A DNA stretch of 64,000 bases from Oceanimonas doudoroffii (GTDB taxonomy: Bacteria; Pseudomonadota; Gammaproteobacteria; Enterobacterales; Aeromonadaceae): assembly GCF_002242685.1 (NCBI RefSeq), contig NZ_NBIM01000010.1:7562-71561 (forward strand), written 5' to 3'. Shown here in pieces: positions 1-64,000 of the stretch (position 1 is the stretch's first letter; each line of letters starts with the position of its first letter). Both the position numbers and the translations under genes were made by a program. Under the pieces are notes generated by a model that worked only from the letters and a program-made list of their open reading frames with translations, searched no databases and was not told where the DNA came from.

Positions 1-555
1 TGTGACGAGGCCACCTCGGCGCTGGATCCGCAGACCACCCAGTCCATTCTGGCACTGCTGAAAGAGCTCAACCAGCGCCTCGGGCTGACCATATTGCTGA
101 TCACCCACGAGATGCAGGTGGTGAAGTCCATCTGCGACCGAGTGGCCATTATCAACGACGGTGAGCTGGTGGAACAGGGAGAAGTTGCCTGGTTCTTTGC
201 CAACGCCCAGACCGATCTGGCTCGGCGCTTTATCGCCTCCACCATTCATCTGGAAATTCCCGATGAATACCAGGCCCGGCTATCGGCCGAACCGGTAGCC
301 GATGCCCTGCCCCTGGTGCGGCTGGGTTTTACCGGCGAAACCGTGGATACGCCACTGATCTCCATTCTCAGCCGCGAGCTGCAGGTGGACGTCACCATTC
401 TCAGCGCCGACATCGAATATGCCGGCGGCGTGAAGTTCGGCTTTATGCTGGCCGAGCTGGATGGCCAGCCAGAACAGACTCAGGCCGCCATCGTTTACCT
501 TCAGGAACACAAAATTCAGGTGGAGTTACTCGGTTATGTCCGACGCCATGATTAA
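1..555 (+). CDS. metN: MetN, methionine ABC transporter ATP-binding subunit (C-terminal part)
   Basis: This is the 3' part of the ATPase that drives D/L-methionine import with MetI and MetQ at the inner membrane. The open frame runs in from the left edge, so the start, Walker A and signature motif lie outside the window. The first visible residues, [10 protein letters not shown], are the Walker B and D-loop, followed by the switch histidine in LLITHEM. The last ~100 residues match the NIL domain that binds methionine and inhibits transport in this family. The stop codon overlaps the start of metI, which fits translational coupling. Identification is firm from motifs and from the metI and metQ neighbours. 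Confidence 0.95.
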
Positions 556-1189
556 CCTGCTGCTCTCGGCACTCTGGGAGACCCTGATCATGACCTTCGG
601 CTCGGGCGCCATCGCCTGTGCCCTGGGCTTGCCGCTGGGCATTGCCCTGCACGTAAGCAAACCCGGCCAGATATGGGAAAACAAGGCCTTTAACAAGATT
701 CTGGGTACGGTGGTGAACATCGGCCGTTCCGTGCCCTTTATCATTCTGCTGGTGGCCATCATTCCCTTTACCCGGTTGGTGGTCGGCACCAGCATCGGCA
801 CTTGGGCCGCCGTGGTGCCGCTGACCGTTGCCGCCATTCCCTTTGTGGCTCGACTGATGGAAGGGGCGCTGATGGAAGTGCCGTCAGGGCTGGTGGAAGC
901 GGCCCAGGCCATGGGCGCCCGCCGGCTGCAAATCGTGTACAAGGTATTGCTGCCCGAAGCCCTGCCGGGCATGCTCAACGGCATCATCATCACCCTGGTC
1001 ACCCTGGTCAACTACTCGGCCATGGCCGGCGCCGTGGGCGGTGGTGGCCTGGGTGATGTGGGCATTCGCTACGGTTACCAGCGTTTTGATCCGCAAATCA
1101 TGCTGATCACCGTGGTGATACTGGTAGTACTGGTACAAATCATTCAGAGCGCCGGCGAGCGGCTGGTGGCTCATATGGATCGTCGCTGA
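536..1189 (+). CDS. metI: MetI, methionine ABC transporter permease
   Basis: Inner-membrane permease of the MetNIQ methionine importer. The chosen ATG (MSDAMINLL) gives 217 residues, the same length as E. coli MetI. A longer upstream extension of the frame lies wholly within metN and is not needed. About five hydrophobic segments are visible. The cytoplasmic EAA loop, which contacts the ATPase, reads [20 protein letters not shown]. The gene overlaps the end of metN by 20 bases and is followed after 25 bases by metQ. The conserved stretch [16 protein letters not shown] matches the family closely. Confidence 0.96.
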
Positions 1190-1214
1190 GTTTTCTTATA
1201 TCAAGGAGTGCATC

Positions 1215-2045
1215 ATGAAAGCTGGATTGAAATCATTCGCCACCCTGGGCGTACTGGCTTCGGCCCTGGCCCTGGCCGGTTGCGGCGAACAGGCCGAACA
1301 GACCACCACCGAAGCCGCCGCGGTCAAACCGCTGCGCCTGGGCGTGATTGCCGGTGCCGAAGAGCAGGTCGCGGAAGTGGCCGCCAAGGTGGCCAAGGAG
1401 CAGTATGAGCTGGAAGTCGAGCTGGTATCCTTCAGCGATTACGTGACCCCCAACGTGGCCCTGAGCGATGGCAGCCTGGACATCAATGCCTTTCAGCACA
1501 AACCCTACCTCGACAAGCAAATCGCCGATCGCGGCTACGAGCTGACTCCGGTAGGCAACACCTTTGTTTACCCCATCGCCGCCTACTCCAAGGTGATCAA
1601 GTCCCTGGATGAACTGGCCGAAGGCGCCAAGGTAGCCGTCCCCAACGATCCCACCAACCTGGGCCGCAGCCTGCTGCTGCTGGAGCAACAGGGCCTGATC
1701 GAGGTGGACGATGCCGTGGGTCTGGAAGCCACTCCGCTGAACATTACCGCCAACCCCAAAAACCTCGACATCATCGAGCTGGAAGCACCTCAGCTGCCCC
1801 GCTCCCTGGATGACGTGGCCTTTGCCATCATCAACACCACCTATGCGTCACAGATCGACCTGTTGCCCGGTCGCGACAGCCTGTTCGTGGAAGACAAGGA
1901 ATCTCCCTACGTTAACCTAATCGTGTCCCGCATCGACAACCAGAACGACGAGCGCATTCAGACCTTTGTCAAGGCCTACCAGAGCGAAGAGGTCTACCAG
2001 GCCGCGCTGGAGCTGTTCAAGGGCGGCGTGGTCAAGGGCTGGTAA
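1215..2045 (+). CDS. metQ: MetQ, methionine-binding lipoprotein
   Basis: Substrate-binding lipoprotein of the MetNIQ importer, expected to be anchored to the periplasmic face of the inner membrane. The N-terminus is a lipoprotein signal peptide with lipobox LAGC, so Cys23 should be lipidated. The mature part belongs to the NlpA family: LRLGVIAGAEEQVAEVA at the start, then the conserved region NAFQHKPYLD. A good Shine-Dalgarno site (AAGGAG) lies six bases before the ATG. The gene is 276 codons long, normal for the family, and ends just before a strong intrinsic terminator, so it is the last gene of the operon. Confidence 0.96.
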   Translation: MKAGLKSFATLGVLASALALAGCGEQAEQTTTEAAAVKPLRLGVIAGAEEQVAEVAAKVAKEQYELEVELVSFSDYVTPNVALSDGSLDINAFQHKPYLDKQIADRGYELTPVGNTFVYPIAAYSKVIKSLDELAEGAKVAVPNDPTNLGRSLLLLEQQGLIEVDDAVGLEATPLNITANPKNLDIIELEAPQLPRSLDDVAFAIINTTYASQIDLLPGRDSLFVEDKESPYVNLIVSRIDNQNDERIQTFVKAYQSEEVYQAALELFKGGVVKGW

Positions 2046-2066
2046 TCCGGCGTTCACTTTATCCTC

Positions 2067-2098
2067 AGGGCCACGGCATGCCGTGGCCCTTTTTTTTT
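2067..2098 (+). terminator. Intrinsic terminator of metNIQ
   Basis: A perfect 24-base palindrome (arm AGGGCCACGGCA) is followed directly by a run of eight T. It lies 22 bases after the metQ stop. Confidence 0.93.
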
Positions 2099-2143
2099 GT
2101 TGCTGCCATAATGCTTATTTAACGATTGAGCCGGAAGGGAATT

Positions 2144-2641
2144 ATGCTGAACTGGTATCTGGCCCATTGCCGCCCGCGAGAAGAAGAGCGGGCCCTGCTG
2201 CACCTCGACAACCAGCAGATAGAAACCTTCTGCCCCCTGATCGAGGTCAAGAAACTGATACGGGGTAAACGGGTCCTGCGCAACGAAGCCCTGTTCCCGG
2301 GCTACCTGTTTCTGCGTGCCGACCTGGAACAGACCAGCTGCGCCACCCTGGGTTCCACCCGGGGCATTCGCAACCTGGTGCGTTTTGGTGGAACCCCCTG
2401 CGTGGTGCCCGACGAGCTGATCCACGACCTGATGTGCCGCACCGGTGACGACCGCCTGGGCGAGCAGTTGAGCAACCTGCCTAACTGCGGCGACCGGGTG
2501 ATCATCAATGAAGGTCCCTTTGCAGGCATGGAGGCCATCTATCAGGAGGCGGACGGCGACAGCCGCGCCATGCTGCTGTTGACCCTGCTGCAAAGCCAGA
2601 CCCGCGCCAGCTTTGCCAACACCGACTACAGCCGGCTTTAA
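2144..2641 (+). CDS. rfaH: RfaH, operon-specific transcription elongation factor (NusG paralogue)
   Basis: RfaH is a NusG-family factor recruited at ops elements to suppress pausing and Rho termination in long surface-polysaccharide operons. The 165-residue protein begins MLNWYLAHCRPREEERA. It carries the family motifs RGKRVLRNEALFPGYLF and GDRVIINEGPFAGMEAIY, the latter in the KOW-type C-terminal domain. The ATG at 2144 is preferred because GGAAGGGA precedes it by four bases and because E. coli RfaH begins at the same point. No ops sequence was noticed in this window, so its targets lie elsewhere. The gene stands alone between the metNIQ terminator and a convergent gene. Confidence 0.93.
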   Translation: MLNWYLAHCRPREEERALLHLDNQQIETFCPLIEVKKLIRGKRVLRNEALFPGYLFLRADLEQTSCATLGSTRGIRNLVRFGGTPCVVPDELIHDLMCRTGDDRLGEQLSNLPNCGDRVIINEGPFAGMEAIYQEADGDSRAMLLLTLLQSQTRASFANTDYSRL

Positions 2642-2665
2642 TTCTGAGAGGAGCGCCTGGGTCCC

Positions 2666-2695
2666 CTTATCGTTATATTTCCCCCTAACGATAAG
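2666..2695. repeat. Inverted repeat between convergent rfaH and the LysM/IAT gene
   Basis: Perfect 10-bp arms (CTTATCGTTA / TAACGATAAG) flank a 10-base loop. There is no T-run on either strand, so it could be a weak bidirectional transcript end or an RNA-stabilising hairpin. Confidence 0.5.
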
Positions 2696-2698
2696 CAG

Positions 2699-3883
2699 TC
2701 AGCGCCGCTCCAGCACCATCACCCTGTGGTATTGCAACGGCCGGTAATCCGCGGTACCGGAGGGCTTGGGCGGTTGCCACCAGAGCCCGGGCGCCAGCCG
2801 CAACGGCAGCTCCACCATCAGCCGCAGCCGAGAATCGAGCTCGTCCTCGCTGTTGCTGAGCACCGAGGTCTGCAAGCGCAGTATGCGCCAGGGCGCATAG
2901 CTGAGAGACCACTGGGTGGAAGAAGACGCCTTGTACTTGTCACCGCTGCCAAACAGCCGCAGCCGGTCTCCTTGCCAGCGGTAATACTGACCGCTGACGC
3001 TCAAGCCCGGCACCGCACTCAGCCGCCCTTCCCCAAACCACACCCTGCCCACCGCGGGCCGCTCCCGCAACGTATCCGTATGCCAGGGCGACAGCGGCCG
3101 GTACTGCACCGCCCCCATCCTGAAGTCCTCATGCTCCAGCCACAGCAGCAGGCCACCGCGGCGATGGGCACCCTGCTCCTGGTAGTCGAACAGCGGCTGC
3201 AGGTGCACCAGGGTGCGCGGCCTGAAGGGACGGCGGTAATGCAGCCCCAACTGGTAGGTAAACCGCTCGTCCCGGTAATCCACGCCCAGTTCGGTATCCA
3301 GGCCTTGCCACAGGGGCAAGGCCAGCTGGCTGCTGGCCTCGGCTTCATGATCAAACAACGGCAGCTGATAATCCCAGTACCAGTCGCTGGGGTTAAGCCA
3401 GGGCAAGGTGGTCAACTGCTCGGTTCCAAAAGACAGGGTATCGTCGGCCAGGTGCTCGGTCTGGGCCAGCACAAAGCCGTCCAGGCTGTCGGTGGCCGCG
3501 GCCCGTGCGGCGGTGGCCAGGGTCAACAGCAGCTCATCGGATTTGGGCGCTCGAGCCGGATTGGGACGCCCCAGGGCGGGCAGAGGCTCATGATGGCGTT
3601 GCTGCACAGACTCCGGGGCCGGCATGGCGGTGGCGAGCGGGCGTGATGCCGGGGCAGGGCCGGGCGGCCGGTCAGGCACCCAGATCCAGTCATCGGGCGA
3701 CAAGGGCACCATAAAACGTTCGCGATTAAACTCCCATCGCAGACGACGCTCACTCAACTGGTAACGCTGGGCCAGGCTGGCCCAGCTCTCGCCTTCGGCA
3801 ACCCGATGCATCACCATCACTGGGCCGGCGGCCCGTGCAAATGCCACCGTCCATAAACACAGCAGCAGGCACAACCACCGCAT
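2699..3883 (-). CDS. LysM plus inverse-autotransporter-type β-barrel outer-membrane protein, no passenger
   Basis: A 394-residue exported protein. A signal peptide (MRWLCLLLCLWTVAFARA) is followed by a LysM-like domain (HRVAEGESWASLAQRYQLS, ending WIWVPD) that could bind peptidoglycan. After a Pro/Ala-rich linker comes a region rich in alternating hydrophobic strands. Segments such as YQLPLFDH, ELGVDYRDE, GLHYRRPF and RERPAVGRVWF, in that order, resemble the β-domain of intimin/invasin inverse autotransporters. The protein ends after the barrel, so no Ig-like passenger is present, as in the short YchO-type proteins. The ATG at 3883 is chosen because GGAGG lies seven bases upstream; a GTG six codons earlier is possible. 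It follows dgt by 39 bases and probably shares its transcript. Family assignment is from recall and moderate. Confidence 0.62.
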   Translation of the reverse strand: MRWLCLLLCLWTVAFARAAGPVMVMHRVAEGESWASLAQRYQLSERRLRWEFNRERFMVPLSPDDWIWVPDRPPGPAPASRPLATAMPAPESVQQRHHEPLPALGRPNPARAPKSDELLLTLATAARAAATDSLDGFVLAQTEHLADDTLSFGTEQLTTLPWLNPSDWYWDYQLPLFDHEAEASSQLALPLWQGLDTELGVDYRDERFTYQLGLHYRRPFRPRTLVHLQPLFDYQEQGAHRRGGLLLWLEHEDFRMGAVQYRPLSPWHTDTLRERPAVGRVWFGEGRLSAVPGLSVSGQYYRWQGDRLRLFGSGDKYKASSSTQWSLSYAPWRILRLQTSVLSNSEDELDSRLRLMVELPLRLAPGLWWQPPKPSGTADYRPLQYHRVMVLERR

Positions 3884-3922
3884 GTTCAGGCCTCCACTCA
3901 CCCGTTCAGTTCAGGACCGCGT

Positions 3923-5278
3923 TCAGCCCTGCAGGCCACACAGCAAACGATATTCTTCCAATACATAAGTGTCCGTCATGCCACTGATGAAATCCAGCAC
4001 CAGGCGCACGCGAAAATACCACTCCCGCTCGACGTCACTTTCAAAAAAAGGCGCGTTTTGGCTGTCCCTGTGATAGGCGGCCAGGTGCCGAGGTGGCAGT
4101 CGGTGGTAGAGCCGGCGCAGCACCTGGCCGTTGGCGTCGGCGCGCTCGTCCAGGCCGGTAAACTCCGCCGCCGGCAGCGCCAGCAGCGGCGCAAAGGCAT
4201 CCAGTACGCCCTTGAGCGCGGCAAAGCCGGCCAGCTCCAGCGACTCTACTTCCCGCCGGCGAAACACGTGGCGATGGGCAAAGGCTTTCAACCACTGCAG
4301 CGCCTGGGCCGGGGGCTGCTCCACCGCCAGCAGGGGCTGATCGTGCTCGCCGTCGAGAATGGCCTGCTGATGCGCCAGGTACTGGTCGCTCACCAGTGGC
4401 AGCAGATCCTGCCCCAGACGCTGGCGAAAGCGACTGAAAAAGCCCGGCTGATCGACGTTCGACTCTCGCCACAGCCGTTGCAGGTAATCATTGCCTTCCC
4501 CCAGCAGCGCCCGCTCCAGCTCGGCCAGGCTGAGCACCCCCCGATCCACCGCGTCTTCCAGGTCCGCCACGCCATAGGCCATGTCATCCGCCGCTTCCAT
4601 CAGAAAGGCCAGCGGAAAGCGGCCATAGGCGGTGGCGGGAAAATGCTGTCGAATTTGCTGCACCAGGGGGCGCTCACTGAAAAAGTGGCCGGGCTTTTGC
4701 TGCCAGCGGCCACCGGTTCTGGGCTGGTAGGCGCCACGCACATATTTCTGCAACGCCGCCAGCTGGCTCAAGGTCAGGTTCAGCTCCTGCAGGCTGTGCA
4801 GAAGCCGCAGGCTCTGGGCATTGCCCTCGAACTGACGCAGATCCGCCAGCAGCATGGGCCACTGCCGCGACGGCGAGCCCACGGCCCGGCGAAACAGCCC
4901 CGGCAGTCGCTGGCCCAGCCAGTCAATGATCACCGCCTCGCCAAAGTGACCAAAAGGCGGATTGCCCACATCGTGCAGCAGACAGGCCATTTCCACCAGA
5001 CTGACAAAGGCGTCCCTATCCACCTGATCATCCAGCGCCGAGACCACCCGCAGTGCCAGCTGACGGCCGGTTTCCTTGACCTCCAGGGAGTGGGTCAGGC
5101 GGCTGCGCACCGAGGCCTTTACATCCAGCGGAAACACCTGAGTCTTCTGTTGCAGCCGGCGCACCGGCGAGCATTGCACAATCCGGGCCCGATCCGCTTC
5201 AATGGCCTGCTCCGGGGTTTGCGCGTGGGGCTCGGGATGCAACCGATCGGCACGGATCAGCGGCTCATAACGGCTCAT
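3923..5278 (-). CDS. dgt: dGTPase (deoxyguanosine triphosphate triphosphohydrolase family)
   Basis: Cytosolic HD-domain enzyme that hydrolyses dGTP to deoxyguanosine and tripolyphosphate. The metal-binding histidines are visible: His63 in SRLTHSLEV and His102-Asp103 in CLLHDVGNPPFGH, with further family signature DDMAYGVADLEDA. The 451 residues are somewhat shorter than E. coli Dgt (about 505) and may represent the Dgt-like type 2 form. The start codon overlaps the arcB stop by four bases (ATGA), so translation is probably coupled to arcB. In E. coli dgt lies beside mtn, and here too mtnN is nearby, although gltBD and arcB lie between. Confidence 0.88.
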   Translation of the reverse strand: MSRYEPLIRADRLHPEPHAQTPEQAIEADRARIVQCSPVRRLQQKTQVFPLDVKASVRSRLTHSLEVKETGRQLALRVVSALDDQVDRDAFVSLVEMACLLHDVGNPPFGHFGEAVIIDWLGQRLPGLFRRAVGSPSRQWPMLLADLRQFEGNAQSLRLLHSLQELNLTLSQLAALQKYVRGAYQPRTGGRWQQKPGHFFSERPLVQQIRQHFPATAYGRFPLAFLMEAADDMAYGVADLEDAVDRGVLSLAELERALLGEGNDYLQRLWRESNVDQPGFFSRFRQRLGQDLLPLVSDQYLAHQQAILDGEHDQPLLAVEQPPAQALQWLKAFAHRHVFRRREVESLELAGFAALKGVLDAFAPLLALPAAEFTGLDERADANGQVLRRLYHRLPPRHLAAYHRDSQNAPFFESDVEREWYFRVRLVLDFISGMTDTYVLEEYRLLCGLQG

Positions 5279-7629
5279 GCCCGCTGCTCCAGCCAGCGGC
5301 GCAGCTCATTCAGATCCGGCGGCAGCAGCCGGTTGAGTTCCGCCACTCGATCATTCAGGTGCTCCCACCAGTCGGGCAGCTCCGGGCTCTGGATTTGCTG
5401 GGCCAGCAACTGTACTCGCTTCAGCCCCACCGAGCCGGCCGCTCCCTTGATCTTGTGGGCCTCTTCCACTATTTCCTGCTGCTGGCGTGCGGCGGTAAAT
5501 TCATTGAGTCGGGCCAGGTAATCACTGGCCATGTCCGCCAGCATGTCCACGCTCGACAACAGCGCCTTGGCGCCCACGGTATCCACATAGTCCTGCAGGA
5601 ATATCGTGTCCAGTACCGCCTCATCGGCCTGCACTGGCTCCACTGCCGGCACGGCCGGGGTCGATGCCGGCGCGGCCCTGTTACAGGGCGGTCGATGGCC
5701 GAAGAAACGCGCCAGCACGCCCTTGATGGCCTTGGACGACAGCGGCTTGCTGATGGCGTCATCCATCCCCCCGGCCAGATACTTTTGCTTGTCGCTGATC
5801 ACGTTGGCGGTGAGCGCCACCAACGGCGGCAACGCCTGCCCCTGCTGTTGCGCTTCTTCTCGCAGCCGGATTGCGATATCAAAGCCGGTCATGTCGGGCA
5901 GCTGAATATCAAGAAAGATCAGGTCGTAATCGTACTCGGCCAACAACGCAAAGGCCTCGCCGCCGTCCCGGGCCACGCTCACCCGGTGGCCCAGCTTTTC
6001 CAGCAGGGCGCAGGCCACGGTCACGTTGAGTTCCACGTCTTCCACCAGCAGCACCGACAAACAGGGCAACTGGGCCAGCACGGGATCGTCCTTGGGCGCC
6101 TGAGCGGTGGGCACGGTAATGGTCACACTAAAGCAGGAGCCCTCGCCCGGCTCGCTGTCCAGCTCGATGCTGCCATTCATGGCTTCTACCAGTTGCTGCG
6201 AGACCGCCAGGCCAATGCCGGTGCCGGTGGCGTGTTTCTTGCCTTCAATCTGGAAATAGAGCGCGAAGATCTTCTGCTGCAGTGCGGCGGGAATGCCGAT
6301 GCCGGTGTCTTCAATGTCAAAGCGCAGGGTAACCTGGCCTGGTGCCAGCTCGTCGGCCAGGCAACGTATGGTGACACCGCCGTCGTCGGTAAACTTGACC
6401 GCATTGCCCACCAGGTTCCACAGCACCTGGCGCAGCCGAGTGCCGTCGGCCAGTATCCACTCGGGAATGTCGCCGTCCCGGTCAAAGTGCAGGTAGAGCC
6501 CCTTTTGTTCCGCCTGCAGCCGGGCCAGGCTCTCCAGATCGTCGAGAAAGCCGGGAAAGTCCATGGGCTCGGGAGCCAGCTCCAGCCGGCTGCGATCCAT
6601 CTTGTCGAGATCGATGATGTCGTTGAAGATGTTGCCCAGGGTGACGGCGCTGAAGTGAATGGTCTTGAGGTGCTGACGCTGATCCTGACTCAGCTCGGTG
6701 GCCAGCAATATGCGACTCAGGCCGACAATGCCGTTGAGCGGCGTGCGCAACTCGTGGCTGATGGTGGAAATAAAGGTGGTCTTGTCGCGACTGGCCTTTT
6801 CCAGCTGCTCCTGATAACGCTTGCGTTCGGTGATGTCGCGACCAAAGCCGAGCAGACCCAGGCGCTTGCCGTCCCGATCAAAGAAGGGCACCTTGCGCAA
6901 CTCAAAACAGGCCCGGCGGCCGTCCGGATATTGCAGCCACTGCTCGTAGGTCTGGCTTTCGTTGCGGGCAAACACCTCCTTGTCGGTCTCCACCACCTTG
7001 ATCGCCACGTCTTCCGGGTAGACATCGTAGGGGGTCAGGCCGATAAGCTCCTTTTCCTGCCGGCCAAGCAGGTTTTCCATGGCCTTGTTGCAGCCGGAGA
7101 ACTCTTCCAGTTCGTTGCGGTAATACACCAGATCGGGGGAAGTATCGATAAAGGAGCGCAGCAGCGCCGAGCGTTCCTGGGATTCCAGCTGCGCCTTTTC
7201 GCGCTGATAGACCTCCCCTTCCAGATCCTCAATGGCCTGCTGGCGGGCGGCCTGGGCCTTGCGGGTTTCCTCTATCTGGCGGTTGAGCAGTTCGATTTTT
7301 TCCTGCAGTTCGCTGTTCAGCTCCAGATCCCGTTCACGCATCTGCTGTAACCGCTGTACCAGCCGGCTCAGGCGCTGGCGGGAGTCTTCCAGCTGATCCA
7401 CCACCACGGACAGAAAATACACCGCCCAAGGGGTAACCAGCAGGCCAAAGAAGATGGAGCGCACCAGATCAATGGACTCCACCGAACCGCGCAAAAACAG
7501 GGTCACCCCCACCTGTATAAAGATGGCCAGCAAAATAATGCAGGTGGCCAGCAGCATGCTGAAGCGCACTATGCCCAGCTTGGTCATCAGGTCCACATAG
7601 TACTGGGCCCAGGTTTTAATGGGTTTCAT
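5275..7629 (-). CDS. arcB: ArcB, anaerobic redox sensor hybrid histidine kinase
   Basis: Inner-membrane kinase of the ArcAB system, which senses the quinone pool and phosphorylates ArcA. The 784 residues show two N-terminal membrane segments (about 20-45 and 58-78), a coiled linker and a PAS domain (about 150-270). Then come the kinase H-box with His292 (SHELRTPLNG), an ATPase domain with DTGIGIP, a receiver with Asp574 (FLDIQLPDM) and an HPt domain with His725 (EEAHKIKGA). Cys180 and Cys241, the redox-active cysteines of E. coli ArcB, are both kept at the same positions. The ATG at 7629 is chosen from alignment (MKPIKTWAQYYVDLM) and an AAGGA site. It heads an apparent arcB-dgt-LysM/IAT operon. 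Confidence 0.97.
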   Translation of the reverse strand: MKPIKTWAQYYVDLMTKLGIVRFSMLLATCIILLAIFIQVGVTLFLRGSVESIDLVRSIFFGLLVTPWAVYFLSVVVDQLEDSRQRLSRLVQRLQQMRERDLELNSELQEKIELLNRQIEETRKAQAARQQAIEDLEGEVYQREKAQLESQERSALLRSFIDTSPDLVYYRNELEEFSGCNKAMENLLGRQEKELIGLTPYDVYPEDVAIKVVETDKEVFARNESQTYEQWLQYPDGRRACFELRKVPFFDRDGKRLGLLGFGRDITERKRYQEQLEKASRDKTTFISTISHELRTPLNGIVGLSRILLATELSQDQRQHLKTIHFSAVTLGNIFNDIIDLDKMDRSRLELAPEPMDFPGFLDDLESLARLQAEQKGLYLHFDRDGDIPEWILADGTRLRQVLWNLVGNAVKFTDDGGVTIRCLADELAPGQVTLRFDIEDTGIGIPAALQQKIFALYFQIEGKKHATGTGIGLAVSQQLVEAMNGSIELDSEPGEGSCFSVTITVPTAQAPKDDPVLAQLPCLSVLLVEDVELNVTVACALLEKLGHRVSVARDGGEAFALLAEYDYDLIFLDIQLPDMTGFDIAIRLREEAQQQGQALPPLVALTANVISDKQKYLAGGMDDAISKPLSSKAIKGVLARFFGHRPPCNRAAPASTPAVPAVEPVQADEAVLDTIFLQDYVDTVGAKALLSSVDMLADMASDYLARLNEFTAARQQQEIVEEAHKIKGAAGSVGLKRVQLLAQQIQSPELPDWWEHLNDRVAELNRLLPPDLNELRRWLEQRA

Positions 7630-7738
7630 CGGTTTTTGTCCTTCGCAACGGCAGAGGGAAAGAATACCGGCTCCGAAGTGGACTGTCATGTCACCGCCGT
7701 GCTTGTCGGCATGCATTTCAGGTGGTCACTGAATCCCG

Positions 7739-7856
7739 TTGCACCAAAACGGAACGGGCGCAACCGAAAGCGCGGGAAGATTTGACGTAACTCAGTGCCA
7801 CATCGGCCCGTTTGGTGCCCATACTGACTACCCAAAATGGCGCACTTGCACCAAAA
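7739..7856. promoter_or_regulatory. Three GCACCAAA half-sites resembling NtrC boxes
   Basis: TTGCACCAAAA occurs at 7739-7749 and 7846-7856 in direct orientation. The inverted form TTTGGTGC lies at 7811-7818. The NtrC consensus is a dyad of TGCACC and GGTGCA, and only single half-sites are well matched here. The distance to gltB is over 400 bp. Function is conjecture. Confidence 0.3.
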
Positions 7857-8147
7857 TTGAACACCTAACAAGCTGATAAAAATGATTTTTCCGTTGAATG
7901 CACCTCGATGGGGCAGAGGTTGCGCCATTAAAAGGCATGGCAAAGGTCAAATCTTTACGACCCTTTTGTTGTAATAAAACAACATACCGAATAGTTATGC
8001 GTTTTCCAGCGAGGGGATTGGAGCGCCGGGATAAGCGAGCACAAACGCCCGCCCGCCGCCGGATTTAAGCCTAAATAAAACACTTTTTCATTAAAAAACA
8101 CCACCCTGGCCATGGTGAAAAGATATTCAGTTGATGTGTTTATTTAA

Positions 8148-8176
8148 TTGACCTCACAAATAAATATCGATATTTT
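8148..8176 (+). promoter_or_regulatory. gltB: Candidate σ70 promoter for gltBD
   Basis: TTGACC (8148-8153) and TATTTT (8171-8176) are separated by 17 bases in the AT-rich tract, about 100 bases before the gltB start. This is pattern matching only. Confidence 0.4.
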
Positions 8177-8274
8177 TGTAATTTAGCCACTTATGGCAAC
8201 GGACGCTTCAGAGCATGATGCGCTGACAAGAAAGCAGTCGCTCGGCCACCGAGCTCGAGCAATGGAGGAATGCA

Positions 8275-11200
8275 ATGTCTCTTTATGATCCCCGGCTTGA
8301 GAAGGACAACTGTGGTTTTGGCCTAATCGCCCATACAGAAGGCGAAACCAGCCACAAGCTTGTTCGTCTCGCCATTTCGGCACTGGATCGCATGCAGCAC
8401 AGGGGTGGTATCGCCGCCGACGGCAAAACCGGCGACGGTTGTGGCCTGCTGATGCAGAAACCCGACAGTTTCTTTCGCGCCGTGGCGGAAGACAAGGGCT
8501 GGAACCTGGGCCGCAAGTACGCGGTCGGCATGCTGTTCCTCAACCCGGATGCCGCACTGGCCGAACAACACCGCCAAATCATCAATGAAGAGCTGGAGCG
8601 GGAAACCCTGAGCCTGGTGGGCTGGCGCGAAGTGCCGGTCAACCCCGGCGTGCTGGGCGAGATCGCCAAGGCCTCGCTGCCGCGCATTGAGCAGGTGTTC
8701 GTCAACGCCCCCACCGGCTGGGCCGAAAAAGACATTGAGCGCCGCCTTTATATCGTGCGCCGCCGCATTGAAAAGCGCATCAGCGACGACTTCTTCTACG
8801 TGGTCAGCCTGTCCAACCTGGTGATGACCTACAAGGGCCTGTGCATGCCCGCGGATCTGCCCAGATTCTACCTGGATCTGGCCGACATTCGCCTGCAGTC
8901 CGCCATCTGCGTCTTCCACCAGCGCTTCTCCACCAACACCCAACCGCGCTGGCCGCTGGCCCAGCCGTTCCGCTTCCTGGCCCACAACGGTGAAATCAAC
9001 ACCATAGGCGGTAACCGCCAGTGGGCCCAGGCCCGGGGCTACAAGTTCGCCTCGCCGCTGCTGCCGGATCTGCAGGAGGCCGCCCCCTATGTGAACACCT
9101 CGGGCTCCGACTCCTCCAGCCTGGACAACATGCTGGAGCTGTTCCTGGCCGGCGGCATGGACTTGTTCCGCGCCATGCGCATGCTGATCCCGCCCGCCTG
9201 GCAGAAGAACCCGGCCATGGACGAAGACCTGCGCGCCTTTTACGACTTCAACTCCATGCACATGGAGCCCTGGGATGGCCCCGCCGGCATCGTGATGTCC
9301 GACGGCCGCTTCGCCGCCTGCGCCCTGGACCGCAACGGCCTGCGCCCGGCCCGCTTCGTGCGCACCAAAGACGGCTTTATCACCCTGGCATCGGAAATCG
9401 GCATCTGGGACTACACCCCGGACGAGGTGCTGGAAAAGGGCCGGGTCGGTCCTGGTGAGCTGTTCGTGGTAGACACCGCCAGTGGCAAGATCTGGACCAG
9501 CTTTGAAATCGATGACGACCTCAAGGGCCGCCACCCCTACAAGGAGTGGATGACCAAGCACAAGCGCAAACTGGAGCGCTTTGAAGACCTGCCCGACGAC
9601 CAGGCCGGCCAGTGCGAACTGGATGAACAACAGCTGCGCACCTATCAGAAGCTGTTCGGCTATTCCATGGAAGAGCTGGATCAGGTCATTCGCGTAATGG
9701 GCGAAAACGGCCAGGAAGCTGTCGGCTCCATGGGCGACGATGCCCCCATGGCGGTACTGTCCAGCCGGGCCCGCTCCGTCTATGACTATTTCCGCCAGAT
9801 GTTTGCCCAGGTGACCAACCCGCCCATCGATCCGTTGCGGGAAAACCACGTCATGTCCCTGGCCACCCTGATCGGCCGGGAGCAGAACGTATTCAACGAA
9901 ACCCACGGCCATGCCCACCGGGTTCAGTTTGAATCGCCCATTCTGCTGTATTCCGACTTCCATCAGCTGATGGGCCTGGATCAGACGCACCACAAGCATG
10001 CGGTGCTGGATCTGAACTTTGACCCGGCCGAGGGCCTGAAGGCGGCACTGGAGCGGCTGTGCGAGGAAGCCACCGCCGCCGTGCGCGATGGCGCCGTGCT
10101 GCTGGTGCTGTCCGACCGTGCCATTCGCGAAGACCGGCTGCCGGTGCCGGCCGCCATGGCGGTGGGTGCGGTGCAACGCACTCTGGTGGAAGCCAACCTG
10201 CGCTGCGACTCCAACATTATCGTGGAAACTGCCAGCACTCGGGATCCGCACCAGTTTGCGGTGCTGCTGGGCTTTGGTGCCACCGCCATCTACCCCTACC
10301 TGGCCTACGAGACCCTGGGTCGCCAGGTGGCCGATGGCGTACTGAAGATGTCCCTGCGTGAGGCGCTGCTCAACTACCGCAACAGCATCAACAAGGGCCT
10401 GTACAAGGTGATGTCCAAGATGGGCATCAGCACCATCGCTTCCTACCGCTGCTCCCAGTTGTTTGAAGCCATCGGCCTGCACGACGACGTGGTGCAGTAC
10501 TGCTTCAAGGGCGTATCCAGCCGCGTACAGGGTGCCGGTTTTGAGGATTTCCAGCAGGATCTGTTCAACCTGGCCAAACTGGCCTGGATTGCCCGCAAGC
10601 CCCTCAATCAGGGCGGCCTGCTCAAGTACGTGCACGGTGGCGAATATCACAGCTACAACCCGGATGTGGTTAACAGCCTGCAAAAGGCGGTGCGCTCCGG
10701 CAACTATGACGACTACAAGGCCTACGCCAAGCTGGTGAACGAACGTCCGGTGGCCATGCTGCGGGATCTGCTGACCCTCAAGCCCGCCGGCTCCGGCATC
10801 GATCTGAGCCAGGTTGAGCCGGCCACCGAGCTGTTCCCGCGCTTTGACAGCGCTGCCATGTCCATCGGCGCCCTGGGCCCGGAAGCCCACGAGTCTCTGG
10901 CCATTGCCATGAACCGTCTCGGCGGCCAGAGCAACTCCGGTGAAGGCGGTGAAGATCCCCGTCGATTCAACAGCCTGAGAAACTCCAAAATCAAGCAGGT
11001 GGCGTCTGGTCGCTTTGGTGTTACCCCGCACTACCTGATGAACGCCGAGGTCATTCAGATCAAGGTGGCCCAGGGCGCCAAGCCCGGCGAGGGCGGCCAG
11101 CTGCCCGGCCACAAGGTGACCGCCGAGATCGCCAAGCTGCGTTACGCGGTGCCGGGCGTGACCCTGATTTCACCGCCGCCGCACCACGATATCTACTCCA

Positions 11201-12732
11201 TCGAGGATCTGGCCCAGCTGATCTTCGACATCAAGCAGATCAACCCGAGCTGCATGGTATCGGTCAAACTGGTCTCCGAGCCCGGCGTGGGCACCATTGC
11301 CACCGGTGTGGCCAAGGCCTATGCGGACCTGATCACCGTGTCCGGCTATGACGGCGGCACCGGCGCCAGCCCGCTGACCTCGGTCAAATACGCCGGCTCC
11401 CCCTGGGAACTGGGCCTGGCCGAAACCCAGCAGGCGCTGGTGGCCAACGGCCTGCGCCACAAGGTGCGGCTGCAGGTGGACGGCGGCCTCAAGACCGGCC
11501 TCGACATCGTCAAGGCGGCCATTCTCGGCGCCGAAAGCTTTGGCTTTGGCACCGGCCCCATGGTAGCCCTGGGCTGCAAGTACCTGCGTATCTGCCACCT
11601 GAACAACTGCGCCACCGGCGTGGCCACCCAGGACGAGAAACTGCGCCGGGATCACTTCCTCGGCCTGCCGGAAATGGTGGAGAACTATTTCAAGTTCATC
11701 GCCGAGGAAACCCGCGAGCTGATGGCCCAGTTGGGCGTAACCAAGCTGACCGATCTGATTGGCCGCACCGACCTGCTGGAAGCCCTGCCCGGCCTCACCG
11801 CCAAGCAGCAGAAGCTGGACTTGTCCGGCATTCTGGCCAAACCCGAGCCCAAGCCGGGCCTGGGCGTGTTCTGCCAGGAAGGCAACCCCAACTTCGACAA
11901 GGGTGTGCTGAACCTGAAGATGACCGAAGACGCCCTGGCCGCGGTAGAGAGCAAAAGCGGCGGCGACTTCTATTACAGCATTCGCAATACCGACAGATCC
12001 GTGGGTGCCCGCCTGTCCGGAGAAATCGCCAAACGCCACGGTAACCAGGGCATGGCGGCGGATCCGGTGCGTATTCACCTGGACGGCACCGCCGGCCAGA
12101 GCTTTGGGGTGTGGAACGCCGGCGGCTTGGAAATGATCCTGACCGGTGACGCCAACGACTATGTGGGCAAGGGCATGACCGGCGGCAAGCTGGTGATCAA
12201 GTCCCACGTGGGCGTGGCCTTTTCTTCCAAGGACGCCACCCTGGCGGGCAACACCTGCCTCTATGGCGCCACCGGCGGCCACCTGTACGTGGCCGGCCGC
12301 GCCGGCGAGCGTTTCGCGGTGCGCAACTCCGGTGCCATCGCCGTGGTGGAAGGCCTGGGCGACAACGGCTGTGAATACATGACCAGCGGCATTGTGACCG
12401 TGCTGGGCCGCACCGGCGTGAACTTCGCGGCGGGCATGACCGGCGGCTTTGCCTATGTGCTGGATGAAAGCGATGATTTCGAGCTCAGAACCAACTTTGA
12501 GCTGGTTGAGCTGCTGGGGCTGGACGAGCTGGTGATCCACCAGGAGCACCTGCGCGGCATCATCACCCAACATCTGCAGGAAACCGGTAGCGACCGGGCG
12601 CAGGAAATACTGGCCAATTTTGACCGTTACCTGCCCATGTTCAAGCTGGTCAAACCCAAATCCAGCGATGTGAAATCCCTGCTGGGCCACCAGAGTCGCT
12701 CCACCGCCGAGCTTCGGGTCCACGCGCAGTAA
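8275..12732 (+). CDS. gltB: GltB, glutamate synthase (NADPH) large subunit
   Basis: Large subunit of GOGAT, which converts 2-oxoglutarate and glutamine to two glutamates for ammonia assimilation with glutamine synthetase. The 1485-residue precursor begins with a short 12-residue leader. Cleavage would expose Cys13 (CGFGLIAH), the N-terminal nucleophile of the class II amidotransferase domain. Central and FMN-binding synthase domains follow, with SNSGEGGED, the FMN-site region DGGTGASPL and the [3Fe-4S] cysteines in CKYLRICHLNNCATG. The C-terminal β-helix shows repeated G-rich turns such as GDANDYVGKGM. A GGAGG site precedes the ATG. The leader is shorter than the ~42 residues I recall for E. 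coli. It forms an operon with gltD. Confidence 0.98.
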   Translation: MSLYDPRLEKDNCGFGLIAHTEGETSHKLVRLAISALDRMQHRGGIAADGKTGDGCGLLMQKPDSFFRAVAEDKGWNLGRKYAVGMLFLNPDAALAEQHRQIINEELERETLSLVGWREVPVNPGVLGEIAKASLPRIEQVFVNAPTGWAEKDIERRLYIVRRRIEKRISDDFFYVVSLSNLVMTYKGLCMPADLPRFYLDLADIRLQSAICVFHQRFSTNTQPRWPLAQPFRFLAHNGEINTIGGNRQWAQARGYKFASPLLPDLQEAAPYVNTSGSDSSSLDNMLELFLAGGMDLFRAMRMLIPPAWQKNPAMDEDLRAFYDFNSMHMEPWDGPAGIVMSDGRFAACALDRNGLRPARFVRTKDGFITLASEIGIWDYTPDEVLEKGRVGPGELFVVDTASGKIWTSFEIDDDLKGRHPYKEWMTKHKRKLERFEDLPDDQAGQCELDEQQLRTYQKLFGYSMEELDQVIRVMGENGQEAVGSMGDDAPMAVLSSRARSVYDYFRQMFAQVTNPPIDPLRENHVMSLATLIGREQNVFNETHGHAHRVQFESPILLYSDFHQLMGLDQTHHKHAVLDLNFDPAEGLKAALERLCEEATAAVRDGAVLLVLSDRAIREDRLPVPAAMAVGAVQRTLVEANLRCDSNIIVETASTRDPHQFAVLLGFGATAIYPYLAYETLGRQVADGVLKMSLREALLNYRNSINKGLYKVMSKMGISTIASYRCSQLFEAIGLHDDVVQYCFKGVSSRVQGAGFEDFQQDLFNLAKLAWIARKPLNQGGLLKYVHGGEYHSYNPDVVNSLQKAVRSGNYDDYKAYAKLVNERPVAMLRDLLTLKPAGSGIDLSQVEPATELFPRFDSAAMSIGALGPEAHESLAIAMNRLGGQSNSGEGGEDPRRFNSLRNSKIKQVASGRFGVTPHYLMNAEVIQIKVAQGAKPGEGGQLPGHKVTAEIAKLRYAVPGVTLISPPPHHDIYSIEDLAQLIFDIKQINPSCMVSVKLVSEPGVGTIATGVAKAYADLITVSGYDGGTGASPLTSVKYAGSPWELGLAETQQALVANGLRHKVRLQVDGGLKTGLDIVKAAILGAESFGFGTGPMVALGCKYLRICHLNNCATGVATQDEKLRRDHFLGLPEMVENYFKFIAEETRELMAQLGVTKLTDLIGRTDLLEALPGLTAKQQKLDLSGILAKPEPKPGLGVFCQEGNPNFDKGVLNLKMTEDALAAVESKSGGDFYYSIRNTDRSVGARLSGEIAKRHGNQGMAADPVRIHLDGTAGQSFGVWNAGGLEMILTGDANDYVGKGMTGGKLVIKSHVGVAFSSKDATLAGNTCLYGATGGHLYVAGRAGERFAVRNSGAIAVVEGLGDNGCEYMTSGIVTVLGRTGVNFAAGMTGGFAYVLDESDDFELRTNFELVELLGLDELVIHQEHLRGIITQHLQETGSDRAQEILANFDRYLPMFKLVKPKSSDVKSLLGHQSRSTAELRVHAQ

Positions 12733-14160
<1,428 letters not shown>

Positions 14161-14180
14161 GCTCGATTATCTTCATGTGC

Positions 14181-14209
14181 AAAGGCCGCTCAATGAGCGG
14201 CCTTTTTGT
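14181..14209 (+). terminator. Intrinsic terminator of gltBD
   Basis: Arms AAAGGCCGCT and AGCGGCCTTT pair around the loop CAATG, followed by a short T-run. Confidence 0.92.
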
Positions 14210-14236
14210 TTGAACTGTCAGTTGAATCGTGCAAAT

Positions 14237-14479
14237 ACGTCGGCCAAAGGGCACTGCTTCTTCGGCACACCGTAAACCCATCCTTGGCGCGAAGGGCGCG
14301 CCGAAGCAGACACCCTTTGCCCTCCTTATTCACCACCGAGCTGTCTGAAGATATTTGCTGGCAACACTGGAGTTACCTGAAGCAACGGTAGGGATTGCCG
14401 GAGCCGACCGTCAAATGCCATGGATGGCATTTGCCGAGCGTTCCAAGGATGGGCTCGAAGCGTGTCGGCGCAGGCAACC
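14237..14479 (-). repeat. Mosaic intergenic repeat island A
   Basis: This fills most of the 386-base gap between gltD and mtnN and contains no credible gene. Read on the minus strand it aligns with island B from GGTTGC through CGCCGACACGCTTC to the CAATCCC block, at roughly 80% identity over about 115 bases. It includes a palindrome with 10-bp arms (CAAATGCCAT, 14412-14433). At 14302-14327 it is identical over 26 bases to island C (46757-46782, opposite strand). At 14237-14272 it holds the GTGCCGAAGAAGCAGTG block also found in islands B and C. Confidence 0.85.
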
Positions 14480-14591
14480 CTGCTGGTGCTTCGCATGGCA
14501 GGCCTTCAGGACGAATTCCCCCTTTCTGCAATCGGCCTTTTTCCTTGATGGTGTTACACTTGCGGCCATCATTTTTGCGGAAATCAGTGTT

Positions 14592-15290
14592 ATGACTATC
14601 GGAATTATCGGGGCCATGGAGCAGGAAGTGGCCGAGCTGCGCGCCCTGCTGGAGAACGCCACCACCACAACGGTCGGCGGCTGCGAATTTTATCGAGGCA
14701 GCCTGTCCGGCAAGGACGTGGTGATCACCCGCTCCGGCATCGGCAAGGTGGCCGCCAGCATCGCCACCACATTGCTGCTGGAGCGCTTTGCACCCAACTG
14801 CGTGATCAACACCGGCTCCGCCGGCGGCTTTGATCCGGCCCTGCACGTGGGCGATGTGGTAGTGTCCAGCGAGGTGCGCTTTCACGACGTGGACGTAACC
14901 GCCTTTGGTTACGAAATGGGCCAGATGGCTCAGCAGCCACCGGCCTTTACCGCCGATCCCGCCCTGGTGGAGCTGGCCCGCGAATGCCTCACCGGCCAGG
15001 AAGAGATTCACTCGGCAGTGGGACTTATCTGCACCGGCGACCAGTTTATGCACCGGGAAGATCAGTTGAAAAAAGCCGTGACCGATTTTCCCTCCATGAA
15101 GGCCTGCGAAATGGAAGCCGGTGCCATCGCCCAGGTATGCCATCAGTTCAAGGTGCCTTTCGTGGTGGTGCGCGCCCTGTCTGACATCGCCGGCAAGGAA
15201 CAGGCCGAGTCCTTTGAAGCCTTCCTGGAAGTGGCCGCCCGCCACTCCTCGGCCATGGTCAAGGCCATGGTGCAGCGCTTGCCCGGCTAA
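14592..15290 (+). CDS. mtnN: MtnN, 5'-methylthioadenosine/S-adenosylhomocysteine nucleosidase
   Basis: Cytosolic nucleosidase that removes adenine from MTA and SAH, serving methionine salvage and the activated methyl cycle (and AI-2 precursor supply). From the ATG at 14592 the protein is 232 residues, identical in length to E. coli MtnN. The general-acid residue Glu12 (GAMEQEV), the ribose-binding MEAGA segment and the catalytic Asp in ALSDIAGKE are all present. It is followed after three bases by cbiB and then by an overlapping btuF, so the three form an operon. Confidence 0.97.
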
Positions 15291-15293
15291 ACC

Positions 15294-16217
15294 ATGGCAC
15301 ACCTGCTCGAGCATTCGCTGACCCTGCTGACCCTGGCGCTGCTGCTCAGCCTGCTGCAGCCCGCCGATCGCCTGCAGCCGCTGCTGACCGCGGGCCTGGC
15401 CCGGCTGGGCCGGCGGCTAAACAAGTCCGGCTATGGCCAGGGTTATTTGCGGGCGGCGGGCGTCGGCCTGTGGCTGGTGGTGCTACTGCCACTGCTGGCG
15501 GCCTGGTGGGCGCTGGCAGAGCTGGCCCCCTGGCCGGCCCTGCTCGATGTGCTGCTGCTGTGGGCCTGCCTCGATGCGGGCCGGCTCACACGGCGGTTGC
15601 CACAAACACTTCGGCAAATTCCCGAGCAACGCCATCTGGCCCGGCTGACCCTGGCGCCCCTGTGTTTGCGCCAGACCGATCCGCTGTCGGAGCTGGGACT
15701 GCGCAAGGCGGTGGCGGAAGTGGCGGTGTTGCGGCTGGCCGGTGACTTTACCCTGGCCTGCTGGTACCTGGTCGGTGGCATTTACGCCGCTCTTGGCTTT
15801 GCCCTGCTGCGACTGGCGGTGCAGGCCTGGCCGGCCAAGCTGGCCAACTGGCGTGCCTTTGGCTCCCTGCCCTCTGCCCTGTATCGGGCCATGGCCTGGC
15901 TGCCGTTCCACCTGCTGGCCCTGACCCTGCTGATTTACCCCGGCTCCCGCCGGGCCCTGGCGGCCTGGTCCAGAGGCGGCCTGTGGGCCTTTCCCGCCGC
16001 CGGCAGGGCGCTGGCGGTGGCCGCCGGCGGCGTGGATGCCGGTCTGGGCGGCCCACGCCGCTATACGCAAGCCACCGATTACTACCCCAAGCTGGGCAGT
16101 GGCAACCCCATCGGCTTCGCTCAGGCACACAGCCTGCTGCTGCGACTGAGCCTGGCGCCGCTGTTCTGGCTGTCGCTGGCCTGGACCCTGACCCTGGTTC
16201 CCCTGTTTTATGACTAA
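15294..16217 (+). CDS. cbiB: CbiB/CobD-family adenosylcobinamide-phosphate synthase
   Basis: Polytopic inner-membrane protein of 307 residues with several long hydrophobic segments (about 8-22, 55-90, 145-175, 205-220 and 285-305). The conserved family motif GGPRRYTQATDY lies near residue 250. CbiB/CobD joins the aminopropanol arm to adenosylcobyric acid, giving (adenosyl)cobinamide or its phosphate. The gene starts three bases after mtnN and overlaps btuF by eight bases. No other corrin-synthesis gene is in the window, so a salvage role together with BtuF uptake is the likeliest reading. Sequence similarity is recalled, not computed; substrate details are inferred. Confidence 0.82.
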   Translation: MAHLLEHSLTLLTLALLLSLLQPADRLQPLLTAGLARLGRRLNKSGYGQGYLRAAGVGLWLVVLLPLLAAWWALAELAPWPALLDVLLLWACLDAGRLTRRLPQTLRQIPEQRHLARLTLAPLCLRQTDPLSELGLRKAVAEVAVLRLAGDFTLACWYLVGGIYAALGFALLRLAVQAWPAKLANWRAFGSLPSALYRAMAWLPFHLLALTLLIYPGSRRALAAWSRGGLWAFPAAGRALAVAAGGVDAGLGGPRRYTQATDYYPKLGSGNPIGFAQAHSLLLRLSLAPLFWLSLAWTLTLVPLFYD

Positions 16218-17025
16218 ATGGCTGTTATGCCTGCTGCTGGTGCCTTGCCTGGCCGTTGCCGAGCCCAGGCGCATCGTCAGCCTGGCCCCTCACATTACCG
16301 AAATCCTGTTCGCCATCGGTGCCGGTGACCAGGTGGTGGGCGTGGACGAAGCCAGCGACTACCCCGAAGCCGTGGCCAGACTGCCCAAAATCGCCAATTA
16401 TCGTTCCATTAACCTCGAAGGCATTCTTGCCCTGAATCCCGATTTGGTGATCGCCTGGCAAAGCGCCCAGTCACTGCAGGTGCAACCCCTGATTCGGCTG
16501 GGCATTGAGGTGGCCTATTCCGAGCCCAAACGGCTTGTCGACCTCGGCGACGATCTGGAGCGTTTTGGCCGGCTCACCGGCCATGAGCAACAGGCCGCAC
16601 AGGTAGCCGCCCACTACAGGCGCACCCTTGACGCCCTGCGTGAACAGTATCGGGGAGTGACGTCGGTAAGCGTGTTTTATCAGCTGAACGAGGTGCCGCT
16701 GATGTCTACCAGCCGCCATACCTGGATTGGCCAGGCGGTCAGCCTGTGCGGAGGCGCCAGCATCACCGCCGACAGTCCCACGCCCTATCCGCAGATCGAT
16801 CGGGAATTCGTGCTGGCGCGAAACCCCGAGGTGATACTGGCGGAAAGCCAGCAGGCGCTGAACGCCTGGCACGCCTGGCCGGAGCTGACCGCGGTCAGCC
16901 GCAGGCAGCTGTTTACCATCAATGTCGACGCCCTGCACCGCTTTACGCCCCGCACCGCCGGCGGCATTGCCGCCCTGTGCCGGCAACTGGAGCTGGCACG
17001 GCATTCCGGGCAGCGACTGGATTGA
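16210..17025 (+). CDS. btuF: BtuF, periplasmic cobalamin-binding protein
   Basis: Soluble receptor of the BtuCD-F vitamin B12 importer. A cleavable signal peptide (MTKWLLCLLLVPCLAVAEP) is followed by the class III binding-protein fold. This shows RIVSLAPHITEILFAIGAG at the start and the typical NPDLVIAW and NPEVILAE segments in the two lobes. The 271 residues fit the family. Its start lies within the end of cbiB, an arrangement that I recall from Vibrio. The transporter genes btuC and btuD are not here. Confidence 0.94.
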   Translation: MTKWLLCLLLVPCLAVAEPRRIVSLAPHITEILFAIGAGDQVVGVDEASDYPEAVARLPKIANYRSINLEGILALNPDLVIAWQSAQSLQVQPLIRLGIEVAYSEPKRLVDLGDDLERFGRLTGHEQQAAQVAAHYRRTLDALREQYRGVTSVSVFYQLNEVPLMSTSRHTWIGQAVSLCGGASITADSPTPYPQIDREFVLARNPEVILAESQQALNAWHAWPELTAVSRRQLFTINVDALHRFTPRTAGGIAALCRQLELARHSGQRLD

Positions 17026-17033
17026 GGTATGCT

Positions 17034-17064
17034 GGTGCGCCCTGTACCATGGCGCCCCTTTTTT
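17034..17064 (+). terminator. Possible terminator after btuF
   Basis: GGTGCGCC and GGCGCCCC can pair with one mismatch, followed by six T. It lies directly before the yadS ribosome-binding site, so it may instead attenuate read-through. Confidence 0.35.
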
Positions 17065-17080
17065 ATTGAGGTAAAGACAA

Positions 17081-17710
17081 GTGTTGCCGCTGGTTGAATC
17101 GGTGTTTTACTGGAGCGATTTGTTCGGCACCGCCGTGTTCGCCTTTTCCGGCGTATTGGTGGCGGGCCGCCTGCGCATGGACGGCTTTGGCGTTATCGTG
17201 CTGGCGGCCGTGACCGCCATCGGCGGCGGCACCATTCGGGACCTTATTATTGGTGCCGAGCAGGTGTTCTGGGTGGCCAATACCGTCTACCTTTGGGTGA
17301 TCCTCGGCACCGCCCTGCTGGGGCTTTATCTCGTGCATCTGCCCCGGCGCCTGCCCTGGTACATGCTGCCCCTGGCCGATGCCTTTGGCCTGGCCATTTT
17401 TACCGTGATCGGCGCCGACAAGGCCCTGAGCCACGGCACTTCGGGCATGGTGGCAGTGGTGATGGGGGTGATCACCGGGGTCGCCGGGGGCATGATTCGG
17501 GATGTGCTGGCCCGGGAAGTTCCCATGGTACTGCAGCGGGAAATCTATGCCACCGCCTGCATTCTGGGCGGCATGCTCTATACCGGCTCCCTGGCACTCG
17601 GCCTGCCGGTCCTGCTGGCTACCGGGCTGGGCATGCTGGGCACCTTTGTGCTGCGGGTGGCCGCCATTCGCTGGCACCTGTCCTTGCCCGCCTTTTCCCT
17701 GACGCGGTAA
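17081..17710 (+). CDS. yadS: YadS/YicG-type TRIC-family (UPF0126) membrane protein
   Basis: A 209-residue inner-membrane protein with about seven hydrophobic segments. It consists of two copies of the UPF0126 repeat, each ending in a glycine-rich kink with an acidic residue: [12 protein letters not shown] near residue 47 and [12 protein letters not shown] near residue 133. Members of this family are relatives of trimeric intracellular cation channels, and bacterial versions have been linked to cation or glycine transport. The start is GTG, with GAGG eight bases upstream. As in E. coli it lies beside btuF. The transported substrate here is unknown. Confidence 0.88.
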
Positions 17711-17733
17711 ACCTGCCGACGTTGAACGTCATA

Positions 17734-17765
17734 AAAAAGGGCAGCTCTTTCGAGCTGCCCTTTTT
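17734..17765. terminator. Bidirectional terminator between yadS and tyrS
   Basis: Arms AAAAAGGGCAGCTC and GAGCTGCCCTTTTT pair around TTTC. The A-tract and T-tract serve both converging genes. Confidence 0.93.
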
Positions 17766-17781
17766 AGCGTAAGCGTCAGGC

Positions 17782-18978
17782 TCAGGCCACGGTCACTTTG
17801 GCGAACTTGCGCTTGCCCACCTGATATACCGCCTGGCCGGGCTGCACCTGCAGCTTGCCGTCTTCCAGCTTCTCACCGTCCACCTTGACCGCACCCTGCT
17901 TAATCATGCGCAGGGCTTCAGAGGTTGAAGCCACCAGGCCTGCGTCCTTCAGCAGGTTGGCGATGCCCATGCCTTCGGCACCGGCGGTCAGGGTCACTTC
18001 CGGCAGGTCGTCGGGAATGGCGTTCTTTTGAAACCGCTGCACAAAGTCCTGATGGGCCTGCTCGGCGGCCGCTTCATTGTGGTAGCGGGTGATGATTTCC
18101 TTGGCCAGCAGGATCTTGGTATCGCGGGGGTTGGCGCCGTTGGCCACTTCCTGCTTGAGGGCGGCCAGCTCGTCCAGGCTGCGGCGGGACAGCAGCTCGA
18201 AGTAGCGCCACATCAGCTCGTCGGACAGTGACATGATCTTGCCGAACATCTCGTTCGGGGCTTCATCCACACCAATGTAGTTGCCGGCGGACTTGGACAT
18301 CTTCTTGATGCCGTCCAGGCCTTCCAGCAGCGGCATGGTCAGCACCACCTGGGGCGACATGCCTTCGTCCTTCTGCAGCTCGCGGCCCATCAGCAGGTTG
18401 AACTTCTGATCGGTACCGCCCAGCTCCACGTCCGCCTTAAGGGCCACGGAATCGTAACCCTGCAGCAGCGGGTACATAAACTCGTGAATGGCAATGGACT
18501 GGCCGGACGCGTAGCGTTTTTTGAAATCGTCCCGCTCCAGCATACGCGCCACGGTCAGCTTGGAAGCCAGCCGAATCATGCCGGTAGCACCCAGTTCGCC
18601 GAGCCAGCTGGAGTTGTACACTATCTCGGTTTTCGCCGGGTCCAGCACCTTGAACGCCTGCTCGGCATAGGTTTTGGCATTCTCTGCCACCTGTTCGGCG
18701 GACAGCGGCGGGCGGGTGGTGTTCTTGCCGGAAGGATCCCCAACCTGGGCGGTAAAGTCGCCGATCAGCAGCAGCACCTCATGACCCAGGTCCTGGAACT
18801 GACGCAGCTTGTTAAGGATCACGGTGTGGCCCAGGTGAATATCGGGGGCGGTAGGATCCATGCCCAGTTTCACCCGCAGCGGACGACCTTCCTTCAGCTT
18901 GGCAATCAGCTCTTCTTCAACCAGTATCTCTTCGGCACCACGTTTGATTTCCGCCAGCGCCGCTTCCAGCTGGGACAT
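17782..18978 (-). CDS. tyrS: Tyrosyl-tRNA synthetase
   Basis: Cytosolic class I synthetase charging tRNA-Tyr. The 398-residue product starts [14 protein letters not shown], with AGGAG upstream. The HIGH motif appears as HLGHTV and the KMSKS motif as KKMSKS. The tyrosine-site block [10 protein letters not shown] is present, and an S4 RNA-binding domain lies at the C-terminus ([18 protein letters not shown]). Length and sequence are those of the TyrZ/TyrRS-II type common in Vibrio and Pseudomonas rather than of E. coli TyrS. A longer in-frame N-terminal extension has no supporting features. It is divergent from the M23 peptidase gene. Confidence 0.95.
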
Positions 18979-19158
18979 GACAACTTCACTCCTGTTCGGT
19001 GTGCCTGACAGGCCACTCCCCATGGACGCCGAAAACACGGGCAGTCGGGGTAAAAGGTGGTGCAGGCGAGATCATTAAGAAACAAGCCATATTACTGGAA
19101 TGGCGCGAAAATTGGAAAGACTGTAGAATTTTTGGCAGTTATCAGGGAAGAGCACACG

Positions 19159-20442
19159 ATGCCCGTTATCAGACTGTTCAGAATACTGCCCCGCGGCCAC
19201 CGCATTGCCATTTCGATTCTCGCCGCCGGCATGGGATTGCTGACCTTGCTCCCCAGCGAATCGGCCCTGGCCAGCCGCGACCGCCCCACCGGGATCACCG
19301 TCGGCGAGCCCCAGACCCTGCCGCTGGAGGTGGAAAACATTCCGTTTATCGATAATCGCATCCACACGCGTGAGCAGGTGGTGCAAATCCGCTCCGGCGA
19401 CACCCTGTCGCTCATCTTTGCCCGACTGCAGCTGCCCTCGGCCCTGCTGCACAATATCAGCCAGCTGTCGACCGCCGCGCCGCTGCAAACCCTGCACCCG
19501 GGGGACAAGCTGACCTTTCGCCTTGATCGGGAAGACCGCTTCGTCGGCCTGCAATATCCCCTCGATGCCGCCCGCACCCTGGAAATTCGCCAGGGCCAGG
19601 ACGGGTTGGAAAGCCGGGTACACAGTGTGGAACTGGAAAGTCGCAACAAGTTTGCCCAGGGCAAGGTCGACTCCAGTTTCTGGAATGCCGGGGTCTCCGC
19701 CGGGCTCAGTGCTGGCCAGATCATGAGCCTGGCCGGCATGTTCGCCTGGGATCTGGACTTTGCCCTCGACATTCGCGCCGGCGACCACTTCACCGTGCTG
19801 TTTGAAGAAACCTACAAAGACGGCTTTCGCGTGGGCACCGGCGATATTCTTGCCGCCGAGTTCGTGAACCAGGGCAATGTCTATCGGGCGGTGCGCCACG
19901 ACGACGGCAATTATTACTCGCCGGAAGGCCGGGCCATGCGCAAGAGCTTTCTGCGCGCCCCGGTGAACTTCAGCCATATCAGTTCCAACTTCAACCCGCG
20001 CCGGTTGCATCCGGTCACCGGTCAGGTGCGGCCGCACCGCGGCATTGATTATGCCGCCCGCACCGGTACTCCCGTGGTGGCGGCGGGCAGCGGCGTGGTG
20101 ACCGAGTCGGGCTACAACCGCTTTAACGGCAACTATGTGTTTATTCGCCATGACGGCACCTACCTCACCAAGTACCTGCACCTGCATGAACGGCTGGTGA
20201 AAAAGGGACAGAGGGTGAAGCAGGAGCAAAAAATCGGCACCGTGGGCGCCACCGGCCGAGTGACCGGTCCACACCTGCACTACGAGTTTCTGGTCAACGG
20301 CGTGCATCAGGATCCCAAAACCGTCAAGCTGCCCCAGGCCGCCAAGCTGCCGGCGGCAGAGCTGGCCCGCTTTCAGCCCAGGGCCAACCAACTGCTGGCC
20401 CAGCTGACCCGGGTCAGCGAGATCATGCTGGCAAAAAATTAG
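19159..20442 (+). CDS. MepM/YebA-like M23 murein DD-endopeptidase
   Basis: Envelope peptidase expected to cut D-Ala–meso-DAP cross-links so that new murein can be inserted. The ATG at 19159 gives 427 residues, close to MepM of E. coli (440). An N-terminal membrane anchor (about 14-30) is followed by a LysM/OapA-like segment (VQIRSGDTLSLIFARLQLP). The C-terminal M23 LytM domain has the zinc ligands in HRGIDYA and in GPHLHYEF, plus the HLH element. The leading SSNFNPRRLHPVTG block matches MepM closely. A terminator shared with the convergent HIT gene follows. I recall a tyrS-linked M23 peptidase in Vibrio; the E. coli gene is elsewhere. Confidence 0.88.
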   Translation: MPVIRLFRILPRGHRIAISILAAGMGLLTLLPSESALASRDRPTGITVGEPQTLPLEVENIPFIDNRIHTREQVVQIRSGDTLSLIFARLQLPSALLHNISQLSTAAPLQTLHPGDKLTFRLDREDRFVGLQYPLDAARTLEIRQGQDGLESRVHSVELESRNKFAQGKVDSSFWNAGVSAGLSAGQIMSLAGMFAWDLDFALDIRAGDHFTVLFEETYKDGFRVGTGDILAAEFVNQGNVYRAVRHDDGNYYSPEGRAMRKSFLRAPVNFSHISSNFNPRRLHPVTGQVRPHRGIDYAARTGTPVVAAGSGVVTESGYNRFNGNYVFIRHDGTYLTKYLHLHERLVKKGQRVKQEQKIGTVGATGRVTGPHLHYEFLVNGVHQDPKTVKLPQAAKLPAAELARFQPRANQLLAQLTRVSEIMLAKN

Positions 20443-20489
20443 CTGCCGGTTCTCGGCATTGGCACGGGAACGTCGCCCCGGCTTCAATA

Positions 20490-20520
20490 AAAAACGGCCC
20501 GCTTGCTGCGGGCCGTTTTT
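20490..20520. terminator. Bidirectional terminator between the M23 peptidase and HIT genes
   Basis: Arms AAAAACGGCCCGC and GCGGGCCGTTTTT pair around TTGCT. The HIT gene stop codon overlaps the last T. Confidence 0.93.
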
Positions 20521-20948
20521 TATTCGCTGGACACAAAGTCGGGCAGGCTTGCCAGTCGCTCGCGCCAGCTGGCCGCCTCGGCCTCGAGATTCTGATAGGG
20601 GCTGGCCTCAAAACGACCCCAAATGGGGCCGGGCCAGGCATCATCCCCGGTAAAGCGGGCGACATGATGCAGATGAAGCTGGGGCACCATGTTGCCCAGT
20701 GCCGCCACATTGAGCTTGTCCGGCAACAGCGCTGTTTCCATCAGCCGGCCAAGGGCACAGGACTCGCGCATCAGCTGTTGCTGCTCGTCCTCACTCAAAT
20801 GATGGATCTCACGAATATCGGCACGCCGGGGCACCAGGATCAGCCAGGGATAGCGGCCGTCTTTGGCGAGCAACACTCGGCTCAGGGGCAGATCACCCAG
20901 CACCATACCATCGGCCGCCAGGCGCTCGTGCAACACAAAGCCGCTCAT
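20520..20948 (-). CDS. HIT-domain protein
   Basis: A 142-residue member of the histidine-triad superfamily, small nucleotide hydrolases or transferases. The triad is visible as QLHLHHVAR near residue 90. Upstream, ILVPRR and IHHLSEDEQQQLMRE correspond to the usual substrate-cradle strand and helix. The substrate cannot be predicted. It overlaps the preceding glutaredoxin-like gene by four bases (ATGA), so the two are translationally coupled. Its stop lies within the terminator stem region. Confidence 0.85.
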   Translation of the reverse strand: MSGFVLHERLAADGMVLGDLPLSRVLLAKDGRYPWLILVPRRADIREIHHLSEDEQQQLMRESCALGRLMETALLPDKLNVAALGNMVPQLHLHHVARFTGDDAWPGPIWGRFEASPYQNLEAEAASWRERLASLPDFVSSE

Positions 20949-21271
20949 GAATCCTTGCCGAAATGCATCCGCAGGTAGGCGGCAATATCCGCCGACTCAT
21001 ACAACCAAAAATAGTCGCCGTTGTCCTGTTCAATACGCAGGCAGGGCACCATACGCTGACCACCGCCGGCCATCAGCGCCTGCAGGTGTTCGGAGTCATT
21101 GGTGTCGTACTCGGCCAGTTCCAGGCCCAGTTCGGCCACCACGGCTTTAACACGCTGGCAATAGGGACACCATTCTTTCTGATACAGCGCCAGCCGCTCG
21201 GGGCTGTTTACCGCCGGCGCCGCCTCGGCGGCCTGGCTTGCACCGCCGCCAAAAAAGTCAAACAGGGACAT
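20945..21271 (-). CDS. Glutaredoxin-like protein
   Basis: A 108-residue thioredoxin-fold protein. The redox-active dithiol is Cys35-Pro-Tyr-Cys38 in QKEWCPYCQR, and a cis-proline segment (MVPCLRI) follows. About 24 residues of Gly/Ala-rich sequence precede the fold, and a signal peptide is not obvious. It probably reduces disulfides or glutathione adducts. It lies eight bases after erpA and overlaps the HIT gene. Linkage to an Fe-S carrier suggests, but does not show, a role in cofactor or redox homeostasis. Confidence 0.85.
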   Translation of the reverse strand: MSLFDFFGGGASQAAEAAPAVNSPERLALYQKEWCPYCQRVKAVVAELGLELAEYDTNDSEHLQALMAGGGQRMVPCLRIEQDNGDYFWLYESADIAAYLRMHFGKDS

Positions 21272-21278
21272 ATGCGCC

Positions 21279-21623
21279 TCAGATGCTGAAGGAAGAACCG
21301 CAGCCGCAGGTGCTGGTGGCGTTGGGGTTGGTCACCAGAAAGCGGGAGCCTTCCAGGCCTTCCACGTAATCGACGGTGCCGCCCACCAGATACTGCAGGC
21401 TCATGGCATCCACCACCATGACGATGCCGTTCTTTTCGATCACGGTGTCGCCGTCGTTGCTGCTTTCGTCAAAGGTAAAGCCGTACTGAAAACCGGAACA
21501 GCCGCCGCCGGTAATATAGACCCGCAGCTTCAGATTGGGGTTTTCCTCTTCGGCGATCAGGGCCTTGACCTTGTTCGCTGCCGCATCACTCATCTGGATC
21601 GGCAGGGGGACTGCTTCGCTCAT
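21279..21623 (-). CDS. erpA: ErpA, A-type iron-sulfur cluster carrier/insertion protein
   Basis: Delivers Fe-S clusters to apoproteins, in E. coli notably IspG and IspH. From the ATG at 21623 the protein is 114 residues, the same as E. coli. The three cluster-ligand cysteines are at the same positions: Cys42 in GGGCSGF, and Cys106 and Cys108 in [12 protein letters not shown] precedes the start. A longer frame start lacks support. It is divergent from hemL, as part of the conserved hemL–erpA–yadS–btuF–mtn neighbourhood. Confidence 0.96.
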
Positions 21624-21793
21624 CACTACCTCGTTAATATCGGTGTCGGCAAAATTATCCAATACCCGACCAATCAGTTCAAGTATTGTGCGACTCAGGC
21701 CGATTCTCGGCCTGAGTGGATTTTGTTATAGTCGGCCCACACCGGCCGCCACGCCGCGGCCTTTCACGCTCATGAACACCAAGGATTATGTGC

Positions 21794-23080
21794 ATGTCCA
21801 AGTCTGACGAACTCTTTAACCAGGCCCGCCGCTTTATTCCCGGCGGTGTCAACTCACCGGTGCGCGCCTTCAGTGGCGTGGGTGGCACGCCCCGTTTTAT
21901 CGAGCGCGCCGACGGCGCCCGCATGTATGACGTGGATGGCAACAGTTACATCGATTACGTGGGTTCCTGGGGTCCGATGATTCTGGGCCACAACGCCGCC
22001 GTGGTAAAAGATGCGGTGATCGAGGCCGTGTCCCGCGGCCTGAGCTTTGGCGCCCCCACCGGGGTGGAAGTGACCATGGCCGAGAAGGTGTCCCAGCTGG
22101 TGCCCTCCATGGAGCAGGTGCGCATGGTCAACTCCGGCACCGAGGCCACCATGAGCGCCATTCGTCTGGCTCGGGGCTTTACCGGTCGCGACAAGATTCT
22201 GAAGTTTGAAGGCTGCTACCACGGTCATGCCGACTGCCTGCTGGTCAAGGCCGGCTCCGGTGCCCTGACCCTGGGCCAGCCCAATTCCCCCGGTGTGCCC
22301 GCCGACTTTGCCAAGCACACCCTGACCTGCACCTTTAACGATCTGGACTCGGTGCGGGCCGCCTTTGAGGCCGCCCCCGCGGACATCGCCTGTATCATCG
22401 TGGAGCCGGTGGCCGGCAACATGAATTGCATTCCCCCCGCCCCCGGCTTCCTGGAAGGCCTGCGCACCCTCTGTGACGAGTTCGGTGCCCTGCTGATCTT
22501 TGACGAAGTGATGTGCGGTTTCCGCGCGTCTCTGGGCGGCGCTCAGGAGCGCTTTGGTGTGAAACCCGATCTGACCACCCTGGGCAAGATCATCGGCGGC
22601 GGCATGCCGGTGGGCGCCTTTGGCGGTCGCCGTGACGTGATGGAGCACCTGGCGCCCACCGGCCCCGTGTATCAGGCCGGCACCCTGTCCGGCAACCCGG
22701 TGGCCATGGCCGCGGGCCTGGCCACCCTGAACGCCATCGGCCAGCCCGGTGTGTACGAAGCCCTGGAGCGAAAAACCAAGGAGCTGGTGGATGGCCTGCA
22801 GGCCGCGGCAGACAAGCACGGTATCCCCTTTACCACCAACCGGGTCGGCGCCATGTTTGGTTTCTTCTTTACCGAGGAGAAAAACATCAGTTGCTACGAG
22901 CAGGTCACCCGCTGCGATCTGGGCGTCTTCAAGCGCTTCTTCCACCTGATGCTGGATCACGGCGTCTACCTGGCTCCCAGCGCCTTTGAAGCGGGCTTTA
23001 TGTCTCTGGCCCACGGTGAGCAGGAAATTGCCGACACCCTGGCCGCCGCCGACAAGGCCTTTGCCGCGCTCAAGGGCTAA
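21794..23080 (+). CDS. hemL: HemL, glutamate-1-semialdehyde 2,1-aminomutase
   Basis: PLP enzyme making 5-aminolevulinate for tetrapyrroles by the C5 pathway. The 428-residue product starts [18 protein letters not shown]. The ATG at 21794 is chosen over one two codons earlier because AAGGA lies eight bases before it. Family motifs include [29 protein letters not shown] and the Schiff-base lysine in [18 protein letters not shown]. The gene connects to siroheme (cysG, also in this window) through uroporphyrinogen. A 17-bp hairpin terminator made from a repeat-family module follows it. Confidence 0.97.
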
Positions 23081-23120
23081 GGTTTAAGCAAACCGGTTTC
23101 GAGAAACAGTAACTGGGATT

Positions 23121-23189
23121 GCCGTAACGAAGTCAAAAGCCTGCTGCGAACATTCATGTTGTTCGCAGCAGGCTTTTTTAATGAGTGGC
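23121..23189 (+). repeat. 69-bp hairpin module, copy D
   Basis: This is the same 69-base module as 40867-40935 and the minus strand of 46419-46487. All copies run from GCCGT(A/G)ACGAA to TGAGTGGC with a central inverted repeat containing CGAACAT. It stands alone here, without the other mosaic blocks, 40 bases after hemL. Confidence 0.85.
23135..23177 (+). terminator. hemL terminator formed by the repeat module
   Basis: Perfect 17-bp arms (AAAAGCCTGCTGCGAAC and its complement) enclose a nine-base loop. The 3' arm runs into six T. Confidence 0.9.
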
Positions 23190-23246
23190 TTTCGCCGTGG
23201 CGTGTCGGTGGAGGTACCCTGTAGTTTCGATCGCCAGACTCTCCTC

Positions 23247-23672
23247 CTACGCCGGCCGCTGAATCTCCACCAAGGGTGCCTCCAGCAGCTCCACGCTGTT
23301 GCCGTCAGGGTCCATGATAAACACATACCGCTCACAGGTCTGGCCCGGTACCGGGGTCGGCTTGTCGGCCAACAGTCCGGCACCGTGCAGGCTGCTTAAC
23401 GCATTGTCCAGATCCTCCACCTGCAACGCGAAATGCCTGAGCCCCAGCCGATGACCATGGGCCCAGGGCGGTAGCGCCGCCAGATCCGGCTCGTCCGCCG
23501 GGCGAAAACAGTACAACTCCAGTCGCGCCTGCCCCAGGCGCAGGTGACAGATCTGCAGCACGCCCTGCTCATCCTGCCAGCGATAATCCGGCTCAAAACC
23601 GAGCCCCCGGTAAAACCCTTCGGCCGCATCCAAGTTTCGCACGTTCAGGGTTACATGATGAAAAGCAAACAT
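23247..23672 (-). CDS. VOC-family (glyoxalase/bleomycin-resistance fold) protein
   Basis: A 141-residue protein of the vicinal-oxygen-chelate superfamily. It has two βαβββ halves: the first begins FHHVTLNVRNLDAAEGFYRGLGF, with a later H in ICHLRLG, and the second begins LRHFALQVEDLDNALS and ends DPDGNSVELLE. The histidines and glutamate needed for a metal site are present. The ATG at 23672 has GGAGGTG eight bases upstream. The substrate is unknown; lactoylglutathione lyase is possible but not shown. It lies between hemL and mrcB, an insertion relative to E. coli. Confidence 0.8.
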   Translation of the reverse strand: MFAFHHVTLNVRNLDAAEGFYRGLGFEPDYRWQDEQGVLQICHLRLGQARLELYCFRPADEPDLAALPPWAHGHRLGLRHFALQVEDLDNALSSLHGAGLLADKPTPVPGQTCERYVFIMDPDGNSVELLEAPLVEIQRPA

Positions 23673-23751
23673 GGCGGTCACCTCCGTCTCTCTATTCAGC
23701 ATATACGGAGACGGCGGCTTTCACCCGTTTGAAGAAAAGCGGCCCCAACAA

Positions 23752-23778
23752 CAAGGGGGAGCAAACTGCTCCCCCTTG
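23752..23778. terminator. Hairpin after mrcB
   Basis: Arms CAAGGGGGAGCA and TGCTCCCCCTTG pair around AAC immediately after the mrcB stop. The minus-strand tail TTGTTG is a poor T-run, so termination is likely but imperfect. Confidence 0.6.
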
Positions 23779-23783
23779 CGGCC

Positions 23784-26114
23784 TCAGCGGGCGAAGTTAA
23801 AGATATCCCGCAGCCAGTCGCTAACCTGCTCGCCGGAAGGCAGCTCGGGCAGGGAAGGCTGGCAGCCGCGTATCGGCGGCAGGTCATGGGTGCGGGCCGG
23901 CAGCAGCCGGGTCTGCTCACAGCGGGGATCGGCGGGCTGGCCGTCGCTGAGGGCGAAATTCACCTGATCAATGCCTGGTGGCGGCGTCAGCTCCAGAGAG
24001 TCCACGCCCCGGCCATCCAGATAGCGGCTGTATACCCGCAGCGCGCCACTGGCGCCGGTCAGCCCGGTGACGCCGTTGTCGTCCCGACCGACCCAGGCGG
24101 TAACCAGCTCCTCGTTGTCAAGGCCGGCAAACCAGGCGTCACGCAGATCATTGGTAGTACCGGTCTTGCCCGCCATTACCCGGTTGGGAAAGCGCGCCGC
24201 CAGGTGGGCGGCGGTGCCGCCGGCCACGGCGCGGGTCATGGCATAGAGTCCCAGGTAGCCCGCCTCCGGTTCCAGCACCTGCCTTGCCTGGGCATTATGC
24301 TGATAGATCAATTCGCCCTCTTCATCCTGAATGGCACGAATCGAAGTGAGCGGCTGGTGCAGGCCCTGATTGGCCAGGGTCAGGAACAACTGATTCACCT
24401 CAAAGGGGGTCAGCTCCAGGGTGCCCAGCAACATGGACGGATAGGGCGGAATCGGCTGCTCCACACCCAGGCGCCGCAGCCCGTCCACCACCTTGTCCAG
24501 CCCGATCGCCATGCCCAGATTGACCGTGGGCACGTTGAGGGACTTGGCCAGGGCATCCACCAACAGCACATTGCCGCGATACTGGCGATCGTAGTTCTTG
24601 GGCCGCCATACCTGACCGCCTTCGCTGCGCAGGGTCACCGGCTCGTCCTTCAGGGTGCTGGCCAGGGTAAAGCCGCTTTCCAGCCCCAGGGCATAAACCG
24701 GCGGCTTGATCAACGAACCGATGGGGCGGCGCGCCGACAGCGCCCGGTTAAAGCCGGCAAAGGCCGGATCGGCCCCGCCCACCACGGCGCTGACCTCGCC
24801 CTTGCGCCAGTTGGACACCACCATGGCGGCCTCCAGATCATTGCGCTTGGTGTTGGCGCGCAGCTGCTTGATCTGCTCGGCCACCGCCTGCTCGGCGGTG
24901 TGCTGGGCGATGGGATCCAGGCTGGTGAAAATGCGCAGCCCGTTCTGATTGAGAAACTCGGGACCAAAGCGGCCCTGCAGCTCATTTCTGAGCAGGCCCA
25001 TAAAGGCCGGGGTGCGGCCATAGCCCATCCGGCCCCGCTCGATCAGTCCCAGATCCCGACTGCTGGCCCGCTCATAGGTCTGCCGGTCAATGTGGCCCTC
25101 GTTGGCCAGCAAACGCAGCACCAGATCCCGCCGCTCCCGGGCCCGTTCGGCATTACGCCAGGGGTCATAGAAGGACGGGCCCTTGACCAGCGCCACCAGC
25201 AGCGCCATTTGATCCGGGTTCAGTTCATTGATGGGCAGGCCGAAATAGAAATAACTGGCCAAGCCAAAACCGTGGACACCCTTGGCGCCGTTCTGGCCCA
25301 GATAGACCTCGTTGAGGTAGGCCTCGAGGATCTCGTCCTTGTCATAGCGAAAGTCGATGATCAGGGCCATGTAGGCTTCCTGAACCTTGCGCCACAGGCT
25401 GCGATCCTGGGTCAGAAAGAAGTTCTTGGCCAGCTGCTGGGTCAGGGTACTGCCTCCCTGCACCGTGCGACCGGCCTTGATATTGACCACCAGGGCCCGC
25501 AGTATCGCCAGCGGTGACACGCCGTCATGCTGGTAGAAGTCACGGTCCTCCACGGTGATCAGCGTCTGCACCAGCAGCTCGGGCACCTGATCCAGGCGCA
25601 CCAGCAGCCGGTCTTCCCGTTCATCCACGTTGAGCCGGTCCAGCAGCACCGGATCCATGCGCGCATAGCCCAGCTCCCGGCCGTTGTCCGGGTTCTGCAT
25701 GCGACTCAGGCGCTGGCCGTCAAAGCTCAGCAACAGGGTGCGGGACTGCTCGGCGCCGTCGGAAAAGTTGAACGGCCGGCGGTGAATTTCAATGCGGTTG
25801 TTGCTCACCGCATACTCGCCGGGCCGGGACGGGCTGGCCACCTTGCGGTAGTTGAGCAACTGCAGCTCACGCAGCATCTGGGCGTGAGACAGCTTCTGGC
25901 CCGGGAACAGCTCCAGCGGCCGGCTGTAGACCAGCGCCGGCAGCGCCCATTTCTGCCCTTCAAAGCGGGCGCGCACCTGACTGTCCAGGTAAATGCCGAA
26001 AACGCCAATCAATACGGCGCCCACCAGGGCCAGCTTGAGCATCAGCCCCCAGCCAAACCGGCGCTGTTTCTTCACCGGCTTTTTACGGGTTTTGCGGGTT
26101 GTCTTTTTTGCCAT
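23784..26114 (-). CDS. mrcB: PBP1b-type bifunctional transglycosylase/transpeptidase
   Basis: Class A penicillin-binding protein that polymerises glycan strands and cross-links peptides. The 776 residues have a basic cytoplasmic start, one membrane segment (about 24-43) and a UB2H-like domain (about 60-150). The GT51 domain has catalytic Glu189 (ITVEDRDFYQHDG) and GGSTLTQQLAKN. The transpeptidase domain has Ser467 (GSLIK), SLN at 525-527 and KTGT at 650-653. It is shorter than E. coli PBP1b (844), mainly at both termini. It follows hrpB by two bases, as in E. coli. Confidence 0.95.
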   Translation of the reverse strand: MAKKTTRKTRKKPVKKQRRFGWGLMLKLALVGAVLIGVFGIYLDSQVRARFEGQKWALPALVYSRPLELFPGQKLSHAQMLRELQLLNYRKVASPSRPGEYAVSNNRIEIHRRPFNFSDGAEQSRTLLLSFDGQRLSRMQNPDNGRELGYARMDPVLLDRLNVDEREDRLLVRLDQVPELLVQTLITVEDRDFYQHDGVSPLAILRALVVNIKAGRTVQGGSTLTQQLAKNFFLTQDRSLWRKVQEAYMALIIDFRYDKDEILEAYLNEVYLGQNGAKGVHGFGLASYFYFGLPINELNPDQMALLVALVKGPSFYDPWRNAERARERRDLVLRLLANEGHIDRQTYERASSRDLGLIERGRMGYGRTPAFMGLLRNELQGRFGPEFLNQNGLRIFTSLDPIAQHTAEQAVAEQIKQLRANTKRNDLEAAMVVSNWRKGEVSAVVGGADPAFAGFNRALSARRPIGSLIKPPVYALGLESGFTLASTLKDEPVTLRSEGGQVWRPKNYDRQYRGNVLLVDALAKSLNVPTVNLGMAIGLDKVVDGLRRLGVEQPIPPYPSMLLGTLELTPFEVNQLFLTLANQGLHQPLTSIRAIQDEEGELIYQHNAQARQVLEPEAGYLGLYAMTRAVAGGTAAHLAARFPNRVMAGKTGTTNDLRDAWFAGLDNEELVTAWVGRDDNGVTGLTGASGALRVYSRYLDGRGVDSLELTPPPGIDQVNFALSDGQPADPRCEQTRLLPARTHDLPPIRGCQPSLPELPSGEQVSDWLRDIFNFAR

Positions 26115-26116
26115 AA

Positions 26117-28549
26117 TCAGTGCTTCATGTGTTTTTTGGTGTGCCGGGTGGGCGCCGTATTGGCGGGATCATCGGGCCACGGGTGTTTGGGGTAGCGTCC
26201 GCGCATTTCCTTTTTTACCTCCTGGTAGGCTCCTGCCCAGAAGGCGGCCAGATCCCGGGTGAGCTGCAGTGGCCGGCGCGCCGGCGACAACAGCTCAAGC
26301 ACCAGCGATACTCGGCCATCGGCCAGGGTGGGCGAACCGGCCTGGCCAAACATTTCCTGCAGTTTCACCGGCAATACCGGATCTTCTGCCTCACGGTAGC
26401 GAATGGCGGCCCGGGTTCCGGTGGCCAGTTCAAGGTGGCTGGGTAGCAGAGTATCCAGCAATTGCCGTTGTGACCAGTCCAGCCGGCTCAGCAAAATACC
26501 ATGCCAGTCGAGCCTGGCCAGCTCGTCCCAGCGCCCGAGCCCGAGCAGGTGGGGCAACAGCCAGTGTTCCGCCTCGTTCAGCCAGGCGCTGTCGTCGCAG
26601 CCGGCAAAGCCCCGGTCGGCCAGTTTTTGTCCGGCCAGGGTCATTCGCAGCCAGGTTTGCCGTGCCTGTTCATTGAGCGGCAGCGCGCCCCAGCCGCGTT
26701 TTTGTACTTCCTGCAACAGGCACCGAGCCCGCTGCTCCGGGCTGACCGTGTTGAGCGGCGTGCGCCGCAGCACCAAGTTGCCAAAGCACCAATGGCGCTC
26801 GGCCCGCACTCGGTTGGCACCGTCGTCCCATTCCAGTTGCTCGCGCTCGCAAAAGCGCGCCGGCACAAAGCGCTGCAACTGCTCCAGCGTCACCGGCTCG
26901 GCGGCCTGCACAAACACGCCCCGCTCGCCCCGACCCAGGCCCGCCACCGCCAGCCAGTCCTTGCCGGTAAGCGGGCTACCCTCGGGCAGATCGGCGCTGA
27001 GGCCGCCGGCCAGGCCATAACGACGCCCGGTGCGCAGCTGCCCCACCCAGTCGGGCCGGGCGTTGGCCAGCAGGGGCCCCACATAGGTGCCCATCGGCTC
27101 GGCCACGGGCTGATTAACCCGCTCAAACCAGCGCCGGGCGCCGGCCTTGAGTCGTCCCCTGGCTGCCAGTAGCTGGCCCGACAGCGGGCCGTCGCCGGGT
27201 CGGCCTTCTTCCAGCAGCGCCAACAACCAGGCGCCGTCGGCCAGGGCACCGGCGTGTCCCTGTTGCTGCCACTCCAGCGCGGTCAGCAGCAGCTGCCCCA
27301 ACCAGGGCTCGCATCCCAGCTGCCAGACGCGGCGCCCCAGGAAAGTGAGCTGGTTGCCGGCCAGCATGCCCAACGCCGCCAGTTGCGCCCGGGCCGCCGC
27401 CAGTTGGGGGGCCGGCGGCGAGGTCAGCAGCGGCAGCCACTCGGGCTCGGCGCCCCAGGCGGCGCACTCCAGCACAAACCCGGCCAGATCGCTTTGTTCG
27501 ATTTCCGCCGGCCGGCGCGGCGCCAGCCGCTCCTGCTGCTCTCTGCTCCACAACCGAATGCAGGTGCCCGGCTGCAAGCGCCCGGCCCGGCCGGCTCGCT
27601 GAGCGGCCGAGGCCTGACCGATAAGCCGGCTGTGCAGTTGGGTCATGCCGGCTTCCGGATCAAACCGGGCCAGACGCTCCAGTCCGGAGTCCACCACCAT
27701 GCGAATGCCTTCAATGGTGAGCGAGGTTTCCGCCACATTAGTGGCCAGCACCACCTTGCGCCGGCCCTCGGCCGCCGGAGCAATGGCCGCCTGCTGTTCG
27801 GCAATTGAAAGGCGACCATAGAGCGGCCTGAGTTCAACCTCGCCGGGCAGGCGCTCCCGCAGCCACTCCTCGGCCCAACGAATTTCCCGCTCGCCAGGCA
27901 GAAAGGCCAGCAGGCTGCCGTCTTCATTACCGAGGGCATCCAGCACCGCCCGGCCCAGGCTTTCCTCCAGCCGGCTGTGCTGATTGCGGGGACGGTATTC
28001 CAGTTCAACGGGAAAACTTCGCCCTCGGCTCACCACCAGCTCGGCCTCGGGCAGCAGGGTGTCGAGGGCCAGGCCCTCCAGGGTGGCCGACATCACCATG
28101 ATCTTGAGATCGTCGCGCAGGGCCTGACATTCCAGGGCAAAGGCCAGGGCCAGATCCGCCTGCAGGCTGCGCTCGTGAAATTCGTCAAAAATCAGCAGCG
28201 AGACACCAGCAAGCTCGGGGTCTGCCTGCAGCATGCGGGTCAGCACCCCTTCGGTAACGACTTCCAGCCGGGTCTGCTTGCCGCTGCGGCTTTCACCGCG
28301 CATGCGATAACCCACGGTCTGGCCGGGCTGCTCACCCAACTGGCTGGCCAGATACTGGGCTATGCTGCGGGCCGCCAGCCGGCGCGGCTCCAGCATAATA
28401 ATGCGACCGTCAATGGCCGGCTGTTGCAGCAGCCACAGCGGCAGCCAGGTGGACTTGCCGGCGCCGGGGGGCGCCTCAACGATAATCTGGCTGGCCGCCA
28501 GCGCCTGTTGCAGGCGAGGCAGGGCCTCTGTGATGGGTAGCTGATTCAC
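26117..28549 (-). CDS. hrpB: HrpB, DEAH-like ATP-dependent helicase
   Basis: Superfamily 2 RNA-type helicase of 810 residues. Walker A is APPGAGKST at 26-34 and motif II is DEFH at 122-125. Motif III is SATLEG, and a C-terminal HrpB domain ends with the characteristic PKHPWPDDP segment. In several proteobacteria HrpB has been connected with RNA processing, but its precise role is not settled. It is the upstream partner of mrcB, with only two bases between them, so it probably shares its transcript. Confidence 0.95.
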   Translation of the reverse strand: MNQLPITEALPRLQQALAASQIIVEAPPGAGKSTWLPLWLLQQPAIDGRIIMLEPRRLAARSIAQYLASQLGEQPGQTVGYRMRGESRSGKQTRLEVVTEGVLTRMLQADPELAGVSLLIFDEFHERSLQADLALAFALECQALRDDLKIMVMSATLEGLALDTLLPEAELVVSRGRSFPVELEYRPRNQHSRLEESLGRAVLDALGNEDGSLLAFLPGEREIRWAEEWLRERLPGEVELRPLYGRLSIAEQQAAIAPAAEGRRKVVLATNVAETSLTIEGIRMVVDSGLERLARFDPEAGMTQLHSRLIGQASAAQRAGRAGRLQPGTCIRLWSREQQERLAPRRPAEIEQSDLAGFVLECAAWGAEPEWLPLLTSPPAPQLAAARAQLAALGMLAGNQLTFLGRRVWQLGCEPWLGQLLLTALEWQQQGHAGALADGAWLLALLEEGRPGDGPLSGQLLAARGRLKAGARRWFERVNQPVAEPMGTYVGPLLANARPDWVGQLRTGRRYGLAGGLSADLPEGSPLTGKDWLAVAGLGRGERGVFVQAAEPVTLEQLQRFVPARFCEREQLEWDDGANRVRAERHWCFGNLVLRRTPLNTVSPEQRARCLLQEVQKRGWGALPLNEQARQTWLRMTLAGQKLADRGFAGCDDSAWLNEAEHWLLPHLLGLGRWDELARLDWHGILLSRLDWSQRQLLDTLLPSHLELATGTRAAIRYREAEDPVLPVKLQEMFGQAGSPTLADGRVSLVLELLSPARRPLQLTRDLAAFWAGAYQEVKKEMRGRYPKHPWPDDPANTAPTRHTKKHMKH

Positions 28550-28808
28550 GGGGTTACTCGGCTGGCCTTGAAACCGCTATATTGTGCCAAAAGCCCGGGC
28601 AAAGGACTATGGAGCTGGAGCTGTTTAACCGCTGCCCGCCGGTTCGGCAGGTTCTCAAACGGAACGCGCACCGAAGATTGTGTATAGTGGTTTACAGGTA
28701 ACCCTGGACGGTTTATTACGCTAACGTTAGGCATTGTTGAGTGGTCGTGCCTGGTACCGCGAAACCACTACATTCAAACGCTCCTGGCGAGCCAGGTAAG
28801 AGACATCA

Positions 28809-31043
28809 ATGCCTACATTCAGGCTCAGCAGCTTGTATATCCTGATGGCCTTTGTGTGCATCTTTGCGGCAGGGGTTTATTACACTCACCTAAGCATTAT
28901 GGCCGACCGAAAGGAACTGCGGCTGCTGATGGAAGAAGTGGTCGGTGTTCAAGCCGCCGCCATTGAACGCCGCTTGACCCGTTCCCTGTCGTCCACTTAC
29001 ATCCTTGCCCAGGAAGTGCGGCGCAGTAACGGTCAGTTCAGGGATTTCGACAAGTTTGCCGAAGAAGTCATACAAACTCTGGGCGGTGTATCCAACCTGC
29101 AATTAGCCCCAAACGGGATTACCGAAAGAATCTACCCGCTGGCAGGCAATGAAAAGGGCATTGGCCATAACCTGTTACGACATGACGTGCGCAGAAAGGA
29201 AGCCATCCAGGCCATTGAAAGTAAAAAGCTGACCCTGGCCGGTCCCTTTATGCTGGTACAAGGGCGCATGGGCATGGTGGGCCGTAACCCTGTCTTTCTG
29301 GAACAAAACGGCGATCCCTATTTCTGGGGCTTTGCCACGGCCCTGATTTACCTGGACGATTTGCTTGCCTTTACCGAGTTGGATCAATTGCAGCAAAAAG
29401 GCTATGCCTATGAACTGTCACGTTTGCACCCCGATACTGGCAAGGTGGATATCTTTGCCCGCTCCACCAGCGGACTGGATAAACAGCAAGTCGCCAAAAC
29501 CATTCGAGTGCCCAATGGAGAATGGACCATCACCATGAGCCGCCCCGCCAGCTTCACGCTGCCGGTGGTACTGGGCATTATCTTCAGCCTGTTAATCGCA
29601 ACCCTGTTTGCTCTGCTCATGCGCCGTATTCTGCGAGAGCCGGAACGGTTACGACTTCTGGTCAAACAGCAAACCGTCCAGCTGGAACACCTGGCCTTTA
29701 ATGATGATCTCACTGGCCTTGCCAACCGACGCTTTTTCACAGAACAACTGGAGCGCACAATCCTTCATTGCCAACGCGAGGGCGAAAGCCTGGCCCTGAT
29801 GTATCTGGATCTGGATGACTTCAAACGCATCAATGACTCCACCGGCCATGACGATGGCGATCGGTTACTGATCGAGGTGGCCCTGCGCCTTCGGGCCGCG
29901 GTCAGAAAAAGTGATCTAGTCGGCCGCCTGGGTGGGGATGAATTTGCGGTGGTGTTGATGAACATAAAAAGGGCCGACAACGCTCGCATGATGGCCGAAA
30001 AAATCATCGCCAGTATCAGCAAGCCCATTAAGCTTGCCCAACATGAAGCCGTGGTCGGCGCCAGTATTGGCATTACCCTGGCGCCGGAAGACGGCACCAG
30101 CAGTGGTGAATTGATGCGCAACGCCGATCTCGCCATGTATGACTCCAAACGCGCGGGGAAGAACCAGTTTTCCTTTTACAACCCCAAAATGCAGGAGCAG
30201 GCCCTTCACGCGATACACCTTGAGGAAGAATTACGCCAGGCCGTTTGCCGGCAGGAATTTGCGCTGATGTTTCAGCCCATCATCGCTCTGGAACATGGTC
30301 GCACCGAAAAGTTCGAGGCCCTGCTGCGCTGGAACCACCCACAGCGGGGCATGCAGGCGCCGGGCAGCTTTATTGACACGGCAGAGCAGACGGGCCTGAT
30401 CGTGCCCATCGGTTACTGGGTGATTGAAGCCGCCTGCAAGTTTGTGCGCCGGCAGATGCACTCGGGCCACAAGGTCAGGCCGGTGGCGGTGAATCTGAGC
30501 GTCTGCCAGTTGCGCGAAGCGGACTTTGCAGACAGGGTAGAAGCCCTGCTGATCCGCCTGCAAATACCGCCCGAGCTGCTGGAGCTGGAAATTACCGAGT
30601 CCATGTTGATGGAAAATGTTGATCTCGCCCTGGTGCTGATTGAGCACCTTAAACGTCTGGGCATTCGCATTTCCATTGATGATTTTGGTACCGGCTACTC
30701 GTCGTTGTCACAACTGCGCCAGTTTCCCGTCAATTCCCTGAAAATTGACCGCTCCTTTGTCAGGGATTTGGAAAGCAGCCCGATAGACCGGCAAATGGTG
30801 GAGGCCATTACCGCCATGGTGCACAAGCTGGATCTGAAAGTGGTGGCCGAAGGAATTGAAACCGAACAGCAAATGCGGTTTCTGAGGACCATCGGCTGCG
30901 ACTATGGCCAGGGCTTTCTGTTTGCCAGGCCGCTGGCGACGGAGCAGGCGCTGCACTACCACGGCCATGCCAGTCTGGCGAGGAACAACACCGCTACCGA
31001 TACTGAAACATGCAACCTGACCGCTGCCGGCGGGCGAACCTGA
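28809..31043 (+). CDS. Membrane CHASE-GGDEF-EAL c-di-GMP enzyme
   Basis: A 744-residue signalling protein. An N-terminal membrane segment (about 5-25) and a second at about 250-275 bracket a periplasmic region resembling a CHASE sensor (AGPFMLVQGRMGMVGRNPVF). The cytoplasmic diguanylate cyclase domain has an intact GGDEF at 375-379. The phosphodiesterase domain has an intact EAL at 503-505, with DDFGTGYSSL, KIDRSFV and VAEGIE also kept. Both activities could therefore be present. No inhibitory-site RxxD was found just before GGDEF (RLGGDEF). It is inserted between hrpB and thpR, which I recall as adjacent in E. coli, and stands nine bases before thpR. The ligand is unknown. Confidence 0.9.
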   Translation: MPTFRLSSLYILMAFVCIFAAGVYYTHLSIMADRKELRLLMEEVVGVQAAAIERRLTRSLSSTYILAQEVRRSNGQFRDFDKFAEEVIQTLGGVSNLQLAPNGITERIYPLAGNEKGIGHNLLRHDVRRKEAIQAIESKKLTLAGPFMLVQGRMGMVGRNPVFLEQNGDPYFWGFATALIYLDDLLAFTELDQLQQKGYAYELSRLHPDTGKVDIFARSTSGLDKQQVAKTIRVPNGEWTITMSRPASFTLPVVLGIIFSLLIATLFALLMRRILREPERLRLLVKQQTVQLEHLAFNDDLTGLANRRFFTEQLERTILHCQREGESLALMYLDLDDFKRINDSTGHDDGDRLLIEVALRLRAAVRKSDLVGRLGGDEFAVVLMNIKRADNARMMAEKIIASISKPIKLAQHEAVVGASIGITLAPEDGTSSGELMRNADLAMYDSKRAGKNQFSFYNPKMQEQALHAIHLEEELRQAVCRQEFALMFQPIIALEHGRTEKFEALLRWNHPQRGMQAPGSFIDTAEQTGLIVPIGYWVIEAACKFVRRQMHSGHKVRPVAVNLSVCQLREADFADRVEALLIRLQIPPELLELEITESMLMENVDLALVLIEHLKRLGIRISIDDFGTGYSSLSQLRQFPVNSLKIDRSFVRDLESSPIDRQMVEAITAMVHKLDLKVVAEGIETEQQMRFLRTIGCDYGQGFLFARPLATEQALHYHGHASLARNNTATDTETCNLTAAGGRT

Positions 31044-31052
31044 GAGCATTTC

Positions 31053-31571
31053 ATGGCAAGTAATGACAACCGGCTGTTCCTGGCCTTTCCCGCCGATGAA
31101 CTGGCGCCGCCCCTGACCCGGCTGCAGCACCGGCTGGCTCTGCCCGGCCGACGCATTCCGCTCCATCAACTGCACCTGACCCTGCACTTTCTTGGCCAGT
31201 GCAGCCCGGAACAACAGGCTTCCCTGCAGCAGCAACTGGACAGACTGCCCCTGCCGGGCTTTGAACTGGACCTGGACCGGCTGGGCTGCTTTCCCCGGGC
31301 CGGCGTGGTCTGGCTGGGACCGAGTGCCCCGCCACCCGCGCTGATGCAGCTGGCCGACACCGTGGAGCTCAAATGCCGAGCCTTGGGGGTGGGCAAACCC
31401 CACAAGGCCTACCGCCCCCACATCACCCTGTTTCGCCATTGCAAAACCGACACCCTGCCCGTTATACAGCCGGTGCATTACCGGCCCCAGTCCCTGTGTC
31501 TGTACCGTTCCACCCTGACCGACCAGGGGCCCGAGTACCACTGCCTGCAGCGCTGGCCGCTTGCAGAGTAA
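31053..31571 (+). CDS. thpR: ThpR, RNA 2',3'-cyclic phosphodiesterase (2H family)
   Basis: A 172-residue member of the 2H phosphoesterase superfamily, formerly called 2'-5' RNA ligase (LigT). The two catalytic HxTx motifs are His41-Leu-Thr (HLTLHF) and His123-Ile-Thr (PHITLF). The start MASNDNRLFLAFPAD is typical. It lies nine bases after the GGDEF-EAL gene and converges on sfsA, which ends 60 bases downstream. Neither strand shows a clear terminator in that gap. Linkage with hrpB and sfsA is conserved. Confidence 0.92.
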   Translation: MASNDNRLFLAFPADELAPPLTRLQHRLALPGRRIPLHQLHLTLHFLGQCSPEQQASLQQQLDRLPLPGFELDLDRLGCFPRAGVVWLGPSAPPPALMQLADTVELKCRALGVGKPHKAYRPHITLFRHCKTDTLPVIQPVHYRPQSLCLYRSTLTDQGPEYHCLQRWPLAE

Positions 31572-31631
31572 AGTGTTGCCGGGAGCACCACACTGCAAAG
31601 CAGAGTCCCTTGCCCGACGGCATTGCACGGC

Positions 31632-32342
31632 CTAACAGCCAAGCTCAACCGGCAGCGGCTCAATCAACGTCATGCCGTCCGGAGAAATCGCCGCCTTCCA
31701 GGCCAGGCATTCCACGCCGGCGGCCACGGCCTCACGCACCAGCGCAGCATATTTTGAGTCCAGGTGCTCGGCGGGGCTGACCCGCTCAATGCCGGTGTGC
31801 AGCACGCAAAACAGCATCACGGCCCGGTGGCCGGCCTGGGCACACTCCATCAGTTCGCGCACATGCTTTTGCGCCCGCACGCTCTGGGTATCGGGAAAAA
31901 AGCCATTACCCTGCCCTTCATGCAGGGTCACGCTTTTCACCTCCACATAGCAGTCGGGCAGGTTGGGGCCGCTCAGCATAAAGTCGATGCGACTGTTCTC
32001 GGCACCGTAACGCACCTCGGCGCGCACACGCTCATAGCCGGCCAGGGCAGCTATACGCTGTTCGCTCAACGCCTCGGCCACCAGCTGGTTGGCCCGGGCG
32101 GTGTTGACGCAAATCAAGTCCCCGGCGTCGTCCCGGCACAGCTCCCAGGTGTGGGCATATTTGCGTTTGGGATTGTCGGAGGTGGAGTAATACACGCGCC
32201 AGCCGGGTTCGGCGCAGCCGGTCATACGACCGGTGTTGGGGCAGTGCAGAGTCAACTCGTTATCATCGACAATAATGTCGGCCAGAAAGCGTTTATAACG
32301 CCGAATCAGCCGTCCCTGAGCCAGGGTAGAGGCAAAATGCAA
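31632..32342 (-). CDS. sfsA: SfsA, sugar fermentation stimulation protein
   Basis: Conserved DNA-binding/nuclease-like protein of uncertain role, named from effects on maltose metabolism. Motifs LIRRYKRFLADI, LHCPNTGRMTGC, SRIDFML and CYVEVKSVTL align well with E. coli SfsA (234 residues). The frame stays open 64 codons upstream, but family homology starts at HFASTLAQGRLI. I therefore choose the TTG at 32342 (AGG seven bases upstream), giving 236 residues. No ATG lies at the homologous position. Unlike in E. coli, it is divergent from dksA rather than upstream in the same direction. Start choice is the main uncertainty. Confidence 0.9.
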   Translation of the reverse strand: MHFASTLAQGRLIRRYKRFLADIIVDDNELTLHCPNTGRMTGCAEPGWRVYYSTSDNPKRKYAHTWELCRDDAGDLICVNTARANQLVAEALSEQRIAALAGYERVRAEVRYGAENSRIDFMLSGPNLPDCYVEVKSVTLHEGQGNGFFPDTQSVRAQKHVRELMECAQAGHRAVMLFCVLHTGIERVSPAEHLDSKYAALVREAVAAGVECLAWKAAISPDGMTLIEPLPVELGC

Positions 32343-32624
32343 AATAATACCTATAGTTGTTGAAATGACGTGAAATGGTAACCGTAGCAGGGTCAGGGCC
32401 TCCAGCCTTGAAAAGTGAAAGGCCCGCCCCCATCTGGAGTGCTCACCAAAAGAGATGCCACCTCTTTGGGTGGTTATCGTGGTTTGCGAACACCGGCCAT
32501 GGCCGTTCGAAGACCACTTTCGCAGAAACAGCACGGTAAAATTGCGTTGCCAATATGCTTTCTGCTATAGATAGCCGCTTCTCAAGTTAGGTTGGCGCAA
32601 TATTTGCTTTTTAGGAGATACGGA
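32343..32624. promoter_or_regulatory. Divergent promoter region of sfsA and dksA
   Basis: This 282-base gap must hold both promoters. In-frame continuation of sfsA across 32343-32534 shows no family similarity. An AGGAGA ribosome-binding site for dksA lies at 32613-32618. No single promoter pair stands out. Confidence 0.5.
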
Positions 32625-33077
32625 ATGCCAGCAGTCGAAACCAAAAAATCTCTCGGTATTCTGGCTATTGCCGGTGTTGAGCCCTACCAGGCCAAGCCCG
32701 ACGAAGAATACATGAACGAAGCGCAAAAAACGCACTTCCGCAAGATTCTGGGCGCCTGGCGCAATCAATTGCGCGAAGAAGTGGATCGCACCGTGGGCCA
32801 CATGAAGGACGAGGCCGCCAACTTCCCCGATCCGGTTGACCGGGCCGCCCAGGAAGAAGAGTTTGCCCTTGAGCTGCGTGCCCGGGATCGGGAGCGTAAA
32901 CTGATCAAGAAGATCGAAAAAACCCTGCAGAAAATCGACGACGACGATTTCGGTTTTTGCGAGCACTGTGGTGTGGAAATCGGCATTCGCCGGCTGGAAG
33001 CCCGCCCCACCGCCGATCTGTGCATCGACTGCAAGACACTGGCCGAGATCAAGGAAAAGCAGATGGCCGGTTACTGA
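32625..33077 (+). CDS. dksA: DksA, RNA polymerase-binding transcription factor
   Basis: Works with ppGpp in the RNA polymerase secondary channel during the stringent response. The 150-residue protein is nearly the E. coli sequence. The coiled-coil tip with [11 protein letters not shown] carries the acidic residues Asp69 and Asp72. The four-cysteine zinc finger is Cys112-Cys115 (FCEHCG) and Cys133-Cys136 (LCIDC). The ATG at 32625 follows AGGAGA by six bases; an earlier GTG frame start is not supported. It starts the gene run dksA-gluQ-pcnB-folK-panBCD. Confidence 0.97.
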
Positions 33078-33092
33078 CCGGTCCGTTACGCC

Positions 33093-34016
33093 ATGAACAC
33101 CACAGCGCCCGACCGCTACACAGGGCGCTTTGCTCCCTCCCCCAGCGGTCCCCTTCATTTCGGCTCCCTTGTCGCCGCCCTCGGCAGTTACCTGCAGGCA
33201 CGCAGCCTGGCGGGGCGATGGCTGGTGCGCATGGAGGATCTGGATCCGCCCCGGGAAGTGCCCGGTGCCGCCGACGACATATTGCGCACCCTGGATGCCT
33301 TTGGCCTGCACTGGGACGGCGAGCTGGTCTATCAGAGCCGGCGCCACGGCCGCTATCAGCAGATACTGGACGACTGGGCCAGCCGCGGCCTGATTTATCA
33401 CTGCCACTGCACCCGCAAACAGATTGCCGCCGCCGGTGGCCTCTATACCGGCCACTGCCGCGAGCTCGGCTTGCCGGCGAAAAATGCCGCCGTGCGGCTG
33501 AAAATGACCACACCGGTCTATGGCTTTGAGGATGGCCTGCAGGGCGCCGTGTCGGTGGACGAGCGGCTTTCGGAAGAGGACTTTATCGTGCGCCGGCGCG
33601 ACGGCCTCTATGCCTACAACCTGGCGGTGGTGATCGATGACATGGACGCGGGTGTCACACAGGTAGTGCGCGGCGCCGACCTGCTGGAACCCACGGTACG
33701 CCAGATTGCCCTCTACCGGCTGCTGCACGCTCCCGAACCGGGCTGGCTGCACCTGCCGCTGGCGGTGCACGGCGGCCACAAACTGTCAAAGCAGAACCAT
33801 GCGCCGGCCCTCGACACTCGGGCCCCGGGGCATGCCCTGTGGCAGGCGCTGACCTTTCTGGGACAGCAGCCACCAACGGATCTATTCGGTGCCGGCGCGA
33901 CCGAGCTGCTGGCCTGGGCGGTGCGCAACTGGCGCCTGGAGAAGGTGCCCAAAGGGCCACAGATTGAGCTGAATTGCACCGACAGTTCGCATTTTCAGCG
34001 CCCTGCGCTATCATAG
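33093..34016 (+). CDS. gluQ: GluQ, glutamyl-Q tRNA(Asp) synthetase
   Basis: A GluRS catalytic-core paralogue that attaches glutamate to the queuosine base in the tRNA-Asp anticodon. The 307 residues include the HIGH-like motif (SGPLHFGSL), the KMSKS-like motif (HKLSKQNH) and zinc-ligand cysteines in YHCHCTR with a later YTGHC. No anticodon-binding domain is present, as expected. It follows dksA by 15 bases, an arrangement conserved in E. coli, where dksA and gluQ are co-transcribed. Confidence 0.94.
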   Translation: MNTTAPDRYTGRFAPSPSGPLHFGSLVAALGSYLQARSLAGRWLVRMEDLDPPREVPGAADDILRTLDAFGLHWDGELVYQSRRHGRYQQILDDWASRGLIYHCHCTRKQIAAAGGLYTGHCRELGLPAKNAAVRLKMTTPVYGFEDGLQGAVSVDERLSEEDFIVRRRDGLYAYNLAVVIDDMDAGVTQVVRGADLLEPTVRQIALYRLLHAPEPGWLHLPLAVHGGHKLSKQNHAPALDTRAPGHALWQALTFLGQQPPTDLFGAGATELLAWAVRNWRLEKVPKGPQIELNCTDSSHFQRPALS

Positions 34017-34045
34017 TGCGCCGATTTTTCAACCCCGAGCCCCGC

Positions 34046-34058
34046 GAGGTGTCCCATT
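34046..34058 (+). promoter_or_regulatory. pcnB: pcnB ribosome-binding site and ATT start codon
   Basis: GAGGTG (34046-34051) precedes an in-frame ATT at 34056. No ATG, GTG or TTG lies at the homologous N-terminus. Confidence 0.7.
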
Positions 34059-35456
34059 TTTTCCCAGATTGCCGGCTTTTGTAAAAAGCTGCTGACCCGA
34101 CAACAGGAGGCGTTGCCCTTGCAACCCGTGGTACTGACGCGCGACCAGCACGGTATTTCGCGCCGACAAATCAGTGAGAACGCCCTCAAGGTACTCTATC
34201 GCCTGAACAAGGCAGGCTTTGACGCCTACCTGGTGGGCGGTGGCGTGCGCGACCTGCTGCTGGGACGCCAGCCCAAAGACTTCGACGTGGCCACCAATGC
34301 CACGCCCGAGCAGGTCAAGGGGCTGTTCAGCAACTGCCGGCTGGTGGGGCGTCGCTTTCGCCTGGCCCATGTGTTGTTTGGCCGCGACGTGATCGAGGTG
34401 GCCACCTTTCGCGGCCATCATCACAGCGTCAACACCAGCAAGCACATCTCCGCCCGTTCCAAGGAAGGCATGCTGCTGCGCGACAACGTCTACGGCACCA
34501 TAGAGGAAGACGCCGAACGTCGCGACTTTACCGTCAACGCCCTTTACTACAACATTGCCGACTTCACCGTGCACGGCTTTGCCGGCGGCCTGGCCGATCT
34601 GGAAGCCCGCCGCCTGGAGCTGATTGGCGATCCCCAAACCCGCTACCGGGAAGATCCGGTGCGCATGCTGCGAGCGGTACGTTTCTCCGCCAAGCTGGGA
34701 CTGTCCATCAGTCCGCGCACCGAAGCCCCGATCAAGGAGCTGGCGCCGCTGCTGACCGATATTCCCCCGGCCCGGCTGTTTGAGGAGACCCTCAAGCTGC
34801 TGCTGGCCGGCCAGGGCGTGGAAACCTATCGCCAACTGCAGCACTACGGCCTGTTCGCGCCGCTGTTTCCGGAAGCCGCCGAGGTCATGGGGCGAGGCAA
34901 CAACCGTTATGGCCGCTTTATCGAGCTGGCCCTGGCCAATACCGACGAGCGCATCGCCCAGGATCAACGGGTCACCCCCGCCTTCCTCTACGCCGCCCTG
35001 CTGTGGGGCCCGGTGGAAACCCGCACTCAGGAATTCGTCAACGAGGGCGGGCTGGGCTATCACGATGCCTTTATGCTGGCCGCCGACGACGTGATTGGCC
35101 GCCAGGTGAAAAGCGTGGCCATACCACGGCGCTTCAGCACCGTGGTGCGCGATATCTGGCAACTGCAGGACAGGCTCACCAAGCGCGCTGGCAAGCGCCC
35201 CTTCCGCCTGCTGGAGCACCCGAAATTCCGCGCCGGCTACGACTTTCTGCTGCTGCGGGCCGAGCTGGATCCGCGCCTCAAGGAGCTGGCCGAATGGTGG
35301 ACCGAGTTCCAGCAGGCCAACCCGGTGGAGCGCCACCCGGCGGAGCGTCATTCGGCCGAGCGTCAGCCACAAAGCCGCAATGACGAGGGCAAGGACGGCG
35401 GCGGTCGCAAGCGCAAGCGCCCCCGCCGCCGGCCGCGCCGGAGAAAAGAGTCGTGA
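34056..35456 (+). CDS. pcnB: PcnB, poly(A) polymerase I, with apparent AUU start
   Basis: Adds 3' poly(A) tails that speed RNA decay. The nucleotidyltransferase core has [20 protein letters not shown] with the catalytic aspartates, then RRFRLAHV and [11 protein letters not shown]. The tail is very basic and Arg-rich. Reading from the ATT at 34056 gives 466 residues beginning (M)[15 protein letters not shown], which aligns with E. coli (M)FTRVANFCRKVLSRE. E. coli pcnB is one of the few known genes with an AUU start. A TTG at 34113 is the first conventional start in frame and would remove the conserved 19 residues. The gene overlaps folK by four bases. Confidence 0.93.
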
Positions 35457-35941
35457 CCACGGTGTATGTGGCCCTGGGCGCCAATCTGAATGCGCCCCTG
35501 AGACGTATTCGTGCCGCCCAGCAGGCCCTGCTGGCACTGGCCGAGCCCGGCAGCCTGCGCCACTCGCCGCTGTACAGCAGCAAGCCGATGGGGCCTGCGG
35601 ATCAGCCCGACTACATTAACGGCGTCTCGGTATTTGACACCCAACTGGCGCCCCATGCCCTGCTCGATGCCCTGCAGGCCATCGAGCAGCGGGAAGGTCG
35701 GGTGCGCAAGGATGAACGCTGGGGCCCTCGGGCGCTCGATCTCGATCTGCTGCTCTATGGTGAGCAGCAACTCGACGACGAGCGCCTGACCGTGCCCCAC
35801 TACGGCATGAAGCAACGGGAATTCGTACTCTACCCGCTGGCAGATCTGGCTCCCAGCCTGACCCTGCCCTGCGGCACCAGCCTCTCCTCCCTGCTGCAAC
35901 AATGCCCCCTTAATGGCATGACCCCTCTGCCCGAGCAGTAA
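35453..35941 (+). CDS. folK: FolK, HPPK (6-hydroxymethyl-7,8-dihydropterin pyrophosphokinase)
   Basis: Transfers pyrophosphate from ATP to the pterin in folate synthesis. The 162-residue protein has the family start VYVALGANL and the signature [14 protein letters not shown] with the magnesium-binding Asp pair. It starts with GTG inside the pcnB stop (GTGA), so translation is coupled to pcnB, as in E. coli. panB begins 12 bases after its stop. Confidence 0.95.
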
Positions 35942-35953
35942 CAGGAAACCATA

Positions 35954-36748
35954 ATGAGCAAAATCACCACCGCCCGGCTGCAGGCCATGAAGCAGGCCGG
36001 GGAAAAGATCGCCATGATCACCGCCTACGACGCCACCTTTGCCGCCCTGTTTGAACAGGCCGGCGTGCACGCCATTCTGATTGGCGACTCCCTCGGCATG
36101 GTGCTGCAGGGCGAAAGCAGCACGCTGGGCGTGACCGTGGACAACATGGCCTACCATACCAAAAGTGTGGCCAACGGCTGTGAAAAGGCGTTTATTGTCG
36201 CCGATATGCCGTTTATGAGCTATAGCACGCCCGAGCAGGCCTGTGCCAATGCCGCCACCCTGATGCGGGCAGGCGCCCATATGGTGAAACTGGAAGGCGG
36301 CGACTGGCTGGCTGACACCGTGCAGCAGCTGACCCGCCAGGGCGTGCCGGTGTGCGGCCACCTGGGGCTTACTCCCCAGTCGGTACACGTGTTTGGCGGC
36401 TTCAAGCTGCAGGGGCGCGAGGCCGAACAGGCCGAACAGATCAAGCATCATGCCAAAGCGCTGGAAGCCGCCGGCATACAGCTGCTGGTGCTGGAGTGCG
36501 TTCCCAGCCGGCTCGCTGCCGACATCAGCCGCATGCTGTCCATACCGGTCATCGGCATTGGCGCCGGCGCCGATACCGATGGCCAGGTGCTGGTGATGCA
36601 GGATGCCCTCGGCCTGACCACCGGCTATGTGCCCAAATTCACCAAGAACTTTCTTGCCGACGGCGGCAATGTGAAGGCCGCTATCGAGACCTATGTGGCC
36701 GAGGTGGCCGCAGGCCGCTTTCCCGGCCCCGAGCACAGCTTCAACTGA
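35954..36748 (+). CDS. panB: PanB, ketopantoate hydroxymethyltransferase
   Basis: First committed step of pantothenate synthesis: transfers a hydroxymethyl group from methylene-THF to 2-oxoisovalerate. The 264-residue (βα)8 enzyme has [21 protein letters not shown], the metal-ligand Asp in VADMPFMSY and [18 protein letters not shown] also matches the family. AGGAAA precedes the ATG. It lies between folK and panC with gaps of 12 and 10 bases. Confidence 0.97.
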
Positions 36749-36758
36749 GAGAACTTCC

Positions 36759-37604
36759 ATGCAACTGGTCAGTACCATTGAACAGCTGCGCGCCACCGTC
36801 ACCGAATGGCGCCGCGCCGGACTGCGCATCGGCTTTGTGCCCACCATGGGCAACCTGCATAACGGCCATCTGGAGCTGGTACGCCGGGCCCGGCAGCAGG
36901 CCGATAGGGTGGTGGTGAGCATTTTCGTCAACCCCCTGCAGTTTGACCGGGCCGCCGATCTGGACGCCTATCCGCGCACCCTGGAGCAGGACTGCGAGCG
37001 CCTCGGCGATCTGGCGGAGCTGGTGTTTACCCCTACTCCCGCGCTGATGTATCCCCACGGTCAGCAGCAGCAAACCAAGGTCAGCGTACCCGGGGTATCC
37101 GAGGTGCTGGAAGGCGCCCTGCGCCCGGGCCACTTTGACGGCGTCAGCACTGTGGTGTGCAAGCTGTTCAACCTGGTGCAGCCCGACCTGGCCTGCTTTG
37201 GGGAAAAGGACTACCAGCAACTGGCACTGATCCGTAAAATGACCGCGGATCTGAACCTGCCGGTGGAGATCATCGGCGTGCCCACGGTGCGTGCCGACGA
37301 CGGCCTGGCGCTGAGCTCCCGCAACGGCTACCTGACCGAGGCCGAGCGGGCACAGGCGCCGGAGCTGGCCGCCACCATGAACTGGCTGGCCGAACGTCTG
37401 GCCGCCGGCGAGCGTGATCTCGAACGGCTGGCCGCCGATGGCCGCACCCGGCTCGATAATGCCGGTTTTCGTACCGACGGCATCGACATGGTGGATGCCG
37501 ACACCCTGACCGAGCTGACCGAGCACAGCCGGGCCGTGGTAATTTTGATGGCCGCCTTTCTGGGCAAGGCCAGACTGATCGACAACCAGGTGGTGGCGCT
37601 GTAG
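36759..37604 (+). CDS. panC: PanC, pantothenate synthetase
   Basis: ATP-dependent ligase that joins pantoate and β-alanine. From the ATG at 36759 it has 281 residues (E. coli 283). The nucleotide-binding HIGH-like motif is in [15 protein letters not shown], with FVNPLQF and FGEKDYQQL following. A longer in-frame start would run into panB and is not needed. panD follows after a 121-base gap that lacks a clear terminator. Confidence 0.97.
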
Positions 37605-37725
37605 AACCATCATCGTTTTTTGGCAGGATAGCCGGACGGGGCGCAAATGATGCAGCCCCGGTCGCATCGGCCCGGTGATCCCGCCCTTTACGCCTCCAAG
37701 GCGGTAACAACGGAGACAAGTGAAC

Positions 37726-38112
37726 ATGGATATGCAACGCATCATGCTCAGGGGAAAACTGCACCAGGCCCGGGTGACCCACGCCGAGCTCAACTACGAA
37801 GGCTCCTGCGCCATCGATCAGGATCTGCTGGATGCGGTCAACATTCGCGAATATGAGCAGATCGACATTTACAATATCGAGAACGGCGAGCGTTTTCACA
37901 CCTACGCCATTTCCGGCGAACGGGGCTCAAAGATGATCTCCCTGAACGGCGCCGCCGCCCGCAAGGCCGCCGTGGGCGATCGCATCATCATCTGCGCCTA
38001 TGCGCCCATGAGCGAGCAGCAGATCGAATCCTACGACCCGAACCTGGTTTACCTGGACGCCGACAACAATATCGTGCGCACCAGCAAGAACATTCCGCTG
38101 CAACTGGCCTGA
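37726..38112 (+). CDS. panD: PanD, aspartate 1-decarboxylase proenzyme
   Basis: Makes β-alanine from aspartate for PanC. It is a pyruvoyl enzyme made by self-cleavage of a Gly-Ser bond. The site YEGSCAIDQ places the cleaved serine at residue 27 from this start. The ATG at 37726 is chosen because GGAG lies about eight bases upstream; a second ATG at 37732 would put the serine at 25, as in E. coli. The protein is 128 residues. It ends just before a strong terminator that closes the dksA-panD run. Confidence 0.95.
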
Positions 38113-38137
38113 TAACCGGTTTTCACCGCGGTAAACA

Positions 38138-38165
38138 AAAAAGGCAGCCAACTGGCTGCCTTTTT
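38138..38165. terminator. Bidirectional terminator between panD and yadH
   Basis: Arms AAAAAGGCAGCC and GGCTGCCTTTTT pair around AACT. It serves both converging genes. Confidence 0.93.
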
Positions 38166-38197
38166 GCTTGATGGTTGCTCTCCGGTCTCGCGGCCGT

Positions 38198-38971
38198 TTA
38201 GTGCCGCAATCCCCGACCGGTGTGGATCAGGTACCAGGCGGCGGCGTAGAAGGCGGCGATAAAGGCCAGAATAATGCCGTAGGCCACGGTCAGGGGCACG
38301 TCGGTGATGCCCAGAAAGCCGTAGCGAAAGGCGTTGACCATATAGAGCACCGGATTGGCATGGGACACCCCCTGCCAGAAGCCGGGCAGCAGCTCGATGG
38401 AGTAGAACACGCCCCCCAGATAAGTCAGCGGCGTCAGCACAAAGGTGGGAATAATGCTGATATCGTCAAAGGTGCGGGCAAAAATGGCGTTAAGCAGCCC
38501 GGCCAGGGAAAACAACACGGCGGTGAGGAACACGGTGACCACCACGCTGAACAGGTGGCTGACCTGCAGATCCACGAAGAACAGCGACACCAGGCTGACG
38601 ATCAGCCCCACCAGCAGGCCCCGTACCACGCCGCCACCGACGTAACCGGCAATGATCACATAGGTGGGCACCGGCGCCACCAGCAGCTCTTCCACGTTAC
38701 GCTGAAACTTGCTGCTGAAAAACGACGAGGCCACGTTGGAATAGGAATTGGTGATCACCGACATCATGATGAGCCCGGGCACGATAAAGGCCATGTAGGA
38801 GTAGCCGCCCATCTCACCAATGCGGCTGCCGATCAGGTTGCCGAAAATCACGAAATACAGGGTCATGGTAATGGCCGGCGGCACCAGGGTCTGCACCCAG
38901 ATGCGGGTAAAACGCACGATTTCACGATGCAGAATGCTGTTAAAGGCGATGTAATACTGTCTGGCACTCAT
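38198..38971 (-). CDS. yadH: YadH, ABC-2 type permease
   Basis: A 257-residue inner-membrane component of an ABC-2 exporter with about six hydrophobic segments. The conserved C-terminal ABC-2 signature is PLTYLGGVFYSIELLPGFW, followed by ANPVLYMVNAFRYG. It overlaps yadG by four bases. The transported substrate of YadGH is not established. Synteny with hpt and panD is the same as in E. coli. Confidence 0.93.
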   Translation of the reverse strand: MSARQYYIAFNSILHREIVRFTRIWVQTLVPPAITMTLYFVIFGNLIGSRIGEMGGYSYMAFIVPGLIMMSVITNSYSNVASSFFSSKFQRNVEELLVAPVPTYVIIAGYVGGGVVRGLLVGLIVSLVSLFFVDLQVSHLFSVVVTVFLTAVLFSLAGLLNAIFARTFDDISIIPTFVLTPLTYLGGVFYSIELLPGFWQGVSHANPVLYMVNAFRYGFLGITDVPLTVAYGIILAFIAAFYAAAWYLIHTGRGLRH

Positions 38972-39888
38972 GCTTTTCTCCCCTGTTCCACCAGTGTCAC
39001 GAACAATTCTTCCAGCCGGTTGGCCTTGTTGCGCATGCTCAGCACGCGAATACCCTGCTCGTTGAGCTGGTCAAACACGCCGTTAAGGCCCTGCTCCTTT
39101 TTCACTTCCACTTCCAGGGTGTGGTCGTCCACCATCTGCCAGTTAAAGCCCGACAGGAAGGGCTCGCGGCAATCGGCGGCCAGATCGAGAATAAAGGTTT
39201 CCACATTGAGCTTGCCCAGCAGCCCCTTCATGGTGGTGTTTTCCACCAGCCGGCCCTTGTCGATAATGCCGATGTGACGGCACAGCATCTCGGCCTCTTC
39301 CAGGTAGTGGGTGGTAAGGATGATGGTGATGCCCTGAGCGTTGATTTCCTTGAGAAAGTCCCACATGGCCCGGCGTATTTCGATGTCCACCCCGGCGGTG
39401 GGCTCATCGAGGATCAGCAGTTTGGGCTGGTGCATCAAGGCCCGTGCGATCATCAGCCGGCGCTTCATGCCGCCGGACAGGGTGCGCGCCGGCAAATCCC
39501 GCTTTTCCCACAGATCCAGCTGCTTGAGGTAACGTTCGGCCCGGACCAGGGCTTCCTTGCGATCCACGCCGTACAACCCGGCCTGGTTAACCACAATCTG
39601 GCGCACCTTTTCAAACTGGTTGAAATTGAACTCCTGGGGCACAAGGCCAATGCAGGACTTGGCCAGTTCCAGCTCGGTGTCGATGTCGTGGCCAAACACC
39701 CGCACGGTGCCGCCGCTCTTGTTGACCAGGGAAGAGATGATGCCGATGGTGGTGGACTTACCGGCGCCGTTGGGGCCGAGCAGGGCATAGAAGTCCCCTG
39801 CTTCCACGCCGAGATCAATGCCCTTGAGCGCCTCCACGCCGCCGGCATAGGTCTTGCGCAGCCCGGCGATCTCCAGTGCTTTGGTCAT
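38968..39888 (-). CDS. yadG: YadG, ABC transporter ATPase
   Basis: ATPase partner of YadH, 306 residues. Walker A is GPNGAGKST at 38-46, the signature is LSGGMKRRLMIARAL and Walker B is LLILDEPTAGVD, followed by the switch His in ILTTHYLEEAE. About 100 residues of C-terminal accessory sequence follow. The ATG at 39888 has GGGAG upstream; a longer frame start has no support. Translation is coupled to yadH by the ATGA overlap. Confidence 0.94.
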   Translation of the reverse strand: MTKALEIAGLRKTYAGGVEALKGIDLGVEAGDFYALLGPNGAGKSTTIGIISSLVNKSGGTVRVFGHDIDTELELAKSCIGLVPQEFNFNQFEKVRQIVVNQAGLYGVDRKEALVRAERYLKQLDLWEKRDLPARTLSGGMKRRLMIARALMHQPKLLILDEPTAGVDIEIRRAMWDFLKEINAQGITIILTTHYLEEAEMLCRHIGIIDKGRLVENTTMKGLLGKLNVETFILDLAADCREPFLSGFNWQMVDDHTLEVEVKKEQGLNGVFDQLNEQGIRVLSMRNKANRLEELFVTLVEQGRKA

Positions 39889-39907
39889 GTGTACTCCCAA
39901 TGAAAAA

Positions 39908-39936
39908 CATATGCCTGGGCAAGGACCAGGCATATG
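39908..39936. repeat. 11-bp inverted repeat between hpt and yadG
   Basis: Perfect arms CATATGCCTGG and CCAGGCATATG surround a seven-base loop, 20 bases upstream of the yadG start. There is no T-run. It may be an operator or an mRNA hairpin. Confidence 0.5.
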
Positions 39937-39965
39937 AAGGAATGGATGATGTAAAAAGCGAGGCG

Positions 39966-40496
39966 TTACTCCAGCGGCACAACCTTGCCGATATAGGGCA
40001 GGTTGCGGTACAGCTGGGCGTAGTCGATGCCGTAACCTACCACGAATTCGTCGGGAATGGTAAAGCCCACCCAGTCGACCGGCACCTGTACCTCACGCCG
40101 CTCGGGCTTGTCGAGCAGGGTGCAGATGGTAAGTGAGGCCGGATTGCGCAGAGACAATATTTCCCTTACCTTGCTCAGGGTGTAACCGGTGTCGATGATG
40201 TCTTCCACGATTAGCACGTGCTTGCCATGGATCTCGTCGTCCAGATCCTTGAGGATGCGCACGTCCCGGTTGCTGTCCATGCTGTTGCCGTAGCTGGAGG
40301 CGGTCATGAAGTCGAGCCGCACCGGCACGGTGAGCTGACGGCACAGATCGGCCAGAAAGACGCAGGAGCCCCGCAGCAGGCCCACCATGACCACTTCGTC
40401 GACGCCCTGATAGTGGGTGTTAATCTGTTCGCCCAGGGTCCTGGTTCTGGCATTGACCTCTTCGGTGCCGATCAGCACATCCACTCGGTGTTTCAT
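39966..40496 (-). CDS. hpt: Hpt, hypoxanthine phosphoribosyltransferase
   Basis: Purine salvage enzyme forming IMP (and GMP) from the free base and PRPP. The 176-residue protein has the PRPP-binding motif [14 protein letters not shown], the flexible-loop region TASSYGNS and a C-terminal [16 protein letters not shown] that contacts the base. It lies upstream of yadG in the same direction with a 77-base gap holding an inverted repeat. Upstream is a repeat-filled spacer rather than the E. coli neighbour can. Confidence 0.96.
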
Positions 40497-40606
40497 TGTT
40501 TCTGCTCCGTTCGGGTGCGAGCCACCCGGCTGTGATTAAAGCGGTATTTTAGCGGAATTCCCAAACCTGTGCACAAACGCGGATACGCAACGCGAAGCAT
40601 CAGTGC

Positions 40607-40980
40607 GGTTGCACTCCGCCGACACGCTTCAAGTACTTCCCTGTAACGCTCGAAAATGCCATCCATGGCATTTTATGGTCGGCTTCGGCAATCCCCACTG
40701 CTGCTTCGAGTTACCTCGGCATCGCCTGCATGCAGTCAGGTCAGTACATTCTGAGGAGGGCAAAGGCCCACTGCGCCATGGCCGAAAATTGCTCCTGCAT
40801 GTTCGGCATTCCCGCCATCCCTGGCGGTCAGATGCGCAGTGGAGCCCCCATGGGGCGAGCCTGCTCGCCGTAACGAAATGTTTCAGCCCGACCGAACATT
40901 CAGTATGTTCGCAGCGGGTTGAAACATTGAGTGGCATGTCATCACGGCGTGCCGAAGAAGCAGTGCGCTTTGTCCCACGA
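40607..40980 (+). repeat. Mosaic intergenic repeat island B
   Basis: This fills most of the 518-base gap between hpt and ubiX. No credible gene is present. Blocks in order are: CGCCGACACGCTTC with the AAAATGCCAT palindrome (40617-40696, shared with island A); AGGAGGGCAAAGG (40754-40766, shared with A and C); a 58-base block at 40776-40833 matching the minus strand of 46522-46580 at 57 of 59 positions; a GGCGAGC/GCTCGCC hairpin (shared with C); the 69-bp module; and the GTGCCGAAGAAGCAGTG block (40945-40980, shared with A and C). Confidence 0.88.
40867..40935 (+). repeat. 69-bp hairpin module, copy B
   Basis: Outer arms ATGTTTCA and TGAAACAT, middle arms CCCG and CGGG, and inner arms CGAACAT and ATGTTCG pair around TCAGT. 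The ends GCCGTAACGAA and TGAGTGGC match the other copies. Confidence 0.88.
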
Positions 40981-41014
40981 AGTGCACTGTACCCACAGAC
41001 AACTTGTTTTTACT

Positions 41015-41662
41015 TCAAGCTTCCGGCTTCGAGCCTGGGTTCGCGCCATACCCCCAGCGGCTGACCAGATCCTGATCCACACCCAGGTGATCCAGGATCC
41101 GCGCCACCATAAAATCGACCAGATCGTCGATGGTTTTCGGCTGGTGATAAAAGCCCGGCGCCGCCGGCATTATCGTCACCCCCATGCGCGCCAGTTTGAG
41201 CAGGTTTTCCAGGTGGATCTCGGACAGTGGCGACTCCCGGGGCACCAGGATCAACTGCCCCTTTTCCTTGATCACCACGTCGGCGGCCCGCTCGATCAGA
41301 TTGTCGGAGGCGCCGCTGGCAATGGACGCCACCGTGCCCATGGAGCAGGGGCAGATCACCATGCGTCGGGGCGCCCCCGAGCCCGAGGCCACCGGCGAGA
41401 ACCATTCTTCCTTGCCATAGGCCCGAATTTGGCCAGGCTCGGCGCCGTAACGCTCACACAAATACTCGGCCAGCAGCTCCGGTTTGCCCGGCCACTGTTC
41501 GCCCTGCTCGGTGGCCAGCACCACTCGCGCGGCACCGGACACCAGCAGGTGCACCTGCATGCCGGCTTTTACCAGACACTGCAGCAACGCCAGCGCATAA
41601 GGCGCACCGGAGGCGCCGCTCAGGGCCAGGGTGATCTGCTGATCACGGGCATACTCAGCCAT
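41015..41662 (-). CDS. ubiX: UbiX, flavin prenyltransferase
   Basis: Makes prenylated FMN, the cofactor of the UbiD decarboxylase in ubiquinone synthesis. From the ATG at 41662 it has 215 residues. Family motifs are [16 protein letters not shown] (FMN phosphate binding), the [19 protein letters not shown] block and [14 protein letters not shown] with the glutamate and arginine of the active site. GGAGGTGG precedes the start. It overlaps the end of mpl by eight bases. ubiD is not in the window. Confidence 0.95.
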
Positions 41663-43013
41663 GGGCCACCTCCAGCCCCGCCAGCAGCTTGCCGTGAATG
41701 CCGCCAAAGCCGCCGTTGCTCATGATGAGAATTTCGTCACCGGCCTCGGCGTCGCGCACCAGGGCGTCAATCAGCGCATTGAGGTCGTCAAACACTCGGC
41801 CTTGCGGGCAACTCCCGGCCACGGCCTGCAGATCCCATTCCAAGCCCGGCGGCTGAAACAGGTAGGTGGCATCGGCCTGTTGCAGTGAATCGGCCAGCTC
41901 CCGCTGGTGTATACCCATTTTCATGGTATTGGATCGCGGCTCCAGCACCGCCAGCACGCGGCGGCCTGCACTGCGGGCCTTGAGGCCGGCCAGGGTGGTG
42001 GCGATGGCGGTGGGATGATGGGCAAAGTCGTCCCACACGCGAATGCCGGCTACCTCGCCCTTTTGCTCCATGCGCCGCCTGGGCGGCACAAAACCGCACA
42101 GGGCGGCGATGCCGTCCGCCACCGGCACCCCGGCGTGGCGAGCGGCGGCCAGGGCCATCAGTCCGTTGTTGACGTTATGCAGCCCCATACAGGACCAGTT
42201 CACCTCGCCCACCCGCTCATTGTCGAGCCAGACCGCAAAGCGGCTGCCGTCGGCGGCCTGCAGCTCGGCGCGCCACAGGCCGTCGTCGCCCACGTATTCC
42301 AGCTCGCTCCAGCAGCCCAAGTCCTTTACCTGTTCCAGCGCGTGAGTGTGAGTGGGCATCAGGATCCGGCCATGGCCGGGCACCATGCGCAGCAAATGAT
42401 GGAACTGCCGCTGGATCGCCGCCAGATCCGGAAAAATATCCGCATGATCAAACTCGAGGTTGTTGAGGATCAGGGTGCTGGGCCGGTAGTGCACAAACTT
42501 GGATCGCTTGTCGAAAAAGGCACTGTCGTACTCGTCCGCCTCGATCACGAAAAACGGCGACTCGCCGAGGCGGGCAGACACGTCAAAGTTGCCGGGCACG
42601 CCACCGATCAGAAAGCCGGGATGCAGGCCGCAGTCCTGCAGCACATGGGCCAGCATGCCGGAGGTGGTGGTCTTGCCGTGGGTACCGGCCACCGCCAGTA
42701 CCCAGCGGTCCTGCAACACATGCTCCAGCAACCACTGAGGCCCGGAGGTATAAGGAATGCGCCGGTTGAGCACGGCCTCCACACAGGGGTTTCCCCGGCT
42801 CATGGCGTTGCCGATCACCACCAGATCCGGCATAGAATCCAGCTGGGCTGGATCATAGCCTTCGATCAGCGCGATGCCCTGCTGCTCAAGCTGGGTGCTC
42901 ATGGGCGGGTAGACATTGGCATCGCTGCCGGTCACCTGGTAGCCAAGCTGACGGGCCAGCACCGCCAGACCACCCATAAAGGTGCCACAGATACCGAGAA
43001 TATGAATGTGCAT
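41655..43013 (-). CDS. mpl: Mpl, UDP-MurNAc:tripeptide ligase (murein peptide recycling)
   Basis: Mur-ligase-family enzyme that reattaches L-Ala-γ-D-Glu-meso-DAP from recycled murein to UDP-MurNAc. The 452 residues begin [15 protein letters not shown]. They contain the ATP loop GTHGKTTT (110-117), [15 protein letters not shown] and the Mur signature [11 protein letters not shown]. Length matches E. coli Mpl (457). The in-frame upstream extension is rejected because homology begins at this ATG. It is divergent from ppa and coupled by overlap to ubiX. Confidence 0.96.
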
Positions 43014-43103
43014 AGGCTGCCTTCGGCGTAGTGAAAGTGGAGGCATTCTAGCAACCCGGCGGCACTTTGGGCACTGCTCTGGCGATTCACGCGACAGCCC
43101 GGT

Positions 43104-43109
43104 TATAAT
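43104..43109 (+). promoter_or_regulatory. ppa: Candidate −10 element for ppa
   Basis: A perfect TATAAT lies 104 bases before the ppa start. No matching −35 is evident at normal spacing. Confidence 0.35.
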
Positions 43110-43213
43110 GCAGGCCACGCATCGCCGTCAGCCATTTGTATAACAGATGCAATGCAGCCACGGTGGTACACTCTTTTCACAATTCCGTTACTGACTATCT
43201 ACAAGGAAACGTC

Positions 43214-43744
43214 ATGAGCCTGAACCTGGTACCGGCCGGTAAGAGCCTGCCCGAAGATATCTATGTGGTTATCGAAATTCCTCAGAACGCCGATCCCATC
43301 AAGTATGAAGTGGACAAGGACACCGGCGCCGTGTTCGTGGATCGTTTCATGTCCACTCCCATGTTCTACCCCTGCAACTACGGCTACGTGAACCAGACCC
43401 TGTCCCTGGACGGCGACCCGGTAGACGTGCTGGTGCCCACTCCGCACCCGCTGGTACCCGGTGCCGTGATCCGCTGCCGTCCGGTGGGTGTGCTGAAGAT
43501 GACCGACGAGTCCGGTGAAGACGCCAAGGTGATCGCCGTTCCCCACAGCAAGCTGACCAAGGAATACGATCACATTCAGGACATCAACGACGTGCCCGAG
43601 CTGCTCAAGGCCCAGATCAAGCACTTCTTTGAGCGCTATAAAGAGCTGGAAGCGGGCAAGTGGGTGAAGGTAGAAGGCTGGGAAGACAAGGCCGCCGCCG
43701 AAGCCGAAATCCTGGCTTCCGCCGAGCGCTACAACAAGGCGTGA
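43214..43744 (+). CDS. ppa: Ppa, inorganic pyrophosphatase
   Basis: Family I soluble pyrophosphatase that pulls biosynthetic reactions forward by hydrolysing PPi. The ATG at 43214 gives 176 residues, the same as E. coli. Active-site features are [17 protein letters not shown] and the metal-binding signature [16 protein letters not shown] precedes the start. It is a single gene ended by a strong terminator. Confidence 0.97.
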
Positions 43745-43765
43745 TAGTTCATTCCTTGTAAACAC

Positions 43766-43795
43766 AAAAAAAGAGCACTTCGGTGCTCTTTTTTT
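43766..43795 (+). terminator. Intrinsic terminator of ppa
   Basis: Arms AAAAAAAGAGCAC and GTGCTCTTTTTTT pair around a TTCG tetraloop. Confidence 0.95.
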
Positions 43796-43884
43796 GTTGG
43801 TGTGGCGGTCAGCCGGTCCGGGATAACCCCTTGATGACAAAGCCCCTAATGGGCCTTATGCTGTATGCAGTTTGACCGGTTGCC

Positions 43885-43971
43885 CTATATCATGACGGCG
43901 AGGATCCCGAGGCTTGAGACATAGCCGATGAACAGAAGCAACCAAGTCATCCTGGACTTGTCTTTTTGCAT
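43885..43971 (-). CDS. Putative 28-residue single-span membrane peptide
   Basis: A short reading frame encodes 28 residues: a basic start (MQKDKSRMTW), then an uninterrupted hydrophobic stretch (LLLFIGYVSSLGILAVMI) up to a TAG stop. A strong Shine-Dalgarno site (AAAGGAG) lies six bases before the ATG. It lies in the 300-base gap between ppa and the divergent TIGR03899-like gene, where nothing else is seen apart from an AT-rich divergent promoter zone at about 43990-44040. The architecture is that of small inner-membrane proteins. I do not recognise a family, and translation is unproven. Confidence 0.5.
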   Translation of the reverse strand: MQKDKSRMTWLLLFIGYVSSLGILAVMI

Positions 43972-44044
43972 TCGGTGCTCCTTTCGAAATTGCAGTCGAA
44001 TGTTAACATGATGAAAACAAAATTAACAAGCTGAATCGACGTTC

Positions 44045-44863
44045 ATGAACGCCAAACCACCCAGTCAGGATTCAAAGATCAAAAACAGCAAACACCTGCT
44101 GCGTGAACTCGCCGAGCAGCGTGGCCTGGCCGGACAGCTGCACGGAGATCCTGCCAATAGCCTGGGGGATCGTTACCAAGTTCGCCGGCAGCTGGACGAG
44201 GCCGCACGCCAGAAAAACCTGGAAACCATCATCGGTCAGGCCCATGAGCTGTGCGGCACCGAGGTGGCTGGCGAGCCGGATCCGGACTGGCTGAGCCATT
44301 TTCTGGATCTGGCCGAAAACATCCGTCACCCTGCCATGCAGCAGTTCTGGGCGCGTATTCTGGCCCGGGAAATCGGCCGGCCCGGACGCTGCTCGGTGCA
44401 GTCGCTGACCTGCCTGCGGCGCATGACTCAGAAGGATGCCCTGCTGCTGCAACGGGCCGGCGCCCTGGGTTGCCATTTCGGCGACGACAACCTTCGGCTG
44501 ATCACCGGCTTCCGGCAAAAGGGGCTGTGGCAGGGGCTACGTCAGCAAAAGCTCAATCCGGGCAAGTATCGCCTGCCCTACGCCGGGCTGATGCAGTTGT
44601 TTGAGCTGGGCTTGTTGCACCAGACCGAACTGGAGTCGGGGGAGTTGGTAGCCAGCACTCCGCTGACCCTGGTGCTGGCGGGTAGACGGCTGCAACTGAG
44701 CCCTCGGCGCCGGGGGGTGCGGCTGCTGTATCACCGCTTTACCGCCACCGGCAATGAGCTCGCCGGGTTGATGACGGAAGTGACGCCCAAGGAGTACGTC
44801 ACGGATCTGATGGAGCTGCTGGCCCCGCTGGGCCAGCTGGAACAGGCGGGCGGAGAGGCTTAA
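44045..44863 (+). CDS. TIGR03899/DUF2806-like conserved protein of unknown function
   Basis: A 272-residue predicted cytosolic protein. The central part (DWLSHFLDLAENIRHPAMQQ, then FWARILAREIGRPG and SLTCLRRMTQKDALLL) resembles the DUF2806/TIGR03899 proteins that I recall from Vibrio and Shewanella. The N-terminus is polar and lysine-rich, and the C-terminus ends in a leucine-rich helix. No catalytic motif, signal or membrane segment is seen. The ATG lacks a clear Shine-Dalgarno site. Its stop codon shares the bases TTAA with the stop codon of the convergent cysG. Function is unknown. Confidence 0.7.
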   Translation: MNAKPPSQDSKIKNSKHLLRELAEQRGLAGQLHGDPANSLGDRYQVRRQLDEAARQKNLETIIGQAHELCGTEVAGEPDPDWLSHFLDLAENIRHPAMQQFWARILAREIGRPGRCSVQSLTCLRRMTQKDALLLQRAGALGCHFGDDNLRLITGFRQKGLWQGLRQQKLNPGKYRLPYAGLMQLFELGLLHQTELESGELVASTPLTLVLAGRRLQLSPRRRGVRLLYHRFTATGNELAGLMTEVTPKEYVTDLMELLAPLGQLEQAGGEA

Positions 44864-46254
44864 CCGGCGCGTTCAAGGGAAACGTCTGGAACTCCGGTGT
44901 TGAACCAGGCCAGGCTGTCCGCCAGTGAGGCCACCGAACCGATCACCATCAGCGCCGGGCTTTCAACCCGAGTGGCGAGTTCGCTCAGTCCACTCAGCTC
45001 GCCCCGCACCACCTTCTGTTGCCGCGTGGTTCCCCGTTCGATCAGCGCCACCGGGGTGCCGGCGTCCAGGCCGTGGGCCAGCAGTTGCTGCTGAATATGC
45101 CCCGAGCGCATCAGTCCCATGTAGATAACCAGGGTCTGGCGGCCGCAGGCCAGGCTGGCCCAGTCCGGCTCTTCACCGTTCTTCTTGCAGTGGCCGGTAA
45201 TGAATACCGCGCTCTGGGCATGATCCCGATGAGTAAGAGGAATGCCCGCATAGGCGGTGGCGCCGGCGGCGGCGGTAATGCCCGGCACCACCTGGTAACG
45301 AATACCCGCGGCCACCAGGGTCTCCAGCTCTTCCGCGCCCCGGCCAAACATAAAGGGATCGCCGCCCTTGAGCCGCACTACCCGCTTGCCTGCCAGCGCA
45401 TGATCCACCAACAACTGGTTTATTTGATCCTGCGGCACGCTGTGGTTGCCCGCCTTCTTGCCCACGGGGATCCGCTCCGCCTCGGGACGGATCAGCGCCA
45501 TGATCTCGTCGGACACCAGTTGATCGTAAAGCACCACATCGGCCTTTTGCAGCTCGTTCAGAGCCTTGATCGTCAGCAGATCCGGATCCCCCGGCCCCGC
45601 CCCCACCAGGATCACCTCACCGCTTGAGGGCTGTTGCACTTCCTGCTGCAGCCACTTCTCGGCGGCGGCCAGGTTGCCGTGCTTGAGAAAGGCATTGAGG
45701 GTGCTGTCGTCCTGAGTGCGGGCCCAGAACCGGCGGCGCTCGTCGCTGTTGCCCAGGGTGTTTTTCACCCGCTGGCGAAGGCGGCCGGCCACCTCCGCCA
45801 ACGCGCCCCAGTGGGACGGCAGCAGGGCGTCGAGCCGGGCCCGCAACAAGCGAGCCAGCCAGGGCGCCTTGCCGCCGGTGCTGAGTGCCACCTGCAGCGG
45901 AAAGCGTTCCACCACGGACGGAAAGATCACCGCCGAGCGCTTGCTGTCGTCGGCCTTGTTCACCAGCAGGCCGCGCTGGTTGGCAAGCTGGTAGACCCGG
46001 GCGTTGACTTCCGCACTGTCGGTGGCGGTAACCACCAGAAAGCGGCCGTCGAGATGAACCTCATCAAAGGAAGCCTGAAGCCACTCGAACTCGGACAGCT
46101 GTTGTTCCAGTTCGAGGCAGAGCTTCGGAGCCACCACGGTCAGCCTGGCGCCCCGGGACAGCAGCAAGCGGGCCTTGCGGGCGGCCACGGCACCGCCGCC
46201 CACCACCAGGCAGGGACGTTGTTCAATGCTGATAAAAAGAGGCAGGTGTTCCAT
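44860..46254 (-). CDS. cysG: CysG, multifunctional siroheme synthase
   Basis: Converts uroporphyrinogen III to siroheme: SAM-dependent bismethylation, NAD-linked oxidation and ferrochelation. The 464 residues have an N-terminal CysG(B) domain with NAD motif VVGGGAVAARKA and the ALSTGGKAPWLAR region containing the regulated serine. The C-terminal methyltransferase domain has VGAGPGDPDLLTIKA, RLKGGDPFMFGRG and GITAAAGATAYAG. Siroheme is the prosthetic group of CysI, encoded downstream. GGAG precedes the ATG. The upstream region carries the same AT-rich motif as cysJ, suggesting joint control, probably by CysB. Confidence 0.97.
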   Translation of the reverse strand: MEHLPLFISIEQRPCLVVGGGAVAARKARLLLSRGARLTVVAPKLCLELEQQLSEFEWLQASFDEVHLDGRFLVVTATDSAEVNARVYQLANQRGLLVNKADDSKRSAVIFPSVVERFPLQVALSTGGKAPWLARLLRARLDALLPSHWGALAEVAGRLRQRVKNTLGNSDERRRFWARTQDDSTLNAFLKHGNLAAAEKWLQQEVQQPSSGEVILVGAGPGDPDLLTIKALNELQKADVVLYDQLVSDEIMALIRPEAERIPVGKKAGNHSVPQDQINQLLVDHALAGKRVVRLKGGDPFMFGRGAEELETLVAAGIRYQVVPGITAAAGATAYAGIPLTHRDHAQSAVFITGHCKKNGEEPDWASLACGRQTLVIYMGLMRSGHIQQQLLAHGLDAGTPVALIERGTTRQQKVVRGELSGLSELATRVESPALMVIGSVASLADSLAWFNTGVPDVSLERAG

Positions 46255-46318
46255 GGCCGGCTCCGCGAATAACGATAGACAGCCTAACTATAAACCCCGG
46301 GTCATATAGCCACATAAT

Positions 46319-46338
46319 AATAAAAAATGATTTTTTAT
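46319..46338 (-). promoter_or_regulatory. Putative CysB-type site upstream of cysG
   Basis: On the plus strand this reads AATAAA, three variable bases, then TGATTTTTTAT. It lies exactly 64 bases upstream of the cysG start, as in the copy before cysJ. Attribution to CysB is inference. Confidence 0.5.
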
Positions 46339-46396
46339 GCCTTTAACGCATTAGTGGTGTCTTCAGAGCTGTACAGAGGTCGAACAAAGGCACTAC

Positions 46397-46870
46397 TTCA
46401 CGACACGCTTCGGTGAAGGCCACTCACTAAAAATACCTGCTGCGAACATACTCAATGTTCGGTCAGGCATTTTTACTTCGTCACGGCGAGCAAGCTCGCC
46501 CCATGAACGCTCGGCAAATGTATCTGACCGCCAGGGATGGCGGGAATGCCGAAAATGCAGGAGCAACTTTTCGGCCATGGCATTTGATCGGTCGTGAAGC
46601 AGACACCTTTGCTCTCCCTCTTCGGCATCGACTTCGCCTATAACAACTCTTTGAACGCTTGCGCGAATATCAGGATTGGAAGGAACCTTTCTATTTACAG
46701 AAAAGATATACATTCCCACGAGAAGTGTGGAAACGAGAGGCAACTCGGCAGTTAACAAGGAGGGCAAAGGGTGTCTGCTTCGCCGGCCCTTCGCGCCAGG
46801 GATGGCGAGACGGAGCTTACATGGAGGTATTTACAGCGTGCCGGAGAAGCAGTGCGCTTTGTCCGACGAC
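46397..46870. repeat. Mosaic intergenic repeat island C (two halves in opposite orientation)
   Basis: This occupies most of the 678-base gap between cysG and cysH, where no credible gene is seen. The left half (46419-46619) carries, on the minus strand, the 69-bp module, the GGCGAGC hairpin block (46477-46505), the 59-base block (46522-46580) and a diverged GCAAAGGTGTCTGCTTC block (46595-46619). The right half, on the plus strand, carries a 26-base block identical to island A (46757-46782), a CGCGCCAGGGATGG block and the GTGCCGGAGAAGCAGTG block (46834-46869). Nothing recognisable lies between about 46630 and 46735. Confidence 0.87.
46419..46487 (-). repeat. 69-bp hairpin module, copy C
   Basis: On the minus strand, outer arms TAAAAAT and ATTTTTA, middle arms CCTG and CAGG, and inner arms CGAACAT and ATGTTCG pair around TGAGT. 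The ends GCCGTGACGAA and TGAGTGGC match the other copies. Confidence 0.88.
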
Positions 46871-46896
46871 CTTGCCTGGACTGACAAACAGCGCAA

Positions 46897-46926
46897 AGCA
46901 AAAGGGCCGGCAAATGCCGGCCCTTT
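46897..46926 (-). terminator. Terminator of cysJIH
   Basis: Arms AAAGGGCCGGCA and TGCCGGCCCTTT pair around AA just after the cysH stop. The minus-strand tail has four T. Confidence 0.85.
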
Positions 46927-46932
46927 TTTAAA

Positions 46933-47700
46933 TTAGATACCACTACCGTCGGACTCGGGCACTTCGTGCAGGCCGCATTCGCGCTTGAGGCCGTTGAAGC
47001 GGGTATCCGCTTCGCTCATGCCCGGCTCCCACCTGGTGGTGGTATGCACATCGCCCACCGACACATAACCTTGTTCCCACAGCGGGTGATAAGGCAGGTC
47101 ATGGTCCTTCAGGTAGTAGTGCACGTCCTTGTTGCTCCAGTCGATGATCGGCAGGAACTTGAACAGGCCGTTCTGCACGCCCAGCACCTGCAGCCCCTCA
47201 CGGGTATCGGACTGGCTACGGCGCAGACCGGAGAACCAGGTAGTGGCGTTCAGCTCGCGCAGTGCCCGCTGCATCGGCTCCACCTTGTTAAGGTGGTTGT
47301 AGCGGCTGATGCCTTCCACGCCCTGCTCCCACAACTTGCCGTGGCGGGCTTCCTGCCAGGCGGCAGATTCCGCCGCCCGGTATACCTTCAGGTTGAGCTT
47401 GAGACGCTCGGTAAGCTCGTCGATAAAACGGTAGGTCTCGGGAAACAGATAGCCGGTATCGGTGAGGATCACTGGAATCTCGGCCTTGGCCTGAGTCACC
47501 AGGTGCAGCATCACCGCCGCCTGAATGCCGAAACTGGAGGAGAGCACAGGCTCTCCCGGCAGATTGTCCAGGGCCCAGCGCACCCGCTCGGGGGCGCTCA
47601 TGGCGGCCAGCTCTTTGTTGAGTGGCGCCAGGGCCTCGACCTGCTCCTGTCGGGACAGGCCGGTCAGCTCGTCAAGAGCGGGCAACACACTAGACTGCAT
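46933..47700 (-). CDS. cysH: CysH, PAPS reductase
   Basis: Reduces 3'-phosphoadenylyl sulfate to sulfite with thioredoxin. The 255-residue protein has [14 protein letters not shown] (the phosphate-binding loop), [12 protein letters not shown], and the catalytic Cys242 in KRECGLHE near the C-terminus. The extra cysteine pairs of Fe-S type APS reductases are absent, which supports PAPS specificity. Its start overlaps the cysI stop by 11 bases. It is the last gene of cysJIH. Confidence 0.96.
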
Positions 47701-49381
47701 AGAAATCCCTCGCTGAATCGACCACCGGCGCTATGATGCCGGCGCGGATGACGAAGTCGCCAAAGCCTTCGCCCGGCTCGCGCTCGGCGGCCCAACGGCC
47801 CACCAGGCCGTCGATCTCTTCCAGGATCTGGCGATCGGTAATGTTTTCCTTGTACATACGCGGAATGCGGGTGCCTTCCCGATTGCCGCCCAGGTGCAGG
47901 TTGTAGCGCCCGGGTGCCTTGCCCACCAGGCCGATCTCCGCCAGCATGGCGCGGCCACAACCGTTGGGGCAACCGGTGACCCGAAAGATGATGCTGTCAT
48001 CGTTCACGCCGTGCTTGGCCAGCACGCCTTCAATCTCGGTGACGAACTCGGGCAGGAAGCGCTCGGCTTCCGCCATCGCCAACGGACAGGTGGGCAGCGC
48101 CACACAGGCCATGGAGTTCTGGCGTTGCTCGGACACGCTGTCGTCCAGCAGGCCATACTGACGGGCCAGGGCCTCGATGGTGGCCTTCTGCTCGGTGGGC
48201 ACACCGGCGATGATCAGGTTCTGGTTGGCGGTCAGGCGGAAGTCACCCTGGTGCACCTTGGCGATCTCGACCATGCCGGTTTTCAGCGGCTTGCCCGGGA
48301 AGTCCAGAATGCGGCCGTTCTCGATGAACAGGGCCAGGTGGTGCTTGCCATCGACGCCTTCCACCCACCCCAGGCGATCGCCGCGGCCGGTGAATTCGTA
48401 GGGACGGCTGGCTTCAAACTGAATGCCGGCCCGCTTTTCCACTTCGGCCTTGAACGCATCCACTCCCACCCGCTCCAGGGTGTACTTGGTCTTGGCGTTC
48501 TTGCGCTCGGAGCGGTTGCCCCAGTCGCGCTGGGTAGTGACCACGGCGGCGGCCACTTCCAGGGTGTGGGACAACGGAATGAAACCGAAGTCGCTGGCCT
48601 TGCGCGGATAGGTGTTGGTGTCGCCGTGGGTCATGGCCAGGCCACCGCCCACCAGTACGTTAAAGCCCACCAGCTTGCCGTTGTCGGCAATGGCCACAAA
48701 GTTCAGATCGTTGGCGTGCACGTCCACGTCGTTTTGCGGCGGGATCACGACCGTGGTCTTGAACTTGCGCGGCAGGTAGGTGGAGCCCAGAATCGGCTCT
48801 TCGTCGGTGGTTTCCAGGCGCTCGCCGTCCAGCCAGATCTCGGCATAGGCGCGAGTCTTGGGCAGCAGGTGCTCGGAGATCTTCTTGGCCCACTCGTAGG
48901 CTTCCTGGTGCAGCTCGGATTCGATCGGGTTGCTGGTACACAGTACGTTACGGTTCACGTCGCCGGCGGTGGCGATGGAGTCGATACCGGTCTTGTTCAG
49001 GGTCTGGTGCATCAGCTTGATGTCACGCTTGAGCACGCCGTGAAACTGGAAGGTCTGACGGGTGGTCAGGCGAATGCTGCCGTACATGGTGTGGTCGGCG
49101 GCAAACTTGTCGATCACCAGCCACTGCTCGGGAGTGATGATGCCGCCGGGCAGACGGGCGCGCAGCATCACGTTGTGCAGGGGCTCCAGCTTTTGGGCGG
49201 TCCGCTCGTTGCGAATGTCCCGATCGTCCTGCTGATACATGCCGTGAAAACGGATCAGCTGGAAGTTGTCGCCGTTAAAACCACCGGTCAGCGGATCCTG
49301 CAGATCCTGCTCTATGGTGCCGCGCAGGAAATTGCTCTCGCGCTTGAGGCGTTCGTTGTCGGACAGTTTTTGCTCGCTCAT
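47690..49381 (-). CDS. cysI: CysI, sulfite reductase hemoprotein subunit
   Basis: Carries siroheme and a [4Fe-4S] cluster and reduces sulfite to sulfide with electrons from CysJ. From the ATG at 49381 ([11 protein letters not shown]) the protein is 563 residues (E. coli 570). Key regions are the conserved LRGTIEQDL start, siroheme-binding [12 protein letters not shown], and cluster cysteines in [17 protein letters not shown] and [13 protein letters not shown]. The start is one base after the cysJ stop. An ATG four codons upstream overlaps cysJ and lacks a spaced ribosome-binding site. Confidence 0.97.
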
Positions 49382-49382
49382 C

Positions 49383-51182
49383 TTAATAGACATCCCTTTG
49401 GTAACGCTTGGCGCTGCGCAGCGCATCCACATATTCTTCGGCCTGCTCGCGGCTCTTGCCGCCGTGCTGGGCCACCAGCTCGATCAGGGCTTCGTGCACG
49501 TCTTTGGCCATGCGGTTGGCGTCACCGCACACGTAGAAGTGGGCGCCCTGCTCCAGCCAGGCGTACACCTCGGCGCCTTCTTCCTTCAACTTGTGCTGCA
49601 CGTACACCTTGTCGGCCTGATCCCGGCTGAACGCCAGGGAAATGCGGTCCAGCAGGCCGGATTTGACGTAACGCTGCCACTCGATCTGGTACAGAAAGTC
49701 CTGGGTGAAGTGGGGGTTGCCAAAGAACAGCCAGTTCTTGCCCTCGGCGTCGCGGGCGTCCCGCTCCTGCATAAAGGCGCGGAAGGGCGCGATGCCGGTG
49801 CCCGGTCCCACCATGATCACCGGGGTGTTGTCGTCGGCGGGCAGGCGGAAGTTGTCGTTGTGCTCCACGAACACCCGCACTCGGCCACCTTCTTCCAGGC
49901 GATCGGCCAGATAGGAAGAGGCACCGCCGGCACGGTCTTCACCGTCGTGATCGAAACGCACCACGCCCACGGTCAGGTGCACTTCCTCATCCACTTCCGC
50001 CTGGGAAGAGGCGATGGAGTACAGTCGCGGCGTCAGCCGGCGCAAAGCGCCCTGCAGCTGCTCGGCGGTAAGCGCCACCGGTTGCGCGGACACGATGTCC
50101 CGAATCTGATGGTTGGCGCAGTACTCGCGCAGGGCGGTCTTGTCGTCCAGCAGCGCCTTGAGAGCATCGCTGCCGGACAGCTCGGCGTAGGCCTGCACAA
50201 AGCTGGCGTAACCCTGGGTCAGCTCATAGTGGTTGATCAACGCCTCGCGCAGGGACAGGCTCTTGTCGTCCACCTTAACCTCGGTGTCGCCGGACAGTTC
50301 CACCAGCCGCAGCAGGGCGTCCACCTGGGCTTCGTCATTGGTGAACCACACGCCCAGCGCGTCGCCGGGCTGATAGGTCAGGCCGGATTCTTCCAGGGAA
50401 ATTTCGATATGACGCACATCCCGGTCGGAATCCCGGCCGGTGATTTTCTGGTTGGTGGACAGCTCGGCGGCATAGGGATTCTTCTTGCTGTACAGGCTTG
50501 CCACCCCTTGAGTGGCAGGCGCGCCCGGAATCACCTGATTGGCGGCCTCGGCAGACAGTGCATCTTTCAGCAGCTCAAAGGCCGAGTTACCCCAGTCGGT
50601 GGCCGGGCCTTCATAGTCCACGTCGCAGTCGAGGCGAGCCAACAGCGGCTTGGCGCCGGCCTTGCTCAGGTATTCGTCAAAATCCTTGCCGGTCTGGCAG
50701 AAGAATTCATAGGAGGAATCCCCCAGGCCAATCACGCCGTAGCTCAGTCCATCCAGCTTGCCAGCCTTGCCGGCCTTGAGCTGCTTGTGAAATTCAATGG
50801 CGTCATCGGGTGCCTCACCCTCACCATTGGTACTGGCCACGATCAGTACATGGGTTTCCTTCTTGAGCTGCTTGATCTTGTAGTCGGCTACATTGAACAG
50901 CTCGGCGGCCACGCCGCTGGCATCGGCCTGGGCCTTGAGGGCCGAAGCCACACCCTTGGCGTTGCCGGTTTGTGAGGCGTAAAGAATGGTCAGCTTGCCT
51001 GCCGGTTGCGCGGCGGCGGCGGGCTGGGCCGCAATGGCCTGGCCGTGCTGGCTGATGCCATAGAGATAGCCGCTTACCCAGGCCAGCTGGGTGGCGTTGA
51101 GCTCGGCCGCCACCTGAGTGAGCTTGTGCACCTGTTGTTCATTGAGCGGGCTGGCGGCCGCCGCGAGTTCCTTTAAAAGCAT
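49383..51182 (-). CDS. cysJ: CysJ, sulfite reductase flavoprotein subunit
   Basis: NADPH-dependent diflavin reductase that feeds electrons to CysI. The 599 residues equal E. coli CysJ in length. A flavodoxin FMN domain (about 62-200, with [14 protein letters not shown] and [12 protein letters not shown]) is followed by the FAD domain (RLYSIASS) and the NADPH domain ([14 protein letters not shown]). The C-terminus is DVY, with the terminal Tyr seen in the family. GGAAGG precedes the ATG. The shared AT-rich motif lies 64 bases upstream. Confidence 0.97.
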
Positions 51183-51246
51183 GACATTGCCTTCCCCTTT
51201 TTCGAATTGGACATAGCTTAAGTCAGGGCAAGGAAAAACAATAAAG

Positions 51247-51266
51247 AATAAAGGGTGATTTTTTAT
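51247..51266 (-). promoter_or_regulatory. Putative CysB-type site upstream of cysJ
   Basis: AATAAA, three variable bases and TGATTTTTTAT on the plus strand, identical outside the variable bases to the site before cysG and at the same distance from the start codon. Confidence 0.5.
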
Positions 51267-51287
51267 TCGTTAAAAGAATATGACTTG

Positions 51288-51338
51288 GGAGTAAGGAGTA
51301 AGGAGTAAGGAGTATGTATGTTCTCCTCACTCCTTACC
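51288..51338. repeat. Tandem heptamer repeat with an inverted arm
   Basis: Four direct copies of GGAGTAA, the last ending in T, occupy 51288-51315. ACTCCTTACC at 51329-51338 is complementary to the repeat over at least nine bases, so a hairpin can form. It lies in the gap between the cysJ promoter and the rpoC terminator. Confidence 0.8.
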
Positions 51339-51357
51339 CTTTACGCCTGACATCATG

Positions 51358-51385
51358 AAAAAAGGGCTTCCTTGCGGAAGCCCTT
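51358..51385 (-). terminator. Terminator of rpoBC
   Basis: Arms AAGGGCTTCC and GGAAGCCCTT pair around a four-base loop. On the minus strand a run of six T follows. Confidence 0.94.
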
Positions 51386-51410
51386 GTCTTATCAGCGAGT
51401 TGGTTACTGC

Positions 51411-54400
51411 TTATTCGTCGGCGTTACCGGCGTTCAGCAGGTCGGCGAGGCTCTGCTCGGCTTCGTCGGCGGAGATTTTCACCGGCTGTTCCGGCTGACG
51501 ACGGGCCTGACGGCCCTGATGGTAGGCAAAACCGGTACCGGCCGGTACCAGGCGACCCACGATCACGTTCTCCTTCAGACCACGCAGGTCGTCGACCTTG
51601 CCGGCCACGGCCGCTTCGGTCAGCACTCGAGTGGTCTCCTGGAAGGAGGCCGCCGAGATGAAGGACTCGGTGCTCAGTGAGGCCTTGGTAATACCCATCA
51701 GCACGTGGCGGTAGCCGATGGTACGCTTGCCGTCGGCTTCCAGGGCACGGTTGGCCTGGCGAATGCGCACCACTTCGGCCTGTTCGCCTTCGATAAAGTC
51801 GGAATCACCGGCGTCCATGATCTCGGCACGACGCAGCATCTGACGCACCACGGTTTCGATGTGCTTGTCGTTGATCTTAACACCCTGCAGGCGGTAAACC
51901 TCCTGCACCTCGTTGACGATGTAGTTCGCCACCGGGCTGATGCCGCGCAGACGCAGAATGTCGTGGGGAGACTCGGCGCCGTCGGCCAGCACTTCGCCCT
52001 TCTCGACCTTCTCACCTTCGAACACGTTGAGGTGACGCCACTTCGGAATCATCTCTTCGTAGGCATCGCCCCCTTCCAGCGGCGTGATCACCAGGCGGCG
52101 CTTGCCCTTGGTTTCCTTGCCAAAGGAGATGGTGCCGGAGATCTCGGCCAGAATTGCCGGCTCTTTCGGTTGACGGGCTTCGAACAGGTCGGCAACCCGC
52201 GGCAGACCACCGGTGATGTCCTTGGTACCGCCGGATTCCTGGGGAATACGGGCCACGGCATCACCCACGTTAACCTGAGCACCGTCTTCCAGGCTCACGA
52301 TGGCGCGGCCGGGCAGGAAGTACAGGGCTGACAGATCGGTGTCCGGAATGAACACGTCCTTGCCGGCGTCGTCTACCAGCTTGACGGTGGGGCGCAGTTC
52401 CTTACCGGAGCTGGGACGCTCGTTCACGTCCATCACCACGATGCTGGACAGACCGGTCAGCTCGTCGGTCTGACGGCTGATGGTGACGCCATCGATCATG
52501 TCGATGAACTTCACGCGGCCCGCCACCTCGGTAATGATCGGGTGAGTATGCGGATCCCAGTTGGCTACTACCTGACCGGCCTGCACCAAACCACCGTCCT
52601 GTTGCTCCAGCACGGCACCGTAGGGCAGTTTGTGGTTTTCCCGGGTCTGGCCCATCTCGTCGATGATGGTCAGCTCGGAAGAACGGGACACGATAACGGT
52701 CTTGCCGTCCATGTTGGTAACGGTCTGGGCATTCTGCAGCTTGACGGTACCGCTGTGCTTGACCTGAATGCTGCTCTCTGCCGCCGCCCGCGATGCCGCA
52801 CCACCGATGTGGAAGGTACGCATGGTCAGCTGGGTGCCCGGCTCACCGATGGACTGGGCGGCGATAACACCGACTGCCTCGCCCTGGTTAACCAGGTGGC
52901 CACGGGCCAGATCACGACCGTAACAGTGGGCACAGACGCCGTGGTCGTTGTCACAGGTGATAACGGAACGCACCTTGACGCGGTCGACGGAGCTGGCTTC
53001 CAGCAGATCACACAGCTGCTCGTCGAGCAGGGTGTTGCGGGCCACCAGCACTTCGTCTTCGGTACCCGGCTTGATCACATCCTCGGCCACAACCCGGCCC
53101 AGTACGCGCTCGCGCAGGGGTTCTACCACGTCACCGCCTTCGATCAGCGGCATCATCCACAGACCTTCGTGAGTACCACAGTCGTCGGTGGTAATCACCA
53201 GATCCTGGGCCACGTCCACCAGACGACGAGTCAGGTAACCGGAGTTCGCGGTCTTCAGTGCGGTATCGGCCAGACCCTTACGGGCACCGTGGGTCGAGAT
53301 GAAGTACTGCAGTACGTTCAGACCTTCACGGAAGTTCGCAATGATCGGCGTTTCGATGATGGAGCCGTCCGGCTTGGCCATCAGGCCCCGCATACCCGCC
53401 AGCTGACGGATCTGGGCGGCACTACCCCGGGCGCCGGAGTCGGCCATCATGTAGATGCTGTTAAAGGAGTCCTGCAGCTCTTCTTCGCCGTCGCGGTTGA
53501 GCACGGTGTCCTTTGACAGGTTTTCCATCATCGCCTTGGACACCCGCTCGTTGGCGCTGGCCCAGATATCGATAACCTTGTTGTAGCGCTCACCGGCGGT
53601 AACCAGACCGGACTGGAACTGGTCCTGAATCTCGGTCACTTCGGCTTCGGCCTCGTCGATGATGTCCTTCTTGGCATCCGGAATCACCATGTCGTTGATG
53701 CCCACGGACACACCGGACAGGGTGGCGTAATGGAAACCGGTATACATCAGCTGATCGGCGAAGATAACGGAGTGCTTCAGGCCCAGCAGGCGATAGCAGC
53801 CGTTCAGCAGCTTGGAGATCTGCTTCTTGCCCATGGCCTGGTCGATCATTTCAAAGGGCATGCCCTTGGGTACGATCAGGCTCAGGATGGCGCGGCCGAT
53901 GGTGGTGTCACGCACGGCGGTACGCTTCACCAGGGTACCGTCTTCCTGCTTCTCAAAGTCGGTGATGCGCACCTTGACCCGAGCGTGCAGCTCGGCATGA
54001 CCGGCGCGGTATACCTTTTCGGCTTCCTTCGGGCTGGTCAGCAGCATGCCCTCGCCCTTGGCGTTGATGCGATCACGGGTCATGTAGTACAGACCCAGTA
54101 CCACGTCCTGGGACGGGACGATGATCGGCTCGCCGTTGGCGGGAGACAGAATGTTGTTGGTGGACATCATCAGCGCGCGGGCTTCGAGCTGGGCTTCCAG
54201 GGTCAGCGGTACGTGTACCGCCATCTGGTCACCGTCGAAGTCGGCGTTATAGGCCGCACACACCAGGGGGTGCAGCTGAATGGCCTTGCCTTCGATCAGC
54301 ACCGGCTCGAACGCCTGAATACCCAGACGGTGCAGGGTGGGCGCACGGTTCAGCAGCACCGGGTGCTCGCGAATCACCTCGTCCAGGATATCCCAGACTA

Positions 54401-55619
54401 CGGCTTCTTCGCGCTCAACCATCTTCTTGGCCGCCTTGATGGTGGTGGCCAGGCCGCGGGTTTCCAGCTTGCCGTAGATGAAGGGCTTGAACAGCTCCAG
54501 GGCCATCTTCTTGGGCAGACCGCACTGATGCAGGCGCAGGGTCGGACCCACGGTGATAACGGAACGACCGGAGTAGTCGACCCGCTTACCCAGCAGGTTC
54601 TGACGGAAACGGCCCTGCTTACCCTTGATCATGTCGGCCAGGGACTTCAGCGGGCGCTTGTTGGAGCCGGTGATGGCACGGCCACGACGGCCGTTGTCCA
54701 GCAGGGCGTCAACGGATTCCTGCAGCATGCGCTTTTCGTTGCGCACGATGATGTCGGGCGCAGCCAGGTCCAGCAGGCGCTTCAGACGGTTGTTCCGGTT
54801 GATCACCCGGCGATACAGATCGTTCAGATCCGAGGTCGCGAAGCGGCCACCATCCAGCGGCACCAGCGGACGCAGATCCGGCGGCAGTACCGGCAGTACC
54901 GTCATGACCATCCACTCGGGCTTGTTGCCGGAGAAGTGGAAGGCTTCCATCAGCTTCAGACGCTTGGTGATCTTCTTGCGCTTGGTTTCGGAGTTGGTGG
55001 AATCCAGCTCCTCACGCATGACGTTGATTTCACCTTCGAGATCGATGTCTTTCAGCAGGGCCAGCACGGCCTCGGCGCCCATCTTGGCGTCGAATTCGTC
55101 ACCCCACTCTTCCAGCGAGTCCAGGTACTGCTCTTCAGACAGCATCTGGCCGCGCTCCAGGCTGGTCATGCCCGGCTCGATAACCACGTAGGATTCAAAG
55201 TACAGCACCCGCTCGATATCGCGCAGGGTCATGTCCAGCAGCAGGCCAATACGGCTCGGCAGGGACTTCAGGAACCAGATGTGGGCAACCGGGCTGGCCA
55301 GCTCGATGTGACCCATGCGCTCACGGCGCACCTTGGTCTGGGTAACTTCAACGCCGCACTTTTCACAGATCACGCCGCGGTGCTTGAGGCGCTTGTACTT
55401 GCCGCACAAACACTCATAGTCCTTGACCGGTCCGAAGATCCGGGCACAGAAAAGGCCGTCACGCTCCGGCTTGAAGGTACGGTAGTTAATGGTCTCAGGC
55501 TTTTTGACTTCGCCATAGGACCAAGAGCGGATCATGTCGGGCGAGGCCAGACCGATTTTGATACCGTCAAACTCTTCAGTCTTACTCTGCGCTTTCAAAA
55601 ACTTAAGCAAGTCTTTCAC
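51411..55619 (-). CDS. rpoC: RpoC, RNA polymerase β' subunit
   Basis: Largest subunit of RNA polymerase, holding the catalytic magnesium. The 1402 residues (E. coli 1407) include the N-terminal zinc ribbon ([19 protein letters not shown]), the rudder and bridge-helix regions and the absolutely conserved NADFDGDQM with three catalytic aspartates. The second zinc site has [13 protein letters not shown]. The protein ends LLNAGNADE. It follows rpoB by 85 bases and ends at a strong terminator. Confidence 0.99.
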
Positions 55620-55704
55620 GTTAGTCTCCTGTGAGGAGTTCTACCTGGGCGCCCCTACTCCCTAGAGAGCGGGGGCGCCGTTATTTCCGAGGCAGTCTGG
55701 TGCC

Positions 55705-58700
55705 TTAACTTTCTTCCAGCTCGATGTTGATACCCAGGGAGCGGATTTCCTTCAGCAGTACGTTGAAGGACTCGGGCATGCCCGGCTCCATGCGGTGATC
55801 GCCGTCCACGATGTTCTTGTACATCTTGGTCCGGCCGTTTACATCGTCCGACTTGACGGTCAGCATTTCCTGCAGGGTGTAGGCGGCGCCGTACGCTTCC
55901 AGCGCCCACACTTCCATCTCCCCGAAACGCTGACCACCGAACTGGGCCTTACCGCCCAGCGGCTGCTGGGTGACCAGACTGTAGGAGCCGGTAGAACGGG
56001 CATGCATCTTGTCGTCCACCAGGTGGTTCAGCTTCAGCATGTACATGTAGCCCACGGTGACCGGACGCTCAAAGGCGTTACCGGTACGGCCGTCGAACAG
56101 GGTGATCTGGCCGGATTCGGGCAGATCGGCCAGCTTCAGCAGACGCTTGATCTCGTACTCGCGGGCACCATCAAACGCCGGCGTGGCAATGGGCATGCCC
56201 TTGCGCAGGTTGTTGGCCAGCACGCGAACTTCGTCGTCGGAGAAGGTGGACAGATCCACTTTCTGCCGTACGCCGTCACCCAGATTGTAGACTTCCTGAA
56301 TGAACTCGCGCAGACGGGCCAGCTCCTGCTGCTCCTTGATCATGCGGTCGATCTTTTCACCGATGCCCTTGGCCGCCAGGCCCAGGTGGGTTTCCAGAAT
56401 CTGACCGATGTTCATCCGCGAGGGTACACCCAGCGGGTTGAGCACGATGTCGACCGGACGGCCGTGTTCGTCGTGAGGCATGTCTTCAATCGGCACAATG
56501 GTGGATACCACACCCTTGTTACCGTGACGACCCGCCATCTTGTCACCGGGCTGAATGCGACGCTTCACCGCCAGATACACTTTGACGATCTTGAGCACGC
56601 CCGGGGCCAGGTCATCGCCCTGAGTGATCTTGCGACGCTTGTTTTCGAACTTCTTGTCGAAGTCGGCCTTCAGTTCGGCGTACTGCTCGGCGATTTGCTC
56701 CAGTTCAACCTGCTTGCCTTCGTCGTCGAGGGCCTGCTCCAGCAGTTTTTCCCGGGCCAGCTTGGACACCTTATCGGCGCTCATGCCGGCGGCGATCAGC
56801 ACGGAACGGGCACGAGCGAAGATGCCGTCTTCAAGAATGCTGAACTCTTCGGTCAGGTCTTTCTTGGCCTGCTTGAGCTGCATGTGCTCGATGTCCTGGG
56901 CACGCTTGTCCTTCTCGACGCCGTCACGGGTAAACACCTGAACGTCGATAACGGTACCGTACACGGAGTTGGGCACGCGCAGGGAAGAGTCCTTCACGTC
57001 GGACGCCTTCTCACCAAAGATGGCACGCAGCAGCTTCTCTTCCGGGGTCAGCTGGGTTTCGCCCTTCGGCGTCACCTTGCCCACCAGAATGTCGCCGGGC
57101 TTCACTTCGGCACCCACGTAAACGATGCCGGACTCGTCCAGCTTGCTCAGGGCGGCCTCACCCACGTTGGGAATGTCGGCGGTGATCTCTTCCGGACCCA
57201 GCTTGGTGTCACGGGAGATACAGGACAGTTCCTGAATGTGAATGGTGGTCAGGCGATCTTCCATCACCACCCGCTCGCTGAGCAGGATGGAGTCTTCGAA
57301 GTTGTAGCCGTTCCAGGGCATGAAGGCCACGCGCAGGTTCTGACCCAGGGCCAGTTCACCCAGATCGGTGGACGGGCCGTCGGCCAGTACGTCACCGCTG
57401 ATCACGCGCTCACCGGGCATCACGCAAGGACGCTGGTTGATGCAGGTGTTCTGGTTGGAACGGGTGTACTTGGTCAGGTTGTAGATGTCGATACCGGCTT
57501 CGCCGGGCAGCATCTCTTCTTCGTTCACCTTGACCACGATGCGTGACGCGTCGACATAGTCGACCACACCGCCCCGCTTGGCCACGGCGGTTACGCCGGA
57601 GTCAACGGCCACGGCCCGCTCGATACCGGTACCCACCAGCGGCTTGTCCGCCTTCAGGGTCGGCACGGCCTGACGCTGCATGTTCGAGCCCATCAGTGCC
57701 CGGTTGGCGTCATCGTGTTCCAGGAACGGGATCAGTGAGGCAGCCACGGAAACGATCTGCTGCGGGCTCACGTCCATGTACTGCACCTGGTCGGCGTTCA
57801 TGTAGGTGGCTTCGCCCTTGTGACGGGACGGTACCAGCTCGTCGAGCAGGCGACCTTCTTCGTCGATGGCGGCGTTGGCCTGGGCGATGACGAAGTGACC
57901 TTCCTCGATGGCGGACAGGTAATCCACCTCGTCGGTGATCTGACCGTCAACCACACGGCGATACGGCGTCTCGAGGAAACCGTATTCGTTGGTGCGGGAG
58001 TAGCAGGCCAGCGAGTTGATCAGACCGATGTTCGGACCTTCAGGCGTCTCGATGGGGCACAGGCGACCGTAGTGGGTCGGGTGTACGTCTCGTACCTCAA
58101 AGCCGGCACGTTCACGGGTCAGGCCGCCCGGGCCTAGGGCCGAAATACGGCGCTTGTGGGTCACTTCGGACAGCGGGTTGTTCTGGTCCATGAACTGGGA
58201 CAGCTGGCTGGAACCAAAGAACTCCTTCACTGCGGCGCTGATCGGCTTGGCATTGATCAGGTCCTGAGGCATCAGGGTATCCAGATCGCCCAGAGACAGA
58301 CGCTCCTTCACCGCGCGCTCAACGCGAACCAGACCAACACGGAACTGGTTTTCGGCCATTTCGCCCACGGAGCGAATACGACGGTTGCCCAGGTGGTCGA
58401 TATCGTCCACCTCGTCCACACCGTTGCGGATGGCGATCAGCTGCTTCATCACGTCGACGATGTCGGACTTGGTCAGGGTACCCGGACCATTCAGCTCTTC
58501 GCGCAACAGGCGGCGGTTGAACTTCATACGACCGACGGTAGACAGGTCGTAGCGATCGTCGGTGAAGAACAGGTTCTCAAACAGGGTCTCGGCCGCTTCG
58601 CGGGTGGGCGGCTCGCCCGGACGCATCATGCGATAGATTTCCACCAGCGCCTCGAGGCGGGTAGTGGCAGAATCGATGCGCAGGGTCTCGGACATGTAGG

Positions 58701-59733
58701 CGCCGTGATCCAGTTCGTTGGTGAACAGGGTCTCGAACTGCTTGATGCCGGCCACAGACAGGTTGGCCAGGTTTTCCAGGCTCAGCTCGCTGTTGGCGGC
58801 GACCATCACTTCGCCGGTGTCGGCGTTGATGTAGTCCTTGGCGGCCACCTTGCCGACGGCGTATTCCACCGGCACTTCCAGCTGCTCGACGCCGGCCTTT
58901 TCCAGCTGGCGAATATGGCGGGCAGTGATGCGGCGACCGGTTTCAACCAGCACTTCACCGTCGACCAGAATGTCGAAGGAGGCGGTATCACCACGCAGGC
59001 GCTCGGGCTTGAGCTCCATCATCAGCTTGCCGTCGGCCACTTCGAAACGGGTGGTTTCAAAGAAGGTGGACAGAATGTCTTCGGTGGTGAAGTCAAGCGC
59101 GCGCAGAATAATGGACGCCGGCAGTTTGCGGCGACGGTCGATCCGGACAAACAGGTTGTCTTTGGGATCGAATTCAAAATCGAGCCAGGAACCACGGTAA
59201 GGGATCACGCGGGCGTTATACAGGACCTTACCGGAGGAGTGGGTCTTGCCGCGATCGTGATCGAAAAACACACCCGGGCTGCGGTGCAGCTGGGAGACGA
59301 TTACCCGCTCGGTACCGTTGATCACAAAGGTACCGTTCTCAGTCATGAGCGGGATTTCGCCCATGTAGACTTCTTGCTCCTTGATGTCCTTGACAGTGCC
59401 GGCGGCGGCTTCTCTGTCGTACAGGACCATACGCAACTTGACGCGCAACGGCGCCGAGTAGGTCACGCCACGGATCTGACATTCCTGCACGTCAAATACG
59501 GGCTCACCCAGACGATAGCTGACATACTGCAGCTCGGCAGTGCCAGAATAGCTAGTGATAGGGAAAACGCTGCGGAAAGCCGCTTCCAGACCGTACTCGC
59601 CTTGAGGATCTGCTTCAATAAACTGTTTGAAGGAGTCAAGCTGGATTGACAGCAGGTAAGGCGTGTCCAAGACCTGGTCACGCTTACCGAAGTCCTTACG
59701 AATGCGTTTTTTCTCTGTATAAGAGTAAACCAT
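55705..59733 (-). CDS. rpoB: RpoB, RNA polymerase β subunit
   Basis: Catalytic β subunit, 1342 residues, the same length as E. coli. The rifampicin-binding cluster is visible as [20 protein letters not shown] and [10 protein letters not shown] in wild-type form, so no classic resistance change is seen there. Other conserved blocks are [22 protein letters not shown] and the C-terminal [10 protein letters not shown]. It is preceded by the rplL–rpoB attenuator region and followed by rpoC. Confidence 0.99.
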
Positions 59734-59887
59734 AGGGTTCCTCAGCTCGCTGATAAGTGACCCACTCTGCCCAAATGGGACAGCTCTGATAACATCGTTT
59801 CTTGTTGGCCGAATGTCTCGACAACACTCGGTGGCTGGAACAACGAGAGGCTAAAACGACGTGAAAATTCCCCTCATCCCACAGCGC

Positions 59888-59920
59888 AAAAGGGCCGGTG
59901 AATAAAGATTCACCAGCCCT
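59888..59920 (-). terminator. rplL–rpoB attenuator hairpin
   Basis: Within the 223-base rplL–rpoB spacer, arms AGGGCCGGTGAAT and ATTCACCAGCCCT pair with one mismatch around AAAG and are followed on the minus strand by TTTTGC. E. coli has a partial terminator at this place that sets the rpoBC to ribosomal-protein ratio. Confidence 0.75.
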
Positions 59921-59956
59921 AGCCTGATTGCTCAGGCCGCTAAGCTATAGTCTAGC

Positions 59957-60325
59957 TTATTTGAGCTCAACAGAAGCACCGGCTTCTTCGAGTTCTTTCT
60001 TCAGTGCTTCGGCTTCGCCTTTGCTCAGCTGCTCTTTAACAGCGGCAGGAGCGGACTCAACCAGACCTTTGGCTTCTTTCAGGCCCAGGCCGGTGGCGCC
60101 GCGAACGGCCTTGATAACGGCAACCTTGTTGGCACCGGCACCGGTCAGGATTACGTCGAACTCGGTCTGCTCTTCGGCAGCAGCGGCACCGGCGTCACCG
60201 GCTACGGCTACGGCAGCAGCGGCAGAAACGCCGAACTTCTCTTCCATGGCTTCAATCAGTTCAACAACCTGCATTACAGACATTTCTGCAACGGCTTCGA
60301 TGATTTGGTCTTTAGTGATAGACAT
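59957..60325 (-). CDS. rplL: Ribosomal protein L7/L12
   Basis: Stalk protein of the large subunit, which recruits translational GTPases. The 122-residue protein shows the N-terminal dimerisation helix ([21 protein letters not shown]), an Ala-rich hinge ([18 protein letters not shown]) and the C-terminal domain with [12 protein letters not shown] and [12 protein letters not shown]. It follows rplJ by 54 bases. Confidence 0.99.
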
Positions 60326-60379
60326 GACTCAAATTCCTAATGTTCTGAAGTATACGGTAATCAAGCAGCCAAACGCGCC

Positions 60380-60883
60380 TTAGGCGGCTTCGGCTTCTTT
60401 CTTGTCGCGCAGGGCAGCAAAGGTACGAACCAGCTTGCCAGCGGAGGCTTCTTTCATGGTCGCCATCAGCTTCGCAATTGCTTCGTCGTAAGTCGGCAGC
60501 TTGGCGAGGCGGTCAATGTCGGCCGCAGGGATAAATTCGCCCTCGAAAGCCAGACCTTTCACCTCAAACGCGCTTTGCTCTTTGGCAAAGTCCTTGAACA
60601 GACGAGCGGCAGCGCCCGGGTGCTCATTGGAGAACGCGATCAGGGTCGGACCAACGAATACCTCTTTCAGGCACTCGTAGCTGGTCTCTTCCACTGCCAG
60701 GCGAGCCAGAGTGTTACGGACTACCTTGAGGTAGATACCGTTTTCACGGGCTTGCTTGCGCAGGGTGGTCATGGCAGCCACAGTCACGCCGCGAGAATCG
60801 GCAACGACTGCAGACAGGGCGCCCTTGGCAGCTTCGTTGACTTCAGCAACAATTGCTTTTTTGTCGTCGAGTCTTAATGCCAT
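60380..60883 (-). CDS. rplJ: Ribosomal protein L10
   Basis: Base of the L7/L12 stalk and translational repressor of its own operon in complex with L7/L12. The 167 residues begin [20 protein letters not shown] and contain [19 protein letters not shown] and [17 protein letters not shown] precedes the ATG by nine bases. The 238-base leader upstream is the expected control site. Confidence 0.98.
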
Positions 60884-61121
60884 TGGCTAAACTCCTGGAT
60901 TCCACCTGGGAAATTCCCAGATTAAACACACGCCTCTATACAGAGGCACCAAGGTGGCGAATTCCAGAAGAAAGAAAATGCTTTCTAACTGGGTCCCGGC
61001 ACCATCTACGCTGGAACATTAAGCCTTGCGGCTCCAGCGGTCTTGGACGGGAGTCGAAGCCCCCAACCAAATAACAAGGCGCAAAATTCTACGAGAATTG
61101 CCGCGCCTTGTAAATGCTTAA
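60884..61121 (-). promoter_or_regulatory. rplJ leader (L10-type autoregulatory RNA), with rplA-distal hairpin
   Basis: The long untranslated stretch before rplJ matches the position and size of the E. coli L10 leader, which binds L10–L7/L12. GC-rich complementary pieces (for example CCGCTGGAGCCGCAAGGC) support folding. At 61075-61112, arms CAAGGCGC and GCGCCTTG with an inner AATTCT/AGAATT pairing form a hairpin just after rplA. Placement rests on context; binding motifs were not verified. Confidence 0.65.
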
Positions 61122-61820
61122 TTAAGCAACATCCAGACCGGATTGATCAACAGCCAGACCGGCGCCCATGGTGGTGGACAGGCTGACTTTCTTGATGTAC
61201 TGGCCTTTGGAAGAAGCGGGCTTGGCACGCTTCAGGGCGCCCAGCAGGGCTTCCAGGTTGCCTTTCAGCTTGTCGGCATCGAAGTCGGCCTTGCCGATGG
61301 TGGTGTGGATGATACCGTTCTTGTCGTTACGGTAGCGCACCTGACCAGCCTTGGCATTCTGCACGGCTTCGGCAACGTTCGGGGTCACGGTGCCAACCTT
61401 GGGGTTCGGCATCAGACCGCGCGGGCCCAGAATCTGGCCCAGCATACCCACAACGCGCATGGCGTCGGGAGAAGCGATAACCACGTCAAAGTTCAGTTCA
61501 CCGGCTTTAACCTGCTCGGCCAGGTCTTCCATGCCTACCAGGTCGGCACCGGCAGCCTTGGCGGCTTCGGCGTTGGCGCCCTGAGTGAACACGGCAACGC
61601 GTACGTCACGACCGGTGCCGTGGGGCAGCACGGTGGCGCCACGTACGTTCTGGTCGGATTTACGAGCGTCGATGCCCAGGTTAACGGCTACGTCGATGCT
61701 TTCAACGAACTTGGCGGTGGCCAGTTCTTTCAGCAGGGCGATGGCTTCGTTGATTTCGTACTCGCGAGTGGCATCTACACGCTCACGGATGGTACGCATA
61801 CGCTTGGTCAGTTTAGCCAT
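61122..61820 (-). CDS. rplA: Ribosomal protein L1
   Basis: 23S rRNA-binding protein of the E-site stalk and translational repressor of rplKA. The 232 residues begin [16 protein letters not shown]. The signature region reads [15 protein letters not shown], and the [20 protein letters not shown] and TIGKADFD blocks are typical. It lies four bases after rplK. Confidence 0.99.
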
Positions 61821-61824
61821 GGTC

Positions 61825-62253
61825 TCAGCCCTCCACTACCAGGCCCATGGAACGGGCAGAACCTTCGAGGCAACGCACGCGGGCGTCAACGTCAGCACCG
61901 GTCATGTCCGGAGTCTTGACGGCGGCGATTTCTTCCAGCTGAGCACGGGTCACGGTACCAACCTTGGTCTTGTTCGGTACACCGGAACCGGACTTGATGC
62001 CGGCAGCTTTCTTCAGCAGGAAGGCTGCGGGCGGAGTCTTGGTTTCAAAGGTAAAGGAGCGATCGCTGTATACGGTGATAACAACCGGGATCGGAGAGCC
62101 CTTTTCCAGGCTGTCTGTACGGGCGTTGAACGCCTTACAGAATTCCATGATGTTAACACCGTGCTGACCCAGGGCAGGACCTACGGGCGGGCTCGGGTTA
62201 GCTGCACCAGCTGCAACCTGCAGCTTGATGTACGCTTGTACTTTTTTAGCCAT
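61825..62253 (-). CDS. rplK: Ribosomal protein L11
   Basis: Binds the GTPase-associated region of 23S rRNA and is needed for RelA activation. The 142 residues include the proline-rich hinge [24 protein letters not shown] and the C-terminal [16 protein letters not shown]. It is the first gene of rplKA, preceded by a 129-base spacer with the nusG terminator. Confidence 0.99.
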
Positions 62254-62320
62254 TGATAATTACCTCAAAAATGGGTGTTAGCGCCTCGGAGCAGTACTCC
62301 TCTAACGGCTCCCCAACAAT

Positions 62321-62355
62321 AAAAGGGCGGCAAATTGTAGTGCAATTTGCCGCCC
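62321..62355 (-). terminator. Terminator of secE-nusG
   Basis: Arms GGGCGGCAAATTG and CAATTTGCCGCCC pair around five bases, followed on the minus strand by TTTT. It separates secE-nusG from rplKAJL. Confidence 0.88.
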
Positions 62356-62382
62356 TGCTCAAGCCTTGCGCTCGAAATATGA

Positions 62383-62925
62383 TCAGGTTTTCTCGACCTG
62401 ACCAAACTCCAGATCTACCGGGGTGGAACGACCGAAGATCAGCACGGACACCTTGAGTCGGCTCTTTTCGTAGTCCACTTCTTCCACCACGCCGTTAAAG
62501 TCGGCGAAGGGACCATCGGACACCCGCACCACTTCGCCCGGTTCGAACAGGGTTTTGGGTTTCGGCTTGTCCACCGCGTCCTGCAGGCGGTTGAGGATGG
62601 CATCGGCTTCCTTGTCGGAAATCGGCGCCGGGCGTTCGGGGGTGCCACCGATAAAGCCCATGACGCGGGGAATGCTGCGCACCAGGTGCCAGGTGCCATC
62701 ATTCATCTGCATTTGCACCAGCACGTAGCCGGGAAAGAATTTGCGCTCGCTCTTGCGCTTCTGACCGGCACGCATTTCCACCACTTCCTCGGTGGGTACC
62801 AGCACTTCGCCGAATTGATCTTCCATGCCGTGCATTTTGATATGTTCACGCAGCGACTTGGCTACGCGGCCTTCATATCCGGAAAACGCCTGGACCACAT
62901 ACCAACGCATTCTTTGTTCTGACAT
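62383..62925 (-). CDS. nusG: NusG, transcription elongation/termination factor
   Basis: Bridges RNA polymerase with Rho or with ribosomal protein S10. The 180 residues begin [21 protein letters not shown], with [10 protein letters not shown] in the NGN domain and the KOW motif [20 protein letters not shown]. RfaH, its specialised paralogue, is also in this window. It starts nine bases after secE. Confidence 0.98.
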
Positions 62926-62934
62926 GGTGAATCC

Positions 62935-63306
62935 TTATACTCCGGTTACCAGGTTGACCAGCCACACCAGCAGGCCATCCAGCAAAAACAAAAACAGGCC
63001 AACCAGGGCGGTCACGGCCAGTACGATAAGCGTGGTCTGAATGCTTTCCTGACGGGTCGGCCAGACCACCTTGCGCATTTCCAGGCGAGATTCCCGGGCA
63101 AAGGCAAAGCTGCTTTTTCCCTTTTTGGTCTGATATGCCAGCAGACCAGCAATTCCTGCTGCCACTACCACGCCGGCAGCGCGAATGAAGACCGCCAGGT
63201 CACTGTAAAGATAATTGGCGACCACGGCTGCGATCAGAATAATGAAAACCAGACCCCACAGCAGGGTATCCTTGGCCCCGCCCTGGTTCTCGGTATTTGC
63301 ACTCAT
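62935..63306 (-). CDS. secE: SecE, preprotein translocase subunit
   Basis: Essential clamp subunit of the SecYEG channel. The 123 residues show three membrane segments (about 13-30, 36-55 and 92-118), as in E. coli, and the conserved amphipathic motif EMRKVVWPTRQESIQTT before the last one. It forms a two-gene unit with nusG, between hairpins on both sides. Confidence 0.97.
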   Translation of the reverse strand: MSANTENQGGAKDTLLWGLVFIILIAAVVANYLYSDLAVFIRAAGVVVAAGIAGLLAYQTKKGKSSFAFARESRLEMRKVVWPTRQESIQTTLIVLAVTALVGLFLFLLDGLLVWLVNLVTGV

Positions 63307-63345
63307 AAGCTACCTGTCTAAATATTCCGAGTCCGTTACAGACGC

Positions 63346-63366
63346 AAAAACCCCGCCGACGGCGAG
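63346..63366 (-). terminator. Terminator between tRNA-Trp and secE
   Basis: On the minus strand CCTCGCC and GGCGGGG pair (one G·U) around three bases and are followed by five T. It begins only six bases after the tRNA CCA end. Confidence 0.8.
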
Positions 63367-63371
63367 GTAAG

Positions 63372-63448
63372 TGGCAGGGGCGGAGGGACTCGAACCCCCA
63401 ACCGTCGGTTTTGGAGACCGCCGTTCTACCAATTGGAACTACGCCCCT
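63372..63448 (-). tRNA. trnW: tRNA-Trp (anticodon CCA)
   Basis: The full cloverleaf folds by hand. The acceptor AGGGGCG pairs with CGCCCCT, the D stem is GTTC/GAAC, and the anticodon loop CTCCAAA holds CCA. The T arm is GGGGG TTCGAGT CCCTC, with one G·U pair. The encoded 3' end is CCA. The top of the anticodon stem would be a G·A mismatch (27-43). It lies between tuf and secE. Including CCA it is 77 bases. Confidence 0.97.
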
Positions 63449-63455
63449 AATACAA

Positions 63456-63480
63456 CAAAGCCCCTATTATAGGGGCTTTG
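63456..63480. repeat. Hairpin between tuf and tRNA-Trp
   Basis: Perfect 11-bp arms CAAAGCCCCTA and TAGGGGCTTTG enclose three bases. The T-run is poor on the minus strand, so it may allow read-through into the tRNA or serve as a processing signal. Confidence 0.7.
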
Positions 63481-63500
63481 TGAAGCGATTGTAAGCGCTA

Positions 63501-64000
63501 TTACTCGATGATTTTGGCTACAACGCCGGCACCAACGGTACGGCCACCTTCACGGATGGCGAAGCGCAGACCTTCTTCCATCGCGATGGGAGCGATCAGG
63601 TTCACGTCCATCTTGATGTTGTCGCCAGGCATGACCATTTCAACGCCTTCCGGCAGTTCGATGGTACCGGTCACGTCAGTAGTACGGAAGTAGAACTGCG
63701 GACGGTAGCCCTTGAAGAACGGAGTGTGACGGCCACCTTCGTCCTTGGACAGAACGTACACTTCGGACTCGAAACGAGTGTGCGGAGTGATGGTGCCCGG
63801 CTTGGCCAGAACCTGACCACGCTCAACATCTTCACGCTTGGTACCACGCAGCAGAACACCAACGTTCTCACCGGCACGGCCTTCGTCCAGCAGCTTGCGG
63901 AACATTTCAACGCCGGTACAGGTGGTCTTGGTGGTGTCTTTGATACCAACGATTTCCACTTCTTCACCAACGCGAACGATACCACGCTCTACACGACCGG
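63501..64000 (-). CDS. tuf: Elongation factor Tu (C-terminal part)
   Basis: EF-Tu brings aminoacyl-tRNA to the ribosome. About 166 codons are visible; the GTPase domain lies beyond the right edge. The frame enters with [14 protein letters not shown] and continues through [60 protein letters not shown] and [15 protein letters not shown]. These are domains 2 and 3. The position before secE corresponds to E. coli tufB. Confidence 0.98.

What the first reader, a model, noticed from the sequence alone, without database searches (positions are those of the whole stretch)
23121..23189. A 69-bp hairpin module in three copies with compensatory changes in its stem
The plus strand at 23121-23189, the plus strand at 40867-40935 and the minus strand of 46419-46487 are all exactly 69 bases and share both ends (GCCGT(A/G)ACGAA and TGAGTGGC). 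They also share the inner CGAAC/GTTCG pairing. The outer stem differs in sequence yet pairs in all three: ATGTTTCA with TGAAACAT, TAAAAAT with ATTTTTA, and AAAAG with CTTTT. Changes on both sides that keep pairing point to selection on a folded RNA or single-stranded DNA. The copy after hemL is a 17-bp perfect terminator hairpin, so the module may have been recruited as a transcription end.
Basis: seen in the sequence. Interest (0 to 1): 0.72.

Follow-up and report, generated by a model that had tools for sequence, protein, structure and literature searches.

The report
Nested hairpin inside a mobile repeat
The 69-base hairpin is part of a larger, apparently mobile DNA repeat scattered through one group of marine bacteria; its arms change together over evolution so that one particular strand can still fold, and one copy looks like it has become a gene's stop signal.

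Summary
The three 69-nt copies are exact; a covariance model finds 12 in this Oceanimonas-like genome and 326 in 23 of 23 genomes of its GTDB genus, but none in the 287 other genomes sampled from the order. The outer stem covaries (12 of 13 pairs), and its wobble is strand-specific: 78 G-U against 8 A-C in 93 distinct stems. The inner helix shows no such asymmetry (5 against 6).

The 69 nt are not the whole unit. They are the 3' part of an 82-nt insert placed at ANGG^AN in the loop of the second hairpin of a dispersed element whose core is homologous to the Yersinia miniature insertion sequence YPAL/RU-2. A different 50-51-nt insert sits at the same point of the first hairpin. Short and long orthologues occur at four sites. 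The hemL copy looks like a deletion derivative with a perfected, terminator-like stem.

Unexpected: short forms carry two CANGGANG loops, the published CsrA/RsmE motif, at near-constant spacing, and neighbouring elements form head-to-head doublets (54 of 55 adjacent pairs). Transcription, CsrA binding and mobility are untested.

The parts
23121..23189 (+). Copy a, the reported 69-nt hairpin after hemL; 18-bp perfect stem followed by a T run (terminator-like)
   Evidence: R1 58.9 bits
23107..23222 (+). Remnant of the host element around copy a: outer 5' arm (CAG..GCCGTAAC) and 3' arm (GGCGTGTCGG..ACCCTG); hairpins A and B of the orthologous elements are missing. Limits read by eye
   Evidence: comparison with G008, G017, G020 at the same site
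40867..40935 (+). Copy b of the 69-nt hairpin
   Evidence: R1 92.4 bits
40854..40935 (+). Insert 2 of copy b (82 nt = 13 nt + 69-mer), between ATGG and AT of the hairpin B loop
   Evidence: absent from the G016 and G020 orthologues
40782..40831 (+). Insert 1 (50 nt) between ATGG and AT of the hairpin A loop of the same element
   Evidence: absent from the G016 and G020 orthologues
40753..40976 (+). Whole host element of copy b (outer stem, hairpin A + insert 1, hairpin B + insert 2); limits read by eye
40615..40687 (-). Short-form partner element (core), head-to-head with the copy b element
   Evidence: R2 80.6 bits; pair geometry
46419..46487 (-). Copy c of the 69-nt hairpin
   Evidence: R1 90.7 bits
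46419..46500 (-). Insert 2 of copy c (82 nt) in the hairpin B loop
   Evidence: absent from the G017 orthologue
46524..46574 (-). Insert 1 of copy c (51 nt) in the hairpin A loop
   Evidence: absent from the G017 orthologue
46381..46620 (-). Whole host element of copy c; limits read by eye
46778..46848 (+). Short-form partner element (core), head-to-head with the copy c element
   Evidence: R2 74.7 bits; pair geometry

Best explanation
The 69-nt hairpin is the main part of an 82-nt insert fixed in the apical loop of hairpin B of a dispersed, non-coding, YPAL/RU-2-like miniature element of the Oceanimonas/Oceanisphaera/Zobellella group. The host element has a variable outer stem, hairpin A and hairpin B, and often lies as one half of a head-to-head doublet. 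Shown: the anatomy, the repeat family, short and long orthologues at four sites, the covariation, and one-strand wobble in the insert's outer stem. Inferred: that strand must fold as a single strand while the element is active; I think it most likely that an RNA or ssDNA copy of the + strand is the substrate for the element's spread, rather than that each copy serves its host. Long forms probably arise from short ones by insertion or exchange at the conserved loops. Single copies can be co-opted: after hemL a deletion and a perfected stem left what looks like an intrinsic terminator.
For: Dispersed family: 326 matches in 23 of 23 genomes. Four orthologous short/long comparisons. 102 of 127 module copies pass both context tests. 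Host core matches printed RU-2 at 41.4 bits against 7.9 for the best of 3000 shuffles. Covariation. Outer-stem wobble asymmetry 78:8 and 63:8 events. Host core in 64 of 295 genomes and 17 of 99 genera, module in 8 of 295 and 1 of 99, so the module is the younger layer. No orientation preference to genes speaks for selection on the element rather than on host mRNAs. Doublets 54:1.
Against: The inner helix of the module shows no wobble asymmetry (5:6 distinct); host hairpins only a weak one (9:4 and 4:1) and insert 1 the reverse (2:8). No transposase tracks copy number: 5 of 23 genomes without a Y1_Tnp hit carry 1-11 module copies. No replication-strand preference in 19 copies, 11 against and 8 with the fork (3 of 13 G012 copies were not listed). 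Target-site duplications were not measured. No transcription data.
Confidence: 0.66

Rival explanations
1. Host-level RNA function: the module is kept because transcribed copies act in mRNAs (terminator, 3'-end stabiliser or RNase target), and the covariation reflects selection at each site.
For: G-U excess on one strand is what RNA selection gives. Copy a looks like a terminator between convergent genes. YPAL is described as co-expressed with upstream genes (PMC2229807, passage).
Against: No orientation preference to genes. Copy b's stem is not followed by a T run. The automatic scan finds no terminator at copy a. Short and long forms alternate at the same site between related species.
Confidence: 0.22
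2. Loop-targeted insertion: inserts 1 and 2 (and a rarer third type) are themselves small mobile hairpins that insert repeatedly at ANGG^AN of hairpin loops.
For: Same insertion point for both inserts; local stem arms kept on both sides at the hemL (G020) and hpt sites. Own copies with insert 1 only (L017-L019) or insert 2 only (L012-L014, hairpin A partly lost in L012). A third, different insert in hairpin A in 4 fetched copies.
Against: Insert 1 lies in hairpin A in the 60 of 80 copies printed and insert 2 in hairpin B, so targeting would be position-specific. Both were gained together in the four comparisons. In one search, stem subfamilies of insert 2 appear to follow the host-element type. 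Copying of the middle part between elements (gene conversion) explains this as well.
Confidence: 0.3
3. DNA-level palindrome repair: template switching within the hairpin makes the arms match, so that compensatory changes arise without selection.
For: Copy a: the 5' arm is the exact complement of the 3' arm and the family's internal loop is gone. 106 direct Watson-Crick-to-Watson-Crick switches in the parsimony count.
Against: Repair would give no excess of G-U over A-C, yet the outer stem has 78:8. The internal loop GAC/GCAG is kept in most copies of A1.
Confidence: 0.1

Closest known systems
YPAL / RU-2 (Yersinia palindromic sequences; 167-168-bp repeat, also reported in Erwinia carotovora)
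   Same: Core of two hairpins with ANGGAN loops and the ..GAGC..GGCGT.. frame: 41.4 bits to the Oceanimonas profile. Small, without transposase gene, intergenic, mobile by short/long or empty/filled comparison.
   Different: Other outer parts; Oceanimonas elements carry nested loop inserts and form head-to-head doublets, neither of which I saw described in the passages read.
Rfam Ysr224 (RF02770), Yersinia sRNA
   Same: Two weak matches on the reverse strand (25.2 and 22.7 bits) over short-form elements, sharing the two hairpins.
   Different: Far below the gathering score of 70; no sRNA shown here.
REP doublets / REPINs with Y1 (RAYT) transposases (recalled)
   Same: Inverted pairs of short hairpin repeats at fixed spacing.
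   Different: Head-to-head units of about 70-nt two-hairpin cores; presence does not depend on a detectable Y1_Tnp.
CsrA/RsmE-binding hairpins of sponge RNAs (CsrB, RsmZ)
   Same: C-ANGGAN-G loops with free N positions, two per element at 23-25 nt in 89 of 92 (consensus from passages of PMC7652899 and PMC3791407).
   Different: Dispersed repeats, expression and binding unknown; the motif is interrupted in copies that carry the inserts.

Membership tests
YPAL/RU-2 miniature insertion sequences | Sequence homology to the printed RU-2 repeat | tested here: met
   Core only (RU-2 positions 67-117): 41.4 bits, E 4.4e-11, best of 3000 shuffles 7.9
YPAL/RU-2 miniature insertion sequences | Dispersed intergenic copies without a transposase gene, with presence or form varying between related genomes | tested here: met
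   intergenic position seen at the three window sites, ORF calls elsewhere crude
YPAL/RU-2 miniature insertion sequences | Target duplications of 3-26 bp at or near dyad symmetry | not tested
   Described in PMC2229807 (passage); insertion ends were not mapped here
YPAL/RU-2 miniature insertion sequences | Full length of about 168 nt with the RU-2 outer parts | tested here: inconclusive
   Only the core aligned; the model covered little beyond it
Rfam Ysr224 | Score above the gathering cut-off (70 bits) | tested here: not met
   Best 25.2 bits in this genome
REPIN mobilised by a Y1 (RAYT) transposase | Inverted doublet of repeats at fixed spacing | tested here: met
   54 of 55 adjacent pairs head-to-head; gap 88-96 nt in 7 of 8 short-short doublets
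REPIN mobilised by a Y1 (RAYT) transposase | Cognate Y1 transposase in the genome | tested here: not met
   5 of 23 genomes have no Y1_Tnp hit at E<=1e-5 but 1-11 module copies; past presence not excluded
CsrA/RsmE sponge RNA | Repeated GGA in ANGGAN hexaloops closed by C-G | tested here: met
   86 of 92 hairpin A and 86 of 92 hairpin B motifs exact CANGGANG. A mechanical best-6-nt-loop search agreed for 87 of 92 hairpin A but only 35 of 92 hairpin B, whose stem is short; RNAalifold gives the hexaloop in both
CsrA/RsmE sponge RNA | Transcribed and bound by CsrA | not testable with these tools
   Only the presence of CsrA was tested: 23 of 23 genomes
Intrinsic terminator (copy a) | GC-rich hairpin followed by a T run | tested here: inconclusive
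   Seen in the sequence, not reported by the scan
Integron attC site; ERIC | Sequence and structure of these families | not tested
   Considered only

The most novel reading that the evidence does not exclude
YPAL-like elements are mobile twin CsrA decoys: transcribed on the + strand, a short-form element presents two C-ANGGAN-G hexaloops 23-25 nt apart, suited to one CsrA dimer, scattered over genomes in at least 17 genera of the order. The loop inserts, including the 69-nt module, are switches that abolish both sites and replace them with a structured hairpin under its own one-strand selection. A repeat family would then rewire the Csr network as it spreads and is edited.
Probability: 0.27. 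Interest if true: 0.82.

Novelty: new variant of a known kind. Interest (0 to 1): 0.6.

Why it matters
It explains a puzzling set of hairpins as layers of a repeat whose layers can be ordered by comparing related genomes, and shows a one-strand folding constraint in an element without coding capacity. It also gives YPAL-type repeats a concrete, testable candidate ligand, CsrA. My searches for that link in print found none: YPAL with CsrA gave 0 papers, and repetitive extragenic palindromic with CsrA, binding site and hairpin gave one review on mRNA turnover, seen as a listing only. If the ligand is right, small mobile repeats would be a source of binding sites for a global regulator.

Tried and rejected
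Rfam: no family at gathering score covers the module or element (only a tRNA and P26 in the window). Permissive scans gave weak hits only: mir-8186 on copy a, Ysr224, STnc540, sraL, STnc320, Trp_leader, mir-4599, SNORD88, Ocean-VII. TwoAYGGAY was considered because of the loops; it did not appear in these scans, and I saw one table line of its paper.

Y1/RAYT transposase as driver: copy number does not follow it. Replication-strand preference: 11 against and 8 with the fork in 19 copies, strands read against sampled GC skew; in G012 alone it was 8 against 2, in G017 3 against 6. Orientation to genes: none; 34 of 114 elements overlapped a predicted ORF, and 13 of 127 copies were dropped for short flanks or missing neighbours. 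Plasmid and phage collections: no match to the element. Oceanimonas with repetitive and palindromic: 0 papers. Cruciform and pure palindrome repair were rejected on the outer-stem wobble, with the inner helix not agreeing. A tree of repeats this short is unreliable, so the counts are rough. attC and ERIC were thought of and not tested.

A first attempt to hand in this report had garbled fields; in repairing it I added the inner-helix result and the automatic-loop result, and lowered the main confidence to 0.66 because of the former.

Full report
WHERE IT IS. The window lies in a genome of 3.83 Mb whose HemL is 97% identical to that of Oceanimonas marisflavi. The same-genus set (23 genomes with this one) includes contigs whose lengths match Oceanimonas, Oceanisphaera and Zobellella records. 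Copy a lies between convergent hemL (21788-23080, +) and a VOC/glyoxalase-like gene (23247-23702, -). Copy b lies between hpt and a conserved 131-aa ORF after mpl. Copy c lies between cysH and cysG.

THE OBSERVATION. All three 69-mers are as described. An exact pattern search gave six copies genome-wide and none for the reversed control. Copies b and c are flanked by further shared sequence; the repeat there is more than 200 nt long.

COVARIATION. On 37 copies (35 distinct; 3 of 40 local hits left out) 12 of 13 outer pairs have changes on both sides and 92.3% of cells pair; shuffled and slid controls stay far below. RNAalifold, left free, finds the same core hairpin. From fetched loci, which were chosen because they matched, I had 127 unique copies (136 rows before removing duplicates) with 93 distinct outer stems: 78 G-U, 8 A-C and 56 other mismatches read on the + strand. 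Parsimony on a rough tree gives 63 changes from Watson-Crick to G-U, 8 to A-C, 50 to other mismatches, and 106 switches between Watson-Crick pairs. The inner helix does not show this: 5 G-U and 6 A-C in 19 distinct stems. RNA and ssDNA cannot be told apart from this.

WHAT THE MODULE SITS IN. Orthologous intergenic regions were compared across the genus. At four sites the same element occurs with and without the module: hemL (short in G008 and G017, long in G020), hpt (short in G016 and G020, long in own and G012), cysH-cysG copy c (short in G017, long in own) and a second cysH-cysG element (short in G012 and G016, long in G008). In the short form hairpins A and B end in ANGGAN loops. In the long form insert 1 (50-51 nt in the window) lies between ANGG and the last loop bases of hairpin A, and insert 2 (82 nt: 13 nt plus the 69-mer) at the same point of hairpin B; the 3' arm of hairpin B is partly altered. 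At hemL in G020 and at hpt the local stem arms around the inserts match the short orthologues, yet both inserts were gained together in each comparison. Repeated insertion and short-tract conversion both remain open.

Of 127 module copies 102 pass both strict context tests; the other 25 are mostly visible variants of the same context, with clear exceptions such as copy a, L156 and L241. Insert 1 had 80 complete unique copies: hairpin B was called filled in 65, short in 5 and undetermined in 10; the 60 that were printed lie in hairpin A.

COPY A. Its left end is probably not a module boundary. The 8-mer GCCGTAAC occurs in the outer arm of the hemL elements of G008, G017 and G020 and at the start of the module in some other copies (for example copy b); in this genome what lies between is missing. 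In addition the 5' arm has become the exact complement of the 3' arm, removing the family's internal loop. The result is an 18-bp hairpin ending in a T run. Deletion and arm repair are inferred from the comparison, not observed.

THE HOST ELEMENT. A profile of 92 short copies matches the printed RU-2 sequence of Yersinia (PMC2759123, passages including Table 1b) with 41.4 bits against 7.9 for the best of 3000 shuffles; only the core aligns. A model of the short core finds it in 64 of 295 genomes and 17 of 99 genera of the order, a lower bound because at most 16 candidates per genome were scored. The 69-nt module occurs in 8 of 295, the 8 same-genus genomes of that sample, and in 1 of 99 genera, with at most 17 candidates scored and stricter filters. 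The module is thus a younger, lineage-specific addition to a widespread repeat. YPAL is described as inserting at or next to dyad symmetry with duplications of 3-26 bp (PMC2229807, passage); I did not measure duplications.

LOOPS. In the 92 short copies the motif is exactly CANGGANG in 86 hairpin A and 86 hairpin B loops; the two N positions vary and the rest is nearly invariant; the motifs are 23-25 nt apart in 89 of 92. RNAalifold places both hexaloops without being told, and 7 of 9 stem pairs covary on both sides. A mechanical search for the best 6-nt loop agrees for hairpin A (87 of 92) but only in 35 of 92 for hairpin B. Eleven copies in ten loci of other genera, the best-scoring ones, each have both motifs; they were found with the same model, so this is not independent. 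The published CsrA SELEX site is RUACARGGAUGU and the RsmE site an ANGGAN hexaloop with free N (PMC7652899, passages; PMC3791407, passages). CsrA is present in 23 of 23 genomes. In long forms the inserts interrupt both motifs. Whether these RNAs exist or bind CsrA is untested.

DOUBLETS. Among 211 merged elements in the loci examined (196 distinct sequences) 55 neighbouring pairs lie within 450 nt: 54 head-to-head (-,+), one (+,-), none on the same strand; all 55 differ in sequence. Same-strand hits closer than 140 nt had been merged, which hides such pairs. In 7 of 8 short-short doublets the gap between cores is 88-96 nt. Copies b and c each lie in such a doublet, with gaps of 180 and 291 nt.

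WHAT SPEAKS AGAINST A SIMPLE STORY. No orientation preference to genes and none to replication direction (8 with, 11 against). No Y1 transposase follows copy number. Wobble asymmetry is weak in the host hairpins (9:4, 4:1), reversed with few counts in insert 1 (2:8), and absent in the module's inner helix.

VERDICT. A real, structured repeat module; a new variant of a known kind (YPAL/RU-2-like miniature elements) whose nested loop inserts, head-to-head doublets and CsrA-like loops are the unexpected features.

Noticed in passing
window 14230-14520: Another doublet between a Pyr_redox/Fer4_20 gene and a PNP_UDP_1 gene: a short-form core at 14399-14472 (+) and, before it, a reverse element that has lost the stretch between its two loops when compared with L037. 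The loops look like deletion points.
   Followed up: partly
window 41010-41405 (-): A 131-aa ORF after mpl, found at 34-79% identity in 18 of the 20 fetched cysG regions of related genomes, without NCBIfam or Pfam match.
   Followed up: partly
L228, L248, L251, L268: A third, different insert (ending ..TTTCCGCGACAT..CGGC) in hairpin A of elements that also carry the 69-nt module.
   Followed up: partly
L290:1730-1801 (-) and L039 near 5015: A diverged or different hairpin B insert (GGCAGCTTGCTGCC.. then ..GGGTAATGGAC..), a weak R1 match in L290 (35.2 bits), suggesting more insert types.
   Followed up: no
hemL 3' region of G003 (L170): Where relatives carry the element, O. baumannii-like G003 has only a 42-nt spacer with an ordinary GC-rich hairpin, and more distant genomes 11-63 nt.
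   Followed up: partly
window 59892-59952 (-): Rfam match to Pseudomonas sRNA P26 (43.1 bits).
   Followed up: no
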